Below, one piece after another: positions 1-34,098 of a DNA stretch of 34,098 nt. Each line of letters opens with the position of its first letter. Within the stretch, counting starts at the first letter, position 1. The notes beneath the pieces are model-generated. The model was not told the DNA's origin. It did no database searches and worked only from the letters and a program-made list of their open reading frames with translations. Origin of the DNA: Pelagibacteraceae bacterium (GTDB lineage: Bacteria > Pseudomonadota > Alphaproteobacteria > Pelagibacterales > Pelagibacteraceae); contig VTPP01000013.1 of the NCBI GenBank assembly GCA_008638225.1, positions 1 to 34,098 on the forward strand, in the 5' to 3' direction. The position numbers were made by a program, and so were the translations under genes.

Positions 1-2
1 AT

Positions 3-92
3 GAAAATGCTAAAGATCATTGGATAGACAATTGTAAAAAAGGTTCTGAATTATTTTTAAAAAAAGCTATAAATTTTTCTTGGCTTAAGTAG
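3..92 (+). CDS. C-terminal end of an unidentified gene (cut by window start)
   Basis: The third frame stays open from the first base of the window to a TAG at 90-92 and encodes 29 residues ending in FSWLK. It is Lys- and aromatic-rich and shows no motif that I recognise. The other forward frames close early (frame 1 has TAG at 25-27), so this is the best candidate for the end of an upstream gene. A T-run follows at about 96-106, then the speD/speE promoter, consistent with a transcript end here. The product cannot be named from so short a tail. Confidence 0.4.
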   Translation, partial: ENAKDHWIDNCKKGSELFLKKAINFSWLK

Positions 93-137
93 TTGATTTT
101 TTTTTTCACTTCTGTATAAAATTTTTAACGAAAGGGA
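93..137 (+). promoter_or_regulatory. Putative promoter and Shine-Dalgarno for the SpeD/SpeE fusion gene
   Basis: TTGATT at 93-98 and TATAAA at 115-120 are 16 bp apart, a fair sigma-70 pair. GAAAGGGA at 130-137 is a good ribosome-binding site five bases before the ATG at 143. The predicted transcript would start near 127 and have a leader of only about 15 bases. In DNA this AT-rich the promoter match alone is weak, but its position and the clear ribosome-binding site support it. Confidence 0.45.
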
Positions 138-142
138 TTAAG

Positions 143-1183
143 ATGGTTAAAGTTGGAGATCACATAACACTTGATTTTCTTGGAGTAAAAAAAGAGTATT
201 CCCCATCTTTCTACGAAAACATCATTCACAAAATTGCAAAAGCTGCTCAAGTGGGAATCGTTAATATTGCTAAATATGAATTTAGTCCACAAGGTTTAAC
301 CATGGTAGCTCTACTTAAAGAAAGTCACATGAGTTTTCACACCTTTCCAGAAGAAGGTATTATTAGTTTTGATTTTTTTACTTGTGGTAAAATAAGTCCA
401 AATGTTTCACTTGATATACTAAAAGAAGAAATTCAACATACATCCGTAGTAAAGAAAGAATTTCCAAGAGACACTATTCATCACTATCCAGACATTTATA
501 GTTCTGAAGGACACCAAAAAAGTTATGTAGTAGAAGAAATTATTAAGTGTTTTAAGTCAGAGCAGGGTCAGTTTATTGAAATAATGAAGTTAAAAGAATT
601 TGGGAACGCTTTATTTATCGATAATGAATTGCAAGTCGCGGAAAGCGATGAAAAATTATACTCATCTACTTTTGTAAATTCCTCTTTGCAATTATCAGGA
701 CATAATCACTCGGCTGCAATTATTGGGGGCGGTGATGGCGGGGTAGCTAGAGAATGTATAAAAAATGGTTTTGATTATGTGGATTGGTTTGAATTAGATA
801 AAGAAGTGGTGGAGTGCTGTCAGAAATATTTACCTGAAGTTTTTAAAAATATTAATAAAAGTAATAATGTAAATTGTATTTGGGGTGATGCTTTTACAAA
901 CATAAAAGGTAGTGAAAATGAAAAATATGATCATTTATTTATTGATTTGAATGATGACCCTTACTGCATTAGCCTTGCCGAAAAAAATATTGAAGAAATT
1001 AGGCGAATTGTAAAAAAAAATGGAGTGATCACAGTTCAAGTTGGATCGCAACATAAAAAACCAAAACAAGTTGAATCCTGGATTGCTACCTTGAGTCAGC
1101 ATTTTGGTAACACAAAACTATCCGAGGTATTTATTCCTAGTTTTGATTGTACTTGGAATTTTGTAAGTTCTGTAAATAAATGA
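143..1183 (+). CDS. Fused S-adenosylmethionine decarboxylase / aminopropyltransferase
   Basis: This protein should make decarboxylated AdoMet and transfer its aminopropyl group to a diamine or triamine, so one cytosolic polypeptide covers both last steps of spermidine-type synthesis. Residues 1 to about 120 are a bacterial SpeD domain: the self-cleavage site is E60-S61 (S61 becomes the pyruvoyl group) in KESHMSFHTFPE, with H66 and C81 at the spacing of the characterised Thermotoga enzyme. Residues about 125-346 are an aminopropyltransferase: GGGDGG at 195-200, acidic E217-L-D for the ribose, D249-A, and the catalytic-loop region DLNDDP at 268-273. The wording of this half is closer to eukaryotic spermine synthase (GGGDGG, DLT-x-x-P, VPS-x-x-x-x-W) than to E. 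coli SpeE. The gene overlaps the next one by ATGA, so they are coupled. No ornithine or arginine decarboxylase is in the window. Domain assignment is firm; the substrate is uncertain. Confidence 0.9.
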   Translation: MVKVGDHITLDFLGVKKEYSPSFYENIIHKIAKAAQVGIVNIAKYEFSPQGLTMVALLKESHMSFHTFPEEGIISFDFFTCGKISPNVSLDILKEEIQHTSVVKKEFPRDTIHHYPDIYSSEGHQKSYVVEEIIKCFKSEQGQFIEIMKLKEFGNALFIDNELQVAESDEKLYSSTFVNSSLQLSGHNHSAAIIGGGDGGVARECIKNGFDYVDWFELDKEVVECCQKYLPEVFKNINKSNNVNCIWGDAFTNIKGSENEKYDHLFIDLNDDPYCISLAEKNIEEIRRIVKKNGVITVQVGSQHKKPKQVESWIATLSQHFGNTKLSEVFIPSFDCTWNFVSSVNK

Positions 1184-1977
1184 AATTTAAAGCTGCCTGC
1201 ATTCAGTTAACAAGTAGTAATCAAGTAGATGAAAATCTAGCAACTATTATAGATATAGCAAATCAGGCCGCAAGTGCTGGAGCTGATATTATTATGACTC
1301 CAGAAAATTCATCTATTTTTTCTGCCGACCATAAAGAATTATTAGAAAAATCTAAAAAGTATGAACACAATAGTTTTATTATAAGTATTCAAGAATTTGC
1401 TAAGGAAAAAAAGAAATGGTTTTTGATTGGCAGTATGCCTATTAAAATTTCAAGTAAATTAGTTAATAGAGCTATTTTGATTAATCCGAAAGGGGAGATT
1501 GTAACCTATTATGATAAGATCCACATGTTTGATGCAGTACTTTCCAAATCTGAACAATATGGAGAGTCTAAAAAATTTATAGCAGGCCAAGATTTAGTTC
1601 ATGCGGATCTTCCTTGGGGAACATTAGGACTTTCTATTTGTTATGATGTTCGTTTTCCAAAAATGTATCGAAAACTTGCAAAATTAGGCTGCTCATACAT
1701 AACCGTACCAGCAGCTTTTACCAAAACAACAGGAGAAAAACATTGGCACATATTACTTCAGGCCAGAGCTATTGAAAACTTTTGTTATATTTTTGCCCCA
1801 GCCCAAGTTGGAACACACCATAATCAAAGACAGACGTATGGTCATACATTAATCATTTCACCTGATGGAGAGATTTTGGCTGAAAAGAAAAGTGGTGTTG
1901 GTTACATTATTGCAGAAATTGATAGTACCTTGCCGGGATTGCTCAGAACAAAAATTCCAAGTCTTAATATAGATTAG
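1180..1977 (+). CDS. Nitrilase-superfamily amidohydrolase (Nit1 / deaminated-glutathione-amidase type)
   Basis: This is a carbon-nitrogen hydrolase of 265 residues, normal for the family. The Glu-Lys-Cys triad is visible: E42 in TPENSS, K113 in DKIHMFD and C154 in SICYDVRFP. The segment HWHILLQARAIENFCY and the following AQVGTHHNQRQTYGHT resemble Nit1-like proteins, whose known role is hydrolysis of deaminated glutathione as metabolite repair. Its start overlaps the polyamine gene by ATGA, so translation is probably coupled. Because plants and many bacteria use another nitrilase relative, N-carbamoylputrescine amidase, to make putrescine, that role must be considered. The residues after the catalytic Glu look like Nit1 rather than the LFEGYYF type. 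The 3' end overlaps the opposite-strand gene by four bases. Confidence 0.82.
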   Translation: MKFKAACIQLTSSNQVDENLATIIDIANQAASAGADIIMTPENSSIFSADHKELLEKSKKYEHNSFIISIQEFAKEKKKWFLIGSMPIKISSKLVNRAILINPKGEIVTYYDKIHMFDAVLSKSEQYGESKKFIAGQDLVHADLPWGTLGLSICYDVRFPKMYRKLAKLGCSYITVPAAFTKTTGEKHWHILLQARAIENFCYIFAPAQVGTHHNQRQTYGHTLIISPDGEILAEKKSGVGYIIAEIDSTLPGLLRTKIPSLNID

Positions 1978-2372
1978 TAAGCTTTATAGCTTTTTACTTC
2001 CGAGATATTGGAGTTGGTTAATCTATTAATTTCGGCTTTGATCTTAGCTCTATGATCATTTTCGATATAAACACTTCTTGCAAGTTTAACAAAAGTATCG
2101 CCAAAATTCTTTTGCCGTTCACATTCTCTTTTTCCCTCTTCAATATCCCATAATTTTAAATTGATGGCTTTTAGTTTGGCGATTTGTTCAATTAATTCTG
2201 GTGTAGGAGTAAGGCAAGTTTGATACGTTTTTTTTAAGCTTTCTAGTTCTTTATTAATAATAATTTGTTTAGCAGAATCTGAAATTTTAATTTTTTTTAT
2301 TTCTAAAATGGTTATTTTATCCATTAACTCTCCCGCTGAGATTTCGGAAAGTATTTTATTTGTGGTATTCAT
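1974..2372 (-). CDS. DUF6165-like protein linked to glycosyltransferases
   Basis: A 132-residue soluble protein. The opening SAGELMDKITILEIKKIKI (about residues 12-30) and the segment LKLWDIEEGKRECERQKNF (about 73-91) match my memory of the DUF6165 family, which has no assigned biochemical role and often sits beside sugar transferases. It is mostly helical, with many Lys and Glu residues and no signal peptide. It diverges from the GT9 gene with only 29 bases between start codons. No Shine-Dalgarno is apparent upstream of its ATG. The family assignment is from memory and should be searched. I infer a role in building or regulating a surface polysaccharide from its neighbours only. Confidence 0.65.
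   Translation of the reverse strand: MNTTNKILSEISAGELMDKITILEIKKIKISDSAKQIIINKELESLKKTYQTCLTPTPELIEQIAKLKAINLKLWDIEEGKRECERQKNFGDTFVKLARSVYIENDHRAKIKAEINRLTNSNISEVKSYKAY
1979..1995 (+). terminator. Small hairpin plus T-run at the end of the amidase gene
   Basis: AAGCT (1979-1983) and AGCTT (1988-1992) form a short stem with a four-base loop, followed directly by T residues to 1995. It lies two bases after the amidase stop and inside the 3' end of the opposing gene. It has the form of a weak intrinsic terminator for the plus-strand operon. The stem is only five base pairs, so this is tentative. Confidence 0.35.
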
Positions 2373-2401
2373 GCTGTTATTAGTTATTTTATTACCACTT
2401 T

Positions 2402-3325
2402 ATGTCAAATATTTTAATAATCAAACACGGCTCTTTAGGAGATATTGTTCAAATCTCAGGTGTTTTAAAAGACATTAGAAATCATTACAAACAGGATAAG
2501 ATTACTATTCTTACCACTAGACCTTATGAAAATTTATTTAAGCAATGTCCTTATGTAGATGAAGTGTTAGTTGATCAAAGAAGACCGCGCTGGAATATTT
2601 TTTATCTACTTGATTTAAAAATTATAGTTGAAAAAGGATCATTTTCTCAAGTAATCGATCTACAAAATTCATCACGTACAGAGTTTTATAGAAAATATTT
2701 ATTTGGGATTAAGAACTGGTCTTCTACTAAAACAATTTTAAAAAATGGGGAACAAAAAAAAGATTTTGATCAAGACGGAGTATTGGAGCGTTTTAAAGTT
2801 CAGTTAGATCGAACAGGAATTTCAAGTAATGATACTTTAACACCAGATTTTACCTGGGCGGTAGATGAAAATTTCTCCATTAATCATTTGAAGAAATATA
2901 TTTTTATTGCACCGTTTTCCTCCCTTCAATTAATGCATAAGCGTTGGCCTTATTATCCAGAACTTATTCAAAAGATAAAATGGAATTTTCCAGAATGGGA
3001 TATTGTAGTAGCGCCTGGTCCTGGTGAAATAGTGGATGCTAATAAATTAAATATTACAGTTATCTTAGATGGAGATAAACCAACAAACTTTTCTCAACTT
3101 GCAAAAATTATTAAGAGGGCAGAATTGGTCATAGCAAACGATACCGGACCAGCTCATATTGCAGCCCATATAGGAGCAAAAGGTATTGTTTTATTTGGAA
3201 ATCATACATCGCCAAAAAAAACCAGTATTGAAACCAATTTTTTTAAAGCAATGGAAAGCGAAGATCTTAAAAATTTATCAGTAGATACAGTTTTTAAAGA
3301 AGTTGAATCTTTATTAAAAAATTAA
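2402..3325 (+). CDS. Glycosyltransferase family 9 (heptosyltransferase-like)
   Basis: A 307-residue GT-B fold enzyme of the ADP-heptose:LPS heptosyltransferase family. The N-terminal half opens with ILIIKHGSLGDIVQ (residues 4-17), the usual acceptor-side start. The C-terminal half carries KRWP at 180-183 and the nucleotide-sugar signature NDTGPAHIAAHIG at 246-258, followed by the LFG-x-T motif at 264-268. GT9 enzymes add heptose or related sugars to the lipid A core at the inner face of the cytoplasmic membrane. The exact sugar cannot be read from sequence, and no heptose synthesis genes are in view. It starts 29 bases from the divergent DUF6165-like gene and lacks a Shine-Dalgarno, so its transcript may have a very short leader. 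Its end overlaps the opposing small membrane protein gene by 12 bases. Confidence 0.88.
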   Translation: MSNILIIKHGSLGDIVQISGVLKDIRNHYKQDKITILTTRPYENLFKQCPYVDEVLVDQRRPRWNIFYLLDLKIIVEKGSFSQVIDLQNSSRTEFYRKYLFGIKNWSSTKTILKNGEQKKDFDQDGVLERFKVQLDRTGISSNDTLTPDFTWAVDENFSINHLKKYIFIAPFSSLQLMHKRWPYYPELIQKIKWNFPEWDIVVAPGPGEIVDANKLNITVILDGDKPTNFSQLAKIIKRAELVIANDTGPAHIAAHIGAKGIVLFGNHTSPKKTSIETNFFKAMESEDLKNLSVDTVFKEVESLLKN

Positions 3326-3538
3326 TTTTGCAAAACCAACCGCAAATAAAGGTATTTGTAGTCCAAAATTAGTAATAATAGCTTTATCTTTATGCATGAT
3401 GCCAGAAATAGTCCATCCCACAACACCCAATCCATGAAAGAAAATGTTAATAGGGTAGATATTTAAATTAGTTAGTAAAATTCCAACCAAAACTAGACCA
3501 GTACTTATCCATTTTAAGTATTGTTTGATAAATTGCAT
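3314..3538 (-). CDS. Small membrane protein, 74 residues, unknown function
   Basis: The protein is almost entirely hydrophobic, with probable membrane helices at about residues 11-26, 28-47 and 54-73. It has a basic N-terminus and a short polar loop HKDKA near 49-53. A strong Shine-Dalgarno, AAAGGAGATC, lies just upstream of the ATG on the minus strand, which makes it a believable gene despite its size. It follows the GT4 gene by 18 bases on the same strand and is probably cotranscribed with it. I do not recognise a named function. Its 3' end overlaps the GT9 gene by 12 bases. Confidence 0.7.
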   Translation of the reverse strand: MQFIKQYLKWISTGLVLVGILLTNLNIYPINIFFHGLGVVGWTISGIMHKDKAIITNFGLQIPLFAVGFAKLIF

Positions 3539-3556
3539 AATGATCTCCTTTGTTGA

Positions 3557-4651
3557 TTAGATTAGTTTTAAATATTTTTTTATTTGCGTGTCCCAGATAA
3601 AGTTTTTTGAGTACGCTTGTGCGGCAACACCCATTTTTTTATATAACTCTTTCTTCATCATTTTAACTAGAGCGTCATATATGTCGGCTTGATCTTCACC
3701 ATCACATAAAAATCCAGTTACACCATGTTTGATAATATCTGAAGCTCCGCCAATTTTTCCACCAATACAAGCTGTTTTAAACATGGACGCCTCAAGAAAA
3801 GATATACCAAAACCCTCAACCGATGCACCATCTTGAATTGATGGCATTAAGAAAATATCAGATTGATTAAGTAATGCATTTTTAAGTTCTATACTTGTTT
3901 TTTCTAAGAAAAGAATATTGTTCTCTAAACCCATATTATTCGTTAAAGACTTCAATTGTTCTGCTTGTTCACCCGATCCTAAAATCACATACAAAAAGTT
4001 AGGATATATAGCTTGTAAGTTTTTTAAAGCTAAAATCACAGAATGAAGTCCTTTGCGTTTTACTAATCTTGTAACTGAGATTAGTTTAGGACTATTTTTA
4101 CCAAAAATGTTAGCCGCCTTTGTTATTGTTTTTTTAGATATTTTTTTTGGTGGGAAAATTCCAGGATTGATAACTTTAATCTTATCGGCCTTCACTCCTT
4201 TAGAGACGGCTAGTTTTTTGGTGAATTCTGAATTTGCAATAATGTACGTAGCTTTTTTTAAACTCGATAACATCCTTGTATTAGATAAAGATCCTTTTGT
4301 ATGATTAATTTCTTTACCGTGGATTAGGCATAAGGTTGGAATTTGCGCACAGATATTATGAGAAATTTTTTCTATACTTTTCCAGTGATCTGAAATAATT
4401 GCCCGGATTCCTTTATGTACAGAGCAAAATAATTCTACTTGATTGTTTTTTCTATATTTTTGTAAAAGTTTAATTCCTCCGACTCTTTCTACAGAATAAG
4501 GTTGTTTTTTATCAAAACTATCCGATTCTTCATCCGCGTCAGCGAATACTTTCACAGGACCATATTTTGAAAAATTTAACGCAAGATCTCCCATTAAAGA
4601 TTGCATTCCGCCAACACTTGGCGGAAAATTTCTTGTAACTATAACAAACAT
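3557..4651 (-). CDS. Glycosyltransferase family 4 (GT-B fold)
   Basis: A 364-residue retaining glycosyltransferase. The N-terminal domain starts TRNFPPSVGGMQ (residues 6-17), the typical GT4 glycine-rich loop. IANSEFTKK at 138-146 lies before the domain hinge, VTRLVKRKG at 193-201 begins the nucleotide-sugar domain, and the E-x7-E signature is E279 and E287 in EGFGISFLE. Family members transfer sugars to lipid-linked or surface glycans on the cytoplasmic face of the membrane; donor and acceptor cannot be told here. Together with the GT9 and DUF6165-like genes nearby, it suggests a small surface-polysaccharide or LPS-core block. It diverges from the carbonic anhydrase-like gene across 113 bases. 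Confidence 0.88.
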   Translation of the reverse strand: MFVIVTRNFPPSVGGMQSLMGDLALNFSKYGPVKVFADADEESDSFDKKQPYSVERVGGIKLLQKYRKNNQVELFCSVHKGIRAIISDHWKSIEKISHNICAQIPTLCLIHGKEINHTKGSLSNTRMLSSLKKATYIIANSEFTKKLAVSKGVKADKIKVINPGIFPPKKISKKTITKAANIFGKNSPKLISVTRLVKRKGLHSVILALKNLQAIYPNFLYVILGSGEQAEQLKSLTNNMGLENNILFLEKTSIELKNALLNQSDIFLMPSIQDGASVEGFGISFLEASMFKTACIGGKIGGASDIIKHGVTGFLCDGEDQADIYDALVKMMKKELYKKMGVAAQAYSKNFIWDTQIKKYLKLI

Positions 4652-4764
4652 CGAGCTCTCATTTAATACTGAGGTTCATACTAACAAACTGTTCGTTTGA
4701 TTAAAGATATTTATCTAGGAACATTTTATTTACTAAATACTATAAATTTTGTTATGAAGGTGAC
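4652..4764. promoter_or_regulatory. Divergent intergenic region between GT4 and gamma-CA genes
   Basis: This 113-base gap must hold promoters for both neighbours. A small inverted repeat, CAAAC (4685-4689) and GTTTG (4695-4699), lies near its middle. An AT-rich CTATAAAT element at about 4740-4747 could be the -10 for the plus-strand gene, and GAAGGTGAC before the ATG at 4765 is its ribosome-binding site. None of this is strong enough to call exact promoters. Confidence 0.3.
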
Positions 4765-5289
4765 ATGATTTATTCTTTAGGTGATATTAAAGTAAAAATG
4801 CACGGCAGAGTTTGGGTTGCTCCTTCCGCGGTCGTAACCGGTGATGTGATTTTGCAAAATAATGTAAATATTTGGTATGGAGCAGTATTACGAGGTGATA
4901 TCGAAAGAATTACTATTGATGAAGGAACAAACGTTCAAGATAACAGTGTGCTACACACAGATAGAGACTGCAAACTAATTATTGGCAAAGGCATAACCGT
5001 TGGTCACTCTGTCATTTTGCATGGCTGCACGGTTGAGGATGATTCTTTAATTGGAATGGGAGCTACTATTTTAAACGGCGCTCATATTGGAAAAAATTCT
5101 ATCATTGGTGCTAACTCTTTAATTACTGAAGGAAAAAAAATACCAGAACGGTCCTTAGTAATGGGCTCGCCAGGTAAAGTCGTTAGAGAAGTAACAGATG
5201 CTGAAATCAAAGCTATTCATGATAATGCACAACGATATATTAAAAATTCGCTTCGTTATGAAAAGGAAGCAAAAGAACAAAAAAATTGA
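4765..5289 (+). CDS. Gamma-class carbonic anhydrase family protein (YrdA/PaaY-like hexapeptide repeat)
   Basis: A 174-residue left-handed beta-helix protein. Repeated hexapeptide-like turns run from about residue 15 to 140. Three histidines at the expected metal positions are visible: H64 in SVLHTD, and H81 and H86 in VGHSVILHGCTV, so a trimeric Zn- or Fe-binding site is likely. The C-terminus is a charged helix, as in YrdA and CaiE relatives. Gamma-CA family members hydrate CO2 in some organisms, whereas PaaY-like ones hydrolyse thioesters, so the reaction is not certain. The start has a reasonable ribosome-binding site, GAAGGTGAC. A 50-residue membrane protein gene follows 12 bases downstream. 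Confidence 0.88.
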   Translation: MIYSLGDIKVKMHGRVWVAPSAVVTGDVILQNNVNIWYGAVLRGDIERITIDEGTNVQDNSVLHTDRDCKLIIGKGITVGHSVILHGCTVEDDSLIGMGATILNGAHIGKNSIIGANSLITEGKKIPERSLVMGSPGKVVREVTDAEIKAIHDNAQRYIKNSLRYEKEAKEQKN

Positions 5290-5301
5290 TCACAATCATA
5301 A

Positions 5302-5454
5302 ATGACACCACAACAACTTTTGCTGTTAATGGGCAGTCTTATGATTGGAATGGCAATTGCAAAAAAATCCTTATCTAAGCAAGATAAATATCTTAAAATT
5401 GCATTATATGCATTTGGCTCAGGCTTCATTGTGGCCTGTATATTATGGAAATAA
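5302..5454 (+). CDS. Small membrane protein, 50 residues, unknown function
   Basis: An ATG at 5302 opens 50 codons ending TAA at 5452-5454. The product has a hydrophobic helix at about residues 5-20 (LLLLMGSLMIGMAIA), a basic/polar linker KKSLSKQDKYLK, and a second hydrophobic helix at about 33-49. That hairpin layout with a positive loop is what a two-helix inner-membrane protein looks like. It lies 12 bases after the gamma-CA gene on the same strand. There is no clear Shine-Dalgarno and no family that I recognise. The regular layout makes it more likely real than chance. Confidence 0.5.
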   Translation: MTPQQLLLLMGSLMIGMAIAKKSLSKQDKYLKIALYAFGSGFIVACILWK

Positions 5455-5491
5455 AAAATTAATATTAATCATTAAGTGTTAAGTTGTTTAT

Positions 5492-5707
5492 ATGTTTGAA
5501 GTTAGAATAGTTAGTGAGGATTTCGAAAAAGAATCTAGAATGAGTGAAGAGGAGCTGGCTGTTTTTCTAAGTATGTTTGTTATTAGCCAAGCTAAAATAA
5601 TGGGTTATGCAAAAACAAGTTTATTGTCAGCAGATAAAATTTTTCATTGGCATCTTCGTTACGTTCCAAATGGTAGCATTAAAGATTGCAAGGTTGTAAG
5701 TAATTAA
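5492..5707 (+). CDS. Hypothetical protein, 71 residues
   Basis: A small soluble protein, acidic in its first third (EDFEKESRMSEEEL) with an aromatic patch FHWHLRY near residues 51-57. I do not recognise the family. It is preceded by 37 bases after the small membrane protein and ends one base before another ATG at 5709, which opens an apparently broken reading frame. The codon use resembles its neighbours. No signal peptide or membrane helix is visible. Confidence 0.5.
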   Translation: MFEVRIVSEDFEKESRMSEEELAVFLSMFVISQAKIMGYAKTSLLSADKIFHWHLRYVPNGSIKDCKVVSN

Positions 5708-5708
5708 A

Positions 5709-5868
5709 ATGAAAGAATACGAAATAATGGCAGCTGGACAAACGAACCCAAATAAGCGTTGATATTAAATCTTCATTTTTGTTAACTGGTAAAAAACGAC
5801 ACGATATAGCTATGGGATTAATCTATTTTTATGAGTCGGTTAACAGAGGAATGCCTAATTATTTTTGA
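5709..5868 (+). pseudogene. Probable frameshifted small gene
   Basis: The ATG at 5709 reads 17 codons (MKEYEIMAAGQTNPNKR) and then stops at 5760-5762. If one base is skipped near 5752-5756, the neighbouring frame continues as S-V-D-I-K-S-S-F-L-L and on through TGKKRHDIAMGLIYFYESV to a TGA at 5866-5868. The joined product would be about 53 residues. Both halves look like protein rather than random translation, and the break sits in an A-rich stretch. It could be a true frameshift mutation, a sequencing or assembly error, or two unrelated chance reading frames. I cannot assign a family. Confidence 0.35.
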
Positions 5869-5932
5869 GGCTGGAAGTTCAAGAAGGAGAAAAAGTATGA
5901 TTATTATTAATTTTGATACAACTAATAGACAG

Positions 5933-5960
5933 TTGTTTCTCTTTATTATTTGTTTAATAA
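5933..5960 (+). promoter_or_regulatory. Candidate promoter of the gcv riboswitch transcript
   Basis: TTGTTT at 5933-5938 and TAATAA at 5955-5960 are 16 bp apart. They predict a transcript start near 5967, within two bases of the first riboswitch helix (5969). The match to consensus is modest, but the position relative to the aptamer is exactly what would be expected. Confidence 0.4.
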
Positions 5961-5968
5961 TAGATCCA

Positions 5969-6126
5969 TACGGGAGAGACTATTTAAGTATAGCTCCGAA
6001 GGATCAACTACCCAGGAAAATCTCAGGGAAAAGGACCGTATAAATAAAAACTCTGGAAAGAGAGCAGGTTGCTCCACCGAAGGATTCAAGATCTCAGGTA
6101 ATAAAGACAGTTGGGTGAACAGAGTT
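5969..6126 (+). ncRNA. Tandem glycine riboswitch upstream of gcvT
   Basis: Two consecutive glycine aptamers are recognisable. In aptamer I, helix P1 pairs TACGG (5969-5973) with CCGTA (6036-6040), and the conserved core CTCCGAAGGATCAA, CCCAGG, TCTCAGG and AAAGGACCG follows in order. In aptamer II, P1 pairs AACTCTG (6049-6055) with CAGAGTT (6120-6126), with the core CTCCACCGAAGGATTCAAG, TCTCAGG and AAAGACAG. The linker is eight bases, the usual short tandem arrangement. Glycine riboswitches normally switch glycine cleavage genes on when glycine is plentiful. The second aptamer ends three bases before the gcvT start codon, leaving no separate terminator or antiterminator, so control is probably at translation. 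Confidence 0.93.
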
Positions 6127-6129
6127 TTA

Positions 6130-7230
6130 ATGAATCAAGAAATTTTAAAAACTAGTCTTTACGATTTTCACCAAGCCTGTGGTGCAAAATTAGTACCATT
6201 TGCTGGTTATGCAATGCCGGTACAATATCCACTTGGAATTGTGGGTGAACATAACTTTGTAAGAAGTAAAGCTGGAATTTTCGATGTATCCCACATGGGC
6301 CAATTTTCTATCATTGGCGATGAGACAGTTTGTAAGCAGCTAGAGCAAATTGTTCCTATTGATTTAGCATCACTGAAATTAAATCAATCCAAGTATTCTT
6401 TTTTAATGAATAAAGATGGTGGAATTGATGATGATTTGATTGTTACAAAAGTAGAAGAGGGAATTAACATTGTTTTAAATGCAGCTTGTAAACACAATGA
6501 TGTACTTCAAATTAAATCAGTTTTTACAAAACTTGCAAAATTTATATTACATGATGAATTGTCATTAATAGCAATTCAAGGACCTATGGCAGTTTCTATT
6601 CTAGACAATTTTATTCACGGTGTATCCGATTTAAAATTTATGAATGGCGGTTCTTTTGTTTTCAAAGGTCAGTCAGTATACGTGACAAGATCAGGCTATA
6701 CGGGAGAAGATGGTTTTGAAGTTTCCATTGCTAATGAAATAGCTAGAAATTTGTGTGAGACATTACTTACAAACTCCAATGTTGCAATGATTGGACTTGG
6801 CGCAAGAGATTCGCTTCGTCTTGAAGCCGGACTTTGTTTGTATGGCCATGATTTAAATTCAAAGATTAGTCCGGTTGAAGCTGATTTATTATTTGGTATT
6901 GCAAAACAAAGAAGAGAGACTTGTGATTTTATTGGAGGATCTGTCGTTAAAGATCATTTAAGTAATGGAATAAAAAAGAAAAGAGTTGGAATACAGCCAG
7001 AGGGAAAAATTATTGCAAGAGAACATACAAAAGTATTTCATGAAGGAAAAGAAGTAGGAGAAATTACAAGCGGTGGTTTTGGTCCAAGTGTAGAAACTGC
7101 AGTTGCAATGGGTTATGTAAATTTTGATTGTTCAGAAGTTGGAACTTCTTTGCAATTAGAAGTAAGAGGTAAACAATATCCCGCAAAGGTTTGTTTGTTG
7201 CCGTTTTATAAAAAAAGTTACGCAAAATAG
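6130..7230 (+). CDS. gcvT: Aminomethyltransferase, T-protein of the glycine cleavage system
   Basis: GcvT moves the aminomethyl carbon from the H-protein lipoyl arm to tetrahydrofolate, making 5,10-methylene-THF and ammonia. The ATG at 6130 is chosen because it lies just after the riboswitch and gives MNQEILKTSLYDFHQACGAK, the normal family start; longer in-frame readings run through the aptamers. The length of 366 residues is typical. Visible features are VPFAGYAMPVQY at about 22-33, DVSHMGQF at 52-59, the catalytic Asp region GGIDDDLIV at 97-105 (D101), TRSGYTGEDGFEV in the middle and GARDSLRLEAGLCLYG for folate binding. gcvH follows after eight bases behind a strong TAGGAGG ribosome-binding site. 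It is the first gene of gcvT-gcvH-gcvP. Confidence 0.96.
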   Translation: MNQEILKTSLYDFHQACGAKLVPFAGYAMPVQYPLGIVGEHNFVRSKAGIFDVSHMGQFSIIGDETVCKQLEQIVPIDLASLKLNQSKYSFLMNKDGGIDDDLIVTKVEEGINIVLNAACKHNDVLQIKSVFTKLAKFILHDELSLIAIQGPMAVSILDNFIHGVSDLKFMNGGSFVFKGQSVYVTRSGYTGEDGFEVSIANEIARNLCETLLTNSNVAMIGLGARDSLRLEAGLCLYGHDLNSKISPVEADLLFGIAKQRRETCDFIGGSVVKDHLSNGIKKKRVGIQPEGKIIAREHTKVFHEGKEVGEITSGGFGPSVETAVAMGYVNFDCSEVGTSLQLEVRGKQYPAKVCLLPFYKKSYAK

Positions 7231-7238
7231 GAGGATAT

Positions 7239-7619
7239 ATGGCAGATGTTAAGTATTCAAAAAAACACGAATGGGTTTTAGTAGAAGGAGATATTGGGAC
7301 AGTTGGTATTACAAAATATGCAACTGAACAATTGGGAGATATTGTATTTGCAGAAATTCCAGATTTGGGAAAAAATATTACAAGCGGGAGTGAGGCTGCT
7401 GTTGTTGAATCGGTTAAAGCTGCAAGTGATGTGTATACGCCCGTTTCAGGAGAAGTAACAGAAGGTAATGCTGCCATTGTAACTGACCCATCACTAATTA
7501 ATAAAGATCCAGAAGGCCAAGGTTGGTTTTTTAAAGTTAAATTATCTAATCCAAGCGAATTAAGTTTATTAATGAACAAAGCTGATTATGATAAATATGT
7601 TGAGGAAAACCCAAGTTAA
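7239..7619 (+). CDS. gcvH: Glycine cleavage system H-protein
   Basis: This is the 126-residue lipoyl carrier that shuttles the aminomethyl group between GcvP, GcvT and the L-protein. The lipoylated lysine is K60 in [10 protein letters not shown], inside the typical beta-hairpin, and the start [13 protein letters not shown] is the standard one. The gene has the strongest Shine-Dalgarno of the operon, fitting the need for more H-protein than enzyme subunits. Its TAA overlaps the gcvP ATG by one base (TAATG), so GcvP translation is coupled. The dihydrolipoyl dehydrogenase (L-protein) is not in this window and is probably shared with other complexes. Confidence 0.97.
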
Positions 7620-10480
7620 TGAACGATAATAGATCATCTGAGTTTATAAGTAGACACATTGGTCCTTCCGATTCTGATCAGGCAAAGATGCTTGCATCAG
7701 TTGGTTATTCATCAATAGATCAATTTATTAAAGATATTGTCCCCTCCGCTATTTTAGAACAAAAGCAATTAAATCTTCAAGATTGTGTCTCAGAACACAA
7801 AGCTCTTACCATTTTAAAAGCCATAGCTTCAAAAAATATTATTAATAAAAATTTTATTGGAATGGGTTATTTTGGAACGTATACGCCCAATGTAATCTTG
7901 CGAAACATTTTAGAAAATCCAGGTTGGTATACTGCGTATACTCCTTATCAGCCAGAAGTTGCTCAAGGCAGATTAGAGATGCTACTTAATTTTCAGCAGA
8001 TGATTATCGATTTAACTAAAATGGACATTGCTAATGCTTCTTTACTTGATGAGGCAACAGCAACAGCAGAAGCAGTGGCATTATGTCAAAGAGTTGGAAA
8101 AGAATCGGCAACTAAAGTCTTTATTTCTGAAAGTTGCAATCCTCAAACAATTGATGTGATCAAAACAAGAGCAGAGCCATTTGGTTTAGAAGTTATTGTT
8201 GGACCAGTAAGCGACTTAGATGACATTAGCGGAGATATTTTATGCGGCATACTTCAATATCCAGATACGTATGGCGTGGTTGAAAATATTGAAAAACATA
8301 TTAAAACTATTCATGCAAAACACGGAAAAGTAATTGTTGTTGCAGATTTACTTTCATTAACTTTATTAAAAGCACCGGGTGAAATGAATGCAGATATAGT
8401 TGTCGGTAATTCTCAAAGATTTGGCGTACCAATGGGATATGGTGGACCGCACGCTGCATTCTTTGCAACAAAAGATGAATACAAAAGAGCAATGCCGGGA
8501 AGAATCATTGGCGTATCAGTTGATAGAAAAAATAATCAAGCATTACGTATGGCGTTACAAACAAGAGAGCAGCATATAAGACGTGAAAAAGCGACTAGTA
8601 ACATTTGCACGGCACAAGCTTTACTTTCTATTATGGCTGCAGCTTATGGAATTTACCACGGACCAAAAGGATTAAAACATATTGCAGAACGAACAAATAA
8701 TTTTGCAAATACATTTGCATCATCTATTTTAAAAAAATACAAGTTAGTCTCTAGTAATTTCTTTGATACGATTTGTATTATTACTGAATCTGACACACAA
8801 AAAATTATCACTGATGCTCAAAAATTAGGAGTTAATTTAAGACAAATTAATAATGAACAGATCTCAGTTTCCTTTGACGAGACAACTGAAATGAAAGACT
8901 TAGTACTACTTTCTAAAATATTTTCATTAGATAGCGCTATTAAAGAAGAGAGTTCTCATGCTAGCATCCCAAAAGATTTAGTTAGAACCTCAAAATTTAT
9001 GACGCACACTGTGTTTAATTCGTTTCATTCAGAAACAGAAATGCTTCGATACTTAAAAAGATTAGAAGATAAAGACATTGCTTTGAACCAGTCTATGATT
9101 GCACTTGGATCTTGCACTATGAAATTGAATGCTGTTGCTGAAATGATACCAGTAACTTGGCCAGAATTTGGAGCTTTGCACCCATTTGCACCAGTATCAC
9201 AAGCTCAAGGATACCAGACCTTATTTGATGATTTGAAGAAAATGCTAAGCGAAGTAACAGGCTTTTCTGGGATTTCATTACAACCAAATGCAGGAGCTCA
9301 AGGAGAGTATGCTGGTTTAATGGTGATTAGAAAATTTCACATTCATAACGGAGATCATCATAGAAATATTTGTTTAATTCCAAGTTCAGCTCACGGCACC
9401 AATCCTGCCTCAGCACAAATGGCTGGAATGAAAGTAGTAGTAGTGAATTGCGATCATGAAGGAAACGTAGATATTAATGATTTAAAAACAAAAGCAGAAT
9501 TACATTCAAAACAACTTGCGGCATTAATGGTTACGTACCCTTCAACACATGGTGTGTTTGAAGAAGGTATTAAAGATATTTGCAAAATTATTCATGATCA
9601 TGGTGGCCAGGTTTATATGGATGGTGCAAATTTAAATGCATTAGTTGGAATTGCAAAACCTGGAGTATTTGGTCCAGATGTTTGTCATATGAATTTACAT
9701 AAAACTTTTTGTATTCCGCATGGTGGTGGCGGACCAGGCATGGGACCTATTGGTGTTAATAAGCATTTAGAACCATTCCTGCCAAATCATGTAGTTGTAA
9801 AAGAAAACTCTGGTCCTTCAACGGGCATGGGAGCTGTATCGGCCGCTCCTTGGGGAAGCGCAAGTATTTTGCCTATCTCGTGGATGTATATAAAAATGAT
9901 GGGGCCTATTGGTTTACGAAAAGCTACAGAAGTTGCAATTTTAAATGCCAATTACATCTCTAAGAAATTAGAGGGACATTTTAAAACTCTTTATAAAGGT
10001 AAAAAGGGATTAGTTGCACATGAGTGTATTATTGATCTTCGAGAAATTAAAACTCAAAGCGGTATTAGTGAAGAAGATATTGCAAAACGTTTAATTGATT
10101 ATGGATTTCATGCTCCAACTATGTCCTGGCCAGTTCCCGGAACATTAATGATTGAGCCAACAGAGAGTGAAAGCTTACATGAAATTAACAAGTTCTGTGA
10201 TGCACTTATCAATATTAAAAAAGAAATTACGATGGTTCAAAATAAAATATTTGATGCACTAGATAATCCATTAAAGAATGCACCTCATACGCATATTGAA
10301 TTATCAGCTGATATTTGGGAACATAAATATACAAGAGAGCAAGCTGCTTATCCATTAAACTTCTTAAAACAAAATAAGTTTTGGCCACCTGTTGCACGAG
10401 TTGATAATGTTTACGGCGATAGAAATTTGGTATGTTCTTGTCCTTCGTTAGATTCGTACCGAGATGAGGAGGCTGCTTAA
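7619..10480 (+). CDS. gcvP: Glycine dehydrogenase (decarboxylating), P-protein, single-chain form
   Basis: This PLP enzyme decarboxylates glycine and loads the remaining aminomethyl group on GcvH. At 953 residues it is the fused homodimeric type rather than the split GcvPA/GcvPB type. The N-terminal half begins with [13 protein letters not shown] and has the [12 protein letters not shown] region; the C-terminal half carries the PLP lysine K695 in [18 protein letters not shown]. The C-terminus includes the conserved APHT and YPL blocks. No truncation is visible. A 54-residue membrane protein starts two bases after its stop, so the gcv transcript probably continues into that gene and tspO. Confidence 0.97.
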
Positions 10481-10482
10481 TT

Positions 10483-10647
10483 ATGAAATGGGAAATATTG
10501 TATAATCCTGGAAATGTTCTTTGTAATTATTTAAATTTAAAAGACGATCATAAATTTATTTTGAGAGTATTTGTGAATCTTACTTACTACGGACATTTTA
10601 TAGCAGCCATTGCTTTGTATTTAGTAAGAAATACCAATCTTATATGA
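10483..10647 (+). CDS. Small single-pass membrane protein in the gcv operon, 54 residues
   Basis: The ATG at 10483 lies two bases after the gcvP stop and follows a GATGAGGAGG ribosome-binding sequence located in the end of gcvP. The product has a polar N-terminal half with aromatic residues and one probable membrane helix at about residues 31-48 (VNLTYYGHFIAAIALYLV), ending in RNTNLI. Its TGA overlaps the TspO start as ATGA. Good ribosome binding plus tight coupling on both sides support a real gene. I do not recognise a family. It may assist TspO or another membrane protein, but this is inferred from position only. Confidence 0.65.
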   Translation: MKWEILYNPGNVLCNYLNLKDDHKFILRVFVNLTYYGHFIAAIALYLVRNTNLI

Positions 10648-11129
10648 GCTTTTGGAATAAATATAAAAGTTTAGCACTAATCGTTATTACAACTTATCTA
10701 ATTTCCTTTCCAGCAGGTTTTATTACCGCTCAGTCGGTTGGAACTTGGTATGCTAATATTATTAGACCAAGCTTTAGTCCTCCTAATTGGATTTTTGGAC
10801 CAGTTTGGACAACTCTTTATTCTTTAATGTCAGTTGCAGTGTGGAATATTTGGAATGAATTAAAAAATACTAATCCAGCATATGCCAAGAAAATTATTAG
10901 TATTTATTTTATTCATTTATTAGTTGGAGCTAGCTGGAGCTTTGTATTTTTTGGGTATTATCAAATAGGTATGGGAGCTTTTATAATTATTTTAATTTTA
11001 CTTTTTATTATTTATTTAATGAAAATTTATTGGAATATTAGCAAGATATCTTTCTATCTTATGGTCCCTTATTTGTTATGGAGCTGCTTTGCTTTGATTT
11101 TAAATATCGCGATCTGGAAACTTAATTAA
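10644..11129 (+). CDS. tspO: TspO/MBR family membrane protein (translocator protein homologue)
   Basis: A 161-residue protein with five predicted membrane helices, the TspO fold. Diagnostic segments are RPSFSPPNWIFGPVWTTLYS at 41-60, WSFVFFG at 98-104, and VPYLLWSCFALILNIAIWKLN at the C-terminus, close to the usual PY-x-x-W-x-x-(F/Y)A-x-x-LN ending. Bacterial TspO proteins bind porphyrins and cholesterol-like ligands and tune responses to oxygen, stress or tetrapyrrole level in Rhodobacter and Sinorhizobium. The gene is coupled by ATGA to the 54-residue membrane protein and downstream of gcvP, so it may be under glycine riboswitch control. The N of the usual LN-x-x-WS motif is replaced (VGASWS). 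Its 3' end overlaps the opposing polyprenyl synthase gene by eight bases. Confidence 0.92.
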   Translation: MSFWNKYKSLALIVITTYLISFPAGFITAQSVGTWYANIIRPSFSPPNWIFGPVWTTLYSLMSVAVWNIWNELKNTNPAYAKKIISIYFIHLLVGASWSFVFFGYYQIGMGAFIIILILLFIIYLMKIYWNISKISFYLMVPYLLWSCFALILNIAIWKLN

Positions 11130-12138
11130 TTCTATTTACAATATAAAAAGCTAAATCTTGTAATCTTTTTTTCTCTTTAGTTTCAGGAAATATCCCAAGA
11201 GAATCAGAGGATACCGAAGAGAAATGTTCAGCCCTTTTCTTGCATGCAGCAATTACTTTATATTTAGACATCAATTCTAAGGTGTAGTTTAATTGTTCTA
11301 TGGTTCGTTCTTTTTCTATAAACATATTTTTTAGAATTAGTCGTTCCCCATCATTAGATTTTTGATATAGCATAATCATGGGCAAAGTAATTTTACCCTC
11401 ATGAAAATCATTTCCAATGGATTTACCAAAACTAGTGCTGTTTGAATAATAATCCAAAATATCATCTGTAATTTGGAAAGAGATACCAAAATTAGCTCCA
11501 AAAGAAGTTAGTGCTTCTTTTTCATTTTTAGATCTATCATTAATACATCCTCCAACTCTCATAGCTGCTGCAAATAAAGAAGAAGTTTTTGCTCCTATGA
11601 TTTCAAGATATGTTTTTTCTAATGTTTCGATCTCTTTCTCATGTTGTAATTGTAAAATTTCACCTTGTGCTATTTCTGATGATACAGAAGAAAGTAATTT
11701 TAATACTTCTAACGAACCATCTTCCACCATTATTTCAAAACATCTGCTCAAAAGATAATCTCCAGTTAAAATAGAATTTTTATTTCCCCAGATATTATTG
11801 TTTGTTTTGTTTCCTCTTCTGAAATCTGATTTATCAATTACATCATCATGAAGTAGAGTTGCGTTATGAATAAGCTCAACACATGCTGCTAACTTAATAT
11901 GCCTATCTCCTTGGTATCCAAATAAACTAGATGAAGCGATCGTAAGTAAGGGTCTTAACCTTTTACCACCTGACTTGAATAAATAGGACGCCATCTCACC
12001 AATAAGCTCAACATGACTTGATAATTTGTCTTTAATAAAATCATCTACTTTTTCAATTTCTGATTGATAAGTTGATCGAAGTTCTTCATATGGATTAGAG
12101 GTTTCTAATTTTTTGAGTGGTACAACGTTACTTGGCAT
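11122..12138 (-). CDS. ispB: Polyprenyl diphosphate synthase (octaprenyl-type, IspB-like)
   Basis: This trans-isoprenyl diphosphate synthase condenses isopentenyl diphosphate units to make the long side chain of ubiquinone. The two aspartate-rich motifs are DDVID at 98-102 (first) and DDILD at 225-229 (second); KSGGKRLRP at 55-63 binds diphosphate. The residue five before the first motif is A93, a small side chain that allows long products, so a chain of eight to ten units is likely. The length of 338 residues matches IspB/SdsA enzymes. It is divergent from the S49 peptidase-glyQ-glyS-ppdK operon. The exact chain length cannot be read from sequence. Confidence 0.93.
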   Translation of the reverse strand: MPSNVVPLKKLETSNPYEELRSTYQSEIEKVDDFIKDKLSSHVELIGEMASYLFKSGGKRLRPLLTIASSSLFGYQGDRHIKLAACVELIHNATLLHDDVIDKSDFRRGNKTNNNIWGNKNSILTGDYLLSRCFEIMVEDGSLEVLKLLSSVSSEIAQGEILQLQHEKEIETLEKTYLEIIGAKTSSLFAAAMRVGGCINDRSKNEKEALTSFGANFGISFQITDDILDYYSNSTSFGKSIGNDFHEGKITLPMIMLYQKSNDGERLILKNMFIEKERTIEQLNYTLELMSKYKVIAACKKRAEHFSSVSSDSLGIFPETKEKKRLQDLAFYIVNRIN

Positions 12139-12207
12139 GAACTTAATTTAACCTAAATAAATTTTTTGTCTTAATTATCTAATGCCGCACCAATTGCAAT
12201 TGAATCA

Positions 12208-12216
12208 TGCTATAAT
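12208..12216 (+). promoter_or_regulatory. Extended -10 promoter element for the S49 peptidase-glyQS-ppdK operon
   Basis: TGCTATAAT at 12208-12216 is a perfect extended -10 (TG-n-TATAAT). No good -35 is needed for such promoters, and none is obvious at the right spacing. The start point would be near 12223, giving a leader of about 38 bases before the ATG at 12261. The other strand of this 122-base gap must carry the ispB promoter, which I cannot place. Confidence 0.55.
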
Positions 12217-12260
12217 TCTTTACTCTCAATTTCGTAAGATTTAAAAGACTGGAATTAAAT

Positions 12261-13067
12261 ATGCTCTTTTTTAATAATAAACCAATAATAGCTCATATTC
12301 GCTTAAGCGGAGTAATTGGTAATGTAGGTAGATTTCAACAAGGTTTGAGCTACGCCTCCCATCGTGACATTATTAAAAAAGCTTTTTCTATTAAAAAGGC
12401 AAAAGCAGTAGCTATTTCTATTAATTCTCCAGGAGGATCTCCTGTTCAATCTCATCTTTTATATTCACTCATTAGAAAATTAGCAGACGAAAATAAAATA
12501 AAAGTAATTACTTTCGCAGAAGATGTGGCTGCATCAGGCGGTTATATGCTTGCCTGTGCAGGTGATGAAATTTATGCAAATGCCAGTTCTATTATTGGAT
12601 CGATCGGAGTGATTTATTCTGGATTTGGTTTTCAAGACTTGATTAAAAAAGCTGGAGTTGAGCGAAGAGTGCATACTGCTGGAAAAAGCAAAAGTATTTT
12701 AGATCCCTTTGTTGAAGAAAAACCAGAAGATATTAAAAAATTAAAAGATATTCAGGAAGATTTGCATAAAGAATTTATCAATTTAGTTAAGCATAGTAGA
12801 AAAGAAAAATTAAAATCAAACGGTGATGTTTTATTCAATGGTGAGTTTTGGGCTGGTAGCAAAGCAAAAGAATTAGGTCTAATTGATGGTATTGGAAATG
12901 TTTTTCAAGTTTTAGAAGATAGATTTGGTAAAGATGTAAAAGTTAAGAATTTTGAAAAACAAGAAGGATGGTTGAAGAAAAAATTATCCTCCAGCATGGC
13001 AGATGCTGCATCTTCTGTATTAACTGAATTAGAAACAAGATCTTTTTGGAATAGATTTGGATTATAA
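12261..13067 (+). CDS. S49 family serine peptidase (SppA/SohB-like)
   Basis: A 268-residue member of the signal-peptide-peptidase family, the short single-domain form. The nucleophile is probably S92 in VAASGGYML and the general base K144 in TAGKSKS; their spacing of 52 equals that of Bacillus SppA (S147 and K199). SINSPGGSP at 53-61 builds the oxyanion region and SIIGSIGVI at 110-118 is the conserved core strand. Family members degrade cleaved signal peptides or membrane-associated fragments. The N-terminus (MLFFNNKPIIAHIRLSGVIG) lacks an obvious transmembrane anchor, so it may be peripheral or cytosolic. glyQ starts directly after its stop codon with no gap. Confidence 0.88.
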   Translation: MLFFNNKPIIAHIRLSGVIGNVGRFQQGLSYASHRDIIKKAFSIKKAKAVAISINSPGGSPVQSHLLYSLIRKLADENKIKVITFAEDVAASGGYMLACAGDEIYANASSIIGSIGVIYSGFGFQDLIKKAGVERRVHTAGKSKSILDPFVEEKPEDIKKLKDIQEDLHKEFINLVKHSRKEKLKSNGDVLFNGEFWAGSKAKELGLIDGIGNVFQVLEDRFGKDVKVKNFEKQEGWLKKKLSSSMADAASSVLTELETRSFWNRFGL

Positions 13068-13982
13068 ATGGTTAAGAAGAAAGTAACAAAAAAATCCATT
13101 GTTCAGTCGAAAATAAAAAAAGTACCTGCATTTTTAAGTTTTCAAGAAATTATTTTTAAATTACAAAAGTTTTGGTCTGATCAGGGATGTGTAATTTTAC
13201 AACCTTATGACAATGAAGTTGGTGCAGGAACTTTTCATCCCGCGACTACTCTAAGATCTCTAGGTCCTGATGCTTGGAAAGCTGCATATGTTCAGCCATC
13301 AAGAAGACCAACTGACGGTAGATATGGTGAAAACCCCAACCGTCTCCAACATTATTATCAATTTCAAGTAATCATCAAACCATCACCAGAGGATGTGCAA
13401 AAACTTTATTTAAAAAGCCTTACTGCAATTGGAATTAATTACAAAGATCATGACATAAGATTTGTAGAAGATGACTGGGAAAGTCCAACATTAGGAGCGG
13501 CAGGTTTGGGATGGGAAGTGTGGTGCGATGGTATGGAAATTACTCAATTCACTTACTTTCAACAAATGGCCGGTTTTGAATGTAAACCAGTATCTGCAGA
13601 AATTACCTATGGCTTGGAAAGATTAGCCATGTTTATCCAGGGTAAAAAAAGCGTGTTTGATATTGAGTGGAATAAAGAAGGAGTAAAATATGAAGTAATT
13701 TTTAAACAAGCTGAACAAGAGTTTTCTGCCTATAATTTTGAACATGCGAATACTGAAAACTTGCTTAAAATATTTTCATTCGCAGAGAGTGAATGCAATA
13801 CTTTGCTAGAAAAAAAACTTTGCTTACCTGCATATGATCAATGTTTAAAAGCAAGTCATACTTTTAATTTATTAGATGCAAGAGGAGTAATTTCGGTTTC
13901 AGAAAGAGCTGGTTTTATCACTAGAATTAGAAATTTAGCCAAAGGTTGCGGACAAGCTTGGCTTGATAGTCAAAAAAAATAA
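13068..13982 (+). CDS. glyQ: Glycyl-tRNA synthetase alpha subunit
   Basis: The catalytic subunit of the bacterial alpha2-beta2 glycyl-tRNA synthetase, activating glycine with ATP. The core starts at about residue 21 ([20 protein letters not shown]) and continues with the class II motifs [39 protein letters not shown] and [20 protein letters not shown]. The 304-residue length exceeds that of a minimal GlyQ because of a lysine-rich N-terminal tail of about 20 residues. The ATG at 13068 abuts the S49 peptidase stop; no internal ATG would start the core, so the tail is probably real. glyS begins immediately after the stop. Confidence 0.97.
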
Positions 13983-16058
13983 ATGTCTAATTTTTTACTA
14001 GAGCTGTATTCGGAAGAAATACCGCATGGGTTACAAATTGATTGTAGAATTAATTTAGAAGCTGCTTTTGTTAAAAAACTAGAGGAACAAAATATTAAAT
14101 ATAAACAAATTAAGGTTTTTTCTACTCCAACTAGACTTTGCGTGCATGTGGAGGGTTTGCCAACATATTTAGTTCTTGAAGCCAAAGAATTAAAAGGTCC
14201 AAAAGTCGGGTCTCCTGAGCAGGCTTTAGAGGGATTTTTAAAATCAAATATACTTGAAAAAAAAGATGTATTTGAAAAAGAGATTGATAAAGGAACCTTT
14301 TATTTTGCCAAAACAAAACAACAAAAAGTAGATTTGCAAAGTTTATTTGCAAAACAAATACCTGACATTTTAAAAAGTATAAATTGGAAGAAATCTATGC
14401 GCTGGTCTGATTATATAATGACTTGGGCAAGACCACTTAAATCTATATTTTGCTTATTTGATAACTATATCGTTAACTTTGATTTTTATCATTTGAAGTC
14501 ATCTAATAAAATTTATGTAGGAGGACCTTATGATGAGAAAGCTATAATTATCAAAAATATTTCCCAATATTTTTCTGTTTTAAAAGATAAGAATATTATT
14601 TTAGACCAAGATGTTAGAAAAAAGATGGTATTAGCAGGATTAACATCTGTTTTTAAAAAAGCTAAGTGCGAGGATCAACCAAACTCAAAACTGGTCGAAG
14701 AAGTTACAAACCTAGTAGATTATCCAACCGCTTTAAAAGGTGAATTTTCAAAAGATTTTTTAGATTTACCAGAAGAGTTGTTACACTTAACTATGATGCA
14801 GCATCAAAGATATTTCCCAATGAAGTCTTTAGAAACTGATAAGATTACTAATAGTTTTGTAACAATTTCCAATAATAAGGATGAAAAAAAAATAATTATT
14901 GCTGGAAATGAGAGAGTATTGCAAGCAAGATTGTCAGATGCCAAATTTTTTTGGGATAAAAACAAAAAACAAAATCTTGTTAAAAATGTATCTAAGCTTA
15001 ATGGCATTACTTTTTACAAAGATCTCGGATCCTTATATGACAAAACGCAAAGAGTTAGACAGTTAGCATCTTTAATTGCTGATATTATTGGATCTAATAA
15101 AGGAGATACAGAGATTGCAGCTTCTATTTGTAAGGCAGATTTAGTTTCCGATTTAGTTGGAGAATACCCTGAGTTACAAGGTGTGATTGGAAAACATTTT
15201 GCAATGGCGCAAGGATTTAGTCCACAAATTGCAGGTGCTATCTCTGATCACTACTTACCTATTGGATCAAACGACAAAGTTCCTAAAGATAAAATTTCTA
15301 TTTGCGTTGCGCTTGCAGACAAAATCGATACTTTAACTGGATTTTTTGGAATTAACTTAAAACCAACTAGTTCCAAAGACCCATTTGCTTTGCGACGTGC
15401 TGTCATTGGAATGATTAGAATAGTTATAGAAAATAAAATTTCTCTTTCTTTAAAAGAAATAATTAACAATGCTAAAAATTTATACTTATCTAAAAATATT
15501 AAATTTACAAATGAGAAATTAGCAGATGAGTTAATTGATTTTTTCAATGAAAGATTTAAAAATTTACTTAAAGAAAAAGAAAAAAGATTTGACGTAGTTG
15601 ATTCTGTTTTATCAGACAATCGAAGCGATGATTTTTACAATTTGTATTTAAAAATAACGACTATCGCTAAACACATCAAGCAACCTGAAGGAGTTAATGC
15701 AATTGCTGTTTACAAAAGAGCAAAAAATATTTTGCAACAAAATGAACAAATGATTAAAGATAATATTTTCGGTACTCCAGATCCTGTTTTATTTGCATCA
15801 GAGATTGAAGAAAACCTGTTAGCTCATATTAATGAGATTAGGGAATATTTTACAACTCCAAGTCGACTACGTGACACACAAAAATCAATCAAAATGCTTT
15901 CAGAGACCAAAGTATTAACAGACAAATTTTTTGAGGAAGTTAAGGTAAATGATGAAAACGAACAAGTAAGAAAAAATAGGCTGGAATTATTGTTTTTGAT
16001 GTGTAAAACCTTCGATAATTTTACAGATTTTTCAAAACTTGAAGGGCTCAATGGTTAA
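13983..16058 (+). CDS. glyS: Glycyl-tRNA synthetase beta subunit
   Basis: The tRNA-binding partner of GlyQ; 691 residues is normal. It opens MSNFLLELYSEEIPHG, the standard start. The central part has LTMMQHQRYFP (around residue 264) and later SDAKFFWDKNKK, GITFYKDLGSLYDKTQR and AASICKADLVSDLVGEYPEL with GVIGKHFA, a region of the HD-like core. The C-terminal domain carries DPFALRRAVIGMIRI. The start codon abuts the glyQ stop, giving the 1:1 coupling expected for the subunits. Its final eight bases overlap the ppdK start. Confidence 0.97.
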   Translation: MSNFLLELYSEEIPHGLQIDCRINLEAAFVKKLEEQNIKYKQIKVFSTPTRLCVHVEGLPTYLVLEAKELKGPKVGSPEQALEGFLKSNILEKKDVFEKEIDKGTFYFAKTKQQKVDLQSLFAKQIPDILKSINWKKSMRWSDYIMTWARPLKSIFCLFDNYIVNFDFYHLKSSNKIYVGGPYDEKAIIIKNISQYFSVLKDKNIILDQDVRKKMVLAGLTSVFKKAKCEDQPNSKLVEEVTNLVDYPTALKGEFSKDFLDLPEELLHLTMMQHQRYFPMKSLETDKITNSFVTISNNKDEKKIIIAGNERVLQARLSDAKFFWDKNKKQNLVKNVSKLNGITFYKDLGSLYDKTQRVRQLASLIADIIGSNKGDTEIAASICKADLVSDLVGEYPELQGVIGKHFAMAQGFSPQIAGAISDHYLPIGSNDKVPKDKISICVALADKIDTLTGFFGINLKPTSSKDPFALRRAVIGMIRIVIENKISLSLKEIINNAKNLYLSKNIKFTNEKLADELIDFFNERFKNLLKEKEKRFDVVDSVLSDNRSDDFYNLYLKITTIAKHIKQPEGVNAIAVYKRAKNILQQNEQMIKDNIFGTPDPVLFASEIEENLLAHINEIREYFTTPSRLRDTQKSIKMLSETKVLTDKFFEEVKVNDENEQVRKNRLELLFLMCKTFDNFTDFSKLEGLNG

Positions 16059-18777
16059 GAAAATTAAAAAATCCATAATTAAAAAAAAAGTTGCAAACAC
16101 AAACAAAGCTAAGTGGGTTTATAATTTTGAAGACACACCTCGTTCTGACAAACAATCTCTGAAGAATTTATTAGGTGGCAAAGGTGCAAACCTTTCTGAA
16201 ATGATAAGGATTAACCTTCCCGTTCCACCTGGATTCACAATTACTACAGAGGCTTGTAACGAATTTTATAGCTTAAATCAAAAATACCCTTCTACTTTAA
16301 AGAAGCAAGTTAGCGCTGCAATCAAAAAAGTGGAGCAAAAAATAAAAAAATTATTCGGTAACGAAAGTAATCCATTATTAGTCTCTGTTAGATCAGGGGC
16401 AAGAGTTTCAATGCCAGGTATGATGGATACAGTTTTAAACTTAGGACTGAATGACAAAACAGTTATTGGTTTGGCAAAAAAAACTAATAACGAAACCTTT
16501 GCATACGATAGCTACCGAAGATTTATTCAGATGTACAGTAACGTAGTTTTAAATGTGAACCATCATAATTTTGAAGACTTAATTGAAAATTATAAATTAA
16601 CTAAAGGTATTGTTCTTGATACTGAAATGGAAGCTAGTGATTGGAAGTCTTTAATTGGCTCTTTTAGAGAACAAATTGTAAGCGAAACAGGTAAAGATTT
16701 TCCTCAAGATGTGAATGAACAATTATGGGGAGCAATTGGTGCAGTATTTCAATCGTGGAAAAATCAAAGAGCAAAAACTTATAGAAAATTAAATAATATT
16801 CCTGAAGAGTGGGGCACAGCAGTTAATGTTCAGTCTATGGTGTTTGGAAATATGGGTGATGATTGCGCAACAGGTGTCGCTTTTACAAGAAATCCTTCTA
16901 CTGGGGACAATAGTTTTTATGGTGAATATTTAATTAATGCACAAGGAGAAGACGTGGTTGCAGGAATTAGAACTCCACAAAATATAACTAAAAAAGCAAG
17001 ATTAGAAGCGGGATCAAAAGATGCCTCGATGGAAGAGTCGATGCCTAAAGTTTATAAAGAATTAGTAACTATCTATAAAAAGTTAGAAAAACATTATCGA
17101 GATATGCAAGATATCGAGTTTACAGTTGAAAATAAAAAATTATGGATGTTACAAACCAGATCTGGAAAAAGAACTGCTAAAGCAAGCATTAAAATTGCAG
17201 TAGATATGGTCAAAGAAAAACTGATTACTAAAGATGAAGCTATATTAAGAATAGATCCAAAAATGCTGGATACATTATTGCACCCAACATTAGATCCAAA
17301 AGCTAAAAAAGATATTATTACTAAAGGATTGCCAGCATCACCAGGCGCAGCATCAGGTAAAGTTACCTTTTCAGCAGATGATGCTGAAAAATTAAAAGCA
17401 CAGGGACAAAAATCTATTTTAGTAAGACAAGAGACTTCACCCGAAGATATTCATGGAATGCACGCTGCAGAAGGAATTTTGACTTGTAGAGGTGGTATGA
17501 CGAGCCATGCAGCAGTTGTTGCAAGAGGAATGGGAAGACCATGCGTATCTGGAGCGGGCAGTATTCAAATTGATTATAAAAATAAATTTTTTAAAGCTAA
17601 TTCAAGAGAGGTAAAAGAAGGTGATATAATTACTATTGACGGATCTACAGGTGAAGTAATGGTTGGAGAAGTTACAACTATTAAGCCAGATATATCAGGA
17701 GATTTTTCAACTCTAATGGCTTGGGCTGATAAAACTAGAACTCTTAACATCAGAACTAATGCGGAAACACCACTTGATACCAAAGTAGCTAGAGATTTTG
17801 GTGCTGAAGGAATTGGTTTATGCCGAACCGAGCATATGTTTTTTGATGAAGAAAGAATTCTTTACGTTCGACAAATGATTTTATCCAAAAATATTGAAGA
17901 TAGAAATAAAGCTTTGAAAAATATTCTTCCTTTTCAAAAAAAAGACTTTGTAGAGATATTTAAAATAATGAAAGGATTGCCAGTTACAGTTCGATTGTTA
18001 GATCCACCACTTCATGAGTTTTTACCTAAGAGTGAAAAAGAGATAGCATCTGTTGCAAAAATTTTAAATATTTCTGAATATGAAATTAATAATAGAATTA
18101 ACGATCTACATGAAGAAAATCCAATGTTAGGACATCGGGGTTGTAGACTAGCTATATCTTATCCTGAAATTTATGAGATGCAGTGCGAGGCTATTTTTGA
18201 AGCTTTAGTTGAATGTCACAAAGCTAAAGTTCAATCGGTTATACCAGAGATTATGATTCCTCTTGTATCTACTGCAAAAGAATTGGAAATATTAAAATAC
18301 TTAGTTGATACAAAGGCAAAAGAAGTTCAGAAAAAACATGGTATGAAAATTAGTTACTTAGTGGGAACCATGATTGAATTACCAAGAGCTGCTTTAAATG
18401 CTTTTGAAATTTCGAAATACGCAGATTTTTTTAGTTTTGGAACTAATGATTTAACTCAAACTACACTTGGAATAAGTAGGGATGACTCTGGTAAGTTTCT
18501 AGATGATTATGTGAATAGTAATATTTTCAAAATTGATCCTTTCGTTAGCATAGATGTTGATGGGGTTGGCCAGTTAGTTAAAATTGCTTGTGAGAATGGA
18601 AAACGAAATAATCCTAAAATTAAATTAGGCATTTGTGGTGAGCATGGTGGAGATCCAGACTCAATTGATTTTTGTCATAATGCTGGATTGCATTATGTTT
18701 CTTGTTCTCCATACAGAGTCCCAATTGCAAGATTAGCTGCTGCCCAGTCAAAGATAAGATCTAAACAAAAACACTAA
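16051..18777 (+). CDS. ppdK: Pyruvate, phosphate dikinase
   Basis: This enzyme interconverts pyruvate, ATP and phosphate with phosphoenolpyruvate, AMP and pyrophosphate. I choose the ATG at 16051: it has a GAAGGG ribosome-binding site at 16041-16046 and overlaps glyS by eight bases; an in-frame TTG at 16039 would destroy that spacing. From this start the protein has 908 residues. The swivelling His is H486 in GGMTSHAAVVARGMGRPC and the C-terminal catalytic Cys is C862 in GICGEHGGDP, 376 residues apart as in the Clostridium symbiosum enzyme. The N-terminal ATP-grasp domain shows LLGGKGANLSEM and SVRSGARVSMPGMMDT. A lysine-rich tail of about 23 residues precedes the core. The glyS-ppdK neighbourhood is common in alphaproteobacteria. 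Confidence 0.97.
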   Translation: MVKKIKKSIIKKKVANTNKAKWVYNFEDTPRSDKQSLKNLLGGKGANLSEMIRINLPVPPGFTITTEACNEFYSLNQKYPSTLKKQVSAAIKKVEQKIKKLFGNESNPLLVSVRSGARVSMPGMMDTVLNLGLNDKTVIGLAKKTNNETFAYDSYRRFIQMYSNVVLNVNHHNFEDLIENYKLTKGIVLDTEMEASDWKSLIGSFREQIVSETGKDFPQDVNEQLWGAIGAVFQSWKNQRAKTYRKLNNIPEEWGTAVNVQSMVFGNMGDDCATGVAFTRNPSTGDNSFYGEYLINAQGEDVVAGIRTPQNITKKARLEAGSKDASMEESMPKVYKELVTIYKKLEKHYRDMQDIEFTVENKKLWMLQTRSGKRTAKASIKIAVDMVKEKLITKDEAILRIDPKMLDTLLHPTLDPKAKKDIITKGLPASPGAASGKVTFSADDAEKLKAQGQKSILVRQETSPEDIHGMHAAEGILTCRGGMTSHAAVVARGMGRPCVSGAGSIQIDYKNKFFKANSREVKEGDIITIDGSTGEVMVGEVTTIKPDISGDFSTLMAWADKTRTLNIRTNAETPLDTKVARDFGAEGIGLCRTEHMFFDEERILYVRQMILSKNIEDRNKALKNILPFQKKDFVEIFKIMKGLPVTVRLLDPPLHEFLPKSEKEIASVAKILNISEYEINNRINDLHEENPMLGHRGCRLAISYPEIYEMQCEAIFEALVECHKAKVQSVIPEIMIPLVSTAKELEILKYLVDTKAKEVQKKHGMKISYLVGTMIELPRAALNAFEISKYADFFSFGTNDLTQTTLGISRDDSGKFLDDYVNSNIFKIDPFVSIDVDGVGQLVKIACENGKRNNPKIKLGICGEHGGDPDSIDFCHNAGLHYVSCSPYRVPIARLAAAQSKIRSKQKH

Positions 18778-18780
18778 CTT

Positions 18781-19620
18781 TTATTTAATATCTAAAGAAA
18801 AATCGAAATTAGAAATACTATGGGTTAAAACACCCATTGAAATTCTTTGTACTCCGGTTTTGGCGTAATTTATAATATTATGTTCTCTAATGTTGCCAGA
18901 AGCTTCTGTTTCTATTTTTTTGGGAAGCAGTTTAATTCCAGCTTTAATTTGAGCTGGTGTCATGTTGTCAAACAAAACTCTGTTAATTTTTAAATCTTTG
19001 ATTAATTGTAGCTGATTTAAATTATCAACTTCAACTGTAATTGCTTTTTTTGATTTATTTTTTTGAATGATATTGTTTATTAGTAATTTAATATCATTTG
19101 AATTTGCAAGATGATTGTCTTTAACTAAAATTTCATCACTTAAACTCATTCTGTTATTTATTCCTCCCCCTACAATAACTGCGTATTTTTGCAAATTTCT
19201 TAGGTTAGGAATGGTTTTTCTTGTGCAACAAACTTTGCTTTTAAACCTAATTATTTTTTTTGCTAATTTATTGGTTTTAGTTGCAATACCGGTTGCAAAG
19301 CCAAGAAAATTAAGTGCTGTTCGCTCTGCTTTTAGAATAGACTTTTTATTTCCTGAGATGCTAAGGATAATTTGGTTTTTTTTAATTATGTTTCCATCTT
19401 TTAATTTTGTTTTGATTTTTAACTTAGAGTCTAAGTTTAAAAAAACCAGGATCGCTAGTTTAATGCCACATAAAATACCCCGTTCCTTAGACACAATGAA
19501 AGCAGTAGCCTTCTCATTATTGTCCACAATTAGGTCAGTTGTTGTATCACCAGAAGGCATATCTTCAAGCAATGCATACTTAATAATATTTTTTAATATT
19601 TTGATATTGTTTGGTTTCAA
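18781..19620 (-). CDS. nadC: Nicotinate-nucleotide pyrophosphorylase (quinolinate phosphoribosyltransferase)
   Basis: NadC converts quinolinate and PRPP to nicotinate mononucleotide with loss of CO2, the step after NadA in de novo NAD synthesis. The length of 279 residues is normal. Diagnostic blocks are LLEDMPSGDTTTD at about 17-29, the TRKTIPNLRNLQKYAVIVGG segment containing the phosphoribosyl-site basic residues, NRMSLSDEILVKDNH and EASGNI near the C-terminus. It lies six bases after nadA on the same strand. Its stop is three bases from the converging ppdK stop. Confidence 0.95.
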   Translation of the reverse strand: MKPNNIKILKNIIKYALLEDMPSGDTTTDLIVDNNEKATAFIVSKERGILCGIKLAILVFLNLDSKLKIKTKLKDGNIIKKNQIILSISGNKKSILKAERTALNFLGFATGIATKTNKLAKKIIRFKSKVCCTRKTIPNLRNLQKYAVIVGGGINNRMSLSDEILVKDNHLANSNDIKLLINNIIQKNKSKKAITVEVDNLNQLQLIKDLKINRVLFDNMTPAQIKAGIKLLPKKIETEASGNIREHNIINYAKTGVQRISMGVLTHSISNFDFSLDIK

Positions 19621-19626
19621 AGGTGA

Positions 19627-20634
19627 TTAATCTTGTCTTCCAATAGCAATCATTTTTTCAATCGAACCTCTTGCTCGTCTTATAGTGTTGCTATCGATTA
19701 AAATTTCATTTTTCTTATTTTTGATACAATCAAGTATATTAGATAAAGTAATTGATTTCATGTGCGGACAAAGATTACATGTTTTGATAAAATTAACATC
19801 AGGATTTTCTACTTGAATATTGTCACTCATAGAGCATTCAGTTACTAAAAAAACGTTTTTTGGTTTCTTGTCTTTAACGTAATTCACCATATGCGAAGTC
19901 GATCCAGCAAAATCAGATGCACTAATAACATCAGGAGGACATTCTGGATGGGCAATAATAGTTATTTCAGGATAGTTTTTTCTTAATTCGGCAATTTCTT
20001 TCTCACTAAATTGTTCATGCACTTGGCACTTTCCATGCCATGATATAATTTCAACTTTTGTTTTAGTTGCAACATATTTTGCTAAATACTCATCTGGTAA
20101 AAACAAAACCTTATTTGCTCCAAGAGATTCCACGACTTTAACAGCGTTAGCTGAGGTGCAGCACACATCTGTCTCGGCCTTAACGTCAGCAGAGGTATTG
20201 ACATAAGAGACAACAGGGACGCCAGGATATTTTTTTTTAAGATTAATAACATCTTGTCCTGTAATAGATTCAGCTAAAGAACAGCCGGCTTTTAAATTAG
20301 GTAAATAAACTTTTTTGTGCGGAGACATAATTTTTGCTGTCTCTGCCATAAAGTGGACGCCGCACATAATGATATTGTCTTCTTTTACTTTGGATGCTTC
20401 AATTGCAAGAGCTAAAGAGTCTCCGACAATGTCAGCTACCCCATAAAAAATTTGAGGTGTTTGATAATTGTGTGCAAGAATAATTGAGTTAGTTTCTTTT
20501 TTTAATTTATTAATTTCATAAATGTAAGGGGCTAACAAAGGCCACTCCACATCTGGAACTGTATCTTTGATCTTATTATAAATTTGTGAAGTATTAGTTC
20601 TCACTTCATCTGTAAAAGAAAGTTGTATATTCAT
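19627..20634 (-). CDS. nadA: Quinolinate synthase
   Basis: NadA condenses iminoaspartate with dihydroxyacetone phosphate to quinolinate using a [4Fe-4S] cluster. The three likely cluster cysteines, counted from the ATG at 20634, are C118 (LKAGCSLAES), C203 (HGKCQVHEQF) and C289 (NLCPHMK), with spacings of 85 and 86, close to characterised NadA. Other blocks are AHNYQTPQI, GDSLALA and MCGVHFMAETAKIMSPHKKV. An upstream ATG at 20655 adds seven residues (MLLFNNY). I prefer 20634 (335 residues) because a plausible promoter puts the transcript start near 20653, and the shorter start is the family norm. No NadB or aspartate dehydrogenase is in the window. Confidence 0.95.
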   Translation of the reverse strand: MNIQLSFTDEVRTNTSQIYNKIKDTVPDVEWPLLAPYIYEINKLKKETNSIILAHNYQTPQIFYGVADIVGDSLALAIEASKVKEDNIIMCGVHFMAETAKIMSPHKKVYLPNLKAGCSLAESITGQDVINLKKKYPGVPVVSYVNTSADVKAETDVCCTSANAVKVVESLGANKVLFLPDEYLAKYVATKTKVEIISWHGKCQVHEQFSEKEIAELRKNYPEITIIAHPECPPDVISASDFAGSTSHMVNYVKDKKPKNVFLVTECSMSDNIQVENPDVNFIKTCNLCPHMKSITLSNILDCIKNKKNEILIDSNTIRRARGSIEKMIAIGRQD

Positions 20635-20655
20635 ATAATTATTAAATAATAACAA

Positions 20656-20721
20656 AACTCTTATAATTGTTACTGTATTATTGTCACATTTGTATCTATT
20701 ACTATATCAAAATTATGATTT
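20656..20721. promoter_or_regulatory. Divergent promoter region for nadA (minus) and tRNA-Leu (plus)
   Basis: On the minus strand GTGACA (20687-20682) and TATAAG (20665-20660) are 16 bp apart and would start nadA transcription near 20653. On the plus strand TTGTCA (20681-20686) and TATATC (20703-20708) are also 16 bp apart and would start the tRNA transcript about seven bases before the tRNA. The two -35 boxes overlap. Both are reasonable but unproven in such AT-rich DNA. Confidence 0.4.
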
Positions 20722-20807
20722 GCGGTCATGCTGGAATTGGTAGACAGGCACGGTTGAGGGCCGTGTGGGCCTAGCCTGTGAGAGTTCAAGTCTCTCTGGC
20801 CGCACCA
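20722..20807 (+). tRNA. tRNA-Leu, anticodon GAG
   Basis: The acceptor arm pairs GCGGTCA (20722-20728) with TGGCCGC (20797-20803), followed by discriminator A and an encoded CCA ending at 20807. The anticodon stem CACGG/CCGTG encloses the loop TTGAGGG, giving anticodon GAG for CUC/CUU leucine codons. The long variable arm (GGGCCTAGCCT region) is the class II form of tRNA-Leu. The T arm is GAGAG-TTCAAGT-CTCTC. The total is 86 bases including CCA. A decayed DUF2721 reading frame on the other strand runs straight into it. Confidence 0.97.
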
Positions 20808-20819
20808 AAATATTTGTCT

Positions 20820-21227
20820 TTTAAAATTCATATCTGACATACGCAGATTAAGAGCTCTAGTTGATATATGGATTTCGACGATAAAAAAGATAATAGATAT
20901 TAAAACAGAAGTACAGCAAGATACAAAAATTATTTTCGCTACATATAAATTATCAAGATATAGAGTAAACACAATTACCATGTTAAAGAAAAATCCTAAC
21001 GCAGCAAACATCATAGTGTATTTTGCAATTTTAATTCTTCTATGTAGATTTGAAAATTGTTTTTCCCATTAAGCTGGAATATGTTTTTCAAAAATGAATT
21101 CATCATGAATTTTTCTTATAAGAGCGCTTAATGTATGAAATCTGTTATTATAGATACTCATTAACAGGGGAATTGCAGGAAACATTAGTGCTGCAACTGT
21201 AAACTTATATTTATTGAGTTTATCTAT
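20820..21227 (-). pseudogene. Decayed DUF2721-like membrane protein gene
   Basis: On the minus strand one frame reads KYKFTVAALMFPAIPLLM, then SIYNNRFHTLSALIRKIHDE, then a TAA at 21071-21069, and continues in the same frame with QFSNLHRRIKIAKYTMMFAA, two further hydrophobic segments and EIHISTRALNLRMSDMNF. This order of membrane helix, NRF-x-x-L-x-x-LIR-x-(L/I)HDE, a basic RRI helix, two helices and an E-I-x-x-S-x-x-AL end is that of the DUF2721 family. The gene is broken in three ways: no ATG precedes the first helix, one in-frame TAA splits the middle, and the tail has no stop before it runs antisense through tRNA-Leu to 20670. A sequencing error could explain the TAA but not the missing ends. 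The last part (about 20670-20810) is antisense tRNA and not protein homology. Confidence 0.65.
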
Positions 21228-21228
21228 T

Positions 21229-22143
21229 TTAGGTAAAAAAAAGTTTTTTTCCAGGTGTTTCTAATTTAACTTTAGCTACAGTCCCCATATCAGAAATTGT
21301 AATAAATAATTCATTCATATTCAGGCCACCAAAACAGCAATTCGTAACTGTCTTGCCTATGTGCGAACAGTCTATAGTTAAAAAATGATAACCTGATGTA
21401 TCGTAACAAAAAACTTTACCCAAGCTATTGTGACAAACAAATAAATTTCCTTTTGAATCCAATGCAATTCCGTCTGGACCACCTGCTCCTGCTGGTATTC
21501 TTGCAAACAAACCTACTTTTGATACACCAAGTCCATACTGGGTAATAGGAACTCTCCATATCTCACAACTTCTGGTCATGGCTACATAAAGAGATTTTTC
21601 GTTTAAATCCATTACTAAACCATTAGGGCTTGGACCATTATTTATAAGACATTCTATTTTTTTTTCATCTTGACTTAATCTGAACACTCTACCGGTTGGA
21701 TCATGAAGTCCAGTTTGACCCTGATCAGTAAAATATAGTTCCCCTTTACTTGAAAAAAAAAGATCATTACAGCCTTTAAATCCTTCACTTGAAATTGAGT
21801 CTAAAATTATTTTAATATTGTTTGTATTTAGATCTAAACTTGCAATTCCATTTTTATAATCAGCAATATATGCTTTTGTATTGGATACAACACGCAAACC
21901 ATTTGGCCAACCTTTATAAGTGGCTTTGACTTTCCAATTGCCAGCAGTATCGATAGAAAATATTCTACCATAAGGAATATCTACAATTAATAAGTTTCCT
22001 TCACTATCAAAACAGGGGCCTTCTAGAAAGCTGTGGGTCGGTTGAGCCTGTCTATTTACCTCATTCCATATTGAATATTGATCATGAATTTTTAAATTAT
22101 CAGGAATTGATGTAAAGCTTTCTGCTTTAATTTCTTTTAACAT
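21229..22143 (-). CDS. SMP-30/gluconolactonase-like beta-propeller protein
   Basis: A 304-residue six-bladed propeller of the SMP-30/lactonase family, which bind one divalent metal and usually open sugar lactones. The probable metal ligands are E41 in FLEGPCFDSEGN, the Asn of KGCNDLFF, the Asn of PSPNGLVMD and the Asp of GGPDGIALD, in the family order. No signal peptide is visible, so it is cytosolic. It diverges from the TRAP transporter genes with a 73-base gap, a frequent arrangement that suggests the two act on the same imported compound. The substrate is not readable. The downstream DUF2721 remnant begins almost at its stop. Confidence 0.85.
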   Translation of the reverse strand: MLKEIKAESFTSIPDNLKIHDQYSIWNEVNRQAQPTHSFLEGPCFDSEGNLLIVDIPYGRIFSIDTAGNWKVKATYKGWPNGLRVVSNTKAYIADYKNGIASLDLNTNNIKIILDSISSEGFKGCNDLFFSSKGELYFTDQGQTGLHDPTGRVFRLSQDEKKIECLINNGPSPNGLVMDLNEKSLYVAMTRSCEIWRVPITQYGLGVSKVGLFARIPAGAGGPDGIALDSKGNLFVCHNSLGKVFCYDTSGYHFLTIDCSHIGKTVTNCCFGGLNMNELFITISDMGTVAKVKLETPGKKLFFT

Positions 22144-22171
22144 AATATTTTTTTATTGTGTTTATCAAAAA

Positions 22172-22195
22172 AGTATCAAATAATACTAAGTATTA
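22172..22195. promoter_or_regulatory. Palindromic operator candidate between lactonase and TRAP genes
   Basis: TAATACT-A-AGTATTA at 22181-22195 is a perfect 7-bp palindrome with one central base. A further AGTAT at 22172-22176 makes a second, overlapping inverted pair with ATACT at 22183-22187. The alternation AGTAT, ATACT, AGTAT lies midway between the divergent starts at 22143 and 22217, where a shared regulator would bind. No regulator gene is adjacent in the window. Confidence 0.45.
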
Positions 22196-22216
22196 AATAA
22201 AAATAGGGGATATTAA

Positions 22217-23197
22217 ATGAAAAAAATAATCAAAGCATTGTTAATTCTGGCTACCTTCTCGTTGGTATCTATTAACAATTTAATAGCTGCAGAAAAATGG
22301 GATATGCCATTAGCATATGCGGCTGGTAATTTTCATACGATAAATGCGGATGAATTTGCAAAAAATGTTACTAAAAAAAGTGGCGGTAAACTTACTATTG
22401 TGACACATGCCAATGGCTCTTTGTATAAAGGTGATGCAATCTTTAGAGCAGTTCGAACTGGTCAGGCTCAGATTGGTGAAAGATTCATGTCAGCTTTAGG
22501 AAACGAAGACGCTTTATATGAAATTGATTCAATTCCTTTTTTAGCAACTAGCTTCGACGAGGCAATGAAATTATACCAAGCTTCAAAAGCAGCAACTGTA
22601 AAAAGTTTAGATGCTAAGGGTTTGGTATTACTGTACGCTGTTCCTTGGCCTGCGCAAGGACTTTACAGTAAAAAAGAAATCAAAAGTCCTAATGACTTAA
22701 AAGGTTTAAAGTTTAGAGCTTATAATCCAGCAACTGTTAGAATAGCTGAATTAACTGGAATGACTCCGACTAAAGTTGAAGTTGCCGAAGTTAGTCAGGC
22801 TTTTTCCACAGGCACAGTTGAAAGTATGATTACCTCTCCAACAACTGGTAAGGATACTAAAATTTGGGAAAACGGAGTTAAATATTTCTACGATATTGCT
22901 GCGTGGTATCCAAAAAATATAGTAATTGTAAATAAGGATGCTTGGAATAAGCTAGATGCTGAAACTAAAAAATTAGTATTAGCTGAAGCTGCTATTGCTG
23001 AAAAAAAAGGCTGGGATGTTGCCAAAGCAGGTGATGCGGCTGATAAAAAAATACTTGCAAGTAATGGAATGAAAGTAGGTGTAGTTAACGATTCCGTGAA
23101 AGCTTTATTTCAAAAAGTTGGAACAACTTTAACACAAGAGTGGTCAGCAAAAGCTGGAGACACTGGTAAAGCAGTAATTTCAGCTTATAAAAAATAA
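22217..23197 (+). CDS. dctP: TRAP transporter periplasmic substrate-binding protein (DctP family)
   Basis: A 326-residue periplasmic receptor of a tripartite ATP-independent transporter. A signal peptide covers residues 1 to about 24 (MKKIIKALLILATFSLVSIN then NLIAA), with cleavage after the Ala residues. The mature part has the DctP carboxylate-binding arginine R167 in LKGLKFRAYNPAT, then the EVSQAFSTGTVESMITSPTTG segment and LDAETKKLVLAEA near the C-terminus. TRAP receptors bind organic acids through this Arg. A strong AGGGGA ribosome-binding site precedes the ATG, fitting high expression. dctQ follows after a hairpin. The PxpABC neighbours make 5-oxoproline a candidate ligand, but this is inference. 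Confidence 0.93.
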   Translation: MKKIIKALLILATFSLVSINNLIAAEKWDMPLAYAAGNFHTINADEFAKNVTKKSGGKLTIVTHANGSLYKGDAIFRAVRTGQAQIGERFMSALGNEDALYEIDSIPFLATSFDEAMKLYQASKAATVKSLDAKGLVLLYAVPWPAQGLYSKKEIKSPNDLKGLKFRAYNPATVRIAELTGMTPTKVEVAEVSQAFSTGTVESMITSPTTGKDTKIWENGVKYFYDIAAWYPKNIVIVNKDAWNKLDAETKKLVLAEAAIAEKKGWDVAKAGDAADKKILASNGMKVGVVNDSVKALFQKVGTTLTQEWSAKAGDTGKAVISAYKK

Positions 23198-23213
23198 TTT
23201 CACATTAAATCAA

Positions 23214-23239
23214 AAGGCCGTATAAACTAATACGGCCTT
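23214..23239 (+). terminator. Perfect hairpin between dctP and dctQ (attenuator or mRNA-end stabiliser)
   Basis: AAGGCCGTA at 23214-23222 and TACGGCCTT at 23231-23239 form a perfect nine-base-pair stem with an eight-base loop. The 3' arm ends directly before the dctQ ATG at 23240 and is not followed by a T-run, so it is not a standard terminator. It probably protects the 3' end of the dctP message and limits dctQM translation, giving excess receptor over the membrane subunits. Confidence 0.75.
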
Positions 23240-23725
23240 ATGATAAAAAAAATAAATACATTACTTCACAAGCTCTATTTATTTTCTGGTTACGTTGCCT
23301 CTTTTTTTTTAATTCTAATCGCAATTTTAATAGTACTAAGTATTTTAACTCGTACTTTTGATTTTTATATTGCTGGTCTTAACGAATACTCAGGATATTG
23401 TTTAGCTGCAGCATCATTTTTTGGTTTAGCATATACTTTTGAGGCAGGTGGTCACATCAGAATTACATTATTTATTGAAAAAATGAATAAAAAAACTAAA
23501 TCTATATTTGAAATATGGTGCTTAACGGCAGCATCTATATTTTCAGGTTTTTTGTCTTATTATCTAATTAAGATGACTTACACATCCTATTTGTTCGAAG
23601 AAAGAAGTGAGGGAGCGGATGGTATTTTGTTATGGCCTCCTCAAATTACGTTAGCTATCGGAAGTTCTTTATTATTTATTTGCATAATCCATCAATTTAT
23701 CAAAAGATTAACCAATAATGGATGA
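23240..23725 (+). CDS. dctQ: TRAP transporter small membrane subunit (DctQ family)
   Basis: A 161-residue protein with four predicted membrane helices at about residues 14-34, 47-65, 87-108 and 130-150, as in DctQ. The segment NEYSGYCLAAASFFGLAYTF and GGHIRITLFIEKMNKKTK are typical of the family between helices two and three. It connects the receptor to the large permease subunit. No Shine-Dalgarno exists because the nine-base-pair hairpin ends at the start codon. Its end overlaps dctM by eight bases, so the two are translated together. Confidence 0.9.
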   Translation: MIKKINTLLHKLYLFSGYVASFFLILIAILIVLSILTRTFDFYIAGLNEYSGYCLAAASFFGLAYTFEAGGHIRITLFIEKMNKKTKSIFEIWCLTAASIFSGFLSYYLIKMTYTSYLFEERSEGADGILLWPPQITLAIGSSLLFICIIHQFIKRLTNNG

Positions 23726-25028
23726 ATTCTATTTAACTATATTTTTTATAGTTATCCTTTTGTTTTTTCTGGGTAGCGGTATTTGGGTAGCTCTAAGCAT
23801 GATTGGAGTATCTACAATTGGAATGATGCTTTTCACTACGAGACCCGTTGGAGATGCTATGGCTACTACTATATGGGGTACAGCATCATCTTGGACATTG
23901 GCTGCATTACCTCTCTTTGTTTGGATGGGAGAAATTTTATTTAGAACTAATTTGTCTGAGAATTTATTTAAAGGTTTAGCCCCATGGCTTACAAAATTAC
24001 CTGGAAGTTTATTACATGTAAATGTTCTTGGTTGTGCAATATTTGCTGCTATATCTGGATCATCAGCTGCAACGGTTGCAACAGTTGGCAAAATGGCCAT
24101 TCCTGAATTAAGAAAAAGAAACTATCCAGAAAAAATAATTATTGGAACATTGGCAGGATCTGGAACATTGGGCTTACTGATTCCCCCATCCATTATCTTA
24201 ATTATTTACGGAGTAACTGTTGAGGAGTCTATATCAAAACTTTTTGTAGCAGGAATTATTCCTGGAATTTTTCTTGCTTTATTATTTATGATGTATGTAG
24301 TGATGTGGTCCTTGTTTAATAAAAAATTAATGCCAAAAACCGTAGAGAATTTTTCTTTTAGACAAAAAATAATTAATTCGGCAGAACTACTTCCTATTAT
24401 TATTTTAATAACTGCGGTCATTGGCTCGATATATACAGGTATCGCGACTGCAACAGAAGCTGCAGCATTAGGAGTTGTTGGAGCATTAATTTTATCGTAT
24501 TTTCAAAAAAGTCTTGATCTAACTAATTTCAAGTTATCAATATTAGGAGCTACCAAAACTTCTTGCATGATTATCTTTATCTTAGCTGGAACTACTTTTC
24601 TATCATTAGCCATGGGGTTTACGGGTCTTCCTAAAAATTTAGCATTATGGATTAATAGTTTAGACTTATCCCCCTACACGCTCATCTTTGTTTTAACTAT
24701 CTTTTATATAATTCTTGGCATGTTTTTAGACGGAATCTCGGCTGTCGTATTAACAATGGCAATTGTAGAGCCCATGATACGTCAAGCTGGATTTGATATG
24801 ATTTGGTTTGGAATCTATTTAGTTTTAGTTGTAGAGATGTCACAAATAACTCCACCAGTTGGTTTTAATCTTTTTGTCCTACAAAGTATGGCTGATAAAG
24901 ATATTTATTATATTGCTAAAGCTGCATTCCCTCTTTTTTTAATTATGATTTTAGCAGTAGTGGCGATAGTACTTTTTCCAGAACTAGCATTATGGTTACC
25001 GAGTAAAATGGTTAATCCTCTATTATAA
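23718..25028 (+). CDS. dctM: TRAP transporter large permease subunit (DctM family)
   Basis: A 436-residue membrane protein with about 12 helices, the sodium-coupled transport channel of the TRAP system. Family segments are ALPLFVWMGEILFRTNLSEN near 71-90, CAIFAAISGSSAATVATVG near 106-124, GTLGLLIPPSIILIIYG near 149-165 and the C-terminal EMSQITPPVGFNLFVLQ. It overlaps dctQ by eight bases. The 3' end overlaps the converging pxpA gene by six bases. All three TRAP parts are intact. Confidence 0.95.
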   Translation: MDEFYLTIFFIVILLFFLGSGIWVALSMIGVSTIGMMLFTTRPVGDAMATTIWGTASSWTLAALPLFVWMGEILFRTNLSENLFKGLAPWLTKLPGSLLHVNVLGCAIFAAISGSSAATVATVGKMAIPELRKRNYPEKIIIGTLAGSGTLGLLIPPSIILIIYGVTVEESISKLFVAGIIPGIFLALLFMMYVVMWSLFNKKLMPKTVENFSFRQKIINSAELLPIIILITAVIGSIYTGIATATEAAALGVVGALILSYFQKSLDLTNFKLSILGATKTSCMIIFILAGTTFLSLAMGFTGLPKNLALWINSLDLSPYTLIFVLTIFYIILGMFLDGISAVVLTMAIVEPMIRQAGFDMIWFGIYLVLVVEMSQITPPVGFNLFVLQSMADKDIYYIAKAAFPLFLIMILAVVAIVLFPELALWLPSKMVNPLL

Positions 25029-25796
25029 GAATTTTTTAAAAGTATTGAGTGGCTTTAACTCAAACCCTTCGGCTAGCAGTCCTTCTTTTAATTTTTTTGC
25101 TAGAGGTACGGCCGTTATACCGTCACTATGAAGACAAATAGTATCAATTTGGCAGGATATTTTTTTGCCAGAATAACAACGTATTGATTGTTCTGTTAGC
25201 ATAGTAACAATATGCTCTAATGATTCTTGTGGATTTGTAATTAAAGCATGCGGCAAATCTCTAGAAATCAATCTTCCATAATCATCATAATTTCTATCGG
25301 CAAATATTTCACAAGCAACCTTCATATTAAGGTCATTACCAGCCTTCTCCATTTCGGATTTTGCTCCACACATGTAAATAAGATCTTTATTAAATTGCTT
25401 AATTGCTGTGCCAATATCGTATGATAAATTATAGTCTTCACAAGCCATATTGTTTAATGCTCCATGAGGTTTTACATGAGTGATTTTACACTGTTGTTTG
25501 TCAGCAATACTGGAAATAATTTCTAATTGATCTAGAATAAGTTTATTAATTTCTTTTGAAGATAAATTGATTCTTTTTCTTCCAAAATTTTCCCTATCAT
25601 TAAAAGATGGGTGCGCTCCTATGCTGACATTGTTTTTTTTTGAGATTTGCATAGTTCTAATCATAGTGCTTTCGTCGCCCGCATGAAAACCACAAGCAAC
25701 ATTTGCAGTATTCACAATTGTTAATAGGATAGGATCATTGTCTGTTGAAGTGTGAATTGAAGTTTCACCAAGATCACAATTAATGTTAGTTTCCAT
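25023..25796 (-). CDS. pxpA: 5-oxoprolinase subunit A (LamB/YcsF family)
   Basis: PxpA works with PxpB and PxpC to open 5-oxoproline to L-glutamate with ATP. Its 257 residues carry the LamB/YcsF blocks in order: NCDLGET at 5-11, ANVACGFHAGD at about 32-42, GAHPSFNDRENFGRK at about 60-74, KPHGALNNMA, EIFADRNYDDYGRLISRDLP and LHSDGITAV. The length is typical. It is transcribed away from pxpBC with 41 bases between starts, an unusual split of the common pxpBCA or pxpABC row. Its tail overlaps dctM. 5-Oxoproline forms spontaneously from glutamine and at protein N-termini, so the pathway salvages it. Confidence 0.94.
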   Translation of the reverse strand: METNINCDLGETSIHTSTDNDPILLTIVNTANVACGFHAGDESTMIRTMQISKKNNVSIGAHPSFNDRENFGRKRINLSSKEINKLILDQLEIISSIADKQQCKITHVKPHGALNNMACEDYNLSYDIGTAIKQFNKDLIYMCGAKSEMEKAGNDLNMKVACEIFADRNYDDYGRLISRDLPHALITNPQESLEHIVTMLTEQSIRCYSGKKISCQIDTICLHSDGITAVPLAKKLKEGLLAEGFELKPLNTFKKFL

Positions 25797-25837
25797 ATGT
25801 TTTGTTCATATATATACTTAAATTTTAACAAAATAAC
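25797..25837. promoter_or_regulatory. Short divergent control region between pxpA and pxpB
   Basis: Only 41 bases separate the two start codons. The sequence is AT-rich with CATATATATACTTAAA in the middle. TTTTGTT (25800-25806) and AACAAAA (25827-25833) form an inverted pair around it. The promoters for both sides must lie here or overlap the genes, so coordinated control is likely. No Shine-Dalgarno is visible before pxpB. Confidence 0.35.
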
Positions 25838-26524
25838 ATGATTAAACAAATACTAAATTTTGGAGATCAGGGTCTTATTTGCGATTTTGGTGATGAAGTA
25901 AAAAAAGAAATAAATCTAAAAGTTATTTCACTTTTTAAAATAATAAATTTCAAAATTAAAAATAATGAAATACAAGGAATTAAAAACTGCACTCCTTCTT
26001 ATAATAAATTAATTATTAATTTTAATCTTGAAGTCATTTCGTTTCAACAACTTTCAAAAATTGTAACAAGTGTGCAAGAACAGGATTTGAACAAGATATT
26101 AGAAAACCAAAAAACTTGGAAGATTCCTGTATGTTACGATGAAGAATATGGGATCGATCAAAAAAGAATCTCTGAGTATACTGGTTTAAGTATTTCTGAA
26201 ATTCTAGATATACATCAAAAAACAAATTTTTATATTTACATGATTGGTTTTATGCCAGGCTTTCCATACATGGGGGATTTAGATGATAAACTATACACGC
26301 CTAGATTAGAGACACCTAGAGTAGAAATATTAGATGGATCGGTAATTATAGCTGAAAAATTTTGTGCAATTTATCCTTACAAAAGTCCTGGTGGTTGGAA
26401 TATTGTGGGAAGAACCCCAATTAAACTTTTTGATCAACATTCAAAAAATCCATGTTTGCTTTTTCCTGGCGATAATGTTGAATTTTATAAAATAAATTTA
26501 GAGGAGTTTAAAAAGTTAGTATAA
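25838..26524 (+). CDS. pxpB: 5-oxoprolinase subunit B (KipI / AHS1 family)
   Basis: A 228-residue cyclophilin-like-fold subunit of the ATP-dependent 5-oxoprolinase. The signature GFMPGFPYMGDLDDKLYTPR (near 147-166), then RVEILDGSVIIAEKFCAIYP and SPGGWNIVGRTP, is typical of KipI/PxpB. The Bacillus homologue KipI also inhibits sporulation kinase A, but that function is not expected here. pxpC starts four bases after its stop. Diverges from pxpA. Confidence 0.93.
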   Translation: MIKQILNFGDQGLICDFGDEVKKEINLKVISLFKIINFKIKNNEIQGIKNCTPSYNKLIINFNLEVISFQQLSKIVTSVQEQDLNKILENQKTWKIPVCYDEEYGIDQKRISEYTGLSISEILDIHQKTNFYIYMIGFMPGFPYMGDLDDKLYTPRLETPRVEILDGSVIIAEKFCAIYPYKSPGGWNIVGRTPIKLFDQHSKNPCLLFPGDNVEFYKINLEEFKKLV

Positions 26525-26528
26525 AGTT

Positions 26529-27485
26529 ATGAATACTATTTTAGTAGAGAGAGCTGGAATTTCTTCATCTTACCAAGATATGGGACGTCTAAATTTGCAA
26601 TATATTGGTATTGTCCAAGGTGGCTGTATAGATGAAGATAATTTTTTATTATGCAATGCAATCTTGCAAAATAATTGTAATGAAGGATTAATAGAATTTG
26701 CTTACCAGGGTCCTAAAATTAAAGTGGTCGATGGTAATTGCAAAATTGCAATAACTGGAGATGTTATATTTAATATTATAAAATCAAGCGGTACTGTTAT
26801 TAAGGGCGAATGCTATCGAAGCTATTATTTAAATCAAAATGATACATTGGATGTATTAACCACGTCGAATTCGGTTTACGGATATTTAGGTTTTGAGGGC
26901 GGGATAGATTTGCAAAAATATTTTGGAAGTGTTGCTGTAAATTCAAGATCTAACCTAGGACCAAATAATGGTAAGAAATTGTCTAATAATGATAAAATAC
27001 AATTAAAAAAAAATATATATGCAAGCAATGAGTACATTTTAAGAAGAATTCCGGAAAAAAATAGAAATACTACAATTAGGGTATTAGAAGGACCACAAGA
27101 AGAATACTTTTCTAATAACGGTTTAACGACATTTTATGAAAAAAGTTTTTTAGTTTCTAATTTGACGGATAGAATGGGCATGAGATTAGAAGGATCTAAA
27201 ATTGATCTGGTAAAAAGTCCGAATATAAAATCAGAAGGAATTATTAAAGGCTCCATTCAAGTACCTGCTAGTGGTCAACCTATTATATTATTATCTGATC
27301 ATCAAACTATTGGCGGATATCCAAAAATTGCAATCATTGCTTCTGCTGATTATGATCATTTAGCACAAACTCTGCCTGGAACTTCATTGAAGTTTAAAAA
27401 AATAAATCTAAGAGAAGCTAATATTTCTTATCAATTAAAAATCAAAACTAGAAAAAACATAATAGCTTCGCTTCAAAAAATATAA
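26529..27485 (+). CDS. pxpC: 5-oxoprolinase subunit C (KipA / AHS2 family)
   Basis: A 318-residue partner of PxpB. The N-terminus VERAGISSSYQDMGRLNLQY (6-25) corresponds to the usual QD-x-GR start, followed by GGCIDEDNFLLCNAIL. The middle has GFEGGIDLQKYFGSVAVNSR and LEGPQEEYF, and the C-terminal part has VSNLTDRMGMRLEG, EGIIKGSIQVPASGQPIILL and DHQTIGGYPKIA, which are all AHS2 blocks. The gene lies four bases after pxpB and its stop abuts the converging ygfZ-like stop. With pxpA it gives a complete 5-oxoprolinase. Confidence 0.94.
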   Translation: MNTILVERAGISSSYQDMGRLNLQYIGIVQGGCIDEDNFLLCNAILQNNCNEGLIEFAYQGPKIKVVDGNCKIAITGDVIFNIIKSSGTVIKGECYRSYYLNQNDTLDVLTTSNSVYGYLGFEGGIDLQKYFGSVAVNSRSNLGPNNGKKLSNNDKIQLKKNIYASNEYILRRIPEKNRNTTIRVLEGPQEEYFSNNGLTTFYEKSFLVSNLTDRMGMRLEGSKIDLVKSPNIKSEGIIKGSIQVPASGQPIILLSDHQTIGGYPKIAIIASADYDHLAQTLPGTSLKFKKINLREANISYQLKIKTRKNIIASLQKI

Positions 27486-28376
27486 CTATAAGCTTAGCCA
27501 ATACGGTTTTGTAATTTTAATACTACCTTGCTTAAGTGGTATTATTTGCTCAAATACATTAACTTCATCTATTTTTATTGCGGCAAAGCAATGAGGATCA
27601 ATAGATATAATTTTTCCAACTATGTTTTCATTAATGCTTATGTGTTCATTTATCTCTACGCTTCCAGAAATGATTTGAATTGGCAAAACTCTTTTTCTAA
27701 TTTTATTTTTTAAGTTCATGCGAGCAGTATTTTCTTGGCCCACAAAACAACCTTTTTTAAAACTAACCCCGTGCAACTCCTTGCCATTTAATTCTAAAGA
27801 AAAGAAATCTTGCAAAGCTTTTGCAGGTATTAAATCTGTTAAACCATTATTGTGACACAGTTTTTCATAAGTTTGAAAAGGCAAAAGTGTTAATGTCAAT
27901 TCTTTTATAAGATCTTTATCCTTATCCTCATAAATTATTCCGTGAATCCCAAATTCATCAATTCTTGGATCATTAAAAAAAAATCCATAATCATTGCTAA
28001 TCGTAAAACCTCTGATTGTTTTAAAAGAAGTTTTAATTAATTCATTTGCAGTGTTAAAAAAGTATGACTTAAATTTTTTATCTAATTGTTTAATTTCAAT
28101 ATTAGATCTTAATTTATATGTACATAATTTATCTACAAAATCTGTTGCATCCTTTTTATTACATTGCAGTAGAAAATTATCTTTAGATTGTTGAATGATC
28201 ATAAAATCATAGAGAAACTTACCTTGAGGAGATAATAAGTAAGAGTAAATTGAGTTGCTATCTGTAATCAGGAAAATATCGTTTGAAATAATGTTTTGTA
28301 AGAAATTTATACAATCAGTTCCACTAACTGAAATAATAGACTTATGCTCTAAGCGAATACCAAAATTGCTGTTCAT
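27486..28376 (-). CDS. ygfZ: YgfZ/GcvT-like folate-binding protein (Fe-S cluster maintenance)
   Basis: A 296-residue relative of GcvT that, in E. coli (YgfZ) and mitochondria (Iba57), supports assembly or repair of some [4Fe-4S] enzymes using folate. The diagnostic motif K-G-C-F-V-G-Q-E is seen in FKKGCFVGQENTARM (around residues 206-220), with the essential Cys in place. The first part VSGTDCINFLQNIISND resembles the usual VSG-x-D-x-x-x-FLQ-x-x-x-(S/T)-ND start. It is transcribed away from the dihydroorotase gene, with start codons 35 bases apart if the latter begins at 28412; this pairing recurs in alphaproteobacteria. NadA in the window needs such a cluster, but no direct link is shown. 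Confidence 0.88.
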   Translation of the reverse strand: MNSNFGIRLEHKSIISVSGTDCINFLQNIISNDIFLITDSNSIYSYLLSPQGKFLYDFMIIQQSKDNFLLQCNKKDATDFVDKLCTYKLRSNIEIKQLDKKFKSYFFNTANELIKTSFKTIRGFTISNDYGFFFNDPRIDEFGIHGIIYEDKDKDLIKELTLTLLPFQTYEKLCHNNGLTDLIPAKALQDFFSLELNGKELHGVSFKKGCFVGQENTARMNLKNKIRKRVLPIQIISGSVEINEHISINENIVGKIISIDPHCFAAIKIDEVNVFEQIIPLKQGSIKITKPYWLSL

Positions 28377-28411
28377 CTCAATTATTTTTGTATATTAGTT
28401 TGTTATTCATA

Positions 28412-29731
28412 ATGAAAAATAAATATACTTTACTTATCAAAAATGCTGAATGTTATATAGATGGTGATCTTATAGTTTCTGATATCGCTATAATAGACAA
28501 TATTATTTCCAAAATATCTATCAACATTAACGAACCTGCAGATAAGATTTTAGATGCCAAAGGTTTAACTATTTTTCCTGGTATTATTGACACCCAAGTT
28601 CATTTTAGAGAACCAGGAGATCCTAATAAAGAAACGTTAGAGAGTGGAAGTAAAGCTGCAGTGCTTGGCGGAGTTACTTCTGTCTTTGAAATGCCAAATA
28701 CAAATCCACCAACTGACAGTCCAGAACGTTTTCAGGATAAATTAGACAGGGCAAAAAACAGAATGTATTGTAATTATGCTTTTTACTACGGAGCAACTGA
28801 AAATAACTCCTCCTCTTTAGATGTTACTAAAAATTTAGAAGGATGTTGCGGAGTTAAGATGTTCATTGGATCATCCACAGGAAACTTATTAGTAAAAGAT
28901 GATAAATATATAGAATTAGTTATTAAAAACTCACCAAGAATTGTCTCTGTTCATTCTGAAGATGAGGACATACTAAACGCAAACAAAGACAAAATAATCA
29001 AAGGTGATGTTCAATCTCACTATGTTTGGAGAAGCGTTGAATGCGCTATGGCATCAACAAGAAAAGTTGCTAGCTTTGCAAAAAAACATCAGAAGCGAGT
29101 GCACGTTCTTCACGTATCAACCAAAGATGAAATTGATTTTTTAAGAGATTATAAAGATATAGTTAGTGTTGAAACAACCCCTAATCATTTAAGTTTATTT
29201 GCCCCAGATTGTTACGCGAAAAAAGGAACTTTTGTCCAAATGAACCCTCCGGTTCGAGAAAAAGAGCACATGAATGGAATTTGGAAGGGTGTACTAGACG
29301 GAACAGTGGATGTGATTGGATCTGATCATGCACCTCATACTAAAGAACAAAAATTGCAAGAATATCCAGCAAGTCCATCTGGCATGCCCGGTGTTCAAAC
29401 AATTTTCTTGTTAATGTTAAAACATTTTAATGAAGGAAAAATAAAATTATCAAAAGTAATAAGTTTACTTTCAGAAAATCCTTGTAAATTATTTGGGATT
29501 AAAAAAAGAGGATATATTAAAGAAGGTTTTTATGCAGATCTAGCTATTATAGATTTGAATAAAGAGTTTACCATAACCAATGATTGGATCGCAAGTAATT
29601 GTAAATGGACTCCTTTTGATGGATGGAAAGTCAAGGCTACCCCATTTGGCACTATTGTGAATGGAGATGTGTCTGTATGGCAAGGAAAATTAGCTGATCA
29701 AAAATCGGGAAAACCTTTACAGTTTAATTAG
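28412..29731 (+). CDS. pyrC: Dihydroorotase, class I (PyrC-like amidohydrolase)
   Basis: This zinc amidohydrolase closes carbamoyl-aspartate to dihydroorotate in pyrimidine synthesis. I choose the ATG at 28412 (439 residues) over an in-frame TTG at 28388, which would add eight residues of no family character. Visible metal and substrate residues are H64 with Q62 in DTQVHFREPG, K149 in GVKMFIG, H181 in VHSEDED, H234 in HVLHVST, and D305 in GSDHAPHT, with the NPP-x-R loop at 278-282. The first His of the usual H-x-H is Gln, which I believe recurs in an alphaproteobacterial subgroup. Allantoinase or dihydropyrimidinase are less likely, given the FREPG and MNPPVR motifs. Confidence 0.87.
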   Translation: MKNKYTLLIKNAECYIDGDLIVSDIAIIDNIISKISININEPADKILDAKGLTIFPGIIDTQVHFREPGDPNKETLESGSKAAVLGGVTSVFEMPNTNPPTDSPERFQDKLDRAKNRMYCNYAFYYGATENNSSSLDVTKNLEGCCGVKMFIGSSTGNLLVKDDKYIELVIKNSPRIVSVHSEDEDILNANKDKIIKGDVQSHYVWRSVECAMASTRKVASFAKKHQKRVHVLHVSTKDEIDFLRDYKDIVSVETTPNHLSLFAPDCYAKKGTFVQMNPPVREKEHMNGIWKGVLDGTVDVIGSDHAPHTKEQKLQEYPASPSGMPGVQTIFLLMLKHFNEGKIKLSKVISLLSENPCKLFGIKKRGYIKEGFYADLAIIDLNKEFTITNDWIASNCKWTPFDGWKVKATPFGTIVNGDVSVWQGKLADQKSGKPLQFN

Positions 29732-30227
29732 ATTTTTTCATTTTTTCTATCTGAGACTTTAATTCATTTAATTGTTGAGATAAAGAATCGATATCAGTAG
29801 CTTTCGAACTATTTGTAGGTGCCTGAGTTTTAGTAAAATTTTTTGCATTAGGAAAATCAAAGAATTTTTGAAAATCAAATGGATTAAATTTCATTATTCC
29901 TCCAAATCCTTCTGTAAAAATATTTTTAGAATTAGCAAAATTTAGGACATTACTAAGAAAACCAAACATATCTGCAGACTGATTGTTTTCATTAAATATA
30001 ATAATTTGTTTCAAAAATTCTTCAGGTATTAAATTGGTCCCAGCTGTTTGTTTTTCTAAAAGAATTTGCATTAAAATAGACGATGTGATGTCTTTTTGTG
30101 AATCTACATCAGTAATCTGAAAAGGTGTTTTGTTTTTAATTAAATTAACAATGTCATCTTGAGTTATGTAATTACTAGTTTCAGTATTGTATAATCTACG
30201 ATTAGAATATTTTTTAATAACTAACAT
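29724..30227 (-). CDS. phaR: PHA synthesis repressor PhaR
   Basis: PhaR binds both PHA granules and DNA; when granules appear it leaves its operators and phasin is made. The N-terminal 60 residues are the accumulation-regulator DNA-binding domain: IKKYSNRRLYNTETSNYIT at 4-22, then DDIVNLIKNKTPFQITDVDS and DITSSILMQILLEKQ. Residues 61-167 are a less conserved granule- and self-association part ending in a coiled-coil-like SLSQQLNELKSQIEKMKKSN. It follows phaC by four bases on the same strand. Its tail overlaps pyrC by eight bases. The TTGC-N3-GCAA dyads upstream of phaC and phasin are its likely targets. Confidence 0.93.
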   Translation of the reverse strand: MLVIKKYSNRRLYNTETSNYITQDDIVNLIKNKTPFQITDVDSQKDITSSILMQILLEKQTAGTNLIPEEFLKQIIIFNENNQSADMFGFLSNVLNFANSKNIFTEGFGGIMKFNPFDFQKFFDFPNAKNFTKTQAPTNSSKATDIDSLSQQLNELKSQIEKMKKSN

Positions 30228-30231
30228 CTAA

Positions 30232-32187
30232 CTATTGTTCAATTACGTATTCACCTGGTGCTGAATAAATTTCAGAGAATTTATTTAAATTAATATCAGC
30301 GATTGCTTTCGCATCACCAGAATATTGTTCTAGCCAATTAGTCCATTCCGGCCACCAAGAACCATCTTGTTTTTTGGCTGTTTCTAGCCAATCAGTAGCA
30401 GGGGATGTGACCGTAACCTTGTCATTACTATAATAATGCTGCTTACCAGGTTTTGCGTCCTTACCTTGAATAATGCCAGCGATGTGACCAGAATTAGCAA
30501 GAACGAATTTGCATTGATTGCTGTAATTTTTTAGACCAGAAAATACAGATTTCCATGGCGCGATATGATCTTCTGTGGTCGCTACATGAAACATTGGCGT
30601 TTTAATTTTACTTAAATCTAAAACCAAGTCTTTAAATTTATATTCTTTTTTAATAATTTTATTATGTAAATACATCGAGCGTAAATAATCACTATGTAAT
30701 TTTGCAGGAAGTCTTGTTGAATCACTATTCCAATATAGCATGTCAAAAGCAGACGGTTGATTTCCTAGCAAGTAGTTATTTACGACATAGTTCCAGTACA
30801 AATCACCCGGTCGCAAGAAATTAAAAGCTGCAGCCATATTTTTACCATCGAAGTAACCAACTTTGCTCATCTGTTCTTCTATAGCTTTAATTTGTTCGTC
30901 AGTAATAAAAATTCCTAAGTCACCCGGTTCTGAAAAGTCTATTAAGCTAGCAAAGAAAGTAGATGAATTTATTTTATAAGGAATTTTAATTTGCTCAACG
31001 TAAGCCAAGACCATAGCGACAAGAGTTCCTCCAACACAATAAGATGCTAAATTAATTTCTTTAGAACCAGTTTGTTCACAAGCAATTTCTATTGCTTTTA
31101 AAACTCCATTATCTATATATTCCTCAAAACCAAAATCTTTACTTTCAATCTTAGGATTTTTCCATGATATTAAAAATGTATTAATTTTATTTTCTACTAA
31201 GTATTTCACCATGGATTTCTTTTCATTTAAATCCATAATGTAAAATTTATTAATAAAAGGAGGAATAATTAATAATGGTTTTTCATATTGAGTAGTTGTT
31301 TCTGGTTTATAGTGAATAAGTTCAAATATTTCATTCTTAAAAATTACAGACCCTGGTGTAGTTGCTAAATTTTCCCCGACCTTAAAATCAGAAAATTTTG
31401 TTTGTGATATAAATAATTTATTTGGATATTTTAAATAGTCTTCTTTAAAATTATTATATCCACGTACTAAATTTTCTCCATTTTCTTTAAAAGTGGCCAT
31501 CATTACATCGGGATTAGTAAAGACAAAATTACTTGGAGACATCGCCATGTTTAATTGTTTAATATAAAATTGCATTAATGCTTTCTGTTTTGGATCTGGA
31601 AATTCAACAGATTCAACTAGGTTGTCTAACATTTGAGAAGTAATTAAATAAAATTGTTTAATAAAATCAAAAAATAAATTTTGCTTCCACTCTTCTGAAG
31701 AAAATCTTTTATCAGTTTTATCTTCTTTGATAGCAGGTAGAGCACTGTTGTTAGAAAGTTTTGAAATGAAGTAAAAATTTAATGTAGTTATTTGTGTTAG
31801 CCAATTATTAATATTGTTGTAATATATTTGTGGATTTTTTCCAATTTCATTCGTAAACTTTTCAATACTCTCTAAAATTTTAGTTGTAGTTGGATTGATT
31901 GATTTTAATAAATCATTTATGCTAAAATCATTTGGACTAGATGTATTTACTTTTTGTGCCTGATTATTTTGTCCAAATGCAGATAAACTTGAATTAATAA
32001 TATTGTTATAAATTTTTATATTGTTTTGAAAAATATCATTTAGCTGATCAAAGTTAGGTAGCTCATTTTTCTCATGATCTTTTTTGTTTTCCGATGTTGG
32101 TTTTTCTTTTGGCTGCTCTCTTTTTTGACTTTGCTCTTCTGATGCAATGGAGGCTTTTGCTGTAATTTTTGTTTTATTTGACTTCAT
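30232..32187 (-). CDS. phaC: Class I poly(3-hydroxyalkanoate) synthase
   Basis: PhaC polymerises 3-hydroxybutyryl-CoA on the granule surface. The lipase-like box is SYCVGG with nucleophile C384; D540 in TTEDHIAPW and H568 in NSGHIAGII complete the triad. The Asp-His spacing of 28 equals that of the Ralstonia enzyme. Tryptophans in DGSWWPEWTNWLEQY near the C-terminus are the usual class I end. At 651 residues it is longer than the roughly 590 of the type enzyme, mainly because of a Lys/Glu/Gln-rich low-complexity N-terminal stretch of about 45 residues. It is followed by phaR after four bases and diverges from the phasin gene across about 200 bases of operator-rich DNA. Confidence 0.96.
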   Translation of the reverse strand: MKSNKTKITAKASIASEEQSQKREQPKEKPTSENKKDHEKNELPNFDQLNDIFQNNIKIYNNIINSSLSAFGQNNQAQKVNTSSPNDFSINDLLKSINPTTTKILESIEKFTNEIGKNPQIYYNNINNWLTQITTLNFYFISKLSNNSALPAIKEDKTDKRFSSEEWKQNLFFDFIKQFYLITSQMLDNLVESVEFPDPKQKALMQFYIKQLNMAMSPSNFVFTNPDVMMATFKENGENLVRGYNNFKEDYLKYPNKLFISQTKFSDFKVGENLATTPGSVIFKNEIFELIHYKPETTTQYEKPLLIIPPFINKFYIMDLNEKKSMVKYLVENKINTFLISWKNPKIESKDFGFEEYIDNGVLKAIEIACEQTGSKEINLASYCVGGTLVAMVLAYVEQIKIPYKINSSTFFASLIDFSEPGDLGIFITDEQIKAIEEQMSKVGYFDGKNMAAAFNFLRPGDLYWNYVVNNYLLGNQPSAFDMLYWNSDSTRLPAKLHSDYLRSMYLHNKIIKKEYKFKDLVLDLSKIKTPMFHVATTEDHIAPWKSVFSGLKNYSNQCKFVLANSGHIAGIIQGKDAKPGKQHYYSNDKVTVTSPATDWLETAKKQDGSWWPEWTNWLEQYSGDAKAIADINLNKFSEIYSAPGEYVIEQ

Positions 32188-32245
32188 TTACTTATTTTTT
32201 AATTCTTATTATCTTTTTATTGAGCTGTTTATGCAATATAAGATA

Positions 32246-32256
32246 TTGCATAGCAA
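32246..32256. promoter_or_regulatory. PhaR operator candidate 1 (TTGC-N3-GCAA)
   Basis: TTGCATAGCAA is a dyad with perfect TTGC/GCAA arms. It lies just downstream of the candidate phaC -10, near the predicted start point. A further half-site, ATGCAA at 32231-32236, lies 15 bases to its left. Confidence 0.6.
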
Positions 32257-32266
32257 TATTATAGTA

Positions 32267-32277
32267 TTGCGATGCAA
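32267..32277. promoter_or_regulatory. PhaR operator candidate 2 (TTGC-N3-GCAA)
   Basis: TTGCGATGCAA repeats the first dyad 21 bp away, two helical turns, so both sites face the same side of the DNA. It falls between the -35 and -10 positions of the candidate phaC promoter. Confidence 0.6.
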
Positions 32278-32339
32278 TAAATAAAAGTATTTAAAATCAA
32301 TAATTTATATTTTTTATATAAAATATATATTGTAATATA

Positions 32340-32350
32340 TTGCAACGCAA
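32340..32350. promoter_or_regulatory. PhaR operator candidate 3 (TTGC-N3-GCAA)
   Basis: TTGCAACGCAA lies between the -35 and -10 of the phasin promoter, 73 bp from dyad two (about seven helical turns). Binding here would block phasin transcription until PhaR is drawn to granules. Confidence 0.6.
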
Positions 32351-32387
32351 CATATATACTAAGTAACTTTAAACAATAGGAGTAAAT

Positions 32388-32846
32388 ATGTTCAATACAA
32401 ACACTAACTTTTTTGAAATCTTTGATTTTCAAAAAATTTTATCAGCGGCTAAAATGCCTTCTTTAGATGTAAATTCTGAGGCTTTAATCAATTCTCAGAA
32501 AAAAACTATGGAAGCTTTTGCTGGCGCTTCTAAAGCGGCTTTTGAAGGTGTAAACGCATTTTCAAAAAAACAAGTTGAGATCTTAAACGATGCAATCGCA
32601 TCTGCTAAAGACGTAACTTCTGAAATCGCTAAAGGAAATGTTCAAGAATCAGTGGCTAAATCAGTAGATTCACTTAAATCTGCTATCATTGAAGCACAAG
32701 CTAATGTTGCTGAACTAGCAAAAATTAATGAAAAAACTGCTAAAGAAGCATTTGATATTTTAAATGCTAGATTTTTAGATGGTTTGACTGAAATCAAGAA
32801 CGTTATAGTTGATAAAAAAACAGCTACAGCTTCAGTTAAAAATTAA
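32388..32846 (+). CDS. phaP: Phasin family PHA granule-coating protein
   Basis: A 152-residue amphipathic helical protein, rich in Ala, Lys and Glu, with the phasin pattern AFAGASKAAFEGVNAFSKKQ at about 43-62 followed by long heptad-like helices and LNARFLDGLTEIKNV near the end. Phasins cover the PHA granule surface and set granule size. A good AGGAG ribosome-binding site precedes the ATG, and a strong terminator follows the gene, as expected for an abundant structural protein. The operator-containing promoter upstream suggests that PhaR controls it. Confidence 0.88.
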   Translation: MFNTNTNFFEIFDFQKILSAAKMPSLDVNSEALINSQKKTMEAFAGASKAAFEGVNAFSKKQVEILNDAIASAKDVTSEIAKGNVQESVAKSVDSLKSAIIEAQANVAELAKINEKTAKEAFDILNARFLDGLTEIKNVIVDKKTATASVKN

Positions 32847-32857
32847 ATTAATACATT

Positions 32858-32920
32858 AAACCTCATAGATCGATATCTTATTTCTCCCCTGAATTAAATC
32901 GATCTTGAGGTTTAATATTT
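32858..32920 (+). terminator. Strong hairpin terminator after the phasin gene
   Basis: AAACCTCATAGATCGAT (32858-32874) pairs with ATCGATCTTGAGGTTT (32898-32913): an eight-base-pair outer stem, one bulged T, and an eight-base-pair inner stem. A T-rich AATATTTTT follows. This is the largest perfect stem seen in an intergenic region in the window. It would end or strongly reduce transcription before phaB. Confidence 0.8.
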
Positions 32921-32941
32921 TTAAGCTATATCTTACCCGAA

Positions 32942-33667
32942 ATGAAAAAACTTGCACTAGTAACAGGAGGAACAAGAGGCATTGGCGAAGCTATTGCTAA
33001 AAAATTACAACAAGATGGATGTGAGGTAATTGCAACCTATATTGGAAGACCAGAGTCTGCCGAAGCATTTACAAACGCAACTGGTATTAAAACTTATAAA
33101 TTTGACGTTGCTTACTTTGAAAGTTGCAAAGATGCGATTGAACAAATAGAAAAAGATTACGGACGAAGTATCGATATAGTTATTAATAACGCCGGTATTA
33201 CAAAAGATAGATTTATTCACAAAATGTCACCGGATGAATGGAGTTCAGTAATTAATACTAATTTAAATTCATGTTTCAATATTACCAGAAACGTAATTGA
33301 AAAAATGAGAGAAAAAAAATTCGGAAGAATTATCTCCATCAGTTCTATTAATGGTTTAAAAGGTCAAATAGGTCAGGCAAATTACGCGGCAGCTAAAGCG
33401 GGAATTATAGGATTTTCAAAATCAATAGCCCTAGAAAATGCAAATAAAGGTATTACTGTAAATGTAATTGCCCCTGGCTATGTGGGAACAGATATGGTGA
33501 AAAAAATTGATCCAACTATTTTAAAAGGAATTGTATCTCAGATACCTGTGGGTAGATTAGCAGAACCAACCGAAATTGCAGCGCTTGCTAGTTATTTAGC
33601 TGGTGATAGTGCTGGCTTTATTACTGGTGCCACGTTCTCTATCAACGGTGGTCAGTATATGCAGTAA
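32942..33667 (+). CDS. phaB: Acetoacetyl-CoA reductase (short-chain dehydrogenase)
   Basis: PhaB reduces acetoacetyl-CoA to (R)-3-hydroxybutyryl-CoA with NADPH, feeding PhaC. Its 241 residues are typical. The Rossmann motif TGGTRGIGEAIA is at 8-19, NNAG at about 86-89, and the catalytic Y148-x3-K152 lies in NYAAAKAG, after the ISISSINGLKGQ strand. APGYVGTDM follows, and the C-terminus GGQYM is the usual PhaB end (GG-x-x-M). FabG is the main alternative, but the position between phasin and phaA supports PhaB. There is no Shine-Dalgarno; a possible promoter (TTGAGG 32905-32910, TATATC 32927-32932) would start the message about three bases before the ATG, so it may be leaderless. Confidence 0.92.
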   Translation: MKKLALVTGGTRGIGEAIAKKLQQDGCEVIATYIGRPESAEAFTNATGIKTYKFDVAYFESCKDAIEQIEKDYGRSIDIVINNAGITKDRFIHKMSPDEWSSVINTNLNSCFNITRNVIEKMREKKFGRIISISSINGLKGQIGQANYAAAKAGIIGFSKSIALENANKGITVNVIAPGYVGTDMVKKIDPTILKGIVSQIPVGRLAEPTEIAALASYLAGDSAGFITGATFSINGGQYMQ

Positions 33668-33704
33668 ATTTATTTAACCAAAAAAAAAGAAGGAACAAAA
33701 CATC

Positions 33705-34098
33705 ATGAACAACGACGATATAGTTATCACAAGCGCTTTTAGAACTGCAATTGGATCTTTTGGAGGATCTCTTGCAAGCCAAACTGCTCCTCAATTAGGT
33801 GCTGCGGTTATTAAAAAATGTTTAGAACATTCAGAATTAAAAAATGATGAAGTAGATATGATTTACATGGGACAAGTTCTAACTACTGGGGTAGGACAAA
33901 ATCCGGCAAGACAAGCTGCTATGCATGCTGGTATTGCTAAAGAAAAAACAGCTACCACTATTAATCAAGTTTGTGGTTCAGGGCTCGCTTCAATCGCTCT
34001 AGCTTATAATTCAATTAAGTGCAAAGATGGTTCAATTATTATTGCTGGTGGACAAGAAAGCATGTCTAATTCTGTTCATTACATGAATTTAAGAGACG
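33705..34098 (+). CDS. phaA: Acetyl-CoA acetyltransferase (beta-ketothiolase), 3' end outside the window
   Basis: The first 131 residues of a thiolase. The start MNNDDIVITSAFRTAIGSFG and the active-site C90 in INQVCGSGLAS are diagnostic of a biosynthetic thiolase, which condenses two acetyl-CoA to acetoacetyl-CoA, the first step of PHB synthesis. IIAGGQESMSNSVHYMNLRD matches the usual region after it. A ribosome-binding site AGAAGGAA lies before the ATG. It follows phaB by 37 bases and is probably cotranscribed. The catalytic His and second Cys lie beyond the window. Confidence 0.94.
   Translation, partial: MNNDDIVITSAFRTAIGSFGGSLASQTAPQLGAAVIKKCLEHSELKNDEVDMIYMGQVLTTGVGQNPARQAAMHAGIAKEKTATTINQVCGSGLASIALAYNSIKCKDGSIIIAGGQESMSNSVHYMNLRD

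Follow-up and report, generated by a model that had tools for sequence, protein, structure and literature searches.

Do SAR11 bacteria control their PHB store? Transcriptional regulation in the group is described as very scant, and for strain LSUCC0530 a 2025 study saw no obvious regulatory mechanism behind PHB synthesis and proposed that it is constitutive (PMC12113158). The question is raised by a contig of a Pelagibacteraceae bacterium, of which we analysed a stretch of 34,098 nucleotides, called the window below. In a 200-bp gap between a phaC gene and a phasin gene, an initial annotation had noticed three TTGC-N3-GCAA dyads and had read them as operators of PhaR, spaced such that looping could repress both flanking promoters together. 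The nearest named relatives of the PhaC are found in Pelagibacteraceae assemblies (78 to 93% identity over the best segment) and include CP.15 and CP.55. Members with these names, CP15 and CP55, are placed in SAR11 subclade IIIa.3 (PMC10030771), and the window is therefore from this brackish branch or very near to it.

The features of the locus are as follows.

29724..30227, minus strand: phaR, 167 aa, PHB/PHA accumulation regulator with a PF07879 DNA-binding domain and a C-terminal coiled-coil-like helix
30232..32187, minus strand: phaC, 651 aa, class I PHA synthase (TIGR01838, 641.4 bits, above the cut-off of 622.65)
32246..32256, no strand: dyad 1, TTGCATAGCAA, where phaC transcription is expected to start; spacer ATA, outside RNY
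32258..32263, minus strand: putative phaC -10, TATAAT (consensus match only)
32267..32277, no strand: dyad 2, TTGCGATGCAA, inside the putative phaC promoter spacer; spacer GAT, fits TGCRNYGCA
32280..32285, minus strand: putative phaC -35, TTTATT (weak; consensus match)
32295..32307, plus strand: IHF-like sequence (speculative), AATCAATAATTTA, about halfway from dyad 2 to dyad 3; exact match to the IHF consensus WATCAANNNNTTR
32330..32335, plus strand: predicted phasin promoter -35, TTGTAA (TTG at the same dyad offset in aligned relatives)
32340..32350, no strand: dyad 3, TTGCAACGCAA, inside the phasin promoter -35/-10 spacer; spacer AAC, fits TGCRNYGCA
32353..32358, plus strand: predicted phasin promoter -10, TATATA (from the alignment of relatives)
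32388..32846, plus strand: phasin gene (phaP), 152 aa (PF09361, 36.5 bits; TIGR01841, 32.1 bits, above the cut-off of 30.2)
32942..33667, plus strand: phaB, acetoacetyl-CoA reductase, 241 aa (TIGR01829, 339.2 bits, above the cut-off of 302.1)
33705..34097, plus strand: phaA, acetyl-CoA acetyltransferase (PF00108, E 5e-41), truncated by the contig end

The phaC-phasin gap and its dyads

The gap divides phaC-phaR, which run leftward, from phasin-phaB-phaA, which run rightward; phaA is complete in the relative L050. The annotated adjacency of phaR holds. The gene follows phaC at a distance of 4 nt and is probably part of a single transcript with it, and a single operator cluster in the gap could control all five genes. 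The encoded PhaR passes the PF07879 model (PHB_acc_N) with 84.5 bits against a cut-off of 25 (E 5.4e-24, residues 3-62). However, it stays under the TIGR01848 equivalog cut-off (95.2 vs 109.45 bits), and it was therefore filed under PF07879 and not as a TIGR01848 equivalog. No recognised domain, including PHB-binding, was found in its C-terminal part at E values up to 5, and a search for solved-structure relatives of the protein returned none at E up to 1. The AlphaFold model of PhaR was treated as uninformative (mean pLDDT 61, pTM 0.42), and Foldseek gave no match to it in the PDB at E<=0.001, the best being Skp1-like chains at 0.037.

A motif scan of the 34 kb returned exactly three TTGC-N3-GCAA matches, all of them in the gap, with start-to-start spacings of 21 bp (dyads 1 and 2) and 73 bp (dyads 2 and 3), as originally noticed. 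All three contain the core TGC-N3-GCA; the PhaR consensus TGCRNYGCA is matched by dyads 2 and 3 and only in part by dyad 1. Such sites might be chance palindromes of AT-rich DNA, and the count over the window is indeed ordinary, with a shuffle mean of 0.86 and at least three sites in 6 of 100 whole-window shuffles, so that it is weak evidence when taken alone. When the 200-bp gap (32188-32387) was dinucleotide-shuffled 20,000 times, however, 176 of the shuffles had one site and none had two or more. The clustering of the dyads in the gap is not due to chance, and with the conservation of the dyad over five genera described below, we consider the chance explanation practically negligible.

The whole genome (1,023,108 bp, 45 contigs) contains 24 copies of TTGCN3GCAA, compared with 3 of a control pattern read backwards. 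All 21 copies outside the window overlap ORFs (simple ORF call, threshold 60 aa), and the three dyads are the only copies that do not. The initial annotation would have given up the operator reading had the motif been as frequent in unrelated intergenic DNA of the genome as in the gap, and it is not. The core TGCRNYGCA has 30 sites: 2 in the gap, 1 in an ORF of the window and 27 elsewhere, which all overlap ORFs. Two of the ORFs covering these core copies are small (70 and 75 aa), and the site in the 75-aa one is also inside an ORF of 245 aa. An RNY spacer is present in 2 of the 21 coding TTGCN3GCAA copies vs 18 of 18 SAR11 phasin-promoter sites, the latter being loci related to each other, which makes a p-value for this contrast nominal.

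Dyads 2 and 3 had been assigned to the spacers of two opposed promoters. For the phasin side this is borne out by conservation: the 17-bp spacer of TTGTAA/TATATA (8 of 12 consensus bases) contains dyad 3. For the phaC side the evidence is a consensus match with a poor -35, where the minus-strand TTTATT/TATAAT (9 of 12 consensus bases) encloses dyad 2 in a spacer of 16 bp; a minus-strand -10-like hexamer often follows dyad 2 in the relatives, and their phaC -35 matches are poor as well. A generic promoter scan missed both assigned promoters (2 promoter-like sites vs a shuffle mean of 3.4), and we therefore relied on conservation. Promoter evidence from one genome alone is weak, and on the phasin side it is conservation that carries it; both promoter positions are thus predictions. 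Dyad 1 had been placed at the predicted phaC start, which is correct for the expected transcription start (about 32251, within the dyad) but not for the start codon (32187). No terminator or structured RNA was found in 32150-32420, and there was no Rfam match in 32000-32500.

Conservation in SAR11 and across the class

Among 397 genomes of the family, 19 have a phasin relative and 22 have PF07879; both are found in 18, phasin alone in 1, phaR alone in 4 and neither in 374. Of the 19 phasin loci 18 were usable, as L084 (G043) has a phasin fragment of 25 residues without upstream DNA and was dropped; L050-L054 largely duplicate the assemblies G002-G005 and were not counted as extra loci. A YGCRNYGCR site is present in the phasin promoter region of all 18 loci, which belong to five genera. 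It aligns to dyad 3 in 17 of them. There the TGC or CGC is preceded at eleven bases by the TTG of the -35, and the -10, which resembles TATATA or TAAATA, follows at a promoter spacing of about 17 bp (in six LD12 rows the automated scoring picked a 16-bp or shifted pair, and 17 bp is the alignment as read by eye). The 18th locus, G120, has CGCACCGCA in a similar promoter and a second site, TGCAATGCA, downstream. The bases that vary between the phasin sites are the spacer centre and the Y, while GCA-N-Y-GCA is constant, the pattern that would be expected of a protein site.

Sites on the phaC side are less uniform. They have an N3 spacer in 9 of the 18 loci and N4 in 6 LD12 loci, and in the other 3 there is no TGC-N3/4-GCA or YGCRNYGCR. 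In the 15 loci with sites on both sides, 73-75 bp always separate dyad 3 from the phaC-side site (15 of 18 loci overall, four genera). The phaC-side sites form a pair 21 bp apart in three loci of the genus of the window (IIIa.3-type) and 22 bp apart in six LD12 loci. In LD12, TGC-N4-GCA sites 22 bp apart are seen on the phaC side of six of eight loci, and the phasin site stays N3 (e.g. L146:3872-4068).

The pattern TTGCRNYGCAA was found 47 times in 11 SAR11 genomes. The simple classification gave 34 coding and 13 intergenic sites, although the phasin dyad of G120 (L083) counts as coding only since its ORF was called from a point upstream of the phasin start. Eight of the intergenic sites are in phaC-phasin gaps. 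None of the other five is beside a recognised PHA gene; on reading, one of them (L133) turned out to be within a lon-like gene that is split. A possible second target of PhaR comes from another SAR11 genus, two genomes of which have a conserved TTGCACCGCAA about 40 bp upstream of a gene for a hypothetical protein of 207 aa (L127:1501-1511 and L111:1501-1511). In G001, a 100%-complete genome of the genus of the window with a contig of 1,284,727 bp, no phaR, phaC or phasin was detectable, and the PHA module therefore seems to have been gained or lost as a unit within the genus.

The site is also kept beside phaR genes that stand alone. Two genomes of another SAR11 genus, G012 and G025 (completeness 85 and 79%), have kept phaR, and no phaC or phasin relative was found in them. 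In G012, phaR is divergent from a thiolase gene over 52 bp that contain TTGCAACGCAA (L103:1440-1491), and G025 has TTGCATTGCAA at the matching place upstream of phaR (L101, site 1714-1724). The PhaR proteins of both lack the C-terminal coiled-coil-like stretch. In G059, which has no detectable phaC, phaR faces a thiolase gene across 300 bp (L104:1684-1983) with a relic of the dyad that has one mismatch.

For the class we used 190 alphaproteobacterial genomes, 109 of which have PF07879, and extracted up to 300 bp upstream of 108 phaR copies, leaving out those of the window and of G014. These regions contain 110 YGCRNYGCR sites vs 39.8 in shuffles (maximum 56 in 200 sets), a 2.8-fold excess, and the strict TGCRNYGCA occurs in 30 of the 108 regions vs 5.5 in shuffles (maximum 11); in 31 sites the spacer is of the reversed form, YNR. 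Pairs of sites 20-22 bp apart were found 17 times vs 0.145 expected (maximum 2), in 17 regions of 14 genera. No pair of this kind is seen in the remaining 91 regions, 39 of which contain no site. The 17 pairs make a spacing like the 21 bp between dyads 1 and 2 the favoured paired arrangement in the class, which suggests that two dimers, or a tetramer, bind one face of the helix. A literature search on paired PhaR sites found only unrelated papers. An operator pair at 20-22 bp before phaR in 14 genera would amount to a structural rule for PhaR binding.

The sites resemble those described for PhaR in other bacteria. The motif of Sinorhizobium meliloti PhaR (AniA) at phaP1 and phaP2 has the same YGCRNYGCR core with AT-rich arms, each phasin promoter has two palindromes, and PHB relieves the repression by PhaR (PMC12542648). 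In contrast to the locus studied here, where one copy is inside the -35/-10 spacer, a further dyad pair belongs to the divergent phaC and no second intergenic copy was found in the genome, the two S. meliloti copies lie on either side of the -35 and the regulon is broad, as described in that paper. The motif given for R. sphaeroides is CTGCN3GCAG (PMC12542648). Bradyrhizobium diazoefficiens PhaR has the consensus TGCRNYGCASMA, derived from footprints, and as here its sites are located around the -35 of phasin genes (PMC6201568); the same account lists dozens of target genes, and AT-rich outer bases are a feature of the present sites. Herbaspirillum seropedicae PhbF, footprinted on TG[N]TGC[N]3GCAA, represses phaP1 and itself (PMC3206438), but from its own autoregulated promoter, whereas autoregulation of phaR would here go via the phaC promoter. 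Ralstonia eutropha PhaR has three palindromes at one phasin gene, as found here, and the authors suggest a LacI-like arrangement at phaP1; the region there is not a divergent phaC/phasin one, and PhaR also activates phaP3 (PMC12849132).

A probable polymer-relieved repression and its alternatives

Taken together, the fit to the published motif, the position of phaR 4 nt behind phaC, the site in 18 of 18 phasin promoters, its absence from other intergenic DNA of the genome and its retention beside orphan phaR genes argue strongly for the original reading, and the dyads are very probably PhaR operators. We consider it highly probable that they bind the PhaR encoded 2 kb away and bring about a polymer-relieved repression of both transcripts. 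Without polymer, PhaR would keep RNA polymerase from both promoters: as a dimer at dyad 3 within the phasin promoter spacer, and at dyads 1 and 2 over the core and start of the phaC promoter, as dimers or, spanning the 21-bp pair, as a tetramer. Once PhaC makes PHB, PhaR would be drawn to the granule and the operators vacated, upon which the phasin-phaB-phaA and phaC-phaR transcripts would both rise; newly made PhaR would then close the feedback loop. One 200-bp control region would in this way govern the entire pathway. This model joins the observed sites, gene identities, conservation and exclusivity in the genome to PhaR binding at such sites, capture by PHB and derepression, steps that are carried over from other bacteria. 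Phasin-phaB-phaA, and probably phaC-phaR, are very probably governed from one region. Joint repression, as annotated, would have its firmer half on the phasin side, with a site in 18 of 18 loci, as the phaC side is less conserved (N4 in LD12, degenerate or absent in 3 of 18); we infer that repression of phaC too is likely.

It is this difference between the two sides that gives weight to a reading in which the phasin-side dyad is the only important operator, the phaC-side sites are weak or decaying and phaC-phaR is near constitutive. The phaC transcript of LSUCC0530 is reported to be constant under N and P changes (PMC12113158), which fits, but so is that of phaBA on the phasin side. Pairs at 21 or 22 bp persist on the phaC side of three IIIa.3-type and six LD12 loci, and the 20-22 bp pair is favoured before phaR across the class; we therefore regard this reading as rather unlikely. 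Another regulator that happens to share the dyads is a very unlikely explanation. It could draw on the TIGR01848 cut-off that PhaR missed, but the motif follows phaR even where no phaC and phasin are detectable, is found upstream of phaR across the class, and has a core matching several experimentally defined PhaR motifs.

The proposal that the spacing permits looping requires a separate assessment. In this version, PhaR bound at dyads 2 and 3 would bring the two sites, 73 bp apart, together into a loop to which an IHF-like protein at 32295-32307 may add a bend, and both promoters would be repressed jointly. The distance of 73-75 bp is kept in 15 of 18 loci from four genera; however, this is also expected if both sites are simply fixed within two promoters, and a 73-bp loop is stiff. 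There is an exact IHF-like match near the midpoint of dyads 2 and 3; 2.4% of shuffles of the spacer between them contain an exact match, but matches with one mismatch occur in half of the shuffles. The match recurs unchanged in 5 of the 18 loci, and in 7 more a single base differs at the same offset; the other 6, including LSUCC0530, have no match within one mismatch at that offset. Genes of the DNABII family nearest to IHF alpha and IHF beta were present in 6 of 6 genomes, though all of them under both curated cut-offs. Even with the LacI-like precedent suggested for R. eutropha (PMC12849132), we judge the loop unlikely. Less likely again is a version in which SAR11 PHB is under a single-region polymer-sensing switch: the 21-bp pair would be tied by a loop, possibly IHF-bent, to the operator in the phasin spacer, and the pathway and phaR would go on and off together, giving granule-positive and granule-negative cells within one culture. 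In 12 of the 18 loci the IHF-like sequence belongs to a conserved stretch that keeps a distance of 46 bp from dyad 3. Three DNABII (HU/IHF) genes, all under the curated cut-offs, were seen per SAR11 genome examined (G000: C38, C17, C44).

The locus in strain LSUCC0530

Polymer-relieved repression by PhaR is a known kind of system; the new points are that SAR11 very probably has it, restricted in the genome studied to a single intergenic region, and that a strain reported to be without regulation probably has it too. The four primers printed in PMC12113158 map to the pha locus of genome G010, which is "Ca. Fonsibacter ubiquis" LSUCC0530. Malate synthase isoform A, described as peculiar to LD12 (PMC6018831), was over the cut-off in 4 of 4 genomes of the genus of LSUCC0530 vs 0 of 10 others tested. 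The locus is arranged as phaR-phaC / phasin-phaB-phaA-enoyl-CoA hydratase-alpha/beta hydrolase, where the last two names follow phaJ and phaZ of PMC12113158. Directly behind phaC, with a 4-nt overlap, is phaR, and the phasin promoter contains TTGCACTGCAA, the conserved candidate operator.

The word phaR does not occur in the main text of PMC12113158, and our literature search found no paper describing PhaR in SAR11. The cloned phaC fragment of that study stops at the phaR start codon and omits most of the control region, so that the E. coli experiment is uninformative on regulation. Transcripts of phaC and phaBA reported as unchanged with N or P supply (PMC12113158) would be as compatible with a loop that senses polymer, not nutrients, as with constitutive expression. 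Contrary to the proposal made there, SAR11 probably control their PHB store. With phaR and the conserved site present in LSUCC0530, how minimal cells decide on carbon storage, and why only some cells have granules, become directly testable questions in the sequences of a cultured strain.

The C-terminal part of SAR11 PhaR contains a conserved hydrophobic segment in an alignment of 21 of the 22 sequences (L094 contains N and was dropped). By eye, a short hydrophobic NPF/DFQ-like segment is common to the C-terminal part of PhaR (29724-30227) and the N-terminal part of the phasin (32388-32846), and it is possibly a shared granule-binding motif.
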